Below are positions 1 to 64,000 of a DNA stretch of 64,000 bases, one piece after another. This stretch comes from Methanofollis liminatans DSM 4140. Lineage in GTDB: Archaea; Halobacteriota; Methanomicrobia; Methanomicrobiales; Methanofollaceae. Position 1 is the first letter of the stretch. Every line of letters begins with the position of its first letter. The notes below the pieces were generated by a model that saw only the letters and a list, made by a program, of their open reading frames with translations, was not told where the DNA came from and did not search any database. Both the position numbers and the translations under genes were made by a program. The stretch is from contig NZ_CM001555.1 of the NCBI RefSeq assembly GCF_000275865.1, forward strand, positions 1-64,000, in the 5' to 3' direction.

Positions 1-1
1 C

Positions 2-1822
2 GACCCGGGCGAAGAGTTCACCATCGGAGCGGCCGAGTACTGGAACGCCACGGCCGGAGTGCACACCGTCACGGCAACCGTCGATTACGCCGAAACCTTC
101 GAGGAGGCCGACGAGACGAACAACGCCTTTAACGCCTCGCTCACCGTCGACAGCGGCATCCCGACCGAGGAGTTCGACCTCCTGATCCTGACACCGGAGG
201 AGTTTGTCGATGCGCTGGAGCCGTTGAAGGAGCATAAAGACCGGACCGGCATTGCGACGGCGATCGTCACCCTCGAAGAGATCGAGCGGCAGTACACAGA
301 TGGGGACCAGCCCGAGCGGGTGAAACGCTGCATCGACGACTACCGGAAGGGAGCGGGGATCGTCTACGTCATGCTCGTCGGGGACTGCGACCGCTTCCCG
401 GTCAGGTACGTCAAGGCCTACAACACCGAATGGGGAACGAAATGGTACCCCTCTGACCTCTACTACGCCGACCTCTATGATGAAGCGTATGACTTCGACG
501 ACTGGGACAACAACGACAACGGCATCTATGGAGAAATGGACTTCGACGGCTTCGCGGAGCAGAACCTCACGAAACTGAACCTCGATGGGATCAACATGTA
601 CCCCGACGTCATGGTCGGGCGGGTGCCGTCCTCGACGGCCGACGAGGTGGCGACCTACGTGGAGAAGGTGATCGACTACGAGTTTGAGGCCCACAACGCC
701 AACTGGTTCGAGCGGGCCCTCTGGCTCGTCGACGGCGACTTCGGCGACGCCGACAAGAAGGACCGGCTCGACGGATACCTCCCGGATTTCACGATCGTCA
801 AGCCCTACGAGGATCCGGATTGGTTCTCGCATGCCGATATCAGGGACTACCGGGCCGGCGTGATCAACGACACGGTGAACGAGGGGGTCGGCTTCGTCAA
901 CTACTTCGGCCACGGCAGCCCGCTCGCATGGAGCTGGGTCTTCGACCAGCAGCAGGGGTGGACCGACGTCACGAACCTGACGAACACCGACCGGCTCCCG
1001 GTGGTCTTCGCCGTCTCATGCTATACGGGCAGGTTCTACTTCGACAACGGGATCAGTTCCTGCATTCCCGCGGACTACTACCGCTCGGCAGACGACACCG
1101 AGTGGAGCAGCACCGCGAAGGTGGCCAACCGGCCAGAACCGATGGCGATCCAGCCCTCCGGGTATGACAGGGAATCCCTCGCAGAGGAGTTTCTGGTGAA
1201 ACACCGGCAGGGTGCGGTGGCGTACGTCGGCTGCGTCGACCCCATGGAGTACGGCGGGCAAGACCTGGACAAATACTTCTTCGAGGCCTATTCGGTCGGG
1301 TGGAAGCCGCCGAAACTCGGGTATATGTGGTACTATGCGCTGAGGCAGTGGATGGACAATGTCGACCTCTGGTCGTACTACGCCTATATCCACATGCACA
1401 AGATGATGCTCTTCGGCGACCCCTCGCTCAGGGTCGGGGGGATATCCGCTTTCCAGCCCGCAGACTTCGCCGGCACCTACGCGATGAACCATGACGGCTG
1501 GAAGGGGACGCTGGTGCTGACCGTGTCAGGCGGGGACTACATCGAGCAGATGCCGAATATCGAGGGGACCTACACGGGCCAGGACGGCGCGGAGCACGAG
1601 GTCTACGGCTACGTGCGGACCGACACCTATCCCCTGCCGGCCGAATGGGGGCCGGACTACAAGATCGAGTTCTTCATCGACTTCGCCGACACCTTCGACG
1701 AGAGCGACGACCAGCGGTTCGAGGGCCTCCTCTTCACGCAGACGAGAGAGGCGATCGCCGGCACGACCTGGTGGCATGACCGGCCGTTCGGGTTCTACGC
1801 CATAAAGAACGGGTCCGAATGA
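2..1822 (+). CDS. Gingipain-like (C25 family) secreted cysteine peptidase, 5' end outside window
   Basis: The reading frame is open from base 2, so the N-terminus, including any signal peptide, lies upstream; 606 residues are visible. The first about 55 residues resemble the end of a CARDB-type adhesion domain (pattern T-V-D-Y-x-x-x-F-x-E-x-x-E-T-N-N-A). A C25-type catalytic domain follows, with the His in a G-H-G-S motif near visible residue 303 and the nucleophile in S-C-Y-T-G near residue 339, the usual C25 dyad spacing. The segment E-Q-x-L-T-K-L-N-L-D-G and the V-G-R-V-P strand also fit C25. The last about 110 residues form a separate small domain with many acidic residues. There is no C-terminal membrane anchor. 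The family cleaves extracellular proteins; the substrate is unknown. A gtg at 59 could be called as a start but sits inside the CARDB domain, so it is not the real start. Confidence 0.8.
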
Positions 1823-1851
1823 GTTCTGGACCAGAGAAATCTTTTTTTCCA
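1812..1851 (+). terminator. Stem-loop plus T-run at the end of the C25 peptidase gene
   Basis: A 5-bp stem (1812-1816 with 1828-1832) overlaps the stop codon and is followed by seven T at 1842-1848. T-runs are sufficient terminators in archaea, so this probably ends the peptidase transcript. Confidence 0.5.
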
Positions 1852-1880
1852 CCGGCGGCGTCCGGAGAGCACGGAGAATA

Positions 1881-1901
1881 GGTCCCGCAGGAGGCGGGAC
1901 C
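1881..1901. repeat. Perfect 8-bp GC-rich hairpin, loop AGGAG
   Basis: GGTCCCGC at 1881-1888 pairs perfectly with GCGGGACC at 1894-1901 around a 5-base loop. It lies between two convergent genes. Role unknown; it could stabilise an mRNA 3' end. Confidence 0.6.
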
Positions 1902-1952
1902 GACACGAGCAATAAGAGAGAATAGCCGGTGCGGCCTGAGTGGATCAGAACG

Positions 1953-1982
1953 CCCCCGGACCCGAAAGAGCCGTTCCGGGGG
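1953..1982. repeat. Second perfect 8-bp hairpin between convergent genes
   Basis: CCCCCGGA at 1953-1960 pairs with TCCGGGGG at 1975-1982 around a 14-base loop. It is 26 bases from the stop of the minus-strand Hsp20-like gene, so it may shape that mRNA's 3' end. No T-run is adjacent. Confidence 0.5.
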
Positions 1983-2008
1983 AGAGGAAGGGAGAGACGG
2001 GCTCGACC

Positions 2009-2476
2009 CTACCCGTACAGGTCGCCGGCCTCCATGTCCGACTTGAGTCCAAACGAGATGTCAAGGACACCGTTCCTGAACGAGGTCGCCTCCACCTCGA
2101 GGGGAACCTCAGGGAGGGCGACGGCCCGCCGGTAGCGCCGCAGCCCGTCCAGGGCGTTGATGACCAGGGTGGAGCCCTCCTGCCAGGTGCGGACGTGCTC
2201 CCTGGACATGCCGGGCAGTTCGGCGGTCACCACGATCCTGCCGTCGACCTCCATCACCTCGACCACCGGCTCGCTGATCTCCCCGGACTCCTCGCCGTCG
2301 ATGGGATGCGCCGGCGCCCAGGTCGGCGGGAGGACATGACAGTGTCCATCCCTGACGAGCAGCCGCACGCCGATGGCGACGGGTTTGTCCTCGGTGTCTT
2401 CCAGCGCCCGAAGCACCATGCTTTTCAGGTAATCGGTGAGCGCCCGGAAATCCTCGTCTGGAATTTTGTCGATCAT
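2009..2476 (-). CDS. Hsp20/alpha-crystallin-like small heat-shock protein
   Basis: 155 residues. The C-terminal about 90 residues carry the alpha-crystallin pattern: a strand with V-V-E-V, then I-V-V-T-A-E-L-P-G-M-S-R-E-H-V, a basic R-R-Y-R-R-A-V strand, L-P-E-V-P-L and a final F-R-N-G-V-L-D-I-S-F. The N-terminal about 65 residues (D-x-L-x-S-M-V-L-R-A-L-E-D-T-E) are an acidic helical extension as seen in archaeal Hsp20-like proteins. Such proteins bind unfolding proteins as oligomeric holdases in the cytoplasm. The ATG at 2476 was chosen because it follows a GGGGT element; an in-frame extension to 2536 adds 20 residues rich in Cys and basic residues that do not look like family sequence. The canonical C-terminal I-x-I/V tail is not visible, so oligomerisation may be atypical. 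Confidence 0.75.
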   Translation of the reverse strand: MIDKIPDEDFRALTDYLKSMVLRALEDTEDKPVAIGVRLLVRDGHCHVLPPTWAPAHPIDGEESGEISEPVVEVMEVDGRIVVTAELPGMSREHVRTWQEGSTLVINALDGLRRYRRAVALPEVPLEVEATSFRNGVLDISFGLKSDMEAGDLYG

Positions 2477-2702
2477 GTGCTTACCCCGTCCAGGGTGCGT
2501 GTATTCACAACGTCCCCAGGTACAGGTTTTCGGCATCCCGGTAAAACCATTGTGGTGGAGGCACTCCGGGCCGGGAAAAGAGAACCGGCCGGAGGGCAGC
2601 GATGGTTGGACGGAGATTTAAGACATCCCTGATAGACATCGAATTATAATACGGTCGCAATTTTATTACGAAACCCCGGATATCCAGAATTCCCCGATCG
2701 GA

Positions 2703-3182
2703 TCATTTATGGTAGGGCTCCCCGCGCATGATCCGAAAGGCGCGATAGACCTGCTCGAGCAGGATCAGCCGCACCATCGTATGCAGGAACGTCAACCTGG
2801 AGAGGGAAAGGCGTACGTCGGCCCGCGAGAGCACCGCCGGCGAGAGCCCGAGCGGGCCGCCGATGACGAATACGATCTCTCCTTTTCCAGCGATCTCCCA
2901 CCCCTTCATCCTGGAGGCGAGGTCCTCGCTCGACCACATCTCGCCGGCGGCGTCAAGGGCAACGAGGAGGGCGCCGTCTGGAACGGCGGCAAGAATATGG
3001 TCGCCCTCGGTCACCTTCACCTGCCCTTCTTCGGCCGCCGAGGCACGGTTCGGCACCCGTTCGTCCCGCACCTCGACGATCCTCAGGTCCGCGTACGGAC
3101 GGAGGCGCTTTTCGTATTCGGCAATTCCCTCGTTGATATACCGATCCTTCACCTTTCCCACGGCAATGACACTGACCTGCAT
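2703..3182 (-). CDS. rlmH: 23S rRNA (pseudouridine1915-N3)-methyltransferase RlmH
   Basis: 159 residues, the usual family length. It has the SPOUT-fold signatures of RlmH: the N-terminal V-G-K-V-K strand, L-V-A-L-D-A-A-G in the middle, the SAM-binding knot F-V-I-G-G-P-L-G-L near residues 105-113, and the C-terminal L-E-Q-V-Y-R-A-F-R-I-M-R-G-E-P-Y-H-K that is nearly invariant. RlmH methylates pseudouridine in helix 69 of 23S rRNA using SAM, as a homodimer, in the cytoplasm. The gene is apparently monocistronic, with flanking intergenic gaps of 226 and 119 bases. The Phe/Ala normally following G-G-P/A is Leu here, a tolerated change. Confidence 0.93.
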   Translation of the reverse strand: MQVSVIAVGKVKDRYINEGIAEYEKRLRPYADLRIVEVRDERVPNRASAAEEGQVKVTEGDHILAAVPDGALLVALDAAGEMWSSEDLASRMKGWEIAGKGEIVFVIGGPLGLSPAVLSRADVRLSLSRLTFLHTMVRLILLEQVYRAFRIMRGEPYHK

Positions 3183-3301
3183 CCAGCCACCTCAAGGAGG
3201 ATGGGACTCCCCATCACCTGTATAGATCATCTGTCCTGAAATAGAGATGGGCCGCCGGTCTGAAGAGGAACGATTCAATCCCGGCCGGAAAGCCAGAAGA
3301 T

Positions 3302-4114
3302 CTAGATCCTGCCCTTCGTGCACCAGATCCAGCCGTCTTCCTCCGACCTGAAGAAATGGTTCTCGCCGCAGCGTGCCCGTTCCATCGCCGCCATTGAGTA
3401 GTGGGCGTCCACCCGCCCGCCCGCATCCCTGATCACCGAGGCCATCCGCCCTGGCGTGTAGACCGAGAAGGGCGCAAGCCCACAGGCCTCCCTGATAGAG
3501 CCGAAGACGCTGCGGGGGATCGAGCGGCGGCGTGGGGCGACCATCTGGCAGGGGGCGAGATACTCTACGACGACGACGTTTTTGCCGTTCCCCGAACAGA
3601 ACGAACTGATCATCCCGCCCAGCTCCTCCCGCCCGATATAATAACTCACCCCTTCCACGACCAGGATCACCGGCTCTCTCCCGCCATAGCGGGCCAGGGA
3701 AGGCGCCGTGATATCAGCCCGGACGCAGGCGATCCGCCCGGCAAGATCAGGGGCGACCTGCTCGTAGAGGGCGTGCTTCTCCTCCATACCCGAGATATCG
3801 ATCTCCACCACATCGGTGACGCAGTCAGGATACTCTTCGAGGACCTCCAGGGCAAGAGGGCTCATCCCTGCCGCAGGGATCACGACCCGGCAGGGCTCGG
3901 GCGACCGGGCCAGTTCCCGGCCAACAAGACGGGAGATCTGATGTTTCCGGTTGAGGATCACCTCGCCGTACCAGGGGCATACCTCGTCGCACCGTCTGAT
4001 CAGGTCCTCGCCTTTCGAGAGATTGAGGGCATCAAAAAAATCCCTCGTTCTGCCGCCGTCGTACAACGGGGACGCCCACGCCATCACCAGTGCCGCTGTG
4101 GCGTCGAGTTCCAT
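3302..4114 (-). CDS. Class I SAM-dependent methyltransferase-like protein (leucine carboxyl methyltransferase type)
   Basis: 270 residues. A Rossmann start is visible as R-V-V-I-P-A-A-G-M-S-P-L-A (residues about 75-87), followed by V-V-E-I-D-I-S-G-M at the acidic strand-2 end, V-R-A-D-I-T at strand 3 and V-I-L-V-V-E-G-V-S-Y-Y-I at strand 4. The V-V-E-G-V-x-Y-Y motif is typical of the LCMT/PPM1-like family that O-methylates carboxyl groups, but the substrate here cannot be predicted. The typical glycine triad of motif I is degraded (A-A-G-M instead of G-x-G-x-G), though still compatible with SAM binding. It lies 2 bases downstream of the cytosine deaminase gene on the same strand, so the two are probably cotranscribed. 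Confidence 0.6.
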   Translation of the reverse strand: MELDATAALVMAWASPLYDGGRTRDFFDALNLSKGEDLIRRCDEVCPWYGEVILNRKHQISRLVGRELARSPEPCRVVIPAAGMSPLALEVLEEYPDCVTDVVEIDISGMEEKHALYEQVAPDLAGRIACVRADITAPSLARYGGREPVILVVEGVSYYIGREELGGMISSFCSGNGKNVVVVEYLAPCQMVAPRRRSIPRSVFGSIREACGLAPFSVYTPGRMASVIRDAGGRVDAHYSMAAMERARCGENHFFRSEEDGWIWCTKGRI

Positions 4115-4116
4115 CC

Positions 4117-4551
4117 TCAGAGGTCTCCGATATCCTCGTTCCAGAGGTCCCCGTGCCCGGCGATAAACGCGGCCATCATCTCATAGCATTCAGGCAGGTC
4201 GAGATCGATCACCTCGACGCCGTGGTCCAGAAGAAATGCACGGGCACCGGCAAAGTTCCTCGACTCGCCGGCCACCACCCGCGGGATCCCGAACTGCACC
4301 ACCGCCCCGGCACAGAGGTAACAGGGCATCAGGGTGGAGTAGAGCACGGTATCGGCATACCGCCCGACCCGCCCGGCATTCCTGAGGCAGTCGATCTCGG
4401 CGTGGAGCACCGGGTCGTCCTGCTGCACACGCCGGTTATGCCCCCTTCCGATCACCCGCCCGCCCCTGACGAGCACCGCCCCGATCGGGATCCCACCTTC
4501 TGCAAGCCCGGTCGCCGCTTCAGAGAGCGCTTCCTCCATGAACCTATCCAT
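4117..4551 (-). CDS. Cytosine deaminase (yeast FCY1-like zinc deaminase)
   Basis: 144 residues. It has the zinc-dependent deaminase signature: H-A-E-I-D-C-L-R-N-A-G-R supplies the His and catalytic Glu, and P-C-Y-L-C-A-G-A-V supplies the two Cys ligands. Beyond this, the spacing, the segment I-P-R-V-V-A-G-E-S-R-N-F and the C-terminal W-N-E-D-I-G-D match yeast cytosine deaminase (which ends W-F-E-D-I-G-E) better than the TadA or guanine deaminase branches. The expected reaction is cytosine to uracil in pyrimidine salvage. The ATG at 4551 was chosen because GGAAGGG lies about 7 bases upstream and the protein then has the size of FCY1; an upstream extension to 4731 is proline/arginine rich and unlikely. 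A nucleoside or other cyclic-amidine substrate is the main alternative. Confidence 0.8.
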   Translation of the reverse strand: MDRFMEEALSEAATGLAEGGIPIGAVLVRGGRVIGRGHNRRVQQDDPVLHAEIDCLRNAGRVGRYADTVLYSTLMPCYLCAGAVVQFGIPRVVAGESRNFAGARAFLLDHGVEVIDLDLPECYEMMAAFIAGHGDLWNEDIGDL

Positions 4552-4736
4552 ACGCATCCCTTCCAGAAGACCACTCGCAGGTGATCCGGCAGAGGACGAA
4601 AGCCCGCACGCCCGTCCGGGACGGGGTGCACAACCGGGGCTTATCCTCGGCCCTCCGCGGATAAAAGGCGAGATTCCCAGAACGATATATCCTCGCCCGA
4701 ATACCAATTCACCTATCCTGCCTGATCGCACAAGAA

Positions 4737-4742
4737 TTTATA
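4737..4742 (+). promoter_or_regulatory. TATA box of the PEGA gene
   Basis: TTTATA lies in an A/T-rich patch in the divergent gap. Transcription about 25 bases downstream would begin at about 4764-4768, which coincides with the ATG of a short ORF at 4766. Confidence 0.45.
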
Positions 4743-4765
4743 CTCTTGGAATTGTCTTCGCGCAC

Positions 4766-4810
4766 ATGAATAGAAAACTCTCTAACCTCCAGGATCAGAT
4801 CGCATACTGA
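4766..4810 (+). CDS. Possible leaderless 14-codon upstream ORF
   Basis: ATG at 4766, stop TGA at 4808-4810, product M-N-R-K-L-S-N-L-Q-D-Q-I-A-Y. It starts where transcription from the TATA box at 4737 should begin and ends 8 bases before the ATG of the PEGA gene. It could be a leader peptide that couples translation, or chance. Confidence 0.3.
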   Translation: MNRKLSNLQDQIAY

Positions 4811-4818
4811 GTGATATC

Positions 4819-5712
4819 ATGCGGATGAATTATGCCATGATTCTCGGTATCATGCTCGTTGCGGGCATGATTCCCTTTGCAAGCGCCCAGATCGGGGGCG
4901 ATATCGGCTATTACGCCGTGCACTGCAACGTCGACGGGGCGAAGGTCTACTTCGACAACGACCTGAAAGGCGAGATCAAGGACGGCCGCCTCCTCGTGGA
5001 GGTCTATGTGACCGGCACGCCGTACACCACGATCAGCGTCGAGGCCGACGGATACGAGACTTACACCACCAGGATCGTCGAGTACCCGGCGAAGGGCGAG
5101 ACCATCGACATCACGGCCACCCTCCAGCAGGCGCCGATCGGCGGCGACATGGGGGCGTACCTCGTGAAGTGCAATGTCCAGGGTGCACAGGTCTACTTCG
5201 ACAACGACTACAAGGGCGCGATCCAGAACGGCGAACTCCTGGTGAGCGTCTACACCACCGGAACCCCGTATAAGACGATCAGCGTCCAGGCCGAGGGATA
5301 CGAGACCTACACGGCAGCGATCACCCAGTACCCGGCAAAGAGCGAGACCGTCACCATCGACGTCGCCCTCCAGCAGTCCCCGATCGGCGGCGACATGGGG
5401 GCGTACCTGGTGACGTGCAACGTCCAGGGTGCGCAGGTCTACTTCGACAACGACTACAAGGGCGCGATCCAGAACGGCGAACTCCTCGTGAGCGTCTACG
5501 TGACCGGCACCCCGTACCAGACGATCCGCGTCCAGGCCGATGGCTACCAGACCTACTCTGCGTCGATCACCCAGTACCCGGCACAGGGCGAAACCGTCAC
5601 CATCGCCGCCACCCTCACCCCGGTGACACAGAAGGCCCCGCTCTCGCCGCTCTGTGCCCTCGGTGCGCTCGGCGTTCTTGGTGCGCTTCTGGTGCTGCGC
5701 AGGAAAAACTAA
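4819..5712 (+). CDS. Cell-surface protein with three tandem PEGA domains
   Basis: 297 residues. A signal peptide (residues 1-23, cleavage after A-S-A) is followed by three back-to-back PEGA-type units of 82 residues each (residues 25-270), every one starting I-G-G-D-x-G-x-Y and containing G-A-x-V-Y-F-D-N-D, G-T-P-Y-x-T-I-x-V and G-Y-x-T-Y. A C-terminal P-L-S-P-L plus hydrophobic segment and R-R-K-N tail resembles archaeosortase-type sorting signals, so the protein is probably exported and anchored in the surface layer. PEGA domains are beta-sandwich modules common in surface proteins of methanogens; no enzymatic role is expected. A GTGAT element precedes the ATG at 4819 (an in-frame ATG at 4825 is the alternative). 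Its stop overlaps the stop of the convergent gene by 4 bases. Confidence 0.85.
   Translation: MRMNYAMILGIMLVAGMIPFASAQIGGDIGYYAVHCNVDGAKVYFDNDLKGEIKDGRLLVEVYVTGTPYTTISVEADGYETYTTRIVEYPAKGETIDITATLQQAPIGGDMGAYLVKCNVQGAQVYFDNDYKGAIQNGELLVSVYTTGTPYKTISVQAEGYETYTAAITQYPAKSETVTIDVALQQSPIGGDMGAYLVTCNVQGAQVYFDNDYKGAIQNGELLVSVYVTGTPYQTIRVQADGYQTYSASITQYPAQGETVTIAATLTPVTQKAPLSPLCALGALGVLGALLVLRRKN
4891..5628 (+). repeat. Three tandem 246-bp PEGA-coding repeats
   Basis: Units at 4891-5136, 5137-5382 and 5383-5628. Units 2 and 3 are nearly identical over long stretches (for example the identical run coding G-A-Q-V-Y-F-D-N-D-Y-K-G-A-I-Q-N-G-E-L-L), while unit 1 is more diverged, which suggests a later duplication of unit 2/3. 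Confidence 0.85.
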
Positions 5713-6221
5713 CTCTTTTTTTCAAAGATCCGTCCGAGCAGCGGGCGCCCAAGCCGCTCGATCTCGGCGTCGAAATAATCGATCCACTCGGCGACGAGGG
5801 CCGTCTGTTTCTGTTCCCGCATGAGCGCCCCCTCGAGGGCGGCGATCCGGTCGAGAAGGGCGCGTTCCCGCGCCTCCATCTCCCTGCGGAGGGCCTCGAT
5901 CTGCTGTTCCTGTCTAGCGACGACGTCCTTGAGGTCGCGAGCATCGAGGTAGGCCTGCGTCACCGGCGACGGGGCGGTCTCCGCTTCCACCGCCGGGGCT
6001 GCCGCCCTGACCGTCTCCTCAGGCCGCCTGCCCTCACGGGCCGCCTCGGCACATTTTCTGGCGGTCTCGACGGCTTTCGGGGCGTACAGCCTGACCGGCC
6101 CGATGCTCCAGTACGGGAAGAGGTCAGGATATGCGGCGATATATTCCCTGACCTCGTCTTCCTTGAGGCCGGCGAGATCGGCGATCTCTGAGGGTTTGAG
6201 ATGGTCCTTTCCTGTAGTCAT
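5709..6221 (-). CDS. HTH (MerR-like) plus coiled-coil protein, third gene of the ATPase/TOPRIM operon
   Basis: 170 residues, not assignable to a named family with certainty. Residues about 8-55 (K-P-S-E-I-A-D-L-A-G-L-K-E-D-E-V-R-E-Y) read as a helix-turn-helix of MerR/excisionase type, followed by L-F-P-Y-W and a Tyr-containing wing-like segment (V-R-L-Y-A-P-K-A-V). A linker rich in Ala/Pro/Glu follows, then a coiled coil (about 95-140, repeated E-Q-Q-I-E-A-L-R-R-E-M-E pattern) and a basic C-terminus. It is 13 bases downstream of the TOPRIM-like gene and on the same strand, so it is the last gene of a three-gene operon. It could be the operon's regulator or a DNA-binding partner of the ATPase; both are inference. 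Confidence 0.6.
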   Translation of the reverse strand: MTTGKDHLKPSEIADLAGLKEDEVREYIAAYPDLFPYWSIGPVRLYAPKAVETARKCAEAAREGRRPEETVRAAAPAVEAETAPSPVTQAYLDARDLKDVVARQEQQIEALRREMEARERALLDRIAALEGALMREQKQTALVAEWIDYFDAEIERLGRPLLGRIFEKKS

Positions 6222-6234
6222 GGCATCCAGCAGA

Positions 6235-6825
6235 TCAACCTATGCCCCGGCCACTGGAAAAATCTGGTGATTTCTCTCCTCCGGCCGTCAACCGTTCGCC
6301 GTCCACGAACCAGTCCATGAAAAAACGAAACGAACGGTTCTTTTTCCGCGCCAGGGCGACGTCATACTCTTCCAGGATCGCCTGCATGAACTCGATCCTG
6401 GAAATCCCCCGCGGGATGAGGGATCTGAACACCTCCTTCGTGATCCGGTCGGTCCGCCAGGACGGGACGCAGACACCGAGACGGGCGGCTGCACCCTCTG
6501 ACACCCCGGCGAGGTACCACCCCTCGATCTCCGGGACGACGATGACGACCATCTCCGGGTCAATCGCATGCCCGAAACGGTCCAGGGTCTCCTGCACCCT
6601 GAGGCGTGCATAGGGCGTCCGGTCGAGATCCCGCACGAAGATATAAGCGTGGCCGCCTTTTTTGACCGCATGAAGCAGGTTGATCGTCAGCTGCCGCTTC
6701 TCGCAGGCATATTTCCAGACACGCATCTCGTAGCCGTTTTCGGCAAGGAGGGGACGCACGATCCTGGAGAAGAAGCGCTCGTCGTCAGGGCCCTCGAGGA
6801 GGACGTACAGGGGGGAGGGGGTCAT
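6235..6825 (-). CDS. TOPRIM-like (DUF4276/DUF4435-type) nuclease-fold protein
   Basis: 196 residues. The start L-Y-V-L-L-E-G-P-D-D-E-R-F-F gives the conserved Glu of a TOPRIM fold, and Y-I-F-V-R-D-L-D-R-T about 60 residues later gives the D-x-D metal-binding pair; V-P-E-I-E-G-W-Y-L-A-G is the segment typical of DUF4276-like proteins. In OLD nucleases and PARIS (AriB) such a domain is fused to or encoded beside an ABC/AAA ATPase. Here the ATPase gene ends only 11 bases upstream. The role is therefore probably a nuclease or effector controlled by the ATPase. A C-terminal Arg/Lys/Phe-rich stretch (K-K-N-R-S-F-R-F-F) may bind nucleic acid. Family assignment is from motifs only. Confidence 0.65.
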   Translation of the reverse strand: MTPSPLYVLLEGPDDERFFSRIVRPLLAENGYEMRVWKYACEKRQLTINLLHAVKKGGHAYIFVRDLDRTPYARLRVQETLDRFGHAIDPEMVVIVVPEIEGWYLAGVSEGAAARLGVCVPSWRTDRITKEVFRSLIPRGISRIEFMQAILEEYDVALARKKNRSFRFFMDWFVDGERLTAGGEKSPDFSSGRGIG

Positions 6826-6836
6826 CTCTCTCAGCC

Positions 6837-8084
6837 TCAGAGAAGGTTCTGGACGTAGAGTTCGTCGATCCCCATCGTCTCCAGGAAGACCTCGAGCTCC
6901 TCCCGCTCTGCCGGGCGGGTGACGACCGAATACCCGTCCGGGTCCCGCCTCAGGAGGAGAATGTTCGTCATGCCGGCATATTTCACGACCTCGGGGTGGT
7001 GGGTGGTGATGAGGATCTGGCGATTGCGGTGTTCGGCGACGTCCTGCATCATCGAGACGAGTTTTGCGATCAGGTTCGGGTGGATGTTCCGCTCGGGCTC
7101 CTCGATGATGACGACCGGTTTGTCCTCGAAGTAGAGCAGGGCGACAAGCGCCGTCAGGTTGATCGTGCCGTCCGAGACCAGGAAGGAGGGGATCGCCCTG
7201 CCGGCGTACTCCTCCTTTAAGGTGGCGAGAAGAGAGCGGTCGGTGACCCGCTCCACCCCGATCTCCCTGATGAAGGGGAGGAGTTCCTGCACATGCGCCC
7301 AGGCCCGGCGCCGCCGTTCAGGGTCCGAGAGGATCGCCCTGAGCACCACGGCCAGGTTGCCGCCGTCGCGGTCGAGGTCGGCGCGGCCCGAGATCTCGGC
7401 CGCATGCTTTGCAAGGCGGGGATCGATGTCGTAGTGGCCGATGTCCCGGAAAAAGTTCCTGATCTGGTAGACGAGGGGGGAGAATGACGGATATATCACC
7501 GGGTTCTCGAGCATCGACTCGTCCGGGGCGAGAGGGGCGGTGGCAAGAGGGGTGCAGTCGGGCTCAGGGGCCATGCCCGGCGGCGCTACGGTGCAGCCGA
7601 CGCCGCCGTCCGCCGACCTGGACAGCCTGATCTCCCCCGCGCCCAGCGAGGAGGAAAAACCGTTTCCGTCCACCAGGTGGTAGGTGCAGGCGGCGGCGAT
7701 CTCCTCAGAGGCGATCGTGCAGGCGGCGGCCGTGCAGTGGAGGGAGAGGGAGTAGGTGCACGAACCGACGACCGCCTCGACCACACGGCCCCCGTCCCGG
7801 AAAAACCTGACCCGGATCGGCGCTGCGCCGGCGTCGAGAGAGACGGCGATCTCCGTCGTCTCCGCGGGGGCGGCCCTCAGGTTCCTGACATATTCCCCGC
7901 CCCCCTGGAGGGAGACGGCGTTGGCAAATCCTTCCCGCGCACAGTCGGTGAGAAAGGAGAAGATATCGACAAAGTTCGATTTTCCCGCGGCGTTCGGACC
8001 GATGATCACGTTGAACCGGCCGAGCGTGACCGCGGCATTGCCAAAACTCTTGAAATTCCTGATATCTACCCCTGCAATCCTCAT
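6837..8084 (-). CDS. AAA/ABC-type ATPase (AAA_15/21, OLD/RecF-like)
   Basis: 415 residues. Starts M-R-I-A-G-V-D-I-R-N-F-K-S-F-G, the usual N-terminus of this group. Walker A is G-P-N-A-A-G-K-S-N at residues 29-37; an ABC-signature-like S-D-G-T-I-N-L is near 303; Walker B V-V-I-I-E-E-P-E at about 324-331; and the H-loop T-T-H-H near 360. The middle about 200 residues form the variable, beta-rich insert. Such ATPases act as SMC-like dimers that sense or bind DNA or phage proteins and control a TOPRIM effector. The ATG at 8084 was chosen by the family N-terminus; an extension to 8114 is possible. First gene of an operon with the TOPRIM-like and HTH/coiled-coil genes. A housekeeping role is not excluded. 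Confidence 0.8.
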   Translation of the reverse strand: MRIAGVDIRNFKSFGNAAVTLGRFNVIIGPNAAGKSNFVDIFSFLTDCAREGFANAVSLQGGGEYVRNLRAAPAETTEIAVSLDAGAAPIRVRFFRDGGRVVEAVVGSCTYSLSLHCTAAACTIASEEIAAACTYHLVDGNGFSSSLGAGEIRLSRSADGGVGCTVAPPGMAPEPDCTPLATAPLAPDESMLENPVIYPSFSPLVYQIRNFFRDIGHYDIDPRLAKHAAEISGRADLDRDGGNLAVVLRAILSDPERRRRAWAHVQELLPFIREIGVERVTDRSLLATLKEEYAGRAIPSFLVSDGTINLTALVALLYFEDKPVVIIEEPERNIHPNLIAKLVSMMQDVAEHRNRQILITTHHPEVVKYAGMTNILLLRRDPDGYSVVTRPAEREELEVFLETMGIDELYVQNLL

Positions 8085-8140
8085 CAGATACCCTCGATCG
8101 AATATCGGGGTCAAAGAATAAGAGGGCTTGGGCGCACTAA

Positions 8141-8150
8141 AAATATATTA
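8141..8150 (+). promoter_or_regulatory. TATA box of the DUF5654 gene
   Basis: AAATATATTA is centred about 30 bases upstream of the ATG at 8176, so transcription should begin within a few bases of the start codon, giving a nearly leaderless mRNA. Confidence 0.5.
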
Positions 8151-8175
8151 ATACGAGGATAGTGTATTCTGCCAT

Positions 8176-8415
8176 ATGACGTTCTACGAAGAAGTGCTTG
8201 AAAAAATTGCGGCTCTGATGGCCGCAGCCTTTGGACTGGTCGCCGCACTGGCATGGAACGGAGCAATACAGGAACTCTTCAAGCAGGTGTTCGGAACCAC
8301 CGAGAATCTCTCTGCACAACTGATCTATGCGATCATCGTGACGATCATCGCTGTCCTCGCCACCATCATGATCGCGCGCGCGGTGTCAAAGGCGAAGGGA
8401 GAGAAAGCGGAGTGA
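8176..8415 (+). CDS. DUF5654 family small membrane protein
   Basis: 79 residues with two membrane helices (about 12-30 and 48-68), separated by a short loop with polar residues, and a basic tail K-A-K-G-E-K-A-E. The motif A-A-L-A-W-N-G-A-I-Q in the first helix is characteristic of DUF5654, a family frequent in methanogens and of unknown function. The ATG at 8176 is the only sensible start, with a TATA box at the spacing expected for a nearly leaderless transcript. It is divergent from the AAA ATPase operon. Confidence 0.75.
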   Translation: MTFYEEVLEKIAALMAAAFGLVAALAWNGAIQELFKQVFGTTENLSAQLIYAIIVTIIAVLATIMIARAVSKAKGEKAE

Positions 8416-8427
8416 GGGACGATCCCC

Positions 8428-9117
8428 TCACTTCCATATCCATCCAAAAAGCCCTTTTTCCGAGATCTCTCCCTCGGCAAGCTCCCTGAGCCGCTCCTGC
8501 TCCTGTTCCATCGCCCTGATCTGCTCCATCAGGAGGGCCCCGGTCTCGTTGTCGCAGGTGCAGTTCTCAACCAGGCGCTTCATCTCCCTGACCTGTTCCC
8601 GGCTCCTGTTGAGGTCTGCAAGGATCGTCCCGGCCGCTTCGGTGTCGCCGCCGAAGAAAAAGCGCCCCAGCCCGGCATGCTGGTGGATCTGCTCCTCGGC
8701 CTGGAGCCTGGTCGCAAGCGAGTTGTTGTACTCCCGGGCGATTGCCGAGACGTTCTTGCCGATGCCGCCGTCGAGGTCGCCGAGGGCGAGGAAGGCGTGG
8801 ACAGCGGTACGAACGGCGTTCTGGTTTTTCCACGCCGCCTGTGCAGACGGGCTGAGGTTTTCAAGCCCCGCCGTCTCGTTCTCCAGGGTCAGGTTGATCC
8901 GGTTCCGCAGCTGCTCGTGGAGGGTTTTCTGCTCCTTTTCAGCCGTTTTATTCTGGACAGATACGCCGTTGCCATGGGAAACTGCCTTGCCGTTCCCACC
9001 CGCACTGTTGTTTCCATCCGATGCCCGGTCGCTCTTGCCCTGATCCCCGGCCGCTGCCGCATATGCAGGGCTCGCCAGGAGAAGGACGATCAAAATCAGC
9101 GCCGCTGTCCTCTTCAT
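8428..9117 (-). CDS. Secreted coiled-coil protein of unknown function
   Basis: 229 residues. A signal peptide (residues 1-20, ending A-Y-A-A-A-A) is followed by a Gly/Asn/Ser-rich segment and then about 170 residues of mostly helical, Gln/Glu/Leu-rich sequence with coiled-coil potential. It carries many N-glycosylation sequons (N-K-T, N-L-T, N-E-T, N-L-S, N-V-S, N-N-S, N-R-S, N-C-T), as expected for an extracytoplasmic archaeal protein. There are two Cys residues close together (N-C-T-C-D). No enzymatic motif was seen. The start at 9117 follows GGTGA at good spacing; ATG at 9120 is equivalent. It ends 12 bases from the convergent DUF5654 gene. Confidence 0.65.
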   Translation of the reverse strand: MKRTAALILIVLLLASPAYAAAAGDQGKSDRASDGNNSAGGNGKAVSHGNGVSVQNKTAEKEQKTLHEQLRNRINLTLENETAGLENLSPSAQAAWKNQNAVRTAVHAFLALGDLDGGIGKNVSAIAREYNNSLATRLQAEEQIHQHAGLGRFFFGGDTEAAGTILADLNRSREQVREMKRLVENCTCDNETGALLMEQIRAMEQEQERLRELAEGEISEKGLFGWIWK

Positions 9118-9194
9118 CATCTCATCACCGAACATCTCTCTGAGCCCGGGGAGATATGAATATTCTGAACCCCGGAGTTGTCCATTCGATCGGC

Positions 9195-9881
9195 TCAAAG
9201 ACGCAGATACTGCAGATACCGCCGCCAGATCTGCACCATCACGACGATTGCCAGCGCCACCGCCGCCAGCGCACCGGCACCAAGGGCCGGGCTCTGCCTG
9301 AAGAGGGCGAGGACGGTGCCGGCGCCCAGGGCGATCCCGAAGCTGCTGATGGCGCTGCCGATCAGGACGCACCCCACCGCACCCGGTATGCCCATGCCAA
9401 GGATCCGCCCGAGTATTGTGGCGTTCACCCCGCCCGATCCCTGGAACGGGACGATCACGAAGATGATGAGGCCGACGAAGGAGAGGCGTTCGAGCCAGGG
9501 GCGCGCCTTGACGAAGGCCTGGCCTCCCTCCATGAACCGGCCGACGAACGGCCCGAGGAGCGGGATGCGGAGGACGAGGTCGAGGTTGAGGGCGACGAAG
9601 AGGGAGCAGCAGAGGTCCATGACGAGCGTGCTCGATGCGATCAGCCACCAGGGTTCGCCCAGGAGGAGCCCTGCCGGGATCACCGATTCCTTGCCGGCCG
9701 GCGGAAGGAGATAGGCGAGGATCAGGCCGCCGAGCAGGAGGAACTCGGGGTACGGCCTGGTCAGGTACAGGGCGAGGAAGAAGAGGACGGCGAGCCCGAC
9801 AGGAATGCCGAGCCTGGCCGCCCGGTCAAGCGTGGGATCGGCATGGAACAGGGTGTCCTGAAGGGGCGGGGGTCTGATCAT
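9195..9881 (-). CDS. Small multi-drug export (COG2426) family membrane protein
   Basis: 228 residues with five or six membrane helices. The loop L-G-P-F-V-G-R-F-M-E-G-G followed by E-R-L-S-F-V-G-L-I-I-F-V-I-V-P-F and the segment G-S-G-G-V-N-A-T-I-L-G-R-I-L-G-M are characteristic of the COG2426/Sm_multidrug_ex family, whose substrate is not established despite the name. The ATG at 9881 gives a short soluble N-terminus (M-I-R-P-P-P-L) before the first helix; the upstream in-frame extension to 10073 is arginine/serine-rich and unlikely. Same strand as the flanking genes but with 77- and 76-base gaps, so probably its own unit. Confidence 0.75.
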   Translation of the reverse strand: MIRPPPLQDTLFHADPTLDRAARLGIPVGLAVLFFLALYLTRPYPEFLLLGGLILAYLLPPAGKESVIPAGLLLGEPWWLIASSTLVMDLCCSLFVALNLDLVLRIPLLGPFVGRFMEGGQAFVKARPWLERLSFVGLIIFVIVPFQGSGGVNATILGRILGMGIPGAVGCVLIGSAISSFGIALGAGTVLALFRQSPALGAGALAAVALAIVVMVQIWRRYLQYLRL

Positions 9882-9957
9882 CTCAGATGATTTTTCGCTT
9901 CGTTCCCATATGAAGCAGCGTATCCGATGCCGTCGATACGGGAAAAAACGGCCTCTT

Positions 9958-10599
9958 CTACTCGATGAGGACCAGGGCCACCGAGGTGATCTTCCCGTGG
10001 ACGATCTTGCCGTAGGCCATGTTTTCGCAGGGGATCGTGGAGAGCGGCCATCCAACGCTGCGGGCGGTCGCAAAGACGTCCATGCCGGCGGCCTCCATGC
10101 TCGGGCGCATCACGTCCGCATGCCTGCAGAAGCGTTTCGCGGCGGCATCGACCGGGCCCCCGGTCTCCTCGGGGATGCAGGTTTCGCAGAAGATGCAGGG
10201 GTAGGCGCCGAACCCGAAGGCCTTGTAATAGCCGTCGAAGAAGGCGACCTTCTCAAGGGCGTGGACGGTGCCGTTCACCCAGACGATCAGGTCGCGGAAG
10301 AACGGATGAAAATCGTCAGGGATATCGCCCGGCCCCAGGTCGGGGTGCGCCGGGTCGCCGTCGAAGCGGAGGAGGAGCCCGGTCTCGTAGCCGGCCAGCA
10401 TCCTTCGCGTCTCGTCGGGCGTCGGGGCATAGGGCGGACAGGAGAGATGTTTACCATACCCCTTGCAGCCGTACCGGCACTTGAAGGCGACCCAGTCGGC
10501 GACTACCACCTCTGACGCACGGATAGGCGCCGCCGCCGCACCCCGCCCTTCTGCACACCGCGTGAGTTTCTCGATCTCAGCCTTCAGCCTCTCCCCCAT
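9958..10599 (-). CDS. DUF2284 family metal-binding protein
   Basis: 213 residues. The N-terminal F-K-C-R-Y-G-C-K-G-Y-G-K-H-L-S-C-P-P-Y-A-P-T-P (residues about 39-61) and the later C-I-F-C-E-T-C cluster plus a following R-F-C-R-H are the conserved Cys pattern of DUF2284, predicted to bind an iron-sulfur cluster or other metal. The family is widespread in methanogens and anaerobes and has no established reaction. The ATG at 10599 was chosen because GGTG precedes it; a GTG at 10611 would add four residues. It is 47 bases downstream of ribL on the same strand and may be cotranscribed with it. Confidence 0.8.
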   Translation of the reverse strand: MGERLKAEIEKLTRCAEGRGAAAAPIRASEVVVADWVAFKCRYGCKGYGKHLSCPPYAPTPDETRRMLAGYETGLLLRFDGDPAHPDLGPGDIPDDFHPFFRDLIVWVNGTVHALEKVAFFDGYYKAFGFGAYPCIFCETCIPEETGGPVDAAAKRFCRHADVMRPSMEAAGMDVFATARSVGWPLSTIPCENMAYGKIVHGKITSVALVLIE

Positions 10600-10646
10600 C
10601 TCAAACCACACCGCCCTTACGGCAGAGGAGAGGATAAGATTTTGGA

Positions 10647-11069
10647 TCAGGGCTGACGGCGCCGGGCGAGGATCTCCGCCACGATCCTGGAGGAACTCGA
10701 AAGAGGGCCTTCGTAACCGCCGATCCTGACCACCCCGGCGCGAAGGCCGCGTATCTCCAGGGCACGCCGCAGGTCGTCCTCTCCAAAGAACTGGTTGAAG
10801 CCGAGGGTGATCACGTCGGGGTCGATCTCCCGGATCGGCGCAAAGATGTCGGCACTGTCGCCGAGACGGGCGTGGTCCACGGGTTTTAAGGCCGCCACCA
10901 TGGCAAGGCGCTGCTCCTCCGGGATCACCGGCCGCGGTTTGTGGCGGACGTTGGCGTCCCGCGCCACGATCACGTGGAGCTCGTCGCCGAGTTTCTTCGA
11001 CTCCTCGAGGTAGAAGAGGTGGCCGGGGTGGAGGATATCGAAGGTGCCGGTGGCGACGACCCGCTTCAT
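10647..11069 (-). CDS. ribL: FAD synthetase RibL (archaeal FMN adenylyltransferase)
   Basis: 140 residues, typical of archaeal RibL. The nucleotidyltransferase signature G-T-F-D-I-L-H-P-G-H (residues 8-17, H14-x-x-H17) and the C-terminal S-S-S-S-R-I are present, with the K-P-R-P-V-I-P-E-E-Q-R-L segment that is diagnostic of the RibL branch rather than glycerol-3-phosphate cytidylyltransferase. RibL transfers AMP from ATP to FMN to make FAD, in the cytoplasm, and differs from the bacterial bifunctional RibF. It overlaps the stop of the upstream JAMM protease gene by 4 bases, indicating cotranscription. Confidence 0.9.
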   Translation of the reverse strand: MKRVVATGTFDILHPGHLFYLEESKKLGDELHVIVARDANVRHKPRPVIPEEQRLAMVAALKPVDHARLGDSADIFAPIREIDPDVITLGFNQFFGEDDLRRALEIRGLRAGVVRIGGYEGPLSSSSRIVAEILARRRQP

Positions 11070-11437
11070 CCGATCACCTCGATCTCGTAGGGCTCGCCGT
11101 TCGCCGTAAAGCAGGCCCAGTCGTCCGGGCCATAGGGCGCCCCGATGATCAGGTGGTAGCGCCCGGTGCGGGGGAAGAAATTGAGGTCGGCGTCAGAGGG
11201 CCACAGCACGCCGTTCGGGTGCGAGTGGGCGCTGCCGGCTTTGTGGGTGCCGAGCGGGAGCATGTCGACAAAGATGCTCGCGCTCTCTTCGGTGCTCGTC
11301 GTGCCCGGGACCAGGTCGATCTCGCTGATGACGCCGTCCACCTCCCGAAGGATCGCCGCAAACTCGTACGGGTGGTTTTCTGCCCCGAGCCTGAGGAGGA
11401 GGTCGAGGAGGTCGGCGGAGATGCCCCTGATCTTCAT
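11066..11437 (-). CDS. JAMM/MPN+ family metalloprotease
   Basis: 123 residues. The JAMM motif is complete: Glu at residue 25, H71-x-H73, S81 and D84 in A-H-S-H-P-N-G-x-x-x-P-S-D-A-D. Archaeal members are zinc isopeptidases; in Haloferax, HvJAMM1 removes ubiquitin-like SAMP modifiers, and others may handle sulfur-carrier proteins. The ATG at 11437 was chosen because family members begin M-K-I-R; in-frame ATGs at 11449 and 11461 are alternatives and none has a clear ribosome-binding site. Its 3' end overlaps ribL by 4 bases, and it follows the dihydropteroate-synthase-like gene by 53 bases, so these three probably form one operon. Confidence 0.8.
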   Translation of the reverse strand: MKIRGISADLLDLLLRLGAENHPYEFAAILREVDGVISEIDLVPGTTSTEESASIFVDMLPLGTHKAGSAHSHPNGVLWPSDADLNFFPRTGRYHLIIGAPYGPDDWACFTANGEPYEIEVIG

Positions 11438-11490
11438 GTGTGCATCCATGTTGTGGGCCATGCGCAATGAATGATTGGATCGCACCCCGC

Positions 11491-12900
11491 TCAGAACCGG
11501 CCGTCCTGCACATAGCTTCGCCCGAGGAGGAGAGCGGTCTCGGCGCGGGCGAGTTCCCGGCCCAGATAGGCGGCGTGGTCGAGGCGGGAGACGCATCCGT
11601 TCTCCACGAGCGCAGCGGCGAGATCGGCCGCCGTCCGGCCCCAGAAAACCCTTCCTTTATGCCCGACCAGGATCCAGCCCTCTTCGATGGCGATCCTGAG
11701 GTTTCCTGCCGGGTCGGGGATGAACCCTTCAGGAGCAGGGGGAGCGTCAAGGCGTTCCCCTTCGGGGCCGGGCTCGCGGCGGCGTCTTTTTTCCTTGAGC
11801 ACGAAAAGGTCGATCCCGAGGTCTTTGGGGTACGGGTGGTCGCCCATTACGGCCATCATCTCGGTTGCCCGCCGCATCTCGGCGACCGAGCCCCGCGTCT
11901 TGTCCGAGTGCTCGCTCGTGAAGATCACCGCCGCCCCGACCTCATGGGCGCAGGCGGCGAGAAGGGCGTTCGCCCCGACCGAATCGGCGTCCAGGAGTTC
12001 GACGACGTTTCCGGCCCCGAAGAAGAGGGGGCGGGAGGCGCCTGAGAAGTTCCCCAGGGATGCGACGAAGCCCGAGCCCGCGGGCTGAAGGAGGGGGTCG
12101 GCGATCAGGGCGGCGATCCCGGCCGCCTCCGCCGCCTTCAGATTGGCGTCAAGCCCGGCATCGCCCGGGACGATCACCGCCGCGGCGCCGGCCGCCGCCA
12201 CGTCATGGCCGATGGCGGGGATGTTGCCCTCGTGGAGGGAGAGGATCAGGTCGGCCCGGCAGAGGGCGGCGCGGATCAGGGCCGGGTCCTGCGTGTCGGC
12301 CGCAAGGGGCCGGTCGATCCCGTCGAGCGCCGCAAAACACCGTTCCACGTCCTCGGGAGCGGCGTCGAAGCCGAAGCCCAGGTCGACGATGTCGGCGCCC
12401 CGCCTGAAATGCTCCTCGACCGTCTCCCGCAGGGCCGGGTGGCGGTGGGCGTCCATGATCTCGGCGAGCACCTTCATCCTGGACCCGCCGCCGATCTTTG
12501 TGCCCCTGATCACGAACTCGGGCTCAGCCTTCTCCTCGACTTCGGCAAGGCGCCGGAACGCGGCCTCGCGCCGTTCGGCGGCGAAGAGTTCGTCGGCCGG
12601 GACCGTCCTGGAGAGCGGGATCTTTCCGGCGAGGGGGAGAATCATGCCGAGGTCGGCAGCGTGCCTGGGCCCGCGGTAGACGGGCACCCCGGTCTCCTCC
12701 TCGACAGAGGCGAACGAGGCCGTCGACATCCCGGAGACGATCACCATATCATAGGCTCCGGCCGATATCATCCGTTTCAGGTCGGCCGGGGTCAGAAAGG
12801 CGGCGATCTCGCCGGCGACCACAACCTCGGCATCGTAGCCATCGGCGGCCTTTCTGACGATATCGGCGGTCAGGGAGCCTGTAGGGAGGAGGATACGCAT
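11491..12900 (-). CDS. Dihydropteroate synthase-like protein (archaeal, DUF4346-containing)
   Basis: 469 residues. The middle of the protein has the TIM-barrel segments of pterin-binding enzymes: G-T-K-I-G-G-G-S-R near 133, G-A-D-I-V-D-L-G-F-G-F-D near 168, and L-A-A-D-T-Q-D near 201. The N-terminal about 130 residues are an archaeal-specific Rossmann-like extension (I-L-L-P-T-G-x-L, V-S-G-M-S-T-A-S), and the C-terminal about 90 residues (G-W-I-L-V-G-H-K-G-R-V-F-W-G) are the DUF4346-type tail. Members are thought to be linked to methanopterin synthesis, but the step has not been firmly shown as far as I recall. The start at 12900 matches the family N-terminus M-R-I-L-L-P-T-G. Confidence 0.82.
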   Translation of the reverse strand: MRILLPTGSLTADIVRKAADGYDAEVVVAGEIAAFLTPADLKRMISAGAYDMVIVSGMSTASFASVEEETGVPVYRGPRHAADLGMILPLAGKIPLSRTVPADELFAAERREAAFRRLAEVEEKAEPEFVIRGTKIGGGSRMKVLAEIMDAHRHPALRETVEEHFRRGADIVDLGFGFDAAPEDVERCFAALDGIDRPLAADTQDPALIRAALCRADLILSLHEGNIPAIGHDVAAAGAAAVIVPGDAGLDANLKAAEAAGIAALIADPLLQPAGSGFVASLGNFSGASRPLFFGAGNVVELLDADSVGANALLAACAHEVGAAVIFTSEHSDKTRGSVAEMRRATEMMAVMGDHPYPKDLGIDLFVLKEKRRRREPGPEGERLDAPPAPEGFIPDPAGNLRIAIEEGWILVGHKGRVFWGRTAADLAAALVENGCVSRLDHAAYLGRELARAETALLLGRSYVQDGRF

Positions 12901-12999
12901 GCAGTTTCCTTCACCGGAGAGGGCATAAGTCTTGGGGGACCGGGGTGGCATCCGGATCCGTCAACCTCTTCACCTTCTGAGGCTGAATGTCTATCCAGA

Positions 13000-13665
13000 A
13001 TGTTGCGGTGCGATCTCCATATCCACACCTCGTTCTCCCGCGACGGGGAGAGCAGTGTCGAGGACGTGCTCAGGAGAGCCGAAGCGGTCGGGCTCGACGC
13101 CATCGCGATCACCGACCACGACACCACCGACGGGGCCCTGCACGCCCTCGCCTGCAGGAGCCGGGTGATCGTCATTCCGGGAACGGAGATCTCGACAAAA
13201 CAGGGGCACCTCCTCGCCCTCGGGGTCACCACGGCCTTCCCGAAAGGGCTGGACTTTTTCGAGGCAGTGCGGCGGGCTCGATCAGAGGGGGCCGTCCTCA
13301 TCCTCCCCCACCCCTTCCATATGTGGCGGCACGGCGTCGGGCGGAAGTTGAAGGCCGGGCTCTCCATGGTCGATGCGATCGAGGTCTTCAACAGCCGCTA
13401 CATCACGGGGACGGCAAACCAGAAAGCGGCGCTGGTCGCCCGCAAACTCCGCAAACCCGGCGTCGGCGGGAGCGACGCACACCACGCCCGCTTCGTCGGC
13501 TACGGCTACACCCTGGTCGATGCCGAACCGGACGCAGCCTCGATCCTCAGGGCAATCAGGGAAGGGCGGACCTCGGCCGGCGGGCAGATGACCCCGATCA
13601 GTTCGTACACCAGGCAGTCCCTGAAGAGTTCCTGGAAGAGGATCCAGGCGCGGATGCCAAAATGA
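13000..13665 (+). CDS. PHP-domain phosphoesterase
   Basis: 221 residues. All PHP motifs are visible: D-L-H-I-H-T at residues 5-10, I-T-D-H-D near 38-42, G-T-E-I-S, L-P-H-P-F-H near 103 and G-G-S-D-A-H-H near 153. The fold binds two or three metals and hydrolyses phosphoesters; related archaeal and bacterial proteins act on small RNAs or nucleotide 3',5'-bisphosphates, but this one is shorter and lacks extra domains, so the substrate is open. The ATG at 13000 begins exactly at the first strand (M-L-R-C-D-L-H). The stop overlaps truA (ATGA, 13662-13665), indicating translational coupling. Confidence 0.82.
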   Translation: MLRCDLHIHTSFSRDGESSVEDVLRRAEAVGLDAIAITDHDTTDGALHALACRSRVIVIPGTEISTKQGHLLALGVTTAFPKGLDFFEAVRRARSEGAVLILPHPFHMWRHGVGRKLKAGLSMVDAIEVFNSRYITGTANQKAALVARKLRKPGVGGSDAHHARFVGYGYTLVDAEPDAASILRAIREGRTSAGGQMTPISSYTRQSLKSSWKRIQARMPK

Positions 13666-14555
13666 GGCTGGCGTTTCGGCTTGGCTACTGGGGAGAGAAT
13701 TTTTTCGGCTCGCAGGTCCAGGCCGAGGTGAGGACCGTCGAAGGTGAGGTGATCGCCACCTGCCGCCGTGTCGGGCTCTTCGACGATCCAGGGGCGGCCC
13801 GTTTTGCTTTTGCCGGGCGGACCGATCGGGGAGTCAACGCCGTCGGGCAGGTCTGCGCCTTCTCGACCGAAGAGCCCGAACGGGCGGTGGCCGCCCTGGG
13901 GTTCGAACTCCCGGGCGACATATGGACTACCGGGTGGGCGACGGTCCACGACGGGTTCAGCCCGCGAAAAGAGGCGCGGTCCCGGACCTACCGCTACTAT
14001 TTTTCCGAAGAGTTCGGGGACGTCCCGGCGATGGACGAGGCCGCACAGGAGTTTGTCGGGGAGCACGACTTCACGCGGTTCTCCAGGCAGAGCGAGCGCA
14101 GCCCGATCAGACGGGTGATCTCCGCCGGCGTCAGGGAAGAGGACGATTTCCGCGTCTTCGAGGTGACCGCGGAGAGTTTTCTCTGGAACATGGTGCGGTG
14201 CATGGCCTGGAGCCTTGCAGCGGTCGGGCGGGGTGAAATGAGCAGGGAGGAGATCAGGGCCCTCCTCCAGCGTCAGGGAGAGCGGCGGGTGCCGGCCGCA
14301 CGGCCGGAGGGGCTGATCCTCACGGATGTCGATTACGGCTTCCCCTTTACCCCGCTCCCCCCCTCGCCGAAGGCGACGTCGGCCCTTGACGCCCGGCGGG
14401 AGGAATTCAGGCTGAAAGAGCGCGTGAACGGCGCCTTGCTCGGACTGAGCCGGGATCTCCAGAAGCGATCAGGGGACCGCCGGACCAACAAAGCCAAGTC
14501 TCCCTGCTTCCATAGTAATCTAGAAGAGCACATCGACAAATGTAATGATCGATAA
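13662..14555 (+). CDS. truA: tRNA pseudouridine synthase A
   Basis: 297 residues. TruA signatures: the N-terminal F-R-L-G-Y-W-G-x-x-F-F-G-S-Q-x-Q, the catalytic Asp55 in G-R-T-D-R-G-V-N-A, the R-S-R-T-Y-R-Y-Y-F strand near 105, and F-L-W-N-M-V-R near 171. TruA converts uridines 38-40 of tRNA anticodon arms to pseudouridine. The last about 45 residues (after R-L-K-E-R-V) are a basic tail with low similarity to other TruA proteins, rich in Lys/Arg/Asn, which may help RNA binding or may be drift. Coupled to the upstream PHP gene by an ATGA overlap. Confidence 0.9.
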   Translation: MRLAFRLGYWGENFFGSQVQAEVRTVEGEVIATCRRVGLFDDPGAARFAFAGRTDRGVNAVGQVCAFSTEEPERAVAALGFELPGDIWTTGWATVHDGFSPRKEARSRTYRYYFSEEFGDVPAMDEAAQEFVGEHDFTRFSRQSERSPIRRVISAGVREEDDFRVFEVTAESFLWNMVRCMAWSLAAVGRGEMSREEIRALLQRQGERRVPAARPEGLILTDVDYGFPFTPLPPSPKATSALDARREEFRLKERVNGALLGLSRDLQKRSGDRRTNKAKSPCFHSNLEEHIDKCNDR

Positions 14556-14579
14556 TGTTCATTTTACACCGATGAGGAG

Positions 14580-15470
14580 TTGAGCACCATTTCTGAAATT
14601 CCAAAAGAGGAGTACCTCAAACCGTGCACGGCGGCGTGTGCGGGGTGCAGTTCATCTCTCTGCCTCCGCTACGTCCTGAAAGCTGCAGGACCCGACACCG
14701 TGCTGGTCATACCGGCCTGCTGCACGAGCGTGATCCAGGGGATGTACCCGAACACCGCCTTCAACGTGCCGGTGTACAATATCGCCTTTGCAGCCGCCGC
14801 CGCGTGCGCCTCAGGCATGAGCAGGGCGTTCCGGAGTCAGGGGAAGAAGACGAACGTCATCGCCTATGCCGGCGACGGCGGGACGATCGATATCGGCATC
14901 CAGGCGCTCTCGGGCGCCTTCGAGCGCGGCACCGATTTCCTGTACATCTGCTACGACAACGAGGCCTACGGGAACACCGGCATGCAGCGCTCCGGGGCGA
15001 CGCCGCTCGGGGCGCTGACCACGACGACGCCGGTCGGGAAGACCGAGTTCAAAAAGGATCTCGACGCGATCGTCGCCGCCCACAACCCGCCATACATGGC
15101 GACGGCGTCGAGCGCCTATCCCCTCGACCTGTATAAGAAGGTGAAAAAAGCCCTCTCCATACCGGGCCCGAAGTTCATTCACATCATGGCGCCCTGCCCG
15201 CCGGGCTGGCGCTATGACTCGGACCGGACGATCGAGATCGGAAAACTCGCCGTGAAAACCGGGATGTGGGTCCTCTGGGAACGGGAGTACGGGAAAGTCA
15301 CGGTCTCAGGCCCGTCGAAGACCGCCATGAAAAAACCGCAGCCCATCGACGAGTACATCAAGGCACAGGGGCGTTTCAAGGCCGCAACCCCGGCGCAGAT
15401 CGCCGAACTCCAGCAGGCGGTCGAGCAGAACATCGAACGGATCAGAAAGGAGGAGGAAGGGATATGCTGA
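14580..15470 (+). CDS. porB: Pyruvate:ferredoxin oxidoreductase (pyruvate synthase) beta subunit
   Basis: About 293-296 residues. TPP-binding and cluster motifs: C-A-G-C near the N-terminus, G-D-G-G-T-I-D-I-G near 95-103, Y-D-N-E-A-Y-G-N-T-G-M-Q near 120-131, and a conserved Cys further on. The beta subunit holds TPP and a 4Fe-4S cluster. The start is unusual: no ATG or GTG precedes the conserved N-terminus. A TTG at 14580 touches the GAGGAG element with no spacer, whereas an ATT at 14589 lies 9 bases after it and gives M-S-E-I-P-K-E-E-Y. First gene of porB-porA-porG-porD. In hydrogenotrophic methanogens this enzyme reductively carboxylates acetyl-CoA to pyruvate. A 2-oxoisovalerate enzyme is less likely. 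Confidence 0.88.
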   Translation: MSTISEIPKEEYLKPCTAACAGCSSSLCLRYVLKAAGPDTVLVIPACCTSVIQGMYPNTAFNVPVYNIAFAAAAACASGMSRAFRSQGKKTNVIAYAGDGGTIDIGIQALSGAFERGTDFLYICYDNEAYGNTGMQRSGATPLGALTTTTPVGKTEFKKDLDAIVAAHNPPYMATASSAYPLDLYKKVKKALSIPGPKFIHIMAPCPPGWRYDSDRTIEIGKLAVKTGMWVLWEREYGKVTVSGPSKTAMKKPQPIDEYIKAQGRFKAATPAQIAELQQAVEQNIERIRKEEEGIC

Positions 15471-16570
15471 CGATCGCAACCGGGAACAAGGCCGTCGCCG
15501 CGGCGGTAAAGGAGGCGAAGCCTGCGGTCGTCGCCGCCTACCCGATCACGCCGCAGACCGAGATCATCGAGCAGATCGCAAACTACGTCGCCACAAAGGA
15601 GCTCGATACCGAGTACATTCCGGTGGAGAGCGAGCACTCGGCGATGGCCGCCTGCATCGGGGCGGCGGCCGCGGGGGTGCGGACCTTCACCGCCACGAGT
15701 TCCCACGGCCTGCTCTACATGCACGAGATGGTCCACTGGGCTGCCGGCGCCCGCCTGCCTATCGTGATGGCGAACGTGAACCGCTCGCTCGGACCGGGCT
15801 GGAACATCTGGGCCGAGCACACCGACGCCTTCTCGCAGCGGGACACCGGGTGGCTCCAGGTCTTCGTCGGGACCGTGCAGGAGGCCTACGACGCCACCCT
15901 GATGGCCTTCAGGATCGCCGAGGACGAGCGCGTGGTGCTGCCGGTGATGGTGAACCTAGACGGCTTCTCCCTCTCACACATCATGCAGTCCCTCGAGACC
16001 GTCGAGATCGGGGACTTCATCCCGCCGCACCACCTCACGCACGCCCTCGACGTCAATAATCCGATGGGCTACGGCCCGATGACCGGGCCGAAGGACTACT
16101 TCCGCTTCCGCTGGGACATCGAGCGCTCGATCCGCGATGCGCGGACGGTGATCCAGGAGACCGAGGAGGAGTTCGCCAGGCGGTTCGGGCGGAAATACGG
16201 CCCGACCGAGGACTACCGCTGCGAGGACGCCGAGGTCGTCGTCGTCTCGGTGGGCACCCTGGGCAAGGAGGCCGAGGTGGCCGTCGACGTCCTGAGAAAG
16301 GAGGGCGTGAAGGCCGGATCGATGCGGCTGCGCTGGTTCAGGCCCTTCCCTGACCTCGACCTGAAAGGGCGGGAGGTCGTGGTCATCGACCGCGACTACT
16401 CCTTCGGTTTCGGCGGCGTGGTGGCGGCCTCGATCCGGGCGAAGACCGGCGTCGAGTGCTACAACGTGATCGCCGGGCTCGGCGGGCAGGAGGTCACCTA
16501 CGACGACATCGCCGAGTTTGTGCGGACCCGCCGGATCGGCGAAGAGATGTGGTTCGGGGTGAGCGAATAA
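15464..16570 (+). CDS. porA: Pyruvate:ferredoxin oxidoreductase alpha subunit
   Basis: 368 residues. The N-terminal Y-P-I-T-P-Q-T-E-I-I-E, V-E-S-E-H-S-A-M-A-A near 48-57 (the Glu contacts TPP), T-A-T-S-S-H-G-L near 72 and the domain-II segment V-S-V-G-T-L-G-K-E-A are hallmarks of the POR alpha subunit. This subunit provides the pyrimidine-binding half of the TPP site in the cytoplasmic complex. It overlaps porB by 7 bases and shares one base with porG (TAATG), so the four genes are translationally coupled. Confidence 0.9.
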   Translation: MLTIATGNKAVAAAVKEAKPAVVAAYPITPQTEIIEQIANYVATKELDTEYIPVESEHSAMAACIGAAAAGVRTFTATSSHGLLYMHEMVHWAAGARLPIVMANVNRSLGPGWNIWAEHTDAFSQRDTGWLQVFVGTVQEAYDATLMAFRIAEDERVVLPVMVNLDGFSLSHIMQSLETVEIGDFIPPHHLTHALDVNNPMGYGPMTGPKDYFRFRWDIERSIRDARTVIQETEEEFARRFGRKYGPTEDYRCEDAEVVVVSVGTLGKEAEVAVDVLRKEGVKAGSMRLRWFRPFPDLDLKGREVVVIDRDYSFGFGGVVAASIRAKTGVECYNVIAGLGGQEVTYDDIAEFVRTRRIGEEMWFGVSE

Positions 16571-17097
16571 TGTACGAGATTCGGATCCATTCCCGCGGCG
16601 GGCAGGGCGGGGTCACGGCGGCACGCCTCCTCGCCCTCGCCGCATTCAGGGACGGGAAATACGCCACTGCGTGCCCCTTCTATGGGGCCGAGCGCCGGGG
16701 AGCGCCGGTCGTCTCCTTCGTGCGGATCGACGATCTACCCATCAAGGTCTACTCGCAGATCAGGAGCCCGGACATGGTCGTCGTCCTGGACGCCTCGGTG
16801 ATGGACACGGTGGACGTGCTCCAGGGGCTCAAGCCCGGCGGCACCGTGGTCATCAACAGCGAAAAGCCCCACGAGTTCCCGGGGTTCGCCTCCTATAACG
16901 TCGATCTCACCGGGATCGCCCTGGCAGAGAACCTCGCCATCGCCGGGACGCCGATCGTGAACACCCCGTTCCTGGGGGCGGCGGCAAAACTCGGTATCGT
17001 CTCTGTCGATTCGGCGAAGCAGGCGATCAGGGAGATGTTCTCGGACGAGCGGAATGTGAAGGTGGCCGAGGCCGCCTACGAGGAGATGGTCATATGA
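16570..17097 (+). CDS. porG: Pyruvate:ferredoxin oxidoreductase gamma subunit
   Basis: 175 residues. The opening R-I-H-S-R-G-G-Q-G-G-V-T-A-A is the invariant gamma-subunit motif, followed by C-P-F-Y-G-A-E-R-R-G-A-P-V and N-T-P-F-L-G-A-A-A-K near 137. In the enzyme this domain binds the CoA moiety and pairs with alpha/beta. The ATG overlaps the porA stop by one base; the 3' end overlaps porD by 4 bases. Confidence 0.92.
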   Translation: MYEIRIHSRGGQGGVTAARLLALAAFRDGKYATACPFYGAERRGAPVVSFVRIDDLPIKVYSQIRSPDMVVVLDASVMDTVDVLQGLKPGGTVVINSEKPHEFPGFASYNVDLTGIALAENLAIAGTPIVNTPFLGAAAKLGIVSVDSAKQAIREMFSDERNVKVAEAAYEEMVI

Positions 17098-17339
17098 GAG
17101 AGAGGCTTGCCCTGAGCAAACCGACCAGAGGCGCCTGCGGGTTCACCGGGACCTGGCGCGAATTTCGGCCGGTCGTGGACCGGGAGAAGTGCAACCAGTG
17201 CGGAATCTGCCAGATCCACTGCCCGGACGGCGTGATCGACGAGGAGCTCAACATCGATCTCGACTTCTGCAAGGGCTGCGGCGTCTGCGCCAATGTCTGC
17301 CCGAAGAAGGCAATTGCAATGGTCAGAGAAGAAAAATAA
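17094..17339 (+). CDS. porD: Pyruvate:ferredoxin oxidoreductase delta (ferredoxin) subunit
   Basis: 81 residues. Two 4Fe-4S clusters: C-N-Q-C-G-I-C-Q-I-H-C-P near 38-49 and C-K-G-C-G-V-C-A-N-V-C-P near 63-74. Its N-terminus G-F-T-G-T-W-R-E-F-R-P-V is the usual PorD lead that fastens it to the complex. It passes electrons between the enzyme and external ferredoxin. Last gene of the por operon; a run of eight T follows the stop. Confidence 0.92.
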   Translation: MRERLALSKPTRGACGFTGTWREFRPVVDREKCNQCGICQIHCPDGVIDEELNIDLDFCKGCGVCANVCPKKAIAMVREEK

Positions 17340-17340
17340 C

Positions 17341-17348
17341 TTTTTTTT
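17341..17348 (+). terminator. T8 terminator after porD
   Basis: Eight T directly after the porD stop codon, without a strong stem, typical of archaeal termination. Confidence 0.55.
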
Positions 17349-17470
17349 GTTCTTCGATTTATTACAGGGATGATCCCGGGCAGCGGGAGCGATCGCCTCA
17401 CGCGATCAGGCGCGAAGGGTGCACCTGCCCCATCGCATATATCAGAGCGGCGCAAAAACAGGGAGGGATG

Positions 17471-18646
17471 ATGAGAGAGAAACAGGTGGGTCTCGTCCAC
17501 TGCCGGCGCTACGACCCCGGCGAGGTCGATCGCGCGGTGGAGCGGGCGATCGGGCTGGTCGGCGGGATCGGCGCCTTCGTCAGGCCCGGCCAGCGGGTGC
17601 TCCTCAAGCCGAACATGCTGATGGGGGCCGAACCGGCGCAGGCGGTCACCACCCACCCGGCGGTGCTGGGCGCCGTCGCCCGCCTGCTCGTCGGCTACGG
17701 CTGCACCGTCGTCATCGCCGATTCCCCGGGCGCCGGGACGCGCTATACGGAGAAAAACCTCGGCCGCGCCTACGAGAAGTCCGGGTTCGCAGCGCTTGCG
17801 GCGATCCCCGGCGTCACCCTCTCGACCGACACCGCCTCACGAACCGTCTCCTACCCGCAGGGAACGGTGATGAAACGTTTCGCCATCATCGAGGAGGCGC
17901 TCAGGGCCGATGCCGTCGTCGTCGTCTCCAAAGCGAAGACGCATCTCTTCACTGGCTATACCGGGGCGGTAAAAAACCTCTTCGGGATCGTGCCCGGACT
18001 TGAAAAGCCGATCTTTCATGCCAGGTTCAGGAAACCGGACGACTTCGCCGGGATGCTCCTGGACCTCAACAGCTGCGTCACTCCGGTGCTCCATATCATG
18101 GACGCCGTCGTCGGGATGGAGGGCGACGGCCCGATGTCAGGAGAGCCGCGGCCGATCGGGGCGGTCCTCGCGGGCGCCGATCCGACCGCCGTGGACGTGG
18201 CGACGATCAGGCTGATGGGCATGGACCCCGCCTCCATCCCCACGGTGGCGGCGGCGGTGCGGCGGGAGATGGTCAGACCTGACTTCGGGGACGTCAGGAT
18301 CGCCGGCGACGATCCGGCGGCGGTCACCGTCCTGGATTTCAGGCGCCCGTCCACCGGGCAGGGGACGATGAGGACTTCATGGATCAACCGGCAGATCCTC
18401 AGGTCTCTGCAGCGCAGGGGGACCGACCTCCGCCCCCTCCCGGTCCCCGATCCCGAGCGCTGCACCGGGTGCGGGCGGTGTGTCCGCACCTGCCCGGCCG
18501 CGGCCGTGCATATCGAGGGAGGAAAGGCAGAGATCGACCATACGAAGTGCATCCGCTGCTACTGCTGCCATGAGATGTGCACCTTCGGGGCGATCGACCT
18601 GCGGCAGGGGCCGGTGGCGAGGGTGCTCTCGGCGCTCCTCAGGTAA
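17471..18646 (+). CDS. DUF362 protein with C-terminal 2x[4Fe-4S] ferredoxin
   Basis: 391 residues. Residues about 20-290 are a DUF362 domain: V-L-L-K-P-N-M-L near 44, T-H-P-A-V-L-G-A-V, S-P-G-A-G near 84, S-K-A-K-T-H near 154 and G-A-V-K-N-L-F-G-I near 167. The last 60 residues carry two ferredoxin motifs, C-T-G-C-G-R-C-V-R-T-C-P and C-I-R-C-Y-C-C-H-E-M-C. The family is common in methanogens and clostridia; no reaction is generally established. It follows the por operon by about 130 bases and probably has its own promoter. ATG at 17471 leaves a spacer after GGGAGGG; ATG at 17468 is the alternative. Confidence 0.82.
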   Translation: MREKQVGLVHCRRYDPGEVDRAVERAIGLVGGIGAFVRPGQRVLLKPNMLMGAEPAQAVTTHPAVLGAVARLLVGYGCTVVIADSPGAGTRYTEKNLGRAYEKSGFAALAAIPGVTLSTDTASRTVSYPQGTVMKRFAIIEEALRADAVVVVSKAKTHLFTGYTGAVKNLFGIVPGLEKPIFHARFRKPDDFAGMLLDLNSCVTPVLHIMDAVVGMEGDGPMSGEPRPIGAVLAGADPTAVDVATIRLMGMDPASIPTVAAAVRREMVRPDFGDVRIAGDDPAAVTVLDFRRPSTGQGTMRTSWINRQILRSLQRRGTDLRPLPVPDPERCTGCGRCVRTCPAAAVHIEGGKAEIDHTKCIRCYCCHEMCTFGAIDLRQGPVARVLSALLR

Positions 18647-19012
18647 ATCTCACCATATCTCCGTTTTCAAGAAGAGAAACCACTATTTTTCCCGCCAACG
18701 CCAGCGGCCAGATTTATCGAAACCAGGCGCCAGCGACCGCCCTCCAGCCGCCCCACCAGGCAGACCAACACCGAATTAGAATATCCGATTAAAAAAGGGA
18801 TTTTTTCTAAAAATAATTGATATAATTTTTTTAAATTTAAAAATTAAGGTTAGAAAAAATAATATATAGTGACTTTAAAAAGATCAGTAAGCGGCGGAAT
18901 ACACCCCAGAAACACGTCCTCTCACCGGGAGGACGGGAGAGGATAGCCGGCACACAGCAGAACACCAGGATCCGCCTCAGTTCCAGCAGCCGCAACGGAG
19001 GGGAGGAGAAAA
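18647..19012 (+). promoter_or_regulatory. AT-rich promoter region of the chemoreceptor gene
   Basis: A 366-base gap without a gene. Bases 18780-18885 are extremely AT-rich compared with the GC-rich coding DNA around them, with A- and T-runs and a TATA box AATATATA at 18861-18868. Transcription would begin near 18890, leaving a GC-rich leader of about 120 bases. The sharp AT island may also bind chromatin proteins. Confidence 0.5.
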
Positions 19013-21166
19013 ATGTCAGAACAGGATGCCACCATCGAAGATTGCCGGCGCGAGATCGCTGCAATCAAGGAGCAGAGCAGGAAAAGCGAAGTCCTGGCGG
19101 AGGGAATGGACCAGATCCCCCTCCCGCTCCATATCATCGACCAAGACTACCGCATCGTCTATATCAACAGAGCGGCGGCCGACCTCCTCGGGATGAAAGC
19201 CGCCGACTGCATAGGAAAGCCCTGCAGAGATCTCTACAGAACCGCACTCTGCGGTTCGAAAAACTGCCCGTGCAGGGTCGCCATGGACGAGGGCCGCACC
19301 AGCAACATCAACAACGAACTCAGCGACGGCCGCTGGATCGCCTGCACCGGCATCCCGTTCAGGGACGCCTCCGGCCGGATCGCCGGGGCGGTGGAATACT
19401 TCCCGGACACCACGGCCCAGGTCAGGATGGTCAGCGACCTCCTGCGGGTTGGCGAAGAGGCGCGGAACGGAAACCTCTCGGCACGGGCGAGCCTCGAAGC
19501 AGAAGGGGACTTCCTCAAGATTGCAGAGAGCGTGAACGGGATCCTCGACGCCGTCACCGGGCCACTCCAGCTCGCCTCCAGCCATGTGGAGCAAATCAGC
19601 CGGGGCATAACGCCTGAAAAAGTCCAGGGGAACTACAAGGGCGATCTCGGAACACTTGTGAAAAATCTCAACCTCTGCTCTGAAAAGCTCCTCGCGCTCA
19701 ATCAGTGCGTTGCAGTGCTCCAGCGCATGGCGGTCAACGACTACACCGTCAGGATGGAGGGAAACTACGAGGGCGGCTACGGTGCGCTCGCCGGGGCGAT
19801 AAACGAGGTAATGGACCGCCTGCTCATCATACAGGGGATTGTCACCCACATCTCGCAGGGTGACCTCTCCGATCTCACCGAACTCAAGAAGATCGGCAAG
19901 AGATCAGAGAACGACAACCTGCGCCCGGCGCTCATCGCCATGGAGGAGGGCCTCCTCGCCCTCGTCGAAGACGCGAACATGCTTGCGAAGGCGGGACGGG
20001 AGGGCAGACTTTCAGTGAGAGCCGACGCCTCCAGACACCGCGGGTCGTTCGCCGATGTCGTCGACGGCGTCAACAACCTCCTGGATGCCGTCGTCCAACC
20101 GCTCGACGAGGGCATGAAGGTGGCCGGAGCGCTCGCACAGGGGGATTACACCCGGTCCTTCTCCGACAGCGTCCCGGTCGCCGGAGATTTCAGGGAGTTC
20201 AAGGACGCCCTGAACAGGATCATCGTCAACAGCCGCGAAGCGTTCAGGCAGGTCATTGATGCGGCTGAAAAGGTCGAGTACGGCACGCTTGAGGCGAGCA
20301 AAGGCGGCGATCAGATCGCACAGGCCACCGAACAGGTGGCGCTCACCAGCCAGCGGTGCGCCGATCTCGGCAAGAAAACCCTCACCGGCATGGAGGAGAT
20401 CAGCCGGCGGATCAGCGACCTCTCCGCCTCCAACGAGGAGATCGCAAGCACCTCGCAGGAAGTGCTCGAACGGGCCGAAGGCCTCGCCCAGACCGGGCGG
20501 GACGCACAGAAACTCGGCAAAGAGGCCAACGCCAAGATCGCGATCGTCGAGAAGATCGCCACCGAGAGCGCCACCGATATCACCCAGCTCAACGAGGAGA
20601 TGCGGCAGATCAACAAGATCGTCAAGTTGATCACCGACATCTCCAACCAGACCAACCTCCTCGCTCTCAACGCCGCAATTGAAGCCGCACGCGCCGGCGA
20701 GCACGGGCGGGGCTTTGCCGTCGTGGCAGGCGAGGTGAGAAACCTTGCCGGAGAGTCGAAGAAGGCGACCAACGATATCGAGAACCTGATCACGACGATC
20801 CAGCAAAAGAGCGAGAAGACGGCGCGGGCGATCATGTCGGCAAACAGCGAGATCACCTCGAGCGTCGAGAGTGTGGACCGGGCGATCCGGGCGCTCAACC
20901 AGATCGTCGAGGGGGCCGGGATGGTGACCCACGACGTGAGCGAGATCGCGAGGGCGATCGAGGACCAGGCGAACACGAGCAACTCGGTCGTCCAGATCGT
21001 CGACGACGGGACCAAACTGACCAGAAACAACCTCGACCAGATCGAGGACCTGGCCGCCCTTGCCGAGGAGACGAGCGCCTCGACCGAAGAGATCGGAAGC
21101 GCCACGCACGAGCTCAACGAACTCGCCTCAGAACTCAGGAAACAGATGGGCCGGTTCAGGATCTAG
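19013..21166 (+). CDS. Soluble methyl-accepting chemotaxis protein with Cys-rich PAS and HAMP-like repeats
   Basis: 717 residues and no membrane helix, so a cytoplasmic receptor. Residues about 30-140 are a PAS domain ([18 protein letters not shown]) carrying [10 protein letters not shown] near 80-89, an unusual Cys cluster that could bind a metal, heme or sense redox. Residues about 140-410 hold three or four HAMP-like segments ([28 protein letters not shown]). The remainder is the kinase-control coiled coil with the tip [25 protein letters not shown] near 544. It signals through CheW/CheA to archaellum control; cheW is 16 bases downstream. Confidence 0.9.
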
Positions 21167-21182
21167 GGGGAGGGCGAGTCGG

Positions 21183-21656
21183 ATGAGCACATCTGTGGAC
21201 GTCGTGGACTTCGAGATCGGGGGCACCAGGTACGCCCTCGATATCGTGATGGCGCGCGAGATCGTCGAGATGGTCCCGCTCACCCCGGTACCGCGGGCGC
21301 CGGAGTTTATCGCCGGGATCATAAACCTCAGGGGCGAGATCACGAACATCATCAACCTCAACAGCCTCCTCCAGATCCCCGACCAGAAGGCGATGGCCGA
21401 GAAGAAGATCATCGTCCTCGTACCCGAGGCGGCAGGGGGATCGAACCTCGGGATCATCGTCGACGACGTCCGTTCGGTGCTGCAGGTCGCCGAAGAGGAC
21501 GTGGAGGGGATGGACGAGAGCCTCTGCCAGGAGGCCTATATCAAGGGGATCATCAGGGAGGGCGCGGGAGAGGGAGGGAACACCGGCTCCACCGGGCTGA
21601 TAATCTGGATCGATATGGCAAAGATGCTCCAGAACCTGGCCGGAGCAGGCGCCTGA
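21183..21656 (+). CDS. cheW: Chemotaxis coupling protein CheW
   Basis: 157 residues. A CheW fold with V-V-D-F-E-I-G-G-T-R-Y-A-L-D-I near 6-20, the E-I-V-E-M-V-P-L-T-P-V-P motif near 26-37, G-I-I-N-L-R-G-E-I near 45-53 (the receptor-binding N-L-R-G), and L-G-I-I-V-D-D-V-R-S-V near 88-98. It bridges receptors to CheA. It lies 16 bases after the soluble receptor gene, so they are cotranscribed; no cheA is in the window. A glycine-rich insert near residues 126-136 is larger than in most CheW proteins. Confidence 0.92.
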   Translation: MSTSVDVVDFEIGGTRYALDIVMAREIVEMVPLTPVPRAPEFIAGIINLRGEITNIINLNSLLQIPDQKAMAEKKIIVLVPEAAGGSNLGIIVDDVRSVLQVAEEDVEGMDESLCQEAYIKGIIREGAGEGGNTGSTGLIIWIDMAKMLQNLAGAGA

Positions 21657-21715
21657 ACGAGGATAGGGAAAGGAATATATTTCGACACGCATGTCTCTCT
21701 TCCGGGGGAAAGAAA

Positions 21716-22033
21716 GTGGACACCTTTGAGACGACACTCCAGGAAATGAAAAAGATGGCCCCGGAAGAGCAGAAGGCGGTCATGGAAGAGAAGAAAGCGA
21801 TGTGCACCTGCCCGACATGCCCATCCTACACGACCTGCGCAAAGAACGGGAACGAACTGATGTTCTGCGCCACCGGGAAGAGTTTCATGTGCATTCCCTA
21901 CGAGAAGGAGTGCATCTGCCCGACATGCCCGGTGGCAAAGGACCTGGGCCTTAAATATTCGTCCTTCTGCACAAGGGGATCGGAAAAAGCGCAGCGCTAC
22001 GAGAACACCCTCTGGGGATCGAAGATGGTCTGA
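21716..22033 (+). CDS. DUF2769 Cys-rich protein
   Basis: 105 residues with GTG start preceded by GGGGGAAAG. Two C-x-C-P-T-C-P motifs (near 30-36 and 67-73), plus Cys residues in Y-T-T-C-A, M-F-C-A, F-M-C-I and S-F-C-T, give ten Cys in all, consistent with metal binding. The pattern C-x-C-P-T-C-P repeated with about 35 residues between is DUF2769, a short family found mostly in methanogens and of unknown function. It starts 59 bases after cheW on the same strand and may be read through from the chemotaxis genes, but a functional link is not shown. Confidence 0.75.
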   Translation: MDTFETTLQEMKKMAPEEQKAVMEEKKAMCTCPTCPSYTTCAKNGNELMFCATGKSFMCIPYEKECICPTCPVAKDLGLKYSSFCTRGSEKAQRYENTLWGSKMV

Positions 22034-22264
22034 TCGGAGATCAGGTTCATCTCTTTTTTGAATCTTCGCGCGATTCCCCGGGAGAAGATGCGATACAACG
22101 AATAGCGAAGTTCGCCTCTGCCCGGGAGTTGCACCCCCGGACCCCCCGCACACGATTGCCCCCGGATATACGGGGACGGGGAGGCCGGAGCGTCTGGGGA
22201 TGAAAATGCTGGATGGACGGGCTCGAGTGGAGCAGAAAAAGAGCGGGGAGAGAGATCCACACCC

Positions 22265-23134
22265 TCACTCGGTGATCATCGTCCCGACGCCGGCGTCGGT
22301 GAAGAGTTCGAGGAGGATCGTGTGGGGCTTGTTCCCGTTGACGATATGGGCGTGGGGCACCCCGCCGCGCACCGCCCTGACGCAGGAGCCGATCTTCGGG
22401 ATCATCCCCTCGGAGATCGTGCCGTCGGCCATCAGGTCCTCGGTCTCGGTGACGCGGAGACGGCGGAAGACCTGCGTGCGCTCCTTGTCCATCACGCCGT
22501 CGACGTCGGTAAGGTTGATCAGTTTGAAGGCGCCGAGGGCGACGGCGATCTCGCCGGCCGCCGTGTCAGCGTTGATGTTAAGGCTGCGACCGGCCCGGTC
22601 GATGGCGATCGGGGCGACCACGCCGATATAGTTGTTCTTCAGCAGGGTGTCCAGGATCTCCGGGTTGATCCGCTCGATTTCGCCGACATAGCCGAGGTCG
22701 ACCTCGTGCTCCTCGTCGCCGATCACGACCTTTTGCTTGCCGATCTTCTTCGCCATGATCAGGTTGCCGTCGTTACCCGAGAGCCCGACCCCGAGAGCAC
22801 CGCACCGGGCGACCAGGGAGACGATGCCGTCGTTGATCTTGCCGACGAGCACCATCTGGGCGATCTCCAGGGTCTCGTCGTCGGTGATCCGCAGCCCGCC
22901 GACGAACTTCGGCTCCTTGCCCAGGGCCTTCATCTTCTCGGTGATCTCGGGGCCGCCGCCGTGGACCAGGACGACCCGCATCCCGACATAGTGGAGGAGG
23001 ATGGCGTCCTTGATCGCGTTCATCAGCACTTCCTCGTCGACCATCGCATGGCCGCCGAGCTTGATCACGATCGTCTGGCCGTGGAACTGCTGGATGTAGG
23101 GCAGCGCCTCCATCAACACTTCTTCGCGCTTCAT
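22265..23134 (-). CDS. argB: N-acetylglutamate kinase
   Basis: 289 residues, normal for the family. Amino-acid kinase motifs: V-I-K-L-G-G-H-A-M near 22-30, [10 protein letters not shown] near 54-63, and [11 protein letters not shown] near 192-202, then a C-terminal G-T-M-I-T-E. It phosphorylates N-acetyl-glutamate in the acetylated ornithine/arginine pathway. Last gene of the operon argC-CBS-argJ-argB on the minus strand; its start overlaps the argJ stop by 4 bases. Confidence 0.95.
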
Positions 23135-24282
23135 GTGGTGTACTTCCCGTTGATCTCGACGTATTTCTCGGTGAGGTCGCAGCCCCAGGCCGCGGCCGAA
23201 CCCTCGCCCTCGCCGATCGCGAGAGTGAAGACCACGCGGCGGCCGTGCATCGCCGCCTTCGCCCGCACCAGGTCTGAGACGATGACGCCGTCCCTGACAA
23301 GGGGGGTCTCGGCCTCGCCCTCGCCGATGGTGAGGGAGACGGCGTCAGGATCGAAACGCACGCCGGCGCGCCCGGCGGCGGCGATCACGCGGCCCCAGTT
23401 CGGGTCCTCGCCGTAGACCGCCGTTTTCACCAGGGACGATCCCACGACCGTCCTGGCGACGGCCTCGGCCGCCTCCTCGTCGACCGCACCCGAAACCCGC
23501 ACCTCGATCAGCTTTGTGGCACCCTCGCCGTCGGCGGCGATCTGCTGCGCAAGCGAGGCGCAGCATGCCTGGAGAGCGGCGTCGAACTCAGCCTGCGGCA
23601 CCCTGCCGGCGGCACCCGTCGCCGTGCAGAAGGCGCAGTCGTTCGTGCTCTCGTCGCCGTCCACCACGACGCGGTTGAAGCTCCGCCGCACTGCCAGTCG
23701 CAGGGAGGTCTGCAGGTCGGCGGCGCCGATCTCGGCGTCGGTGTAGATGACGCCGATCATCGTGCCCATGTTCGGGGCGATCATCCCGCTCCCCTTGCAG
23801 ATCCCGCCGACCGAAAAGCCGTCGGCCTCGATGAGAGCATGCTTCTCCACCAGATCGGTGGTCATGATGGCGCGGGCCGCCGCTGTCTCGGCCGCGGCCG
23901 AGTGCTCGAGGAGCGGGACGACCTCTTTGCACTGTCGCCCGATCCGCTCGAGGTCCAGGTACCGGCCGATCACGCCGGTGCTGGCGATCCCGATCCGGTC
24001 GGCCTCGATCCCGAGGGCACCGGCAGCGATCCGGCTCATCTCGACGGCGTCCGCGTAGCCCTTCTTCCCGGTGTAGGCGTTTGCGCACCCGGAGTTCACG
24101 ACGATCGCCTCAAGCCGCCCGGCCGCAATACGCTCGCGCATCAGGTTCACCGGGGCGGCAGAGACCAGGTTGGAGGTGAAGGTCGCCGCAGCGGTGCCGC
24201 TGGCGCGGATGATGGCGAGGCCGTACTTCCCCTCCTTTATGCCTGCCGCCTCGACGCCCTCGATGGCGCAGATACTCCTCAT
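23131..24282 (-). CDS. argJ: Bifunctional ornithine acetyltransferase/N-acetylglutamate synthase
   Basis: 383 residues. The self-cleavage region [14 protein letters not shown] (near 171-184) supplies the nucleophilic Thr at the new N-terminus of the beta chain. K-G-S-G-M and the C-terminal [12 protein letters not shown], with terminal Thr, are typical. ArgJ recycles the acetyl group from N-acetylornithine to glutamate and may also use acetyl-CoA; no separate argA is seen here. Translationally coupled: 4-base overlaps with both the CBS gene upstream and argB downstream. Confidence 0.95.
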
Positions 24283-24779
24283 TCCACCCCACCTTCCTCG
24301 GAGAACGAGGCGCCAAGACCCTGCACGATGTCCCGGCGGGCGACGATCCCGACAAGGCGGCCGTTTTCGACGACCGGGAGGCGGGCGACGCCCTCCTTCA
24401 GCATCACGGCCGCCGCCCGATCGATCTCCTCGTCAGGGGAGATGACGATCGCCGGCATCGACATCACCCTCCGCACCTTCACCTCGCCGACATCTGAGAG
24501 CGCCGCCCTCGTCTTCTCCCAGTTGATCGCCTCCCTGATCGGCACCTCGATGAACTCGAGGGGGGAAGGGAGCCAGAGATCGCTGGAGAGATCGCCGGTC
24601 TTGAGCAGGGCGAGAATATCGGCCTCGGTGACCATGCCGACAACCCCGTTCTCATCGACGACAGGGAGTCCGCTCACATTGTGCCGCCGCAGGAGCGACG
24701 CCGCCCGGCGCACCGTTTCCTCGGGCGAGACGGTGACCGGGTCTACAGTCATGATTTCACGCACTTTCATCTGATTCAT
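24279..24779 (-). CDS. Tandem CBS-domain protein inside the arginine operon
   Basis: 166 residues, essentially a pair of CBS domains. First: V-R-E-I-M-T-V-D-P-V-T-V-S-P-E-E-T through G-L-P-V-V-D-E-N-G-V-V-G-M-V-T-E-A-D-I. Second: V-R-R-V-M-S-M-P-A-I-V-I-S-P-D-E-E through R-L-P-V-V-E-N-G-R-L-V-G-I-V-A-R-R-D-I. A 30-residue insert near 60-90 separates them. CBS pairs bind adenosyl ligands (AMP, ATP, SAM) and act as regulators. The gene is 4 bases downstream of argC and overlaps argJ by 4 bases, so it is made together with the arginine enzymes and may tie the pathway to energy charge (inference). Confidence 0.88.
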   Translation of the reverse strand: MNQMKVREIMTVDPVTVSPEETVRRAASLLRRHNVSGLPVVDENGVVGMVTEADILALLKTGDLSSDLWLPSPLEFIEVPIREAINWEKTRAALSDVGEVKVRRVMSMPAIVISPDEEIDRAAAVMLKEGVARLPVVENGRLVGIVARRDIVQGLGASFSEEGGVE

Positions 24780-24783
24780 CTCC

Positions 24784-25770
24784 TTACGGGAGGCACGGGG
24801 GCACTTTCAGCCCGTCATTTTCGGCATAGCCGCACATGATGTTCATATTCTGGATCGCCTGCCCTGCAGCGCCCTTGACCAGGTTATCGATAGCCGAGAC
24901 GACGACGACTCGTTCGCCCTCGCTCTCCACCCCGATGTCGCAGAAGTTGCTCCCCCGCACCGCGGAAAGGGTGGGCTTCTGGAGGCGGACGAAGTACTCG
25001 CCCTGGTAGAAGTGGCGGTAGAGCGCCTCCACCTCTTCCTGCCCCATCGGCTCTTTCAGGATGATGTGCGCCGTCGTCAGGATCCCGCGGTTCACCGGGA
25101 CGAGGTGCGGCGTGAAGAAGCAGTGCGCCGACGATCCCAGGGCGGCGAGTTCCTGCTTCATCTCGGCGAGGTGCCGGTGCGACGTCCACTTGTAGGCGTT
25201 CACGCCGTCGGCCACGTTCGGGTAATGGGTGGTCGCCGAGGGGTTGTCTCCCGCGCCCGAGACACCGGTCTTGGAGTCGTAGATCACGTAGGCCGCCTGC
25301 CTGGCGAGCGGCGCCGCCGCAAGGGTCGCACCCGTAGGGAAACACCCAGGGTTCGAGACGAACTGCTTCCCCCGGACCTCGTCGCGGCGGAGCTCGGGGA
25401 TGCCGTACGGCGCTTCGAAGTAGTCGGTGTGGGGGACGCCATAGACGGCCTCGAAGACCGCCTTTGGCAGCCGGTAGTCGGCCGAGAGGTCGACGACCCG
25501 CGCCCCGCCCTCAAGGAGAGCGCCGGCATAGTTCATTGCCGCGGTGTGCGGCACCGCCAGAAAGACGAAGTCAGCGTCGATATCCCCGGGAGCAGGGTTT
25601 GAGAAGGCGAGATCGGTATAGCCCCGCAGGTGCGGGTGCTGGGAGGAGACGGGACGGCCCTCCAGTGCACGCGAGGTCGCCGTGACCACTTCAGCCTCAG
25701 AATGAGTCTGGAGGAGGCGGATCAGTTCACCGCCGGCATAGCCCGACGCCCCTACGATTGCGACATCCAT
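24784..25770 (-). CDS. argC: N-acetyl-gamma-glutamyl-phosphate reductase
   Basis: 328 residues. N-terminal Rossmann motif [17 protein letters not shown] (3-19); catalytic Cys in [10 protein letters not shown] near 137-146; the partner His in [11 protein letters not shown] near 208-218. It reduces N-acetyl-glutamyl-phosphate with NADPH. First gene of the argC-CBS-argJ-argB operon. The ATG at 25770 directly precedes the first beta strand. Confidence 0.95.
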
Positions 25771-25830
25771 ACAGGAGATATACCGGAGAAAAAACTTAAT
25801 GCTTTGCCGGTCAGGGGGAGGAGACCTACC

Positions 25831-26742
25831 TCAGGCAGGTAAGGGATGCGATGCGGCGTCGAAGAGCAGGCCGGCCAGGCGATCGATCCCCTCCCGGTTC
25901 TCAAGCCCGGCGAGCAGGTCGGGAGGGAGCGCGCTCACGCCGAATTTCGCACCGATATAGGCCCCGCAGATGAAGGCGATCGTGTCGGTGTTCCCACCGA
26001 TGTTCGCCGCCACGTACAGGAGGTTTGCAGGGTCGCTGTACCGCCCCATCAGGAAAAAGGCGATCGGGACGGTCTGGTAGATGGAGACGTCGCTCCCGAT
26101 GGAGGGAAGGGCGCCTTCAAGGCTGATCCCCTCCTGTTCGAGCCCAAGAGCACGGCCGATCCGCCTCCCGAGTTCGGGATCCTCGGCCGCCGCACAGCGC
26201 ACCGCCGCGGCGAAAGGTTCCCGTTCGCCATGGACGGCGCTGGCGAGGAGGGCGGCCACCGTCACCGCCCCGGCGTGGGCGACCGGGTTCGTGTGCGTGA
26301 CCGAACAGGCCTTCACCAGGCGGCCGGAGCGCTCCACCGCGTCGCTGTACCGGAGGGCGAACGGCACGGCAAGGGGGATGCACCCCGAGGTATCGGAGCT
26401 GACGCCGCTTTTTTCGATCCCGCAGGTGAGGAGATGTTCGCAGGCCGACATCACCGATCCGTCCGGGAAGCGGAGATCGCCCTCCATGCAGAGCCGCGCC
26501 AGATCGGCGGCATAACGCTCCTCCGAATAGTTCCCGGAGGCGATCAGGCCTGCGACCAGGAGCATGATCTGGGTGTCGTCGGTGTACTGGCCGGGCTCCA
26601 GATGGGCGTTCGGATGCCATTTCCAGGCCCGGCGATAGCCCTGGTACATGTGGGAGAGGTTCATCGCCGCACTCTCACCGGGCATGCCGAGTGCGTCGCC
26701 GATGGCGGCCCCGAGCATGCAGCCCCTGAAGCGGTCCAGCAT
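25831..26742 (-). CDS. ADP-ribosylglycohydrolase family protein
   Basis: 303 residues. Family motifs: F-R-G-C-M-L-G-A-A-I-G-D-A-L-G near 4-18, Y-T-D-D-T-Q-I-M (first metal site) near 52-59, and G-G-N-T-D-T-I-A-F-I-C-G-A (second metal site) near 247-259. These coordinate two Mg2+ for removal of ADP-ribose from proteins or small molecules; DraG in diazotrophs reverses nitrogenase-reductase ADP-ribosylation, but no draT or nif gene is visible here. The ATG at 26742 begins M-L-D-R-F-R-G as in the family; an upstream in-frame extension is hydrophobic and unlikely. It is divergent from the coenzyme M gene cluster. Confidence 0.85.
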   Translation of the reverse strand: MLDRFRGCMLGAAIGDALGMPGESAAMNLSHMYQGYRRAWKWHPNAHLEPGQYTDDTQIMLLVAGLIASGNYSEERYAADLARLCMEGDLRFPDGSVMSACEHLLTCGIEKSGVSSDTSGCIPLAVPFALRYSDAVERSGRLVKACSVTHTNPVAHAGAVTVAALLASAVHGEREPFAAAVRCAAAEDPELGRRIGRALGLEQEGISLEGALPSIGSDVSIYQTVPIAFFLMGRYSDPANLLYVAANIGGNTDTIAFICGAYIGAKFGVSALPPDLLAGLENREGIDRLAGLLFDAASHPLPA

Positions 26743-26922
26743 TATTCCCGTATGGAGTGGAGGAGAAGATAAGCCCTTCGAAAAACCGGGAGGAAGACCA
26801 CCACACAGAATTTGAGATCCAATTCTCCTTTTTGTCCAATAAAATAGAATATTAAGCACAAATGTATCGCAAAAATATGACAAAAAGATACTATTATCTG
26901 CAGAGGGCACGCACCCGCATGC

Positions 26923-27702
26923 ATGGACCCGGAGATCACCGAGATCACCGTTCTCCCGGGGAGGGACAAGAACGGCATGCAGGAGACCTTCGATCGGATC
27001 GTGATCAGACCTGGCGAAACGCTCTCCATCGTCGGCCCCACCGGATCGGGCAAGAGCGCCCTTATCGGGGACATCGAGATCTTCGCCAGGGAGGATACGG
27101 CCACCGGCAGGACCGTTCTGGTCAACGGGGGGATGCCACCCGAGGATCTCGTGCGGGACCCATCAAAAAAACCGGTCGCCCTGATCACCCAGAACACGAA
27201 GTGCCTCGCCGATCTCACGGTGCAGGAGTTCCTCTCGATGCATGTGCGGTCGAGACGGATCGAGCGTGACGGGATCGTTGCGGAGACGATCGCCCTCGCA
27301 AACGAGTTCACCGGCGAAGAGATCACCGCCGGCGCACGGATGACCGCGCTCTCGGGCGGCCAGACGCGCTCGCTGATGGTAGCCGACGCCATCACGATCG
27401 GCAACACCCCGATCATCATCCTGGACGAGGTCGAGAACGCCGGTATCTTCAAGGACCGGGTGATCGAGACCCTCAGGGCATATGGAAAAGCGGTCATCTT
27501 CGTCACGCACGACCCTCTCGTTTCCCTGATGTGCGACCGGCGGATCGTGATGCGCAACGGCACCGTGACAAAGATCATCGAGCGCGACGGGGAGGAGGAA
27601 AAGGCCCTTGCCGCCATCAGAAAAATGGACGGGATCCTTTCTGCCCTGAGAGAGCGGATCCGCGCCGGCGAGTCGATCACCGAAGCCGCATTCGCCTCAT
27701 GA
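26923..27702 (+). CDS. Stand-alone ABC-type ATPase, first gene of the coenzyme M cluster
   Basis: 259 residues. Walker A G-P-T-G-S-G-K-S-A near 38-46, Q-loop I-T-Q-N near 88, signature L-S-G-G-Q near 144-148, Walker B I-I-I-L-D-E near 165-170 with the catalytic Glu, and the switch His in F-V-T-H-D near 192-196. No membrane partner is encoded nearby, so it is probably a soluble ATPase like SufC or AtwA rather than a transporter. It overlaps the next gene by 4 bases (ATGA). Its position ahead of a G3E GTPase, a 4Fe-4S protein and the marker-16 protein suggests work on a metallocluster or reductive activation of the last coenzyme M step (inference). Confidence 0.8.
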   Translation: MDPEITEITVLPGRDKNGMQETFDRIVIRPGETLSIVGPTGSGKSALIGDIEIFAREDTATGRTVLVNGGMPPEDLVRDPSKKPVALITQNTKCLADLTVQEFLSMHVRSRRIERDGIVAETIALANEFTGEEITAGARMTALSGGQTRSLMVADAITIGNTPIIILDEVENAGIFKDRVIETLRAYGKAVIFVTHDPLVSLMCDRRIVMRNGTVTKIIERDGEEEKALAAIRKMDGILSALRERIRAGESITEAAFAS

Positions 27703-28406
27703 AACTGATCGTCATTGCCGGTCCCCCCTCGGCGGGCAAGACGGCGGTCGTCAGGCAGATCGTCCGCAACCTTCGGGCGACGGCGGCGATCGCCTACCTG
27801 AAGATCGATGTCGTGCGCGCCTTCGAGGACGAGGAACTGAAGGAGGAGTTCGGCATCCCGGCGCGGAAGGTCTATTCAGGCGACCTCTGCCCTGACCATG
27901 CAGGCATCATGGTGATGCGGGACGCAATCGCCTGGGCCGCCGGCGAGGGCGCCGATATCCTGATCGTCGAGTCGGCCGGGCTCTGCCTCCGCTGCTCGCC
28001 CTACCTCACGCAGTCCCTCGGGATCGTCGTCATCAGTGCGGTCTCGGGCACGCATGCCCCCCTCAAGATGGGCCCGATGATCGCCCTTGCCGACGTGGCG
28101 GTGGTCACCAGGATCGACCTGGTCTCGCAGGCCGAGAAGGAGGTCTTCCGCGAGCGTATCCTTGAAGTGGCGCCGGGGATCGAGATCGTCGAGACAAACG
28201 CCCTCCAGGGCACCGGCATGCGCTATCTCATCCGCAGGATCGAGGAGGCCGGGGAGATCGAGGACGAAGAGACGATCGAGGTCCGCGGCGTCCCGCCCCT
28301 CGGGGTCTGCACTATATGTGTCGGGAAGAGGGAGATCGGGTGGCAGCGCCACTTCGGCGTCGTCAGGAAACTCGACGGCGCCGACTGGATCTTCAGGGGG
28401 GAGTGA
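27699..28406 (+). CDS. G3E-type (HypB/UreG/CobW-like) P-loop GTPase
   Basis: 235 residues. Walker A G-P-P-S-A-G-K-T near 8-15, Walker B with I-V-E-S-A-G-L-C near 88-95, and T-R-I-D near 136, taking the place of N-K-x-D, which points to GTP. Cys pairs C-L-R-C-S-P near 95-100 and C-T-I-C-V-G-K-R-E-I-G-W-Q near 204-216 could hold a metal. Members of this class insert Ni or Co into enzymes or act as cofactor chaperones. The ATG at 27699 overlaps the ABC ATPase stop; the stop at 28406 directly abuts the next ATG, so these genes are tightly coupled. Confidence 0.8.
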   Translation: MKLIVIAGPPSAGKTAVVRQIVRNLRATAAIAYLKIDVVRAFEDEELKEEFGIPARKVYSGDLCPDHAGIMVMRDAIAWAAGEGADILIVESAGLCLRCSPYLTQSLGIVVISAVSGTHAPLKMGPMIALADVAVVTRIDLVSQAEKEVFRERILEVAPGIEIVETNALQGTGMRYLIRRIEEAGEIEDEETIEVRGVPPLGVCTICVGKREIGWQRHFGVVRKLDGADWIFRGE

Positions 28407-29009
28407 ATGGCCTGGCAACCTCCCGGGAAGAACTGCGGGCTCTGCGGTGCGAAGACCTGCCGAGCGTTTCTGGAGATGGTCAGGTCAGGGGAGCGGTCGT
28501 ATCCTGACTGCCCGTTCTATCAGGAGACGGGTGGCGAACAGGCGGCGCAGGACCTCCGCGATATCCTCGGCAACCCCTATGACTTCGTCCTCGATCCCGC
28601 CCCTGGCGAGCCCTCGGCGCGCAAGATCGTCCTGCCGTTCCGCCCCGACCTCGTCGAGAGATGGGGGATCGCAGAGGGGGAGATCGTGCTCGGGCGCCCG
28701 ATGGGGGCAGGGTGCCCGGTCCAGCATGTCCTGCGGGTGATCGACGCCAACCCGGTGACCGGCGTCCTGACGACCCATGTCGTCGGCCCGGCCTTCTCGC
28801 GGGGCGCCTCCTGTCACGACGTCCAGGCCTACCACATGATCGGTTTCGAAGGGCTTGCCCGCGTGATACGCCGCCCCCCGACCTTCGGGATGCGCCAGCG
28901 CTTCCTCCCGGGGTTCTGCATGATGGCCCTCACCCATACCGGCGTTACCAATATGGTGATCGAGCGTCCAGAGGGACTCTTGATCCGGGTGGAGGACATC
29001 AGAATATGA
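28407..29009 (+). CDS. 4Fe-4S (ACDS/CFeSP-type) domain protein in the coenzyme M cluster
   Basis: 200 residues. The N-terminus N-C-G-L-C-G-A-K-T-C followed 16 residues later by D-C-P-F-Y is the four-Cys 4Fe-4S motif of the corrinoid/Fe-S protein and RnfB. The rest (about 45-200) is a beta-rich domain without recognised catalytic residues, containing G-A-G-C-P-V-Q-H-V, S-C-H-D-V-Q-A-Y and F-C-M-M-A-L-T-H. It starts 1 base after the G3E gene and overlaps the marker-16 gene by 4 bases. Role not known; an electron donor or cluster scaffold for the marker-16 protein is the simplest idea (inference). Confidence 0.75.
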   Translation: MAWQPPGKNCGLCGAKTCRAFLEMVRSGERSYPDCPFYQETGGEQAAQDLRDILGNPYDFVLDPAPGEPSARKIVLPFRPDLVERWGIAEGEIVLGRPMGAGCPVQHVLRVIDANPVTGVLTTHVVGPAFSRGASCHDVQAYHMIGFEGLARVIRRPPTFGMRQRFLPGFCMMALTHTGVTNMVIERPEGLLIRVEDIRI

Positions 29010-30232
29010 GAAGGATCGAGGAGATCGGGGAGCGGATCAGGGGCGGAGACGCCGTCGTGCTCACCGCCGCAGACCTCAAGAAGCGGATCCGCGAGGGTGA
29101 GCGGCTGACGCCCGGGGATGTGGATGTGGTTACCTGCGGCACCTGCGGGGTGATGTCGGGCACGGCGGCGATCCTCTCCCTCCCGGTGACCGAACCCGGA
29201 GTCTTCTCCCGCGCCGAATCGGTGCGCCTGAACGGGGTCCCGGCGTTTCCCGGCCCCTGCCCGAACGAACGGCTCGGCCTTGTCGACCTGATCGTCTACG
29301 GGACGGCGCAGGCCGGGCCCCGCTATGGCGGTGGTCATCTTTTCGCCGATCTTGTGGCAGGAAAGGCGATCGAGGTCGAGGTCGCCGCCGGCGGACGGGA
29401 GTACGCGAGAACGGTCACCATCGACGAGTGCAATGCCGCACGGCTGTTTACCACGAGGAGCGCCTTCAAGAACTATACCGCCTACGTGAACCGGGAGCAC
29501 TCCGTTGTCAGGACAATCTTCTCGACCGGAGGGCTCCTCGGCCCCTGCAGGGAGGCCTCGGTCAGCGGGTGCGGGGAGATCAACCCGATCGAGAACGATC
29601 CCGCCCTGCGATTCATCAGGCCAGGGAGCCGCGTGCTCGTGAACGGCGCACCCGGTTTTGTGATGGGCGAGGGCACGCGCTCTTCAAAGGAGCGCCCGAA
29701 CATCATGGCCTTCGCCGAGATCAGGGAGATGGATTCCCGCTACTGCGGGGGGTTCGTCACCTCGGCAGGGCCCGAGTGCATCACGGCGATCGCAACGGCG
29801 ATCCCGGTCCTCGACCGGGCCGCTCTCGATGCACTCTCCGTGCTCGACGAGGGAATCCCGTTGCCGGTGGCCGACATCAACGATCGCCGGCCCTTCGCCC
29901 TTGCCGATTACGGCCAGGTATGGCAGGGCACCGACCGGCACGTGACCTACGATATCGCCGCCTGCGCCTTCTGCGAGCACTGTGCCGCCGGGGCGGTCTG
30001 CCCGACCGGGGCCTTTATGACCGGGAAAGGGATCGATCCCGGCCTGTGCGTCTCATGCGGCGCCTGTGCCTCGTCCTGCACCGGCGGGGCCGTACAGGCC
30101 GACCTCGGCGCCATCGCCCTCGACGGTGTGAGGGTCCCGATCACCCTCCGCCAGTCAGACCGGAACCGCGCCGAGACCCTCTGCGCAGACCTCAGGGAGA
30201 GGATCCTGGACCATAGATTCCCGATACCATGA
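29006..30232 (+). CDS. Methanogenesis marker 16 protein (COG1900/DUF39 plus ferredoxin), probable last step of coenzyme M synthesis
   Basis: 408 residues. Residues about 1-320 are the DUF39 domain, with V-T-C-G-T-C-G-V-M-S-G near 41-51, G-P-C-P-N-E near 84-89 and S-V-S-G-C-G-E-I-N-P near 186-195. Residues about 325-375 add C-A-F-C-E-H-C-x5-C-P and C-V-S-C-G-A-C-A-S-S-C, two 4Fe-4S sites. The same family makes homocysteine from aspartate semialdehyde, and a COG1900 homolog has been reported to convert sulfoacetaldehyde to coenzyme M. The neighbouring cysteate synthase and ComDE make the sulfoacetaldehyde substrate. The ATG overlaps the previous stop by 4 bases. High confidence in the family, medium in the reaction. 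Confidence 0.85.
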   Translation: MRRIEEIGERIRGGDAVVLTAADLKKRIREGERLTPGDVDVVTCGTCGVMSGTAAILSLPVTEPGVFSRAESVRLNGVPAFPGPCPNERLGLVDLIVYGTAQAGPRYGGGHLFADLVAGKAIEVEVAAGGREYARTVTIDECNAARLFTTRSAFKNYTAYVNREHSVVRTIFSTGGLLGPCREASVSGCGEINPIENDPALRFIRPGSRVLVNGAPGFVMGEGTRSSKERPNIMAFAEIREMDSRYCGGFVTSAGPECITAIATAIPVLDRAALDALSVLDEGIPLPVADINDRRPFALADYGQVWQGTDRHVTYDIAACAFCEHCAAGAVCPTGAFMTGKGIDPGLCVSCGACASSCTGGAVQADLGAIALDGVRVPITLRQSDRNRAETLCADLRERILDHRFPIP

Positions 30233-30244
30233 TGGAGAGATGAT

Positions 30245-31516
30245 ATGCGACCCTATACCCTGCTCTGCCCTGACTGCGGGCAGAGAATGGAAGACCATTA
30301 CACCCTGTCCTGCCCGGCCGGGTGCAATGCCCTGATCCGCACCGTCTACCTGAAGCGGACCCTCGACCTCAGAAAAGAACCCGGCATATTCCGCTTTGCA
30401 GACTGGCTCCCGGTCGAGGGGACGATCCCCTCGCCGGCCGGACCGGTCACCTACCGCTCGGAGGGGCTTGCACGGGACCTCGGGATGAAGAACCTCTGGA
30501 TCGGTTTTTCCGGCTACTGGCCTGAGCGGAACGCAGAGATCGCGACCTGCTCGTTCAAGGAGCTCGAGGCCCTGCCGACGGTGGTGCGGATGAAGGAGAC
30601 CGGGAGGGGGACGCTCGTCATCGCCTCGGCCGGCAATACAGGCCGGGCCTTCTGCCAGACCGCCGCCGTCACCGGGATCCCGGTCGTGGTGGTGGTGCCG
30701 TCGGCCGCCGCGGAGAGGCTCTGGACGACGAGGGAGACGGAGAAGGTCTGCCTGGTCACGGTGGACGGCGACTATTCCGACGCCATCGCCGCCGCAAACG
30801 ATCTCTGCACGCATGCCGGCCTCGTCCCGGAGGGCGGGGCGAAAAACGTCGCCCGCAGGGACGGCATGGGCACGGTGATGCTCGACGCCGCCGTGACGAT
30901 CGGGCGGATCCCCGATCACTACATTCAGGCGGTCGGGAGCGGGACCGGGGGGATCGCCGCATGGGAAGCGGCGATGCGGCTGATCGGCGACGGGCGCTTT
31001 GGCGGCGCCCTCCCCCGCCTCCACCTCGCCCAGAACGCCCCCTTCGTCCCGATGGTCAGTGCGTGGCGGGCAGGACGGCGGAAGATCCTCCCTGAGACCG
31101 ACATGCGGGATGCGCGATCGGCGATCGCCGCCGTGTACGCCGATGTGCTGACCAACCGGAACCCGCCGTACGGGGTGGGCGGCGGTGTCTTCGACGCCCT
31201 CACGGCGACCGGCGGGGCGATGTATGCGGTGGAGAACCGGGATGCCCGCGACGCGGAGAAGAGGTTTGTCGAGGCAGAGGGGATCGATCTCGACCCCGCC
31301 GCCGCCGTTGCGGTCGCCGCCCTCATCCAGGCGGTGGAGACCGGGGAGATCGATCCCCATTCGACCGTCCTGCTCAACATCACCGGCGGCGGCTACGAAC
31401 GGGCGGCCGAGGACCACGATCAGATCGTCGTCAGGCCCGCTTTTCAGGTCGCCGCAGGAACAGGGGCAGGCGATATCGCCGCCGACGTCCTCTCGTGGGT
31501 GAAGCGCCATGCATGA
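30245..31516 (+). CDS. Cysteate synthase (PLP, threonine-synthase-like)
   Basis: 423 residues. A threonine-synthase-like fold with PLP lysine K105 in T-C-S-F-K-E-L-E-A, the phosphate-cup motif S-A-G-N-T-G-R-A-F near 121-129, and an N-terminal zinc-ribbon-like C-P-D-C-x10-C-P-A-G-C. Gene adjacency to fused ComDE marks it as cysteate synthase, which converts O-phosphoserine and sulfite to cysteate in Methanosarcinales and Methanomicrobiales; these lineages lack the phosphosulfolactate route. It shares 8 bases with comDE. Ordinary threonine synthase is the only serious alternative, and the context argues against it. Confidence 0.88.
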   Translation: MRPYTLLCPDCGQRMEDHYTLSCPAGCNALIRTVYLKRTLDLRKEPGIFRFADWLPVEGTIPSPAGPVTYRSEGLARDLGMKNLWIGFSGYWPERNAEIATCSFKELEALPTVVRMKETGRGTLVIASAGNTGRAFCQTAAVTGIPVVVVVPSAAAERLWTTRETEKVCLVTVDGDYSDAIAAANDLCTHAGLVPEGGAKNVARRDGMGTVMLDAAVTIGRIPDHYIQAVGSGTGGIAAWEAAMRLIGDGRFGGALPRLHLAQNAPFVPMVSAWRAGRRKILPETDMRDARSAIAAVYADVLTNRNPPYGVGGGVFDALTATGGAMYAVENRDARDAEKRFVEAEGIDLDPAAAVAVAALIQAVETGEIDPHSTVLLNITGGGYERAAEDHDQIVVRPAFQVAAGTGAGDIAADVLSWVKRHA

Positions 31517-32633
31517 AGAGGGCGTATGCGACCTGCTGAAGGCGTCAGGGATCGACCTCGCCCTCACCCTCCCCTGCGACCGGGCCGGCGACCTCTGCTT
31601 CCTCCTTCCAGAGCGGATCCGCACCGTCGGGCTGAACCGCGAGGAGGACGGGGTCGGCATCGCCGCCGGCGCCGTCCTGGCAGGGCTCAGGCCGGTCGTC
31701 GTTATCCAGAGTTCAGGCCTCGGGAACATGCTCAACGCCGTCATGTCCCTTACGGTCACCTTCGGTCTTCCCCTGCCGGTCCTTGCGAGCTGGCGCGGGG
31801 TGTACAGGGAGCAGATCCCGGCGCAGGTCCCGTTCAACAGCCGTCTGCCCGCCCTCCTCGACGCCCTCGAGATCAGGCACACCGAGATCATGGAGGCCGG
31901 CGACCTCGGGCGAATAGAAGAGGTGATCGAGGACGCCTTTACCCACAAGAGGCCGCATATCGCCCTGATCTCGCCGCGGGTCTGGGAGGGGGAGAGGTGC
32001 ACCGCAGGCTGCAGGGAGGCGCCGGAGCGGGCCAGGACCTCGGCCCTCACCTACCGGCGCGAGATCCCGGAGCCCTCGATGGCGAGGTACGACGCAATCC
32101 GGGCGATCGTCCCGCACCTTGCAGACGCCGCCGTCGTCGCCAACATCGGCGTCCCGAGCAAGGAACTCTATGCGGCCGGCGACAGACCGCTCGCCTTCTA
32201 TATGCTCGGCTCCTACACCCAGGCATCGGCCGTCGGCCTCGGGATCGCCCTCGGGACGAAACGGAGGGTCGTGGTGCTGGACGGCGACGGGAGTCTCCTC
32301 GGCAGCGCCGTCCTCCCGGTGATCGCCGCCAGAGCGCCTGAGAACCTCACGATCGTCTGCCTGGACAACGGGGCCTTCGGGTCCACCGGCAACCAGCCCA
32401 CCTGCGCCGCCACAGGGGCCGACCTCGAACTCATGGCACGGGCCGCGGGCTTTACGAGGACATGGAAGGCATCAGAGCCGCGGGGCATCGGGGAGGCGAT
32501 GGCAGCCGCAGCAGGGGGCGGCCCGAACTTCATCCACGTGATCATCAGGCCGGAAAACGCCACCGTGCCGAATATACCCCTCTCCCCTGAGGCGATCAGG
32601 GACCGGTTCATGGCGGCGCTGCAGGAGCCCTGA
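31509..32633 (+). CDS. comDE: Sulfopyruvate decarboxylase, fused ComD-ComE
   Basis: 374 residues. Residues about 1-165 correspond to ComD (E-E-D-G-V-G-I-A-A-G-A near 45-55, with the TPP-activating Glu), and about 190-374 to ComE (the TPP site G-D-G-S-L-L-G-S near 258 followed by N-L-T-I-V-C-L-D-N-G-A-F-G-S-T-G-N-Q). The enzyme decarboxylates sulfopyruvate to sulfoacetaldehyde. In Methanocaldococcus the halves are separate genes; fusion is typical of the cysteate-synthase lineages. An aspartate-type aminotransferase must convert cysteate to sulfopyruvate, but none is in this cluster. Last gene of the six-gene run; followed by a T-run. Confidence 0.9.
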   Translation: MHEEGVCDLLKASGIDLALTLPCDRAGDLCFLLPERIRTVGLNREEDGVGIAAGAVLAGLRPVVVIQSSGLGNMLNAVMSLTVTFGLPLPVLASWRGVYREQIPAQVPFNSRLPALLDALEIRHTEIMEAGDLGRIEEVIEDAFTHKRPHIALISPRVWEGERCTAGCREAPERARTSALTYRREIPEPSMARYDAIRAIVPHLADAAVVANIGVPSKELYAAGDRPLAFYMLGSYTQASAVGLGIALGTKRRVVVLDGDGSLLGSAVLPVIAARAPENLTIVCLDNGAFGSTGNQPTCAATGADLELMARAAGFTRTWKASEPRGIGEAMAAAAGGGPNFIHVIIRPENATVPNIPLSPEAIRDRFMAALQEP

Positions 32634-32637
32634 CCCC

Positions 32638-32643
32638 TTTTTT
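32638..32643. terminator. T-run between convergent comDE and AEC transporter genes
   Basis: Six T after CCCC in the 9-base gap between the comDE stop and the end of the convergent minus-strand gene; it would end the comDE transcript. Confidence 0.4.
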
Positions 32644-33560
32644 CAGACCAGCACCGTCGTGATCAGCGGAATAGTCACGAGCGAGCAGATCGTCGAGACA
32701 AAGACGACCTGCGACGCCAGCCGCGCGTCGGCACCGTATTCCTCCGCGAAGATCGAGGTGTTTGCGGCGGCCGGCATCGCGGCCAGGGTGATCAGCACGC
32801 CGAAGATCAGGGGGTCAGCGACAAAAGGGTGAAGAAGGAACCAGAACACCACCGGAACCAGGAGGAGGCGGACGAAACTCGCAAGCGCCGTCCGCCAGTT
32901 CCCGATCATCTCGCCGGCAGGGAAAGTGGCGAGCAGCGCCCCGACGATGATCATCGCAAGGGGCGTGGTGACGTTCCCCAGGATCTCGATCGAGTCGATG
33001 AAGGGCGAGGGGATCTCCACCGATCCAAGGAAGAGAAGAAACCCGATCACCGAGGCCACGATGCCGGGGTTGAGCAGCATCCGCGGGTCGAACCCCTCGC
33101 TCCGCCCCCTGGTCATCATGGCGATGCCCACCGAGAAGACGAGGATGTTGAAGACCAGATTGAAGATGGCGACAAAGAAGAGCGCATCGCTCCCGTAGAT
33201 GGCGCCAATGAGGGGGAAACCCATAAACCCGACATTGCCGAAGACGACGGCGAACAGGTACACCCCCTGTTCGCGTGGCGATCTGGAGAGTGTCCGTGAA
33301 ACAAGCCAGGCAAAGAAGAAAGAAAAAATATAGAGAATGCCGGTGAGGATCAGCAACTCCCCGGTTTCAGCGAGGCGGGTCGAAGAGAAAGGCACCTGCA
33401 TGGAGGCGACGATCAGGGCCGGAATGGTGACGTTGATGAGGAACCCCGAGATTTTCCTGGTCGAGTGCCGGTCCAGGATGCCGGCGGCAAGGGCGATATA
33501 GCCGGCGGCGATGAGCAGGACCAGAATAAAGATCTGGTCGGCCACGGTCAAAAACTCCAT
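32643..33560 (-). CDS. Auxin efflux carrier (AEC) family membrane transporter
   Basis: 305 residues with about ten membrane helices in two groups. V-T-I-P-A-L-I-V-A-S-M near 42, F-G-N-V-G-F-M-G-F-P near 112-121 and, in the second half, A-N-T-S-I-F-A near 272 are conserved family positions. AEC carriers in prokaryotes move organic acids such as malate. The ATG at 33560 (M-E-F-L-T-V-A-D) follows GGGATG; in-frame ATGs at 33566 and 33575 are possible. No physiological link to the coenzyme M genes is evident. Confidence 0.82.
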   Translation of the reverse strand: MEFLTVADQIFILVLLIAAGYIALAAGILDRHSTRKISGFLINVTIPALIVASMQVPFSSTRLAETGELLILTGILYIFSFFFAWLVSRTLSRSPREQGVYLFAVVFGNVGFMGFPLIGAIYGSDALFFVAIFNLVFNILVFSVGIAMMTRGRSEGFDPRMLLNPGIVASVIGFLLFLGSVEIPSPFIDSIEILGNVTTPLAMIIVGALLATFPAGEMIGNWRTALASFVRLLLVPVVFWFLLHPFVADPLIFGVLITLAAMPAAANTSIFAEEYGADARLASQVVFVSTICSLVTIPLITTVLV

Positions 33561-34008
33561 CAGCATCCCGTCCATCCAGCACAACCCCGTCTGTCCTCAA
33601 AGATGAGCCCTCATCACCCATTACCCTTCTGCCTGCAGAGAGGAGGGGCCAGGAGCGTTCTCCTCTCCAGAACAGGAGGTGAGAGAACCCGGGAAAACTC
33701 CTCACATGAACCGTACAGGACGATGCACAGGGTGAAAAAAATACAAAATATTTGCAGCGAATGGATCAGAGCGATCAGAGCAGAAACGTTGGATTAATCA
33801 AATAAGAGCGTTAAAACATCGCATCAGCACACAAATGAGAGATTGTCTAAAAAAGCAGCAGGTAGAGGCGAACAAGGAGTGGTAGAATCTAGATCCTGAA
33901 AATTTCAACCGTTATCGCCATTGATCGGAATATAATATGATATTATTTATATTATTAATGATTTAATCCCAATGCGGCTCCAGAACCGATTTTTAGATTC
34001 AATATCGT

Positions 34009-34023
34009 GCAAATATTTATATA
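34009..34023 (+). promoter_or_regulatory. BRE/TATA core of the glycan-cluster promoter
   Basis: GCAAATATTTATATA. The identical 15 bases occur on the minus strand at 47107-47121 upstream of the nucleotide-sugar dehydrogenase gene, so the two units may share regulation. Confidence 0.6.
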
Positions 34024-34105
34024 CAAGATAGTCGATTAGGGTTCAGGCTCTACACCTTACGGCTGAGATCGTCCGGGGGGGACAGATCATGCTGATGAGC
34101 AGAGG

Positions 34106-34146
34106 CAGCAGTTCGCGCCTTATGAGGAAAGTAAGGACTTCTGCTG
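34106..34146 (+). promoter_or_regulatory. Nested stem-loop in the leader of the first glycosyltransferase mRNA
   Basis: Outer stem CAGCAG (34106-34111) with CTGCTG (34141-34146); inner stem CCTTA (34118-34122) with TAAGG (34132-34136) around a 9-base loop. Could be a cis-acting RNA element; not matched to a known riboswitch class by eye. Confidence 0.35.
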
Positions 34147-34264
34147 TCGGAATATGGTTTCATGCGTAGATATACCGCAGGAAAACCCTATCATAGCGCA
34201 TCATCCGCCAGTACCCCCGGAAAATCGTCAAATCATTGATTGGTATCATGTCGGGGGATCACGA

Positions 34265-35239
34265 ATGATGAAAACAGAAGCGACAATACAGTTTCATAGG
34301 GACAGCATACCCATAGACCTGGCGACCTACAAATCATCTGCCTGGGAGGGCCCAAAACGTACGCTTGCGGCGATTCCCTGCTACAACGAGGCAGTCACCA
34401 TCGGGTCGATCATACTGAAAGCCCGGAAATATGTCGACGAAGTCCTTGTGGTCGATGACGGTTCCTCCGACGACACCGCCGAGATCACCAGAGCCGCCGG
34501 TGCAGTTGTCGTCTCGCACGAGAAAAACCAGGGCTATGGGGCGGCGCTCAAGTCCTGTTTCCAGTACGCAAAGGATCACAACATCGACCAGATGGTGATC
34601 CTGGACGGTGACGGCCAGCATGATCCCGCCATGATACCCGGGTTCCTCGCCTCTCTTGCCGAGGAGAACGCAGACATCGTCATCGGTTCCCGTTTCATGC
34701 AAAAGAGCCAGAACATACCGGGCTACCGCGTTCTGGGAATGAAAATCCTCGATCATGCCACGGCAATGGCCGGGAGCACCGGGGTGACCGACTCACAGAG
34801 CGGCTACCGGGCGTACAGCCGCAGCGCGATCGAACGGATCAGGATCACCGGGGGCGACATGAGCGCCGGATCGGAGATCCTGACACAGATGGCTGAGAAA
34901 GGCCTGAAAAGCGTGGAGATCCCGATCACCGTCAGATATGATCTCGAAAACACCTCTTCACAGAACCCGGTCGTGCACGGCATCGGCGTGCTCACCAACC
35001 TGATGGGAATTATCTGTTACAAACAGCCGATGCTCACGTTCTGCCTCTTCGGGCTCATACTTGCAGGCGCCGGCATCGCTGTGGGAGCGTGGGCATACTC
35101 GACCTATTCGGCGACCCTGATATTCCCCTATCTGCAGTCGGTGCTGAGCGTATTTTTGAGCATCACCGGGCTGCTCCTGATCACCTCAGGGCTCACCATC
35201 AATACGCTCGTCCAGATGATCAGGGCAAAGGAGTCATGA
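34265..35239 (+). CDS. Family 2 glycosyltransferase with two C-terminal membrane helices (DPM1/GtrB-like)
   Basis: 324 residues. GT-A motifs: L-A-A-I-P-C-Y-N-E-A near 33-42, V-V-D-D-G-S-S-D-D-T near 63-72, K-N-Q-G-Y-G-A-A-L-K near 90-99, and the metal-binding L-D-G-D-G-Q-H-D near 116-123. Two membrane helices follow near 255-315. This layout fits enzymes that charge polyprenyl (dolichyl) phosphate with a sugar at the membrane. The start at 34265 follows GGGGGATC; an in-frame ATG at 34154 would add 37 residues without family character. First gene after the long leader and conserved TATA core, so it probably opens the glycan locus. Confidence 0.85.
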   Translation: MMKTEATIQFHRDSIPIDLATYKSSAWEGPKRTLAAIPCYNEAVTIGSIILKARKYVDEVLVVDDGSSDDTAEITRAAGAVVVSHEKNQGYGAALKSCFQYAKDHNIDQMVILDGDGQHDPAMIPGFLASLAEENADIVIGSRFMQKSQNIPGYRVLGMKILDHATAMAGSTGVTDSQSGYRAYSRSAIERIRITGGDMSAGSEILTQMAEKGLKSVEIPITVRYDLENTSSQNPVVHGIGVLTNLMGIICYKQPMLTFCLFGLILAGAGIAVGAWAYSTYSATLIFPYLQSVLSVFLSITGLLLITSGLTINTLVQMIRAKES

Positions 35240-35290
35240 TCTCTTTTTGAAAGCGGCTCTGTGACCGGAAGAAAAGAGGGGGGGAAATAC

Positions 35291-36466
35291 ATGGAGATAT
35301 TACGGGTTGCAAGCGACCTCTATCCATACATAACAGGAGGAAATGCGATTCATGCCCATGAGATGTCTGCAATGCAGGCTGAAATGGGACACCGGGTGAC
35401 GGTATTCACCCTGCCGCCGCGCCAGATGACGGCACCGGAGCCGGCCGAAGGCTACGTGCGTGTCGAGTACCCCGTCTCCTTCAGGGTGCTGGGCAACTCA
35501 TTCAACCCGCGGCTCCTCGTCGAACTGATGAGGGGGAGAAACCATTACGACATTATCCATGCGCATTCGCACCTGTATTTATCCACCAACTTCTGTGCGG
35601 CCGTCAAAAAGTTCGGGTCCGCCCCGCTGATCATCACAAATCACGGCATTATGTCCAGCAGCGCACCCGAATGGGTGAACAACGGCTACATGAGAACGCT
35701 CGGGCGGGCAACCCTCAATGCCGCCGACCGGATCATCTGCTATACCCCGCTTGAGAAGCAGAGGTTCGTCGATGAGTTCGGCATAGACCAGGATAAGATC
35801 GAGTTGATCCCGAACGGGATCGATCCCGGGATGTTCTCTCCGGCGCCGCACCCGGCCGGCGACGAACGGACGGTCCTCTTTGTCGGACGCCTGGTTCCCG
35901 GAAAGGGGGCTCATTTTCTCATCGAAGCGGCGCATATCCTGAGAGAGCGCTACCCGGATCTGAAGTTCGTGCTGGTGGGGGACGGCCCGGGAAAACCTGA
36001 GATAGAAAACCTGATCGCACGCTACGGGCTGCAGGAGAGCGTTTCGCTCAGAGATTTCTCCCGGTACGATGAGATGCCCGAGATCTACCGGCGATCGTCC
36101 ATATTCGTCCTGCCGAGCCTGTACGAAGGTGTGCCAAGGACGATGCTCGAAGCGATGTCCTGCGGGCTTCCGGTCATCATCTCGGATTTCCCTCACCTGA
36201 AAGATATCGTCCAGAACGCCGGTCTGATGTTCCCGAAGGGAGACGTCCGGGCCCTCGTCGACGCGGTGGCAACAGTCCTCGAAGACGAGAACATGGCAAG
36301 AGATTTCGGCAGAAACGGCAGGTACAAGGTCATTAACAACTATTCCTGGAGAAAAACCGTCGAGTTGACCTGCAAACTCTACGAAGACACCCTCGAGTCG
36401 ATAAACCTGAGGAGAAGAAGGAAGTTGCCGGGAATCTTCGGGTACCACGTTCCTGAACACGAATGA
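35291..36466 (+). CDS. Family 4 glycosyltransferase
   Basis: 391 residues, GT-B fold. The N-terminal half has D-L-Y-P-Y-I-T-G-G-N-A-I-H and H-S-H-L-Y-L near 100; the C-terminal half has V-G-R-L-V-P-G-K-G near 199-207 and the donor-binding E-G-V-P-R-T-M-L-E-A-M-S-C-G-L-P-V-I near 280, with the two Glu of the E-x7-E motif. Such enzymes retain the anomeric configuration and move sugars from a nucleotide donor onto a lipid-linked acceptor on the cytoplasmic face. ATG at 35291 follows a G7 run; a GTG at 35261 is less likely. Donor and acceptor unknown. Confidence 0.85.
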   Translation: MEILRVASDLYPYITGGNAIHAHEMSAMQAEMGHRVTVFTLPPRQMTAPEPAEGYVRVEYPVSFRVLGNSFNPRLLVELMRGRNHYDIIHAHSHLYLSTNFCAAVKKFGSAPLIITNHGIMSSSAPEWVNNGYMRTLGRATLNAADRIICYTPLEKQRFVDEFGIDQDKIELIPNGIDPGMFSPAPHPAGDERTVLFVGRLVPGKGAHFLIEAAHILRERYPDLKFVLVGDGPGKPEIENLIARYGLQESVSLRDFSRYDEMPEIYRRSSIFVLPSLYEGVPRTMLEAMSCGLPVIISDFPHLKDIVQNAGLMFPKGDVRALVDAVATVLEDENMARDFGRNGRYKVINNYSWRKTVELTCKLYEDTLESINLRRRRKLPGIFGYHVPEHE

Positions 36467-36509
36467 CAGAACCGCTCCTGTCGGTTCATCCTATCCGGAG
36501 GTTGCAGAG

Positions 36510-37697
36510 ATGAGAATCGGATATTTCACCCAGACCTTCCCGTACAAAAACCTTGAGACCGGGGACCTGACAGAGCCTTATATCGGGGGCGGCGTCGAGA
36601 TGGTGGCCTACCATCTGGCCCGCCAGATGGCGGCACGGGGGCACGAGATCTCGATCTTCACCACCGCCATCGGGCCCGATACGGTCGTCGAGGACTACCC
36701 CGGCATCACCGTCATTCGGTACGGCAGGCGTTTTTCAATCGGGCACAGTCCATTCTCCCCGGAAATCCTTTACAGGCCGTTTTTTTCAGGGGAGCGACCC
36801 GACATCGTCCACGCACATATGGGCAACCATCCTGCACCCCTGATCGGATGCCTCTATGCCGGGAGAGAGACGCCGTTTGTCGTCACCTATCACGGGGATT
36901 ACTCGAGTGGTTTTGGCGGTCCAGGCCGCCGCCTCGGCGTGTACCTGCAGAACGCATTCCTCTGTAAAAAACTGCTCGCCAGGGCCGACACGATCATCGC
37001 CCTTTCAAAGGAGCAGTCAGGCCAGTCCGATTACCTCAGGGATTTCCACAGCAAGATCAGACATATCCCGAACGGTGTCGCCATCGAGGATTTCTGTACG
37101 CCGTACTCGAAGGCTGAATGCATAAGGCGGCTTGGACTCCCGGAAACAGGCAGGATCGTCCTTTTTGTCGGAGGCCTGACACCGGTGAAAGCACCTGACG
37201 TGCTGATCAAGGCGATGAAGCATGTCGTTGAGGAGTTCCCCGACGCATACCTGGTCTTCGTCGGCGACGGTCAGATGAAAGGAGAACTCGTCAGGCTATG
37301 CCGGAGTTCCGGCGTCGAGGACCGTGTCAGGTTTGCGGGGTTCGTCACCGAAGAGGAGAAGACCCTCTATTATAATGCAGCCGAGATATTTGTTCTTCCG
37401 TCTGTGCTGACCTCGGAGTCGTTCGGCATCGTTCTGCTCGAAGCGTCGGCCGCATCCCTCCCTCTCGTCGTGAGCGATCTCGAATGTTTCAGGGCGATCG
37501 TTGAAGAAGGATATAACGGGGTGTGCGCACATTGCGGTGACCCGGCAGATCTTGCCGATCGGATCCTCTCTCTCCTGAAAAACGATGAGGTGCGCGATCG
37601 CATGGGAAAAAACGCAAGGAAAAAAGCAGAGGCGTTCCGCTGGGAGAAAGTTGCGGAGATGACAGAGGATGTTTATGCAGGACTCATCGGCGGGTGA
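36510..37697 (+). CDS. Family 4 glycosyltransferase
   Basis: 395 residues, GT-B fold. I-G-G-G-V-E-M-V-A-Y-H-L-A-R near 26-39 forms the N-terminal glycine loop; V-T-Y-H-G-D-Y near 128; V-G-G-L-T-P-V-K-A-P-D-V near 222-233 and E-S-F-G-I-V-L-L-E-A-S-A near 304 (E-x7-E) in the donor domain. 43 bases after the preceding GT4 and overlapping the next GT4, so one transcription unit. The substrate cannot be told from sequence. Confidence 0.85.
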   Translation: MRIGYFTQTFPYKNLETGDLTEPYIGGGVEMVAYHLARQMAARGHEISIFTTAIGPDTVVEDYPGITVIRYGRRFSIGHSPFSPEILYRPFFSGERPDIVHAHMGNHPAPLIGCLYAGRETPFVVTYHGDYSSGFGGPGRRLGVYLQNAFLCKKLLARADTIIALSKEQSGQSDYLRDFHSKIRHIPNGVAIEDFCTPYSKAECIRRLGLPETGRIVLFVGGLTPVKAPDVLIKAMKHVVEEFPDAYLVFVGDGQMKGELVRLCRSSGVEDRVRFAGFVTEEEKTLYYNAAEIFVLPSVLTSESFGIVLLEASAASLPLVVSDLECFRAIVEEGYNGVCAHCGDPADLADRILSLLKNDEVRDRMGKNARKKAEAFRWEKVAEMTEDVYAGLIGG

Positions 37698-38826
37698 AGC
37701 AGGGAGCCGCACCATCGGTGTCCTCACCTTCCCGATCGCACAGGCCGGCACCATTCCGCTCTCGCACCTCATGGAGATCACCTGCTCCCTCTCAGGGGGT
37801 CGGCCCTCCCTGATCACCGGCAACGACGGCTACATCGCATTTTCCAGCGACGAACGGTTCAGAACCTTCGGTATATCCCACGAGGAAGCGAAAAGCCCGA
37901 TTGCAAGGGCGATCAGGTTTCTGGCGACCCAGGTGAAGATCTCGCGCAAGGTTGTGCAGATCAGGGACGTGGACGTATGGATCTTCTTTATCGGCGGCGA
38001 TCTCCTCCTGCTGCCGATGCTGACCGCACGAATCCTCCGCAAAAAGGTGCTCCTCATGTTTGCGGGGTCGGCGATCGAAAAGTCCCGGAGTTCGGGGGGC
38101 AGGTTCGGGCATACGATCAGGGCGCTGACCTGCCTCACATCGACGCTGGCCACCGGGGTCGTCCTGTACGCCCACGGCCTCGTCGAGGAATACCACCTGG
38201 AGCCTTTTGAGGCAAAGGTGCATATCGCCCATGAGCATTATATCGACTTCGGGAGGTTTCACCTGGAAAAAAGTATGGATGGGCGCGAACCGCTGATCGC
38301 GTTCATCGGAAGGTTCAGCGAGGAGAAGGGGGTGAGAAATTTCGTTCAGGCCGTGCCGTCAATTCTGGAAGCACTCCCTGAGGCCAGGATCCTGATCGGG
38401 GGGAGCGGCCCTCTCGAGGGCGAACTTCAACAGCAGATCGCTGCCATGAACATTCAGGATCGGGTGCGGATCGAGGGATGGATCCCGCATGAGAAACTTC
38501 CGGAATATTTAAACAGGATCAGGCTGATCACTCTGCCATCCTATACCGAAGGGCTCCCCAACCTGATGCTTGAAGCGATGGCGTGCGGAACGCCGGTCGT
38601 TGCCCATGCCGTGGGTGTGATACCCGAGATCGTACAGGACGGCCGGACCGGTTTTATCATGAACGACAACTCCCCCGCTTGTATCGCCCTGAACGTAATC
38701 AGGGCGTTTCGCCATCCAGACCTCGAAACAATCGCAGCACAGGGCATGCATCACGTAGAAAAGGAGTTCGGTTTCGAAGCCGCAGTCCAGAAATGCTCCA
38801 TGGCCCTGAAGCGGATGTGCGGGTGA
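37675..38826 (+). CDS. Family 4 glycosyltransferase
   Basis: 383 residues. The donor domain is clear: I-G-R-F-S-E-E-K-G-V-R near 205, G-G-S-G-P-L-E near 241, and E-G-L-P-N-L-M-L-E-A-M-A-C-G near 290 (E-x7-E). The N-terminal acceptor domain is more divergent (G-V-L-T-F-P-I-A-Q-A-G-T-I-P). It overlaps the preceding gene by 23 bases. The ATG at 37675 has GAGG at 6 bases; ATG at 37669 adds two residues. The 3' side is followed by a membrane protein whose own start is unclear. Confidence 0.82.
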   Translation: MQDSSAGEAGSRTIGVLTFPIAQAGTIPLSHLMEITCSLSGGRPSLITGNDGYIAFSSDERFRTFGISHEEAKSPIARAIRFLATQVKISRKVVQIRDVDVWIFFIGGDLLLLPMLTARILRKKVLLMFAGSAIEKSRSSGGRFGHTIRALTCLTSTLATGVVLYAHGLVEEYHLEPFEAKVHIAHEHYIDFGRFHLEKSMDGREPLIAFIGRFSEEKGVRNFVQAVPSILEALPEARILIGGSGPLEGELQQQIAAMNIQDRVRIEGWIPHEKLPEYLNRIRLITLPSYTEGLPNLMLEAMACGTPVVAHAVGVIPEIVQDGRTGFIMNDNSPACIALNVIRAFRHPDLETIAAQGMHHVEKEFGFEAAVQKCSMALKRMCG

Positions 38827-38914
38827 TATCACGGCGCTCGATCTCTCTCGATTCATCAATCATGTTGACCGGAACCTGGCGATCCTTGGCGTCGCCGGCT
38901 CGATCCTTCTCATC

Positions 38915-40705
38915 GTGTACGTCATGGAGAACATCGGCAGGGTGATTTACGGCCTGGTCGGCGTATTCACCCTTATATCCTGCCTGATATGGCTGGTGAT
39001 CAGAAAGCGCGCCGTCCTGCCCGTGCACCTGGAGGAGCACCGCCAGCCTTTGATCGTCCTGTTCTCCCTCTTCTCGATCCTTCTGGCGGCAAGCATCCTG
39101 GTCCTGCATTTCAGGCCTGAACTCTATGAAAGACCATTCCTCTATTTCATAATAACCGCGGCGATCGCCGGCATCATCGCCCTTGAAGCGCTCATCGCCC
39201 CGGAACGATATACGGCTCCGATACTGATCCAGACTGTTCTCCTGGGCCTGAGCATCGCATGGTCGCAGATCCTGATCTTTCCCGGCCTTCTGGGCGTCGA
39301 TCCCTGGTTCCACCGGTATTTTACCCTGGATCTGATCGGATCGGCGTCCATACCCGCGGGGTTCAGTTACTCAAGCCTGCCGGTCTTCCACCTGATCGTC
39401 GGGACAAACGCCATCCTCACCGCCACAGACTACAAGATCGCGACGATGCTCTCTGTCGGGCTCGGACAGATCATCTGCATACCGCTTTTTCTCTTTCTTC
39501 TCGGCAAATTCCTTTTCTCCAGCAGTAAAGTAGGGTTGATGGCGGCACTGCTGGCGACACTTGCGAACCACCAGATTTACATGAGTTACTGGTCCATCCC
39601 GAACGGTCTCGCCGCGATATACATCCTGGCCATTCTGTTCCTGCTCTTCAAGACGCGGATGGAACAGTCGAAAGTTCCCTACCTTCTTTCGATCGTGGCA
39701 ATGGTCCCCCTGATCCTCACGCATACGATCGGGGCGCTCGGGCTGGTGATCCTGCTGCTGCTCGGGGAGGGATTGTACTATCTCTATAACATGATCAGAC
39801 CGGAGGACCGAGGCCCCGTATTTTTGCGCATCGCATGTGCATTTACTATAGGGATGTTCTCCTGGTGGATGTACGCCTCAAAAACATTCGGCACCCTCGT
39901 AAAACTTCTCGAGTGGGGATTTAACAGGGATATTTTTGTCGGTGAGATCAGCGTGACAACGAATGTCGCCATAGTCCCGCTCTCAGAACAGATCTTCAAT
40001 AATATCGGGCTTTTCCTCTTTTTCGCCCTTTCTTTCATCGGTATCTTCTATATTCTCTCAAGAAAAAGCCATCACGTCTGGATATTTGCCTTTATCGCGC
40101 TCACGCCACTCTTCATAGGTTTTATCTCCCTTGTATCAGGCCATTCGGTAATCGAGCACAGGTGGTGGTATCTCTCCCAGATCCTGCTCGCCATTCCTCT
40201 CGCTGTATCAGTGCTGCTGGTGGCGGCCGGGACTGAGAAGAAGGGAACGGGGACCGTCGGGAAAACCCTCATGTTCACACTGATCTGCGGACTGGCGTTT
40301 TTGATGATACTGAGCCCACCTGCAAACGTGGACAACAACCTGTTCTCTCCGAACAGCGCCACAAGGGCAGCGTTCACGGATCCAGAACTTCAATCGACGA
40401 TGACAATCATCGGTATGGCAGATGGAAGGATCGGCACGGATTTCTACTGGAACAGTATCTGCTCGCTTCTTCTTGACGCCCGAACCATCTCGATCGACAG
40501 TGCGCTGCAGAACAGCAATTTCATCGGGACCGGTCTGCACCTGATACTCATCAGGGATTACATTGTCCACGAACCATTCACCCTTTATAAGTATCCCTAT
40601 CGGATCACCTATGATCCCGACCCCAGGCTGGGTCAGCAGGGTTTCGACACGGTCTATGACTCCCGTTCGGTCCGGCTGTACCATTCAGAAACATCCGGAT
40701 CCTGA
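38915..40705 (+). CDS. Polytopic membrane protein, probable glycosyltransferase or glycan-handling protein; start uncertain
   Basis: 596 residues with about 12 membrane helices. A soluble loop after helix 5 contains L-G-V-D-P-W-F-H-R-Y-F near 128-138, similar to the acidic D-x-W/H loop of oligosaccharyltransferase/ArnT-like C-class glycosyltransferases. Such enzymes use lipid-linked sugars on the outer face. The start is odd: the earliest codon in frame is a GTG at 38915, but about 30 codons upstream (from 38825) read as good protein, including a hydrophobic stretch (L-A-I-L-G-V-A-G-S-I-L-L-I-V), and lie right after the previous stop, with a GGGTGAT element at 38821-38827. A non-standard start codon or a sequence error is possible. 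The ligand specificity is unknown. Confidence 0.65.
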   Translation: MYVMENIGRVIYGLVGVFTLISCLIWLVIRKRAVLPVHLEEHRQPLIVLFSLFSILLAASILVLHFRPELYERPFLYFIITAAIAGIIALEALIAPERYTAPILIQTVLLGLSIAWSQILIFPGLLGVDPWFHRYFTLDLIGSASIPAGFSYSSLPVFHLIVGTNAILTATDYKIATMLSVGLGQIICIPLFLFLLGKFLFSSSKVGLMAALLATLANHQIYMSYWSIPNGLAAIYILAILFLLFKTRMEQSKVPYLLSIVAMVPLILTHTIGALGLVILLLLGEGLYYLYNMIRPEDRGPVFLRIACAFTIGMFSWWMYASKTFGTLVKLLEWGFNRDIFVGEISVTTNVAIVPLSEQIFNNIGLFLFFALSFIGIFYILSRKSHHVWIFAFIALTPLFIGFISLVSGHSVIEHRWWYLSQILLAIPLAVSVLLVAAGTEKKGTGTVGKTLMFTLICGLAFLMILSPPANVDNNLFSPNSATRAAFTDPELQSTMTIIGMADGRIGTDFYWNSICSLLLDARTISIDSALQNSNFIGTGLHLILIRDYIVHEPFTLYKYPYRITYDPDPRLGQQGFDTVYDSRSVRLYHSETSGS

Positions 40706-40871
40706 AACATCGATGGTTCAAGAGGGACCGGGTGTGGACTGCGAAAAGACTAACGATTTAGCCTGGACTCACCTTTGCGGGACGTACGGGTCTGAGCAGA
40801 AAGAAAAAGGCCAGAATATCATGAGTAGTTAGTCTGGAGAAGTTTGAAAGGGACAACAGAAATAGGCACCA

Positions 40872-40880
40872 TTATATATT
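40872..40880 (+). promoter_or_regulatory. TATA box before a GT4 gene
   Basis: TTATATATT is centred about 26 bases before the ATG at 40903, predicting a leaderless transcript. Confidence 0.5.
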
Positions 40881-40902
40881 AATAATAGATTATATCGGGA
40901 GC

Positions 40903-42129
40903 ATGCACCTGCACGCGTGCATGCTGCTGGGCTTTAGATATGGCAGGGCCATGAGGGTCGTCCCCCAGATCGAGATCGCCAGTTACATCACACACTTCGG
41001 GCACCAGGTTACCTGGATAATCCCCTCTGAAGAGAGCGACGAGTTCCAGGAGCGCCTGTACCAGAACATCAGGCTCTTCGTGATACCGTGCCGGTTCAAG
41101 ACTGGCGTGATGCACCCCCTATCGAAAGCGCTGTACGCCATCAGGATCGTCAGGTTCGTCCTGCAGAATGCTAAAGCAGAAAATTATTCCCTTATATTCG
41201 TCCGTGACGGTACATTCAACGGCCTCCTCGCTCTCTACCTTAAAAGGAGGCATCAGATTCCACTCGTTTTCGAGATGTCAAACCCGATAGAGCAGAGAGC
41301 GCTGATCCACAGGACCTATTCCAGGTTTCCGCATCTCAGGGCGGTCACAGGTATCATCGACAGGCATCTCACGATGCATATCCTCAGGAATGCGGACCTG
41401 GTGCTGCCGACGACAAAATGGATGGCAGATGATTTTTCCGCGAAGGGCATCGCGAGAGAGAAGATGCTGCCATACCCGAACGGCGTCGATCTCGAACGGT
41501 TTTCCAGCGGGGCCGGGGAGAGGATCAGGGCGGAGCACCGTCTCGGCGGAGAGGTGGTATTCGTATATGTCGGGACGATGGACCGGGAGCGGGACCTCAC
41601 CATCCTGATCAGGTCGTTTGCACTGCTGAAAAAACAGGTCGCTACGGCAACGCTCCTGATGGTGGGGGACGGAACCGAGAGAGAGCGGCTCGAAGAGTGC
41701 GCACGCGATCTCGGTGTTGACGGCGGGATCCTATTCACCGGGAGAGTCCGCCCGGAAGAGATCCCTGACTACATCGACGCCGCACAGATCGGGGTCTCCG
41801 TCATTCCCCCGCTGGACGTGTATAAACTCAGCTCGCCGATAAAAATGCTTGAATATATGGCGATGGGCAGGCCTGTCGTGGCGAATGAAGAGATACCCGA
41901 GCAAAAAGAGGCGGTTGATGCAAGTTGCGGCGGCGTTCTGGTGAAATACGATCCCGAATCAATCGCCGCCGGGATGCTTGCGTTGTGCGAAGACCCCGTG
42001 CGTGCAGGAGAGATGGGAGAGAGGGGAAGGGAGTGGATAGTGAAGAACAGGTCGTACGAGGCGATGGCACGCCGCCTTGAAGAGCGCTACCTGGACCTGA
42101 AGAAAGGGAGTGTGGCGTTCCCGGATTGA
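40903..42129 (+). CDS. Family 4 glycosyltransferase, probably leaderless
   Basis: 408 residues. GT-B donor domain with V-Y-V-G-T-M-D-R-E-R-D-L near 223-234, V-G-D-G-T-E near 255, and a variant nucleotide-sugar loop Y-K-L-S-S-P-I-K-M-L-E-Y-M-A-M-G-R-P-V-V near 307. In place of the first Glu of E-x7-E there is a Lys/Ser pair, as in many GT4 sub-branches. The N-terminus M-H-L-H-A-C-M is unusual; ATG at 40921 is the next choice. Separate from the upstream run by about 200 bases with its own TATA box. Confidence 0.8.
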   Translation: MHLHACMLLGFRYGRAMRVVPQIEIASYITHFGHQVTWIIPSEESDEFQERLYQNIRLFVIPCRFKTGVMHPLSKALYAIRIVRFVLQNAKAENYSLIFVRDGTFNGLLALYLKRRHQIPLVFEMSNPIEQRALIHRTYSRFPHLRAVTGIIDRHLTMHILRNADLVLPTTKWMADDFSAKGIAREKMLPYPNGVDLERFSSGAGERIRAEHRLGGEVVFVYVGTMDRERDLTILIRSFALLKKQVATATLLMVGDGTERERLEECARDLGVDGGILFTGRVRPEEIPDYIDAAQIGVSVIPPLDVYKLSSPIKMLEYMAMGRPVVANEEIPEQKEAVDASCGGVLVKYDPESIAAGMLALCEDPVRAGEMGERGREWIVKNRSYEAMARRLEERYLDLKKGSVAFPD

Positions 42130-42184
42130 GCCCGGGAGGGAAGGAAAGTTCTGGGGGGTTTGAAAGTCCTGTTCTGCAGGATCT

Positions 42185-45100
42185 TCACGAGACGGTGAAG
42201 TAGTTGAGATCGGGATCGCCGGTGAGTACGACGGTGAGGACATGGACGCCGGAGGAGAGCGTGCACGTCCCGCTCACTGTCGTATAGGTGTTCCAGGATC
42301 CCGTGGCCGGGATCGGGATCGTGCAGGCGTCGACGCCGTCAACCCGGAGGGTGATCGAACTCCCGCTATATCGCGAGGCGACCCGGAACGAGGCGGTATA
42401 GGTTCCGGGCGTCTCGACATTCACGGTGTAGCGCAGCCATTCCCCGGTTGCCGTCCATCCCACATTGTAGCCCCCTTCTGATTTGCACACCTGGATGTCC
42501 ACGTCGTCGGTCCGGTAGGCCCCGCCGGAGTTCCCGGACGTCGTGTCGTAATACCCGACGCCAGAACCCCCGGTGTTATAGTCCTCGGCCTGGATACGGC
42601 CGGGGAGAGACGGATAGGGGCTCGGCGTGGGTGTTGGAGTCGGGGTCGGAGTTGGGGTCGGAGTTGGAGTTGGAGTTGGGGTCGGGGTCGGGGTCGGAGT
42701 TGGGGTTGGAGTCGGGGTCGGAGTCGGGGTCGGAGTCGGGGTCGGGGTGCTGGCGGCCACAAACTCCATATAGGAAATATCAGGGTCGCCGGAGAATACG
42801 AGGGTCAGAACATGGACGCCGGAGGAGAGCGTGCACGTCTTGCTCACCGTCGTATAGGAACTCCAGGAGCTCGTGGCCGGGACCGCAAACGTGCAGGCGT
42901 CGACACCATCAACCCGGAGGGTGATGGAACTCCCGGTGTACGGGGAGGCGACCAGGAACGAGACGGTGTAGGTGCCGGACGTCTCGACATCGACGGTGTA
43001 CTTCAGCCACTCCCCGGTCGCAGTCCAGCCCACGCTGTAACCGCCGTCGGCAGAGCATACCTGGAGGTCCACATCGTCATTACGGTACACGCCGCCGCGG
43101 TTGCCGGACGTCGTGTCATAATACCCGACACCAGAACCACCGCTGTTATAGTCCTCGGCCTGGATACGGCCGGGGATGGAGGAGTAGGGGACCGGCGTTG
43201 GTGTGGGCGTTGGTGTGGGCGTTGGTGTGGGCGTTGGTGTGGGCGTTGGCGTGGGTGTCGGAGTAGGCGTGGTCGGGGTGGGCAGCCGCGTCTTCAGCGC
43301 CTGATACCATTTCCCCGAGATCAACTTCTCTCCCGCAGCGTTCGGGTGGCAACCGTCTATGGTGTGCACAGAAGGATCAAAGCCGGTCCACTGGTCAACC
43401 ACGATCACCGGGGATCTGGACGTCGATTTTTCCGCCGCAAGGGCCGGGATCCGGTTATTGAAGACGATGACATTGTTGTGGCCGGCCTCGTTCGCGGCAG
43501 GATCTTCCTGATTACCCGGGATGATCTTTGCTACAAATATCTTCACGTCCGGGTTGTCGGCCCTGAGAACATCAATGATCTCTTCGACTCCGTCGATGAG
43601 CTGATCAAGATACCACTTGTCCTTCACCGGATCAATCGACCATGTCTTCCAGAGGAGATCGTTCGTGCCGATGTGCAGGAGCACATAATCGGCCTTATAC
43701 TCCAGAACCCAGTCGGAAAGGTCTCCGACAGCAGGGTGACCGGTATCGCCGTACAGGATCTCGCCGATACGATACCCACCGTGCCCCTCGTGATCAGAAT
43801 CAAAATTTGAGTACAGGGGCGGATGGCACTCCATCGTCACACCGTAGCAGGTGCCGACCATCACGTCCTCGGTCGGGCTCTGCGTATATCCCCCATTATA
43901 GAGCGCTTGACAGAGCCAGTAGCGGTAGCTCGCGCTTCCGTCAAGGGCTGCAGTGATGGAATCGCCGAGCGGCAGGATGCGGTACGAAACCGTGGATGTC
44001 GCAGTGGCAGTGGCCAGGGAGAGCGTGGAGGTCTCAAACGGTTCTGAGGAGATTTCGGGATCATAGCCAGCGCGTTTTGGGATGTCGTCCTCCCAGACCC
44101 GGCCAGGTACTTTATACATCTTCGAGGGGGCCATGAGGGCCACTCGATCGTAGGCGGGTGTGTCGCCGACCTGGACAGGCGTGTCGCGGATGCCGTCTCC
44201 ATCGGCATCATGATCTCTGGCAGCCTCGCCCCAGTAGTTGCCGATATGGCCGGTGTGCTCAGCGCCGGCATACTGGTACACGATCTCATCAGGAGACTCC
44301 CACAGGTCTTCTGAGCCTTTATCTCTGGATTCGGCATCCAGCGTATTGTCCGCGGAATCGTTCGTGAAGATCCAGTCCAGGGAATCATCATCATCCTCAT
44401 CGTCGTCTGAGTCTCCACCTCTGGAGTCGGCGTTCAGCGTATTGTCGGCGAAATCGTTCATGAAGATGCGATTTTGAGAATCCCCCACCACGATCCCGAC
44501 GCGGCAGTCGTGGACGGTATTTCCAACAATCCGGTTGCAGGAAGAAGACCGGGCATCGATCCCGGCTCCACCCTTGTTTGCATCAACGGTATTGCTGTAA
44601 ATATAATTGTCAGCCGTTTTTACAACAGATATCCCTCCTCCTGTAACAGCGTTATTCTCGACAAGGTTGTCATAAGACTCTGAAAGGACAATGTCGCCAT
44701 CCAGTATCGTGTTCCCGGAGATTGTAATCTTTGTCCCCCTGAATACCCGGACACTGCCCTCATCCAGCGTGTTGCCGGTGATCTCTGTTCCACCGCTTCT
44801 GACGCCCAGATTGATATCGCCACCGCCGACGATGTTGTTCCTGATGACGTTCTTGCTGGAGAGCACCTTTATTGCAGCATTCGAGGACTTTGAACCCGGA
44901 TTTCGAACGGAAAAACCCTCGAAGGTAACGCTGTCTGAGAGGATGGTTACAACACTCCCTTTCCCCCCACCATCGATGACAGGAGGACCGCCCCCGCTGT
45001 CCACGCCCCTGAGGGTCAGCGGCACGGCGATCTGCAGCGAGCCGCGGTAGGTGCCGCTCTTCACCTCGATTACGTCCCCGGGGGACGCCGCATCCACGAT

Positions 45101-45217
45101 ATCCTGGAGGTCGTCACCGTCAGAGACAACCCGGGCGTCCCATCCCTGTACTCCCGAAGAGAGCAACGCCAACAACAGGATAGACACTATTGATAAAAAT
45201 CTCCCATTCACACTCAT
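42185..45217 (-). CDS. Secreted modular protein: beta-helix, SGNH hydrolase and two carbohydrate-binding modules
   Basis: 1010 residues. Signal peptide (1-25), then a NosD/parallel beta-helix domain (about 30-370) with N-x-I-x-x-N-x-V repeats and an acidic [10 protein letters not shown] insert. An SGNH esterase domain follows (about 415-640): L-G-D-S-I-T near 419, H-I-G-T-N-D near 512, and D-G-C-H-P-N near 622 supply Ser, Gly/Asn and Asp/His of the catalytic site. Then two CBM6/35-like modules (679-820, 870-1010), each preceded by a (T-P)n linker. Expected to sit outside the cell and to deacylate or bind glycans. Start at 45217 chosen for the signal peptide and GGGGTGCGG upstream. No C-terminal anchor. 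Confidence 0.82.
42188..43180 (-). repeat. Two homologous carbohydrate-binding-module repeats
   Basis: Units at about 42758-43180 (first in the protein) and 42188-42607 (second), each coding [12 protein letters not shown] through a final strand, with many identical blocks at DNA level. They indicate internal duplication. Confidence 0.75.
42618..42752 (-). repeat. Thr-Pro linker, degenerate 6-bp repeats
   Basis: About 135 bases of a 6-base GTNGGN-type unit on the plus strand, coding an uninterrupted T-P repeat. The repetitive tract is prone to length change. Confidence 0.8.
43195..43254 (-). repeat. 12-bp tandem repeat in the first Thr-Pro linker
   Basis: Four exact copies of a 12-mer (GCGTTGGTGTGG, plus strand) at 43195-43242 and a fifth with one change at 43243-43254, in frame, so copy number can vary without frameshift. 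Confidence 0.8.
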
Positions 45218-45814
45218 CCGCACCCCTGCCCGACAAAATACGAATATATCCGAATATACCGCCATAAAATCCACGGATTTTCCTGTAAATCATTTCATAC
45301 ACGCTCATCGACGACAATGCACATACCCACCGCATCCACTACTGTGCAGGCCATGAAAAGCAACTCGTTCGGGATTTTTCTCCGCATATGCCCCCTCCTC
45401 AAAAAGAACGGGAATAGTCAGGCAAAAATCTGCAAAAAATCCACCCTCAGGTAGCGATCTTCTCCTTTTCTTCATACTCCCCCCCATCTACACCGGCTAA
45501 CTCTATACAACAATATTTAAATATATCGTGGGGTCCGGGCAGCAGGACAATATCCAGAAATGGCTCTGTTAAATGCTTCACAAAACCCGTAGATATTGCC
45601 CGATTATCGACGGAAGTACTTGATATGGCCCCTACCAGGAGCTTTTCAACAGGGCCGCAAAAATAGCATTTAACCCGGGTAACTGCAATGGCCACGGGCC
45701 ACTTACCCCTGCGAGATAAAAGAGTGTTCGCGGACGATATTCCTCACCCCCCCCCCACAAAAAGAGGATGAGTTTCGGTCTGCCCTTTTCGTGAAAGGCC
45801 GCTGCAGGAAAGGA
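45218..45814. other. Intergenic region of about 600 bases, no credible gene
   Basis: Holds AT-rich promoter DNA for the minus-strand modular protein (a TATA-like element near 45245-45255), an inverted-repeat element at 45562-45674 and a run of ten C at 45747-45756. Short open frames here lack family features. Confidence 0.6.
45562..45674. mobile_element. Possible MITE or insertion-sequence remnant with inverted repeats
   Basis: GTTAAATGCT at 45568-45577 is matched perfectly by AGCATTTAAC at 45665-45674, and GGCTCTGTT at 45562-45570 by AACAGGGCC at 45648-45656 with one mismatch. GGCTCTGTT-type ends occur in several insertion-sequence families. There is no transposase frame or certain target duplication. 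Confidence 0.3.
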
Positions 45815-47068
45815 CTACAGCCGCCGGTAATACACCTTCGGCATATCGGGATCGTTCTCGTGGAAGAGGCCCTTGAGATCGATCAGGACCGACCGACCGT
45901 TCAGATAGGTGCTGAGGTCCTGGACGGTCATCTTTCTGAACTGCTCGTGGGCGACCGCGGCGATCACACAGTCAAATTTCCCCTCCATCTCGTCCAGCGC
46001 CCTGACCCCGAACGCCTCCACCTCGCGCCTGCTCAGCAGGGGGTCGTAGCCATAGACATTGACACCGAAACTCTTCAGCTCCTGCACCACCTCGCGGACC
46101 GGGCTCTCGCGAGTGTCCGGGACATCCTCTTTGTAGGTGAGGCCCATGATCAGGGCATCAGATCCCTTGATCACCTTTCCAACATCGTTAAGGCCCCTTA
46201 TCGCCATATCAGCAACATATTCGGCCATATGATCGTTGATCGCCCGCCCGGCAAGGATCACCTGGGGGTGATACCCGAGCTCTTTCGCTTTATACACCAG
46301 GTAATAGGGGTCGACCGGGATGCAGTGCCCGCCGACAAGACCGGGATTGAACCTGATGAAGTTCCATTTTGTGGAAGCGGCTTCGAGAACGGCCTGCGTA
46401 TCCATGTTCATTTTGTGGAAGATGATCGTGAGTTCGTTCATCAGGGCGATGTTGAGGTCCCGCTGGATGTTCTCGATCACCTTTGCGCCCTCTGCCGTCC
46501 TGATGTCCTTCGCCCGATAAACAGTGGTGATCAGCCCGTATAACGCTGATAAGGCGTTGGTCGTCTCTTCGTCCATACCGGAGACGATCTTGGTGATCCG
46601 GTCGAGCGAGTGGGCCTCGTCGCCCGGATTTATTCGCTCGGGAGAGTAGCCGATCTTGAAGTCGACGCCGCACCTGAGCCCTGACTCCTTTTCCAGGATC
46701 CTGCAGACCAGATCCTCGGTCACACCCGGGTACACCGTCGATTCGAGCACCACGACCGCTCCCGGTTTCAGGTTTTTCCCGACGGTCGAGGCAGCGGACT
46801 CGACATAATAGAGATCCGGTTCTCTGGACTTTTTCACCGGCGTCGGGACGCAGATCAACACAAAATCAGCCTCCCTGATAAGAGAGGGGTCGGTCGTGAA
46901 AGCGATGGCGTCGTTTTTGTTCTTGAGTGAAGCGATCTTCGCCCCGTCAACGTCGTAACCGATCGTCTTTATGTGTCGGGAAAAGGCCTCTGCAAGAGGA
47001 AAACCTACATATCCCAGTCCGACTACGCAAACAGTTTTGTCTCTGATATCATCTGGTACGTGAACCAT
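45815..47068 (-). CDS. UDP-N-acetyl-hexosamine 6-dehydrogenase type nucleotide-sugar dehydrogenase
   Basis: 417 residues. NAD site V-C-V-V-G-L-G-Y-V-G-F-P-L-A near 13-26; the loop G-Y-S-P-E-R-I-N-P-G-D near 150-160, typical of the WbpA/TviB/WbpO branch; and the catalytic Cys in G-G-H-C-I-P-V-D-P-Y-Y near 250-260. It oxidises C6 of a UDP-HexNAc to the uronic acid, feeding the glycan made in this locus. ATG at 47068 follows GGGGGGACG; the extension to 47101 lacks family character. Its promoter core is identical to that of the glycosyltransferase cluster. Confidence 0.88.
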   Translation of the reverse strand: MVHVPDDIRDKTVCVVGLGYVGFPLAEAFSRHIKTIGYDVDGAKIASLKNKNDAIAFTTDPSLIREADFVLICVPTPVKKSREPDLYYVESAASTVGKNLKPGAVVVLESTVYPGVTEDLVCRILEKESGLRCGVDFKIGYSPERINPGDEAHSLDRITKIVSGMDEETTNALSALYGLITTVYRAKDIRTAEGAKVIENIQRDLNIALMNELTIIFHKMNMDTQAVLEAASTKWNFIRFNPGLVGGHCIPVDPYYLVYKAKELGYHPQVILAGRAINDHMAEYVADMAIRGLNDVGKVIKGSDALIMGLTYKEDVPDTRESPVREVVQELKSFGVNVYGYDPLLSRREVEAFGVRALDEMEGKFDCVIAAVAHEQFRKMTVQDLSTYLNGRSVLIDLKGLFHENDPDMPKVYYRRL

Positions 47069-47106
47069 ATCGTCCCCCCGGACCAACAGGGAGATACTCA
47101 AATTAA

Positions 47107-47121
47107 TATATAAATATTTGC
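47107..47121 (-). promoter_or_regulatory. BRE/TATA core of the nucleotide-sugar dehydrogenase gene
   Basis: The minus strand reads GCAAATATTTATATA, identical to 34009-34023. It lies about 40 bases before the ATG, which predicts a leader of about 15 bases. Confidence 0.6.
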
Positions 47122-47246
47122 ATTATTTGATGACCAGATGCAGCAAAACTATGCCTGATAAAACATCCTGCAAGACAGATATCCGAATCTAAACTCCTCT
47201 AAGAGTTCAATAGAGGCAGGGATGATAAAGAACCCTCTTTATTCAT

Positions 47247-48542
47247 TCAGTATCTCACGGAGTAGAGATGGCCTCGCTCACCGTAAAATCTATATAGAGG
47301 CCCTATCTTCTCCACGGCGCACCTGACCTCCGTCTCTCCCGGGGAGAGATCGGTCACCACCACCGCCCCGTCATCGGCCCGGTCAGACCGGAAGGTGAGG
47401 GTATGATTGTACCGGCACGCCTGCAGGTCGACATAATAGGTGGTCTCGTCGATCTGTCCGGTCCGGATCGCAGGTCCGTCGAGATGCCAGGCAGACGCCT
47501 CCCCGAGGGTCATAAACGCCACCCCTTTGTCCCCGAGGTAGTCTATCACCCCCTCGAACTGCTCTGTTCGGGTGGTATTGAGAGTCCCGTCATCGTTAAG
47601 AAATGTCCAGTCATGCAGGTACAGGAGATAATACTCCTCAGAAGAAGCCTCGAACTCCTCAAAACTCCGGGTGAACTCCTCGAAACTCCGGTGGGACACC
47701 ATGGTGTATCCGGTCTCATATTCGAAACTGCTGATGAAATTGGTCAGATAACACGGATAACCGATCATATCGGTGATGGTGGTATAGCCAAGCATTCTGG
47801 CGGCACGGGAGGTGTCAGCATTCCCGCTCCCCTGGGGGGGCACGAAGGATACCGGGCGGCAGTCCAGCACCTCCGTCATGATGGCGGTGCTGCATTCGAT
47901 CAGCCTGTACTGCTCATCATACGGCAGGGGAAAGAACGCCTCATGCGCATACCCGTGGGTCGCAAATTCCACCCGGTTTCGATCGAGCGTATTCAAAAAA
48001 TCGACGGTAGCAGGGTTGTCGGAGAGGTGCGCCGGGATTATCGAAAGGGTGATGCTGATGTCTTTTTCCTCTGCAAGATCGGCAATCCACCGGAGGGAGG
48101 ACAGGGAAGTATCGGCACCGATGTCGTCGTCCCGTATGATGACTTTCTTCGCATAAAAGGGGTTGTCCTGGTCCATGGAAGTCATCATCAGATACCCGGT
48201 TTCCAGATCTTCGCTCCATTTCGTATGGAGCAGGGCCGTCTGGTGGATCAGTGCATACGAAGTGAGGGCCAGCATGCCGGCAAGAAATACCACCAGAAGG
48301 ATGAGAATCACCGCTTCTGCCTTTCTGAGCCCGGTCTGCCCCTGCCCCAGAGATCTTTTCCTGGCAACGATGAGCAGGAGCCCGAGAGCGAGGAGGATCG
48401 TCCCGGGAACCAGTAGCAAAACAACGATCCCACGGAGATCCAGGTGCGGGAAGGTGCCGGCAAAACCCGGGGCTATACCGGCGACGGCAATGATGAAACC
48501 CGCCAGAAAAACCCCCCCATAGAATCGGCGGCGATCATCCAT
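47247..48542 (-). CDS. Membrane-anchored polysaccharide deacetylase-like protein
   Basis: 431 residues. Three membrane helices (about 8-25, 36-58, 72-95) are followed by an extracytoplasmic domain. I-I-R-D-D-D-I-G near 139-146 gives the Asp pair, and A-T-H-G-Y-A-H-E near 198-205 gives the H-x3-H site, as in the NodB/DUF2334 group of polysaccharide deacetylases; F-V-P-P-Q-G near 238 and L-Y-L-H-D-W near 312 complete the barrel. It should act on secreted glycans by removing N-acetyl groups. Start near a GGGAGGGAGG element (ATG at 48545 or 48542). Confidence 0.7.
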   Translation of the reverse strand: MDDRRRFYGGVFLAGFIIAVAGIAPGFAGTFPHLDLRGIVVLLLVPGTILLALGLLLIVARKRSLGQGQTGLRKAEAVILILLVVFLAGMLALTSYALIHQTALLHTKWSEDLETGYLMMTSMDQDNPFYAKKVIIRDDDIGADTSLSSLRWIADLAEEKDISITLSIIPAHLSDNPATVDFLNTLDRNRVEFATHGYAHEAFFPLPYDEQYRLIECSTAIMTEVLDCRPVSFVPPQGSGNADTSRAARMLGYTTITDMIGYPCYLTNFISSFEYETGYTMVSHRSFEEFTRSFEEFEASSEEYYLLYLHDWTFLNDDGTLNTTRTEQFEGVIDYLGDKGVAFMTLGEASAWHLDGPAIRTGQIDETTYYVDLQACRYNHTLTFRSDRADDGAVVVTDLSPGETEVRCAVEKIGPLYRFYGERGHLYSVRY

Positions 48543-48671
48543 CATCCTCCCTCCCTGTTTCCGCCAATATATATGCTTTTTGAAGCATGCAGATCCTGCA
48601 GGAGCCGGACCGAAAAAGAGGAAAATTGACAATATTCAACTTTTTTTATTTTTTCATATAATATGGTCGTT

Positions 48672-49778
48672 TCACCTCACGCCGCGCCGTCCTCCCTGAC
48701 CGGCGAGTGGCAGGCGGCAGGCGGCATGATAGCCGCAGATCACCTGTATGCTCTCACCAAAGGCGGCGTCGAGCGCCGGATCGCCGGTGTCCACGAAGAG
48801 AAGAGGAGTGGCTGCACATTTCTGCGGGGTCGCCACCACGATCACGTTTTCCGGGCCCGCGGCACGGACGACCGCAGGGCTGATCTGCTGGGTCCCCCGC
48901 CCCAGCACCGAGCCCTGAGCCCCTATGGGGCTGACGATGATCCGGCAGCGCCCGGCCGTACCTACATGGGCGAGAAGGGTGCGTTCGTCTGCATCGGCGG
49001 CCACAACCCGGCCGTCCCTGATCACATCCACACCGAGGAGCGTCTTTGGAAGGCCGAGGGCCCGGGCGATCGCCGCGGTGGTGCTGCCCGCACCGAGAAC
49101 AGTGGTGCCGCCGCTCAGGATCAGGTCGGCCATAAACCGGGCGATGCCGTCCAGGGCCGCAGACTCGTCCCCGGAAATGACGGTCTTCGAACCCTGGACC
49201 AGCCCCCTCAGGGTCGGAGTGCGCACCAGGGCATGGAGGCGGGCCCGCAACTCTCCCCTCCGGTAGGCATCCTCGTCGATATCCATCACCTCGGCCTCCC
49301 GCAGATCGAAGGCGCCGGTAAGGATGGCGGCGACCTCACCGGGCCTGAGCGCAAAGACCCCGGAGAACATCTTTACACCGGCAGGAATGCCCAGGATCGG
49401 GGTCCCACCCGCGGCCGCCGCCACGTCCCGTGCCGTCCCGTCCCCGCCGCAGAAAAGGATGATATCGGCGCCATGCGCCACAAAGGCATGGACAGCACCC
49501 AGGGTGTCGGCGGCGGTGGTCCCGTCGGCTTCAGGTCGATAGACGACCTGGTAGTCGTATATCCCGGCCTGCTCAAGGGCTTCGGCACCCATCGGCGCGG
49601 CAGAGGTGACAAAACGTATGCCTGAACCCCGCAGAGGAGCCAGCGCTTCGACCGCACGCTCGCGGGAAACCGGCACGGCCCCGCGGCGGGCGGCCTCGGC
49701 GACCATCCCATCGGTGCCCTTCAGGGCGACCGTGCCGCCGAGACCCGCAACAGGGTTGAGGAGAAAACCGACCAGCAT
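48672..49778 (-). CDS. ATP-NAD kinase-like protein (COG3199)
   Basis: 368 residues. The NAD/diacylglycerol kinase signature G-G-D-G-T-A-R at 111-117 and the start L-L-N-P-V-A-G-L-G-G (6-15) match the archaeal COG3199 branch predicted to phosphorylate NAD; D-I-D-E-D-A-Y-R near 164 and G-A-G-S-T-T near 232 are also in place. The reaction is NAD plus ATP to NADP, though the branch is divergent and other acceptors are possible. It sits in the middle of the glycan locus but has no evident glycan role. ATG at 49778 follows GATAGGT. Confidence 0.78.
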   Translation of the reverse strand: MLVGFLLNPVAGLGGTVALKGTDGMVAEAARRGAVPVSRERAVEALAPLRGSGIRFVTSAAPMGAEALEQAGIYDYQVVYRPEADGTTAADTLGAVHAFVAHGADIILFCGGDGTARDVAAAAGGTPILGIPAGVKMFSGVFALRPGEVAAILTGAFDLREAEVMDIDEDAYRRGELRARLHALVRTPTLRGLVQGSKTVISGDESAALDGIARFMADLILSGGTTVLGAGSTTAAIARALGLPKTLLGVDVIRDGRVVAADADERTLLAHVGTAGRCRIIVSPIGAQGSVLGRGTQQISPAVVRAAGPENVIVVATPQKCAATPLLFVDTGDPALDAAFGESIQVICGYHAACRLPLAGQGGRRGVR

Positions 49779-49883
49779 ACCTATCTCTCTCCCCGGGGAG
49801 CGATGAAGCCTTCGCGGCAGGATCGTCGGGCCTGCCCGCCCCTCTTCGTGCAAAAACGGACCGGTTGAAAGTCTGCGATAGGG

Positions 49884-49890
49884 TTATATA
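49884..49890 (+). promoter_or_regulatory. TATA box for the GT2 gene at 49981
   Basis: TTATATA in the divergent gap; a transcript would begin near 49912 and have a leader of about 70 bases. Confidence 0.4.
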
Positions 49891-49980
49891 GTGGCAATAT
49901 ACTATCCGGGGAATTGACCGTTGATACGCGATATGCCGCCAGAAATCGGCAGGCGCCAGCAGTCGGAGAGGGAAGATAGC

Positions 49981-50952
49981 ATGTGTATGGAGGGGCACAG
50001 TGCCAGGTGTGAGAATGCGTTATCGGATCTTTCAGGAACGTCGTCAAAAGTCTCTGTGGTCATCCCCCTCTACAACAAACGCCCCTATATCGAACGGACA
50101 ATTCGCTCCGTCCTCTCCCAGACCATTCAGGACTTCGAGATCGTCGTCGTCGACGACGGGTCGCAGGATGGCGGCGCCGATATTGTCAGAGCGATCGACG
50201 ACCGGCGCATCCGCCTGATCAGTCAGGAAAACCGCGGCGTCTCCGCTGCAAGAAACCGCGGGGTGCATGAGGCGACTTCAGACTTTATTGCATTTCTGGA
50301 TGCAGACGACGAGTGGAGGCCCACCTTCCTCGAAACGATCCTGAGACTGCGGATGCGCTATCCTGGAGCAGGGATCTACGCAACCGACCGCCTGAACTGC
50401 AGACCTGACGGCAGGACGAAAGCCTGCCGCTATATCAGGATCCCGCCGGCCCCGTGGGAAGGATTGCTGCCAGGATATTTCATCACCGCAGGGTCTTCAG
50501 ATCAACCGATCTGCTCCTCTGTGATAGGCATACCAAAACAGGTGCTCGAAGAGGTCGGAGGGTTCCCGGTGGGGGTCAGAATCGGGGAAGACCTCATCAC
50601 ATGGTTCAATATCGCCCTGAAATACCCGATCGCCTTCAGCAGGGAGATCGGTGCGGTCTACCACATGGAAGCTGAAAACCGCACCGATAAACAGGCCAGG
50701 GATAAAACGTGGAGACTTAACCTGATAACGAGAATAGAGGAGGCGATCAGGAACGGCGAGGTGCCCGTGGAAAAAATAAACGAGGTGCAGGAGTATCTGG
50801 CCGTCTACCAGATCGGCATGGCATGGCACTATATACGCTCGGGCAGGACCGGGGAGGCGCGCACTATCCTATCCAGGTGCAGGACAGAACTGCTGAAAAA
50901 GGATAGGAGGGTGATGTATTTCCGCACATTTCTACCGGCGCCGTTCAGATGA
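49981..50952 (+). CDS. Family 2 glycosyltransferase
   Basis: 323 residues. V-S-V-V-I-P-L-Y-N-K near 24-33, V-V-V-D-D-G-S-Q-D-G near 55-64, N-R-G-V-S-A-A-R-N near 83-91, and F-L-D-A-D-D-E-W near 103-110, the D-x-D metal site of GT-A enzymes. The C-terminal about 80 residues are helical. ATG at 49981 follows GAGAGGGAAG; the upstream in-frame ATG at 49921 adds a basic segment without family character. No membrane helix, so it probably works at the membrane surface on lipid-linked acceptors. Convergent with the following beta-helix gene. Confidence 0.85.
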   Translation: MCMEGHSARCENALSDLSGTSSKVSVVIPLYNKRPYIERTIRSVLSQTIQDFEIVVVDDGSQDGGADIVRAIDDRRIRLISQENRGVSAARNRGVHEATSDFIAFLDADDEWRPTFLETILRLRMRYPGAGIYATDRLNCRPDGRTKACRYIRIPPAPWEGLLPGYFITAGSSDQPICSSVIGIPKQVLEEVGGFPVGVRIGEDLITWFNIALKYPIAFSREIGAVYHMEAENRTDKQARDKTWRLNLITRIEEAIRNGEVPVEKINEVQEYLAVYQIGMAWHYIRSGRTGEARTILSRCRTELLKKDRRVMYFRTFLPAPFR

Positions 50953-50977
50953 TCCACCGGGGCGCCTGATCACGCCT

Positions 50978-52057
50978 TCAGGGGCGTTCATCGGCATATG
51001 TGACGGTATACTCCTCTCCTGGATACGCAAGCGGGAATTGATCGACGCCTGATGATTCCCCTACCATATAGGCATCTTCAAGAACGCCGTCCCCGTCCAT
51101 GTCAGTGCCGGTGTGGTCATCCCAGTAATTGCCAGGAGTGCCGACAAATGCGGAGCCGTTGAAGAGGTACGTCACCGGATCCGAAGACGACCAGAGATCG
51201 CAGCCTCCGGAGAGATCAACCGATGCAACGTGTACCGTATTATTAACGAAGGTGTTCAGATAGACCTGATTGGCAGACTCACCGGTCCTGAACCCGCACC
51301 CGCAGTCCCTGATTACATTGCCCGCGATGATGTTGCAGAACGATCGCCGCACATCGACGGCGCACCCGTCAGGGTTGTCCGAGATAGTATTGTTGAAGAA
51401 GGCGCCATCAGCGACGTTCACCAGAGTGAGTCCCCCCCCGGCGATCAGATTGTCCCTGACCGTCAGGTCATAGGAGCGGTAGAGTGCAATGCTCCCGTTC
51501 AGGAGGATATTCCCGCGAACGGTCATGACCGTACCGAACACGATGGTGATATTTCCCCCTTCAAGGACGTTATCGCAGATCGAATTGCCCCCGCTGCGGA
51601 CAGTCAGCAGGATATCCCCCCCGATGATCGTGTTGTTTGAAATGACATTCCTGTCCGAGAGAACCGTGACGCCAGAGCCGTTCACCACAAACCCATCCAG
51701 CGATATGCCGGCCCCCGAGAGGGTGAATAGACTCCCGGAACCGTTGCCGCACACCACCGGCATTCCACCGCCGGTATCGATCCCGCGGAGTTCCAGCGCC
51801 CTGTCCACGTCTATGGTCTCATAATAGGTGCCGCTCTCTACCAGCACCTGATCGCCGGGGTTCGCCCGCGCCACCGCCTCTCCGATACTCCCGCTCTCGT
51901 TGACGATGTGGATCGTCGGAGCACCCGCTACGGTCTCATCATATAGCCACGGATCCAGGGTTTCATCGACGATATGAATATCCTCTGCATACACCGCCGG
52001 CGTCAGGCAGAAGAGCAGCATCACACCGGCAAGAAGCAGTCCCCCCATTGCTTTCAT
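50978..52057 (-). CDS. Secreted NosD-type parallel beta-helix protein
   Basis: 359 residues. A signal peptide (1-24), a short unique segment, then about 240 residues of right-handed beta-helix with N-x-I and G-N-x-L repeats (V-S-x-N-T-I-I-G-G-D, I-C-D-N-V-L-E-G-G-N). The end G-N-Y-W-D-D-H-T-G-T-D-M-D-G-D-G-V-L-E-D-A-Y near 310-330 is the calcium-loop-like NosD tail. Paralogous to the N-terminal domain of the 1010-residue protein at 42185: both have the same order of V-I-S-N/V-I-R-N steps. Secreted beta-helix proteins of this type bind or cut polysaccharides; no catalytic triad was recognised. Confidence 0.8.
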   Translation of the reverse strand: MKAMGGLLLAGVMLLFCLTPAVYAEDIHIVDETLDPWLYDETVAGAPTIHIVNESGSIGEAVARANPGDQVLVESGTYYETIDVDRALELRGIDTGGGMPVVCGNGSGSLFTLSGAGISLDGFVVNGSGVTVLSDRNVISNNTIIGGDILLTVRSGGNSICDNVLEGGNITIVFGTVMTVRGNILLNGSIALYRSYDLTVRDNLIAGGGLTLVNVADGAFFNNTISDNPDGCAVDVRRSFCNIIAGNVIRDCGCGFRTGESANQVYLNTFVNNTVHVASVDLSGGCDLWSSSDPVTYLFNGSAFVGTPGNYWDDHTGTDMDGDGVLEDAYMVGESSGVDQFPLAYPGEEYTVTYADERP

Positions 52058-52156
52058 GCTTCCTCCTCATCTCCGAGGATACACCTGTGCATCACATTAT
52101 TTATACCCATCGCGCACCCGGAGAGGAGAGAGAAGCGCCATTCTTTGCCGGCACAG

Positions 52157-53320
52157 TCAATTGAAGCGTTCAAACACGTTTTTAAGAGTCAGTGCGTTCG
52201 CATCGTACGAGAAACACTCGTTGAATTTTTTTCTGGCCGAAACGCCCATCTGCTTCGCGATATCCGGGTTATCCACGATGAAACGTACGGCGTCAGCCAG
52301 CCGGTCCGGATCTTCGGGCTCCACGACCCACCCGCACCCGTCAAGGATCTGGGGGAGCGACGAGACCGCCGTGGCAATGATGCTCTTCTCCATCGCCATC
52401 GCATCAAAGATCTTCGCCGGAACCTGTCCGGCCGTTGCATCGTTTTTCTGCTGCGGGATCACAGCGATATCTGACATCGCAAGAAATTCCGGGATCCGTG
52501 CAAAGGGTTGCATGCCATATGCCAGAAATCGCGGGCCGAGGACCTGGCTGGCGTGCTCGGCCAGCGCCTGGCAGTACGGGGTGGCGTCCATCCCGACGAT
52601 GGCGAGGGTTACATTCCGATCATCGAGACGGCGAACCGCTTCGACAAGAGTCTCCATACCTTTATGCGGCCTCGGACTCCCGAGAAAGAGGAGGACCGAG
52701 GTGTCGGGATCGATCCCGAGGTTCTCCCTGATACGAGCCCGGTCGTACCCGGACGGCTGGAACAGATCTGCATCCCTGGCGTGCCAGACGATCTCCCCGC
52801 CGTATTTTTCCTGAAGAAACGGACTTGAGACGGTGATGCTGTCCGCAGTTCCAATCAGGCGCTCGCAGACGCCGCGCCCGAGGACTGAACCTATCTGAAA
52901 CGGGTAGAGGGCGGAGTAGCCGAGAAGCCGCGCTCTTTCGCCCACGGAGAGGGTGCGGATCTCCTCGTTCATCAGCCCCGTGTCCCAGTCGTCGATGTCG
53001 AGGACCAGCGGCGTCTTTCTGGCGATCCTGGCCAGAAGACCGGCCCCGAAACTCGTAGAAAGGGGTTTGACCGCATAGACGACGTCGCCGTCGGCCATCT
53101 CGCCAAGGGTGCGGAGATGGGTGCGGAGGTGTACCGCCCCCCTGACCGGGAGCGCTCTGCGGGGGACGCTCATATCATCGGCAAGCGGCTCCCAGATCCC
53201 GCCGTCGAGGACCGGACCGACGATCTCCACCTCATAATGGCGCATGAGCATCTTTCCAAGCAGATGCGCACGTGAAAGGACGTTCTGCGAGAGGTTCGGC
53301 ACCAGTATCGAGATCTTCAC
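52157..53320 (-). CDS. Family 4 glycosyltransferase, GTG start
   Basis: 387 residues. I-S-I-L-V-P-N-L near 3-10, D-I-D-D-W-D-T-G near 122, L-F-L-G-S-P-R-P-H-K-G-M near 207-218, and the donor loop A-K-I-F-D-A-M-A-M near 304-312, which carries Asp where most GT4 enzymes have the second Glu. GTG at 53320 was chosen because GGGGGTATT lies 7 bases upstream and the first strand begins K-I-S-I-L. It is 63 bases after the oxidoreductase-epimerase fusion gene on the same strand, so it is probably cotranscribed with it. Confidence 0.82.
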   Translation of the reverse strand: MKISILVPNLSQNVLSRAHLLGKMLMRHYEVEIVGPVLDGGIWEPLADDMSVPRRALPVRGAVHLRTHLRTLGEMADGDVVYAVKPLSTSFGAGLLARIARKTPLVLDIDDWDTGLMNEEIRTLSVGERARLLGYSALYPFQIGSVLGRGVCERLIGTADSITVSSPFLQEKYGGEIVWHARDADLFQPSGYDRARIRENLGIDPDTSVLLFLGSPRPHKGMETLVEAVRRLDDRNVTLAIVGMDATPYCQALAEHASQVLGPRFLAYGMQPFARIPEFLAMSDIAVIPQQKNDATAGQVPAKIFDAMAMEKSIIATAVSSLPQILDGCGWVVEPEDPDRLADAVRFIVDNPDIAKQMGVSARKKFNECFSYDANALTLKNVFERFN

Positions 53321-53383
53321 AGGAATACCCCCGGGCGTGCCGTCCACATCATTGCCGTCTCTCCCCGCCCCCCGCAAACAATC

Positions 53384-55621
53384 TCAGGATCTCTCATGAT
53401 GCCCCCGAAAACCGGTGAATTCCAGCCAGCCCTCCGTGAGGTCCATCCCCTCCGCGAGCTCGAAGATAGGAACGTAACCGAGGAGCTGCTGTGCCTTATC
53501 GATCGAAACCTCTGTCTTTGCCTGATAATACCGGATCTCCTTCTCCGAAAGCGGTGCCACCGGCAGATCGCGGCACACAGGATCGCCGGGATCAGGCCGC
53601 CGCCTCCCTGAGGCGAGTTTTTCCCCGCGTGTTCTGATGGACCGGGGGAGGAACGGACGGCACCGACCGGTCAGGCAGGCGGTTGCAGGCGAAGAGATCA
53701 GATCGCGGATCAGGCCGGGATGCTTCGTGAGGGCGGTACCGATCTCTCCCGGGACCCGCAGCGCCAGCCTGACGGGATTCTGGTCTTTCCGGGATTTTTT
53801 CAGGTAGCGTCCGGCTTCCTCGGCGGTCATGGGAACCGTTGCCGCCGCCCCGATCATCTTCTCGTAGGACCCGAAAAAGTCCTTCCAGGTGACGGGACGC
53901 CGGGCAGAAACGAGAAACGCCTCGCCCGCCGCCTCCTTCCTGACGGCCGCAAGGATCATCGCCTGTATCACATCGTCCACATACACGGCATTGCAGAAGC
54001 CTTCGCCGTTGTCCACCAGGATCATCTTCCCCCTGGAGAGTTTCTGGATCGGGCCGCAGGTCCATGCCGGGGCTCCCGGGCCGTACACCACCGTCGGCTG
54101 AACGACCGACACCGAAAGACCGTGCCTGCGTGCATGCTCAAAGACCAGATCCTCGGCCTCGCGTTTTGAATCGGCGTAGACCTCATCAGAGCGTTGCCTG
54201 GGGGCTTGCTCGTCAAGTCTGCCGTCAGGGGTCTGGCCGTACACCGAGAGGGTGCTGACATGGACCACCCGCCCGACACCCCGCTCGCGCGCCGCCCTGA
54301 GCACATGCTCGGTCCCCTGCACGTTCACCTGCCGCCGCTGTGCCGGCGTCCCCCCCTTTCCCTTCGCGCAATGGAAGATCACGTCACAGCCCTCGGCGGC
54401 CCGCAGAACGGCCCCGTAATCGGTGACATCGCCGGGGACCATCTCGATCGGAAAGCGTGCGATATGCGACGCCCTGGTGAAATTGCGCACAAGAGCCCTG
54501 ACATCGGCGCCGCAGTCCCGGACCAGGCACTCGATCAGGCGCCCGCCGATAAACCCGGTGCCGCCGGTGACCAGAACTTTTTTGTTTTTAAGAAGGGCGG
54601 CATCTCCGGTCCTCAGGAAGACCTGCGGCGCCCAGGGGAGATCGAGGGGGTGCCGGCGGAGATAACACTCTTCGATCAGCGCAACAGAACGGCGCCCCTC
54701 CTCGCCGGTCACCAGCGGTTTATGTCCGTTTCTAGCCGCCCCGACCCAGTCGGAGAGCTGGTCGCAGAAGAGGCGGTACGGGATCGGGAGGGCGCCGGCC
54801 GCGGCGGGATCCTGCCTGACCGTTGTGCCGGATACGCCGATATCATCCCCTTCAGGGAAAAATGAGAGACGGTTGCCTTCCAGATCGACCTCCACCCATC
54901 CTTTCTCTCCCCTGATGATCGCGGTGTTGCGAAGATTGCGCGTACGGCTAATTTCAACCGTTCCTTCGGCACCGCTCCTCATCTTCAGGTCGAGCCTGCA
55001 GTTGGCCTCCACCCCGCCGTAGCAGTCGTCGCGATACTCCACCGATTCGTAATCCCCGAGCCACCAGAGGAGGGAATCGAGCGTATGAACCCCGATATCC
55101 ATGAGCACGCCGCCCCCTGCCGCCTCCCGCCTGAAGAAAAAGTCAGATGCGGCAGGCCAGCCAAAGACATGCCCCTCCCTGATATCAAACGAGGTGATCG
55201 TTCCCAGGGCGCCGTTGTCGATCAGGTTTTTCACCAGGCGGTGCGAGTCCAGAAAACGGCGCATCAGACCGACGGCGAGTTTCACGCCGTGCTCTTGTGC
55301 GGCCGCGATCATCAGGTCGCAGTCGGCCGCGGTGAGGGCCATCGGCTTCTCCACCAGGACGTCCATCCCCTGACTCATCAGGTCCACGGCCACACGGGCA
55401 TGGAGAGCATGAGGCAGGGCGATGATCGCCGCATCGGCCTTTCCCCCGATGAAGCGGTAATCGTCCATCACCTCACCGACCCCGAACTGTTCGGCCAGTC
55501 TGCGGGCACGCTGAAGATTTCGGTCCACCAGCACCGTCACCTCGACGTCCCTGCACCTGGACGCCGCAGGAAGATGGTTCAACTCTGCAACAGCGCCGCA
55601 CCCTATGACTGCTAATCTCAA
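53384..55621 (-). CDS. Gfo/Idh/MocA oxidoreductase fused to an extended-SDR sugar epimerase
   Basis: 745 residues if translation starts at the TTG at 55621, which follows a G6 run (GTATTC between). Residues 1-340: Gfo/Idh/MocA domain with A-V-I-G-C-G-A-V-A near 4-12, E-K-P near 91 and G-G-V-L-M-D-I-G-V-H near 170-179 (catalytic His). Residues 345-745: a second Rossmann domain with V-T-G-G-T-G-F-I-G-G near 351-360, S-T-L-S-V-Y-G near 450, and Y-A-D-S-K near 480 (Y-x3-K active site). The two activities are normally on separate proteins; a fused bifunctional enzyme would pass a keto or epimerised nucleotide sugar between sites. Its product probably feeds the neighbouring glycosyltransferases (inference). 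Confidence 0.85.
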   Translation of the reverse strand: MRLAVIGCGAVAELNHLPAASRCRDVEVTVLVDRNLQRARRLAEQFGVGEVMDDYRFIGGKADAAIIALPHALHARVAVDLMSQGMDVLVEKPMALTAADCDLMIAAAQEHGVKLAVGLMRRFLDSHRLVKNLIDNGALGTITSFDIREGHVFGWPAASDFFFRREAAGGGVLMDIGVHTLDSLLWWLGDYESVEYRDDCYGGVEANCRLDLKMRSGAEGTVEISRTRNLRNTAIIRGEKGWVEVDLEGNRLSFFPEGDDIGVSGTTVRQDPAAAGALPIPYRLFCDQLSDWVGAARNGHKPLVTGEEGRRSVALIEECYLRRHPLDLPWAPQVFLRTGDAALLKNKKVLVTGGTGFIGGRLIECLVRDCGADVRALVRNFTRASHIARFPIEMVPGDVTDYGAVLRAAEGCDVIFHCAKGKGGTPAQRRQVNVQGTEHVLRAARERGVGRVVHVSTLSVYGQTPDGRLDEQAPRQRSDEVYADSKREAEDLVFEHARRHGLSVSVVQPTVVYGPGAPAWTCGPIQKLSRGKMILVDNGEGFCNAVYVDDVIQAMILAAVRKEAAGEAFLVSARRPVTWKDFFGSYEKMIGAAATVPMTAEEAGRYLKKSRKDQNPVRLALRVPGEIGTALTKHPGLIRDLISSPATACLTGRCRPFLPRSIRTRGEKLASGRRRPDPGDPVCRDLPVAPLSEKEIRYYQAKTEVSIDKAQQLLGYVPIFELAEGMDLTEGWLEFTGFRGHHERS

Positions 55622-55954
55622 TGGCGTGAATACCCCCCGTATGGCATGTGTTGTATCGGTGCTCCTGCCATAGCCATTCCTCATATATGAACATTTTTCT
55701 CCTGTCCGCTCCCGTCATGACGGAGGGGCCGGGAAAAGACGGAGTATTTTCAGAAATACTCCTGAGTATCGCGGAAAAATACAATCGCCGGCGGCGAGGA
55801 GACGCATCCTGCATGCGGTGCCCGAAAGGAGGCCGCCAGGAATACCCTGCCGCACAGGATACGGGGTCGCCAGATGAACAGATGTTAAGAGGACGCATTT
55901 TCACCTCAGGGGCCGTGTACGCCGCAATCATCCGGGAGAGGAGGTGAAAGAGAT

Positions 55955-57436
55955 TCATTTCGGCGCCCTGATACGGTTCGGCCCGGCAGAGGCGCCGACG
56001 ATATGCCGGACGACCGATTTTATCTCTTCTACAGACCTGCTGTCCACCACCATGATCACAGCGATGTAGACCATGACCCCGAGGACGATCGACGAGACCA
56101 GGGAGGCGCTCCCCGACATATACCATCCGCTGACGCTCAAGAAGAGCCAGACGGCGGCCACCATCACCCCGGAGCCGATGGCGGCCGGGAGGACCGCACG
56201 GACAATAGCGGCGTATTTGAGCCCGATGAGACGGTTGGCAATGGTTTGAATGACAAAGAAAAGACCGCAGAACGCCAGCGTGATGGCAGCGGCAACACCG
56301 GTGATCCCGAAGGTCATCCCCAGATATATCGCAAGAGAAATGACGAAGACGGAGAGGATCTCATATCTCACATAGAGGTCGGGCCGGCCCTTGCCCATCA
56401 GGACCGGGTTCGCGTTGGCTTCGACTGACTTGAGGATCCCGTACACGGAGAGGATCTGCAGGGGCAGCACCATCGGGACCCAGTTCTCTCCGATGACGAC
56501 CGGGATGAAGACCGGTGCGACGACGGCAAGGCCGGCAAGCATCGGAAACGTCATCAAGGAGGTGTAACTGACCGTCTTGAGATAGCCGAGCCTGATCTGT
56601 TCGTTGTCGTCCTGGATCGCCGAGAAGGCCGGGAAGGTCACCCGGCCGATGATCCGTGATATCCGCCTGAACGGAAAGACCGCCATCTGGAAGGCAAGGG
56701 TATAGAGGCCAAGAGAGGTTGCGTCAAGAAATTTTGCGATGAGGAGGTAGTCGATATTCGTGTCGATATAGCCGAGGATCTGCGATCCCATCGCGTTCTT
56801 CCCGTAGCCGAAGAGATCCAGAAAACTCTCCCGGTCCAGGATCCTTGACGGCCGCCAGGGGCAGAGCACCCACAACAGAGCAGAACTGCCGAGACTCGCC
56901 ATCACCGAGCCCAGGACAAGGCTCCAGACGCCGTAGCCCAGGATGGCCAGGACCAGGGAGACGATTCCGGCTATGCCGGCCGTCCAGATCTCGGTGATGG
57001 CGATCTTCCTGAAGTCGATCCTCTTCATCAGCATGGTCCTGTGGACGATGCCGAACGAGCCGAAGATAAAACTCAGGGAGAGGACGACGACGATCGAGCG
57101 CAGCAGGGGTTCGCCGAAGAACCCGGCGATGAATGGAGATGCGAGGACGGCCAGGGCAAAGAGACCGCCGCCCAGCATGAGGCCCACCCAGAAAGCGGTG
57201 GAGAGGTGCTTCTCTGTGATCCCTTTTTTCTGGATGATGGCGGCGCTCAGACCGATGTCGTTGACGGTCTCGATGAACATCGTGAAGACGAGCGCCATGC
57301 CGAGGAGGCCGAAGTCTTCAGGAAAGAGAAGGCGGGCCAGCAGGATCTTTACGAGAAACTGTAATCCCTGGGATACCACCTGCGATACGCCCGACCAGCT
57401 GATCCCCCTGACGGTCTGGATTTGAAGACTTATCAA
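55955..57436 (-). CDS. MOP-superfamily polysaccharide/oligosaccharide flippase (Wzx-like)
   Basis: About 493 residues with 13-14 membrane helices. The opening Q-T-V-R-G-I-S-W-S-G-V-S-Q-V-V-S-Q near 6-22 and L-A-R-L-L-F-P-E-D-F-G-L-L-G-M-A near 33-48 are hallmarks of the Wzx/TuaB-type branch. It should flip lipid-linked glycan units across the membrane. No ATG is near: candidate TTG codons are at 57451 and 57436, the latter just after a G7 run, and both give a similar protein. Followed on the same strand by nothing within 270 bases; the deacetylase gene is 160 bases upstream. Confidence 0.85.
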   Translation of the reverse strand: MISLQIQTVRGISWSGVSQVVSQGLQFLVKILLARLLFPEDFGLLGMALVFTMFIETVNDIGLSAAIIQKKGITEKHLSTAFWVGLMLGGGLFALAVLASPFIAGFFGEPLLRSIVVVLSLSFIFGSFGIVHRTMLMKRIDFRKIAITEIWTAGIAGIVSLVLAILGYGVWSLVLGSVMASLGSSALLWVLCPWRPSRILDRESFLDLFGYGKNAMGSQILGYIDTNIDYLLIAKFLDATSLGLYTLAFQMAVFPFRRISRIIGRVTFPAFSAIQDDNEQIRLGYLKTVSYTSLMTFPMLAGLAVVAPVFIPVVIGENWVPMVLPLQILSVYGILKSVEANANPVLMGKGRPDLYVRYEILSVFVISLAIYLGMTFGITGVAAAITLAFCGLFFVIQTIANRLIGLKYAAIVRAVLPAAIGSGVMVAAVWLFLSVSGWYMSGSASLVSSIVLGVMVYIAVIMVVDSRSVEEIKSVVRHIVGASAGPNRIRAPK

Positions 57437-57596
57437 AACCCCCCCATACAATATTCTTCCGGCACGCCGTCCAGAGAGGGGTCGGCGCCGGCAGATAGGT
57501 TTCGAGCAGTGTAGAGAGGATGATGATATTTAAGTATTGTGCCATTACCAGAGTGACAGGGAAACGGGGAGAAGATTATTTTGCTTTGAGAGAGGG

Positions 57597-58355
57597 TTAG
57601 TTCCTGATTCCAGAGAGCATACGTGCTTTTCTGGAGAGACGGTCACTGAGCGGCGGGGCGATCATCCGGGAAAACGCCTTTGTGTCCTGATCTCTTGTAA
57701 CCCCGAACCGACTGATCCCGTAGAGATCCGACCCTGCGGCGGTGCGGGGATTTACTTCCAGGGCACAGGCATACCCCGCCTCCCTGGCGGCGAAAACCTC
57801 TCGTGGAGAATATTTTCCCCAGGGGTACGACAGGGAAAGAAAGGTCTCTCCAAACCTGATCAGCGCTTCTTTTGAATCGTCCAGCTCCCTGCGGAGCGCC
57901 AGGGCGTCGAGTGCGGGAAGGTTTGCATGCGAATGAGTGTGGCTCCCGAGCCCGATCCCGCAGGACCGGATGGAGAGCACGTCGTCTTCATCCATCAACC
58001 GTGCGTCGGGTGAGTGCTCGTTGAACCTCGCCTTCTCCCCGAGCATGCCGGTGACGAGAAAGACGGTGGCCGGGACACCGAACGCTTCAAGCACCGGGAG
58101 CGCCTCCTCGACAAAGTCCAGGTAGCCGTCGTCGAAGGTGATGACCGCCTGCATCCCGACACCCGGATCGCTGGTTTTAAGCCCCTCCACCAGCGTGGGG
58201 AGCGGGACGATATCGTAGCCCGCATCCAGAAGCCACCCGATCTGCCCGGAGAAAGCCTGCCGTGAAACGGCAAAAGGGTCAGAAGGGGCAGTCGCGGTGA
58301 TCGAATGGTACATGATGACGATCGGACCCGGAAGGTGCCTGATCTTAAAATTCAT
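57597..58355 (-). CDS. Polysaccharide deacetylase (NodB homology domain)
   Basis: 252 residues. I-V-I-M-Y-H-S-I near 12-19, the catalytic I-T-F-D-D-G-Y near 72-78 and the zinc site S-H-T-H-S-H near 137-142 (H-x3-H pattern), with S-Y-P-W-G-K-Y near 173 as the third motif. It removes acetyl groups from N-acetylated or O-acetylated glycans. No signal peptide is visible, so it probably works on cytoplasmic lipid-linked precursors. Its start overlaps the end of the acetyltransferase gene by 11 bases, so the two are coupled. Confidence 0.85.
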   Translation of the reverse strand: MNFKIRHLPGPIVIMYHSITATAPSDPFAVSRQAFSGQIGWLLDAGYDIVPLPTLVEGLKTSDPGVGMQAVITFDDGYLDFVEEALPVLEAFGVPATVFLVTGMLGEKARFNEHSPDARLMDEDDVLSIRSCGIGLGSHTHSHANLPALDALALRRELDDSKEALIRFGETFLSLSYPWGKYSPREVFAAREAGYACALEVNPRTAAGSDLYGISRFGVTRDQDTKAFSRMIAPPLSDRLSRKARMLSGIRN

Positions 58356-58968
58356 TGGATTCTCTCCCTATTTTATCGCCCGAATGCTCAAATGCATGCT
58401 GTCGCTCCTTTTTCAACAGGGTCGGGTAATTGTCGTGCACCCTCCCGACCACCCGCGCCGGGACACCGGCGGCGACGGCGTTTTCAGGGATGTCAGAGAG
58501 CACAACGGCGTTTGCGCCGATCATCGCATTGTTCCCGATCGTCACCGGACCCAGGATCTTCGCACCGGCCCCGAGCATCACGTTGTCGCCGATCGTCGGG
58601 AACGTTCTCCCGTTCTTTCTCTTCCCGGGCACCTGCCCGAGGGTGACTCCCTGGTACACGGTCACATTGCGCCCGATCTTCGAGGAGTAGCCGATGACGA
58701 TGCACTGGGCATGGGGGATGAAGAGACCGGCACCGATCTCCGAGCCTGTGGAGATGGCGATCGCGTTTAAGATGCGGTTGAGTATGTTCAGAAGGGGGAG
58801 GAAGAACCCGAGGTTTTTTTCTCTGGTCTTCCTCGCCAGGCGGTAAAAGAAAACGGCCCTATAGCCCCTGTGCATGAGGGCGTATCTGAGTACGATATAC
58901 CCGGACCGTATGCGCCCATAGGAAACGGCGGTTTCCGGTCGCCTGAGATAGGGCAGGAGGTCCTGCAT
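58345..58968 (-). CDS. Serine O-acetyltransferase-like hexapeptide acetyltransferase
   Basis: 207 residues. The C-terminal half is a left-handed beta-helix with I-G-A-G-L-F-I-P-H-A-Q-C-I-V-I, V-T-V-Y-Q-G-V-T-L-G-Q and I-G-D-N-V-M-L-G-A-G-A-K-I-L-G-P-V-T-I-G, the CysE/colanic-acid acetyltransferase pattern. The long helical N-terminus resembles serine acetyltransferase. In this setting it more likely acetylates a sugar than serine (inference). ATG at 58968 has GGTG nine bases upstream; a GTG at 58980 is the alternative. An apparent pairing with the adjacent deacetylase suggests opposing acetyl-group control on the same glycan. Confidence 0.78.
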   Translation of the reverse strand: MQDLLPYLRRPETAVSYGRIRSGYIVLRYALMHRGYRAVFFYRLARKTREKNLGFFLPLLNILNRILNAIAISTGSEIGAGLFIPHAQCIVIGYSSKIGRNVTVYQGVTLGQVPGKRKNGRTFPTIGDNVMLGAGAKILGPVTIGNNAMIGANAVVLSDIPENAVAAGVPARVVGRVHDNYPTLLKKERQHAFEHSGDKIGRESNEF

Positions 58969-59635
58969 ATAATCAGACACCGGGCACGCCTCCACCGCCG
59001 GGGTGCCCCCCTCATGAACCCATTGTACGGCAAAACCCTGAGAACCGTCAGGGTAGCCCGGACATTCTTCCTCCACCTGCGGGGCACTGCCACGTATCAA
59101 AGCCATAGAGACCGGTCTCCATATATGCTCAATTATCCCCCGCCATCCACTCTTCGCTCAGATAGGTTGACGGGAATCTCACCAGGCCCCATGCCATGAA
59201 GCCGCGGGAAGATCCTTTGCGGTCCTGTCTGCCGTGCGCCGGTGACCTGACAAATGCCGGCATCGTCGCAGCTGACATACGCCTGCGTGTCAGTGCAGGC
59301 ACCCGACATATAATAGTTTCTCACATGCCCGGGGTCATGGAAGACGGAACAGGACAGAAAGGGAGAGAGGCCGCCCCATCTCTCCCTCAGCCAGAGTGTT
59401 TGCGTTTCTGTTTTTCCGTTCATCTCAAACCCCTTCTCCGCACCGTCGGTTCACGCGACGGCCCTGAGGGTCCGGGGGCCGGTCATCCGGTCGATCCCGG
59501 GAGCGGCCTGACGAGCGGGATTATCCGTCCCCCTATCGCAATCAGGCAGGCGGACCTGTGGAGCAGGGCCGTTCCACCACCAACCGGATATATCAGGACA
59601 TGAGTATAGGGGGTCATATCAGAGAGACGGCACCC
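58969..59635. other. Intergenic region of about 670 bases, no credible gene
   Basis: A divergent gap between the acetyltransferase and beta-helix genes. A 135-codon open frame at 59196-59603 has Pro/Arg-rich, low-complexity composition and no recognised domain. No RNA gene was recognised. Confidence 0.5.
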
Positions 59636-61000
59636 ATGACCCGGTCGATAGCAACCGTTATATTTCTCGTCGTCACGGCAGGCATCTGTTTGACACAGGC
59701 GACAGGCGCAGTGACGCTCTCCGTAGCCGCCGCTGACAGTTCACCTGAAGAAAAACGATATGCAGATCGTTTCTGCGACGGGACCGGGGACCAGATCGAG
59801 ATCCAGAAAGCAATAAACGATCTTCCCGGAGAGGGGGGCGAGGTCGTTCTCCTCTCCGGACACTTCAGGTGCGATGACACCATCAGGCTCCGCTCCGGCA
59901 CCATGCTCTCGGGGAAGGGCGCCGGCATCACCGTGCTCGACTTTACCAGAGGGACGATCTATCTCAGAGACATCAGGGGCGTGGTGGTCAGGGACTTCGG
60001 CACGACCGGCAGCGGATCGGTATGGATCTATAACAGCAACGTCGTTCGCGTGCGCAACGTCTCCGCTACCACCGATACCTCTGCACACGGGGCATTCTGG
60101 ATTTATGCGCACAACGCCGTCGTCGACGATATCGAGTTCGTAAACTGCACCGCCCTGAACTGTTCACGCCACGGTTTCATCAACAACGGCGAAGGGACCA
60201 CGAAACTGGTGAAAAATGTCAGGTATATCAACTGCACAGCCATAAATTCCGGGCTGTTCGAGCGTTACAACCCCTGGTCCACCGGATTCGATCTCGCAGA
60301 GAACAGTGATCTCGAGAACTGCGTGGTCAGCGGGTGCCTGGCCGAGGGGTCCTGGGAGTCAGGGTTCCATATCGAGAACAACCCCGCGAAGATCAACGTT
60401 TTGATCGAAAACTGCATCAGCCGCAATAACGGACAGAGGGAAAACGCCGATTTCGGTGCCGGTTATCTTATATCGGGCGATGTCACCCTGAAGAACTGCA
60501 TCTCCGAGAACAACAGGCGGGGATATTATGTGGTAACGGCCCGGACGCCCGGACATCCGGTGATCACAGACTGCATGGACCGGGGTTCAGGCCAGAGTTA
60601 TGTGCTGAAAGATACGGCAGAGATCCGTATCCAGAATAGTTCAAGCATAGATGCCTCGAACATGGGCATTTCAGTCATCAGATCAAAAAATATCACGATC
60701 AGCAACTTTACCCTTAAAAACGCCGCACATGAGAATATCATCTGTCATTCCCTGGGGATACCCCTGCAGGAGTCCGAATCCGGGTATCATGAGCTTCATA
60801 ACATTGGAGGAATGTACAGTTGCGGCATAAGCGTTGAAATGAGCAAAAATGTGATGTTTTCTGGAACTATCGCAGAAAAAGAATCTGAAGAGCCAGGGAC
60901 GCCGGGATCCATCATCAGAAAGGGCGTCATCGCAGCCATAATCGGTTCAATAGTGCTTTATTTCGCGTACCGCACATTAAAAAAGGTTAAAAATATATGA
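59636..61000 (+). CDS. Membrane-anchored parallel beta-helix surface protein
   Basis: 454 residues. Signal peptide (1-25, ending A-T-G-A), a conserved lead A-D-R-F-C-D-G-T-G-D-Q-I-E-I-Q-K-A-I-N near 45-63 (pectate-lyase/beta-helix cap), then about 330 residues of beta-helix with repeated N-C-x-A and I-E-N-C-I-S steps. A C-terminal membrane helix (about 427-445) and K-K-V-K-N-I tail anchor it outside-out. Start at 59636 was chosen for the signal peptide; ATG at 59600 would add 12 residues. Paralogous to the next gene, with which it shares the D-Q-I-E-I-Q lead and order of turns. Probably binds or modifies surface glycans. Confidence 0.8.
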   Translation: MTRSIATVIFLVVTAGICLTQATGAVTLSVAAADSSPEEKRYADRFCDGTGDQIEIQKAINDLPGEGGEVVLLSGHFRCDDTIRLRSGTMLSGKGAGITVLDFTRGTIYLRDIRGVVVRDFGTTGSGSVWIYNSNVVRVRNVSATTDTSAHGAFWIYAHNAVVDDIEFVNCTALNCSRHGFINNGEGTTKLVKNVRYINCTAINSGLFERYNPWSTGFDLAENSDLENCVVSGCLAEGSWESGFHIENNPAKINVLIENCISRNNGQRENADFGAGYLISGDVTLKNCISENNRRGYYVVTARTPGHPVITDCMDRGSGQSYVLKDTAEIRIQNSSSIDASNMGISVIRSKNITISNFTLKNAAHENIICHSLGIPLQESESGYHELHNIGGMYSCGISVEMSKNVMFSGTIAEKESEEPGTPGSIIRKGVIAAIIGSIVLYFAYRTLKKVKNI

Positions 61001-61658
61001 TTGCCCATTTAAATTCTCAAATAACAACAGAGGCCCTAAATTTAACCGCGTATTAGAATGTATGATATACCGAGAAGCAAAAAGAGAAACAGAAATCCAG
61101 AAATTGCCAAAATATACTAAAAACATCATAATACGAAAAAATTGCCATTTTTGATATTGCGATGATTTCCGAGGGCACATCCGAGAAGCAACATTAAAAA
61201 ATAAATTCAAATATATAAATTATACGCAGACCACATTATAGCATTATATACGAATTATATTAAATGAACAAAAATTATGAGATAGATTCTATTATCCTGC
61301 GCGACAGGATCCGAGAACGGTTGGCACCACAACACATTCGAATAGATAATATCAATTTAATTAACTAAAATGTCCTTAAAAAAACACATATCGAGATAAT
61401 AGAACATTAATAAAAATTTTTAAAGGATTAAGACTTCAAAAATCAATAAAATTTTAAATTATACGATTAAATCGACAAATTAGAGTTAAAAGACTATATT
61501 AAACAATATTTTTGTAAAACTAAATTGTTATTGACCTTTTATCTGCCAAAAAATCAAAATATGATGCTAAAATGAATGAATCAAAATAGAAATATTTAAG
61601 TTAATATTGTATGAAAATAAATGTGCCCGGGGGGGAAGATGAAAATAGAGGAATTGAT
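61001..61658. promoter_or_regulatory. Very AT-rich intergenic region upstream of a surface-protein gene
   Basis: About 660 bases with a base composition quite unlike the GC-rich window, full of A- and T-tracts and with no credible gene. A TATA-like AATATTTAAG at 61591-61600 would start a transcript near 61620, with a leader of about 40 bases before the ATG at 61659. No RNA gene or repeat array was recognised. Confidence 0.55.
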
Positions 61659-64000
61659 ATGGGGATCAGGCCAACGCTAAAACTGTTGTTTGCAGCACTC
61701 ATGCTCGTCTGTCTCGCACAGGCAGCCAGTGCGGCAACGGTCCATGTCGCTGCAAGCGACAGCACGGCTGAACTGAAAAGTCAGGCTGATTATATCTGCG
61801 ACGGGTATAATGACCAGATAGAGATCCAGGCGGCAATCAACGCACTGCCAGCCAGCGGCGGCGAAGTGGTCCTGGCAGAGGGCAAATTCAGCCTCGGATC
61901 ATCTGTCACGTTAAAGTCGAACACTGTTTTGAGAGGAGCAGGAGAGGAAAAAACGATCCTGACATTCTCATCAGGCAGAGTGGATATCTCAGGCGTGCAG
62001 TATGTCACCGTCGGTGACTTCAAACTCCTCGGGACTGGAGCAGTTTTCATCAAGAACGCAAAGCACATCACGGCCGAGCGGATCTATGCGTACGACATCT
62101 CCAATGTCCAGTGGGGCGCCTTCCAGGTAAGAGCGGACAGCTATGTCACCGAAGACATCAAGCTGATCGACTGCACCGCCGATTACATTGCACGTCACGG
62201 ATTTGTTAACGACGGAACCAACGGTGGCCTGATAAAAGATATGCAGTTTATACGCTGCAAGGCGCTCAGCTGTGGTCTTCACAACAGGATCACGGCAGAG
62301 TGGGGAACCTGGGTGACCGGTTTCGATATCACGGAGACCGTCGATATCGAGAATGTCCTGCTTGACTCCTGCGTCGCGGACAACAACTGGGAATCGGGCT
62401 TCCACATCGAGTACTTCCCCAAAAAGACAAATGTAACATTCATAAACTGCCTTTCCACAAACAACGGCAGGGTCAAGCAGTACTCAAACGATGAGAAGAT
62501 CTGGATGGCCGGCTACACCGTTTCCGGTGACGTCACCCTGATCAACTGCACGGCCGAGAACAACATGAAGGGGATCTTCTTCAACACCGGCCACTGGGCA
62601 GCTGGCGGCGTATTTGTCGACGTCCCCGGCACTCCGAAGTTCATCAACTTCCATGATGACGGCTCCAACATCGGCCTCTACATGCTGGGTGCACGCAGAG
62701 GCGTGCTGGAAAACTGTGTATTTGAAAACTCGGAGACCTACGCGATCTATGACTACAAGTCGTGGGACATCACGTTCGACAACTGCGATTTCGTGAACCC
62801 TGCGGGGGTCAACGGCGTCTACATCCAGAATGTTGTCGCAAACTCACAGGACTGGAGCGGCGTGAACCTCATCTTCGATGAGAATTACCAGTACAACCCG
62901 GTTCAGGAGCCAACGCCGGAACCAACCCCTGTGCCAACACCGGAACCAACGCCGGTTCCGACCGAGCCCCTGGCAGTGCCGGGGATCGTCGCGATCGAGC
63001 AGTATGACGCCGGCGGCGAGGGCGTCGCATACCACGACACCACCGCAGGCAACCAGGAAAACACCCTCGGAACCGATGACGTCGATATCGTCACCCGTTC
63101 ATGGTACGACGGCTACCTGATCGGATACATCGACGAGGGCGAATGGATCAACTACACCGTGAACGTCGAGGAGGCAGGGGTCTATGACGTCGAGCTCCTC
63201 GTCTACGCAAAGAACGCAGGAAGGACCCTCTCCCTTGCAATCGACGGGGAAGAGGCATGCACCATTGAGGTCCCGGCAGGAGGCGACTGGACGACACCCC
63301 TGAACCCGACCGCACAGGTGACCTTCCCGACCGCAGGCGAGCACGTCGTCACGCTGACATTCGCAGGCGGGGACATGAACGTCGGGCCCATGTCGTTCGC
63401 ACTCGCAGGACCGATACCGGAGCCGATACCGGAGCCGACACCTGAACCGACGCCTGAACCGACGCCGGTGCCAAAAGACGAACCGGTTTATCTTTCGACA
63501 CCGCTGCCCGGCATCATTGCAGTCGAGCAGTATGACGCCGGCGGCGAGGGCGTCGCATACCACGACACCACCGCAGGCAACCAGGAAAACACCCTCGGAG
63601 ACGATGACGTCGATATCGTCACCCGTCCATGGTACGACGGCTACCTCATCGGATACATCGCCGAGGGCGAATGGATCAACTACACCGTAAACGTCGAGGA
63701 GGCAGGCGTCTATAACGTCGAGTTCCTTTTCTACGCAAAGAGCGCAGGAAGGACCCTCACCCTTGCGATCGACGGGGAAGAGGCATGTAGCGTCGTGGCC
63801 CCGGCAGAAGGGTCCTGGACAACACCCCTGAACCCGACCACACAGGTGACCTTCCCGACCGCAGGCGAGCACGTCGTCACGCTGACATTCACAGGCGGGG
63901 ACATGAACGTCGGGCCCATATCGTTTGCACTCGCAGGGCCGGTCCCCGAACCGGCGCCAGAAGGTATGATGGTACTGCCCGGCATCGTCGCGGTCGAGCA
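61659..64000 (+). CDS. Modular surface protein: beta-helix plus tandem carbohydrate-binding modules, 3' end outside window
   Basis: The frame is open from the ATG at 61659 (GAGG 7 bases upstream) to the window end, at least 780 residues. Signal peptide (1-26, ending A-S-A), beta-helix lead Q-A-D-Y-I-C-D-G-Y-N-D-Q-I-E-I-Q near 43-58, and a beta-helix domain to about 410. Then a P-T-P-E linker, CBM6/35-like module A (441-585), a second P-E-P-T linker, module B (617-761), and the beginning of a third module. Module motifs: E-Q-Y-D-A-G-G-E-G-V-A-Y-H-D and I-D-E-G-E-W-I-N-Y-T-V-N-V. A surface glycan-binding or -cutting protein; anchor not visible. Confidence 0.85.
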   Translation, partial: MGIRPTLKLLFAALMLVCLAQAASAATVHVAASDSTAELKSQADYICDGYNDQIEIQAAINALPASGGEVVLAEGKFSLGSSVTLKSNTVLRGAGEEKTILTFSSGRVDISGVQYVTVGDFKLLGTGAVFIKNAKHITAERIYAYDISNVQWGAFQVRADSYVTEDIKLIDCTADYIARHGFVNDGTNGGLIKDMQFIRCKALSCGLHNRITAEWGTWVTGFDITETVDIENVLLDSCVADNNWESGFHIEYFPKKTNVTFINCLSTNNGRVKQYSNDEKIWMAGYTVSGDVTLINCTAENNMKGIFFNTGHWAAGGVFVDVPGTPKFINFHDDGSNIGLYMLGARRGVLENCVFENSETYAIYDYKSWDITFDNCDFVNPAGVNGVYIQNVVANSQDWSGVNLIFDENYQYNPVQEPTPEPTPVPTPEPTPVPTEPLAVPGIVAIEQYDAGGEGVAYHDTTAGNQENTLGTDDVDIVTRSWYDGYLIGYIDEGEWINYTVNVEEAGVYDVELLVYAKNAGRTLSLAIDGEEACTIEVPAGGDWTTPLNPTAQVTFPTAGEHVVTLTFAGGDMNVGPMSFALAGPIPEPIPEPTPEPTPEPTPVPKDEPVYLSTPLPGIIAVEQYDAGGEGVAYHDTTAGNQENTLGDDDVDIVTRPWYDGYLIGYIAEGEWINYTVNVEEAGVYNVEFLFYAKSAGRTLTLAIDGEEACSVVAPAEGSWTTPLNPTTQVTFPTAGEHVVTLTFTGGDMNVGPISFALAGPVPEPAPEGMMVLPGIVAVE
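62979..63941 (+). repeat. Tandem 435-bp carbohydrate-binding-module repeats
   Basis: Unit A 62979-63413, unit B 63507-63941, and a third unit beginning at 63978. A and B are nearly identical over most of their length at DNA level, joined by proline-rich linkers, which indicates recent duplication or gene conversion. Confidence 0.85.

Follow-up and report, generated by a model that had tools for sequence, protein, structure and literature searches.

The ABC-type ATPase, the HypB/UreG-like GTPase and the COG2000-type Fe-S protein encoded at the head of the coenzyme M (CoM) operon of Methanofollis liminatans form one invariant block of three genes (here called the trio), whose link to the CoM pathway is well supported. 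As judged from gene content and neighbourhood, the trio may be a sulfur-supply module dedicated to CoM, with sulfite as the likely compound supplied, and it could act where the pathway begins instead of being confined to the last enzyme, the CoM synthase MMP16 (methanogenesis marker 16 metalloprotein, ComF). This takes the focus off MMP16. To our knowledge, CoM is needed by every methanogen and both archaeal routes to it start by the addition of sulfite. Sulfite harms the methane-forming machinery, yet the CoM routes need it, and its origin has been described as unclear (PMC6286981, PMC3448663); a trio which tracks the sulfite-fixing enzymes of two unrelated routes is a concrete and genetically testable candidate for this source.

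The CoM operon and the trio proteins

The window, i.e. the whole stretch of 64,000 nucleotides analysed, contains at 26923-32633 six open reading frames, all on the plus strand, in the order ATPase, GTPase, Fe-S protein, MMP16, cysteate synthase (CS) and ComDE. The six genes are a type-2 CoM biosynthesis operon. Read from the sequence, the junctions of ATPase with GTPase and of Fe-S protein with MMP16 are 4-base overlaps (ATGA), GTPase and Fe-S gene abut, CS and ComDE overlap by 8 bases, and a 12-base gap separates MMP16 from CS. The six families, their common direction and the four overlapping or abutting junctions out of five had been described in the earlier note, and are borne out by reading frame positions, profile scores and sequence. 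As the upstream gene is divergent and the downstream gene convergent, the six genes make up one unit, and since dozens of related genomes show the identical order, this order is not due to chance. The host genome is a single contig of 2.48 Mb, in which a second COG1900 protein (COG1900a) is encoded 1.58 Mb away from the operon.

The MMP16 protein (29006..30232, TIGR03287, 525 bits with a cut-off of 364) is composed of a COG1900 core and a C-terminal ferredoxin domain, the cysteines of which are conserved. CS (30245..31516), which uses O-phosphoserine and sulfite in a reaction described in PMC12713407, reaches 656 bits with TIGR03844 (cut-off 325) versus only 104 bits with the best threonine synthase model. 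ComDE (31509..32633) is a fused sulfopyruvate decarboxylase, with the alpha and beta parts both above cut-off within one reading frame (TIGR03845, 195 bits, cut-off 148; TIGR03846, 242 bits, cut-off 221.5).

The ATPase of the trio (26923..27702, PF00005, 52.8 bits) is soluble, and its Walker A motif GPTGSGK and signature LSGGQTR are conserved across the family. Its fixed neighbours in the loci analysed are the GTPase, the Fe-S protein and CoM genes, with no permease gene among them, nor is a permease partner found nearby. ABC nucleotide-binding motifs without a nearby permease are shared with soluble ABC ATPases of the SufC-like type, but the SufB or SufD partner of SufC is not found nearby, and in profile searches the solved structures closest to it were low-scoring exporter ATPases.

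The GTPase (27699..28406) is a member of the G3E GTPases (CobW/HypB/UreG), with 49.5 bits for PF02492 (gathering score 20.7) and a conserved P-loop, switch Cys/His and TKxD. In common with HypB and UreG it has the P-loop, a TKxD-type motif and Cys/His in the metal-site region, C64 aligning in the region of the HypB metal-site cysteine and of the UreG CPH motif. In distinction to these it scores below both family cut-offs (for HypB 62.7 bits with TIGR00073, cut-off 121.2) and has extra invariant residues; the alignment of 79 sequences shows C64-P-D-H67 together with the additional C96-x2-C99, C204-x2-C207 and H218.

The Fe-S protein (28407..29009, PF04060, 41.7 bits) starts with a 4Fe-4S motif of the CFeSP/RnfB type (C10, C13, C18, C35). 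This motif is common to the CFeSP gamma subunit and RnfB, but there is no corrinoid-binding or other common domain, and the combination of 4Fe-4S motif and corrinoid-binding domain which characterises the CFeSP gamma subunit is not found in the Fe-S protein. These four cluster cysteines, together with C103, H107, C171 and H177 of the second domain, are invariant among about 80 sequences, in which ligand exceptions amount to at most one per position and occur in a decayed copy. Profile search of the PDB matched solely the N-terminal 45 residues or so (about 40 for CFeSP gamma), and neither this search nor Pfam gave a sequence relative of the C-terminal domain. Single-sequence AlphaFold gave a mean pLDDT of 41 and no usable model.

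Distribution and gene neighbourhood

The sample comprised 296 Halobacteriota genomes and 28 Methanococci genomes of at least 90% completeness, the latter reached via an M. jannaschii ComA sequence used for that alone; the class Methanobacteria lies outside the sample. In most genomes presence of the trio was scored by one member of the block, and the minimum of 160 bits set for the Fe-S protein is well apart from chance matches. In Halobacteriota the Fe-S protein is present in 92 genomes, MMP16 above cut-off in 133 and CS in 134, the last count omitting three borderline matches at 350-365 bits. The co-occurrence search proposed in the earlier note gave CS in 91 of the 92 trio-positive genomes, the exception being G295 with its MMP16 at a contig end; 85 of the 92 have MMP16. 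The association coefficient phi, calculated within the order, was 0.91 between trio and CS, 0.81 between MMP16 and CS and 0.78 between trio and MMP16; as the genomes are related to each other, p-values do not count as independent evidence. The Fe-S gene is absent from 48 of the 133 MMP16-positive and from 43 of the 134 CS-positive genomes; G280, for instance, keeps MMP16, CS and ComDE without the trio.

In every locus with all three genes readable, ATPase, GTPase and Fe-S protein follow each other in fixed order on one strand, though pulled apart by a gap of 1.2 kb in G009. MMP16 comes directly after the Fe-S gene in most of the order, and in Methanosarcinales-like genomes CS is directly upstream of the ATPase and the trio hence directly downstream of CS. 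In G241 a second ComDE adjoins MMP16 (L042), the other ComDE following trio and CS at a separate locus (L116).

New here is the recognition of the three genes as one invariant block. The available part of Chadwick 2025 (PMC12068725) reports that genes for the ATPase, a Ni2+-binding GTPase and the COG2000 Fe-S protein are often found near MMP16, comDE and other CoM genes, their role being unknown; co-localisation as such is therefore not new, and the term uncharacterised, which the earlier note used for this set, holds for the role and not for the co-localisation. That part of the article makes no mention of a single three-gene unit, of linkage to comA, of survival after MMP16 loss or of transfer of the trio with MMP16, all of which are reported here.

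The Methanococci use the other route. MMP16 is present in all 28 genomes, the Fe-S protein, again as part of a trio block, in 17, and eleven are without the Fe-S gene. ComA is encoded in all 17 trio-positive genomes, and CS was absent from the M. jannaschii control. In twelve of the 17 comA immediately precedes the ATPase on the same strand, at 0-105 bases from the opening of the ATPase frame, and MMP16 is found elsewhere in the genome, away from the block. Trio and comA are not adjacent in the four Methanocaldococcus-like loci. Comparison of the two routes, also put forward in the earlier note, showed the trio with ComA in Methanococci; none of the eight ComA-type Halobacteriota carries the Fe-S gene. 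ComA and CS are not homologous, and sulfite is the substrate common to both. A role of the trio specific for CS was rejected because of its presence in the ComA-using Methanococci. In Methanococci the comA-trio block is flanked by hypE and larC (L164:5611-11028), and in a Methanocaldococcus-like genome mcrD adjoins the trio (L151:9291-9845).

Relation of the trio to MMP16

The earlier note had proposed a dedicated system for maturation or activation of MMP16. Of this proposal, membership of the trio in the CoM pathway and the presence of invariant ligands of metal or cluster type stand, and dedication to MMP16 does not. Seven trio-positive genomes are without MMP16 (G046, G215, G230, G232, G259, G033 and G202), and the MMP16-positive genomes lacking the trio, 48 in Halobacteriota, include a further eleven in Methanococci. 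An exclusive role for MMP16 was rejected, as the trio persists where MMP16 is lost and is absent from many genomes which have it. The first five of the seven belong to one genus and have trio, CS and comDE intact, with a gap of 13-160 bases between Fe-S gene and CS; their trio genes are under purifying selection (pN/pS about 0.1-0.45). They cluster together in the GTPase tree, which points to probably one loss of MMP16 and not five.

A wider role at the last step, in which the trio would provide MMP16 with cluster maturation, electrons or activated sulfur and would after MMP16 loss serve the paralogous L-aspartate-semialdehyde sulfurtransferase, is rather unlikely, even if several observations agree with it. 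The position of MMP16 directly behind the Fe-S gene is one. Another comes from Methanosarcina-like genomes, in which a second copy of MMP16 is joined to a trio at a locus without CS; this second MMP16 nests with high support among Methanomicrobiales-type sequences, indicating that a four-gene block of trio and MMP16 was transferred across orders. Lastly, a COG1900a homologue scoring about 482-490 bits is retained in all seven trio-positive genomes without MMP16. Against this, twelve of 17 genomes of two Methanosarcina-like genera, named from gene arrangement and size, have MMP16 without the trio, the COG1900a gene of the host genome is far from the trio, and in the Methanococci and in family f21 the trio is beside ComA or CS and away from MMP16. 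The available part of PMC12068725, in which MMP16 is shown genetically to be the main CoM synthase of M. acetivorans, also cites that the M. jannaschii MMP16 (MJ1681) lets E. coli make CoM from sulfoacetaldehyde. E. coli presumably lacks the archaeal trio.

Where the entry enzyme (CS or ComA) and MMP16 are at separate loci, the block is found with CS or ComA in 26 genomes (eleven of f21, two of f8 g80, G241 and twelve Methanococci; four of the f21 genomes being placed by match coordinates alone) and with MMP16 in six (the five transferred copies and G093). As MMP16 and ComDE are common to both routes, linkage to comA or CS is by itself compatible with a role at the last steps. In G187 (L092, L176) MMP16 is kept while trio, CS and ComDE are gone from the locus, and CS and trio from the genome, hinting that MMP16 may have another role there.

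Possible function of the trio

The explanation we favour, although only tentatively, is that the trio is one CoM-dedicated unit, not for MMP16 alone, which provides the sulfonate-forming entry enzyme with sulfur in an oxidised form, in the simplest case sulfite. The actual work would be done by the Fe-S protein, as a redox protein which carries a 4Fe-4S cluster and, as its second site, a Cys2His2 site whose metal would be loaded or gated by the HypB/UreG-like GTPase; energy for assembly or catalysis would come from the soluble ABC ATPase. The oxidised sulfur would be fed to CS in M. liminatans and to ComA in Methanococci. The distribution agrees with this, since the trio is found only where CS or ComA is present, in 91 of 92 Halobacteriota, the exception being at a contig end, and in all 17 trio-positive Methanococci, a count from which the lone paralogue trios of G151 and G274 were left out. 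Counted against a sulfite supply are the trio-MMP16 block without CS, the four Methanocaldococcus-like loci and the lone paralogue trios.

The stronger form of this proposal, in which the trio would fill the place of the missing sulfite source in the CoM synthesis of many methanogens, its ATP- and GTP-driven metalloproteins oxidising sulfide to sulfite and handing it to CS or ComA, we regard as unlikely. If true, it would mean that sulfite is made from sulfide inside a strongly reducing and sulfite-sensitive cell. By textbook potentials, passing electrons from sulfide to F420 or ferredoxin to form sulfite is strongly uphill, and the hydrolysis of ATP and GTP would thereby have a purpose. The CS-positive genomes without the trio, the eight ComA-type Halobacteriota and the eleven trio-less Methanococci imply that the block is not the sole source of sulfite. 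An older proposal for its origin is the reverse operation of siroheme proteins (PMC6286981, PMC3448663). Siroheme sulfite-reductase-like proteins were found in 69 of 72 genomes irrespective of the trio; they do not represent an alternative which replaces it, and complementarity of the two was rejected.

Even less probable is a device for metal homeostasis or metal insertion, from which the CoM enzymes would benefit only under certain conditions, for instance when sulfide or metal is scarce, so that its occurrence would be patchy. That the GTPase aligns to HypB and UreG near the Cys/His of the metal site speaks for such a device, as does a related GTPase-ATPase pair adjoining DUF364/DUF4213 'heavy-metal chelation' proteins (two genomes) or SBP_bac_6+DUF1858 proteins (four genomes). 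However, the main trio occurs only in CoM-synthesising genomes and beside CoM genes in most examined loci, neither of which a general device needs. Very improbable is a regulatory or protective unit which would detect CoM or toxic sulfite, or sequester the latter, without itself making a product: sulfite is toxic to methanogenesis (PMC10322725, and the available part of PMC10229431), and the trio is facultative and goes with the enzyme that uses sulfite, but two nucleotide-hydrolysing proteins and a two-site metalloprotein are elaborate for sensing, and no DNA-binding domain was found by profile matches among the trio proteins.

The related pair was detected by searching for the GTPase in genomes without the Fe-S gene, which gave no trio but a GTPase and an ATPase with other partners (L170:7409-10389, L171:7064-10051, L173:7310-10309, L169:6897-9868; L172:8745-10733 and L174:6266-8788). 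The pair lacks the Fe-S gene, and its ATPase is extended at the N-terminus, in L172 with a weak match to DUF1858. This suggests that ATPase and GTPase are an engine with exchangeable, possibly metal-handling, partners.

Paralogous lone trios are located near PKD-domain surface proteins (L105-L108), also in G151 and G274, which have neither CS nor MMP16. On an IMG/VR contig (L168:208-1154) the trio GTPase and an apparently truncated Fe-S gene, of which the first part is present, adjoin phage-like genes, which may reflect a prophage junction or an assembly chimera. G167 harbours a second, lone trio (L115:6632-17605) near a RACo-like activator, a corrinoid protein, a URO-D methyltransferase and an NMT1-type ABC transporter.
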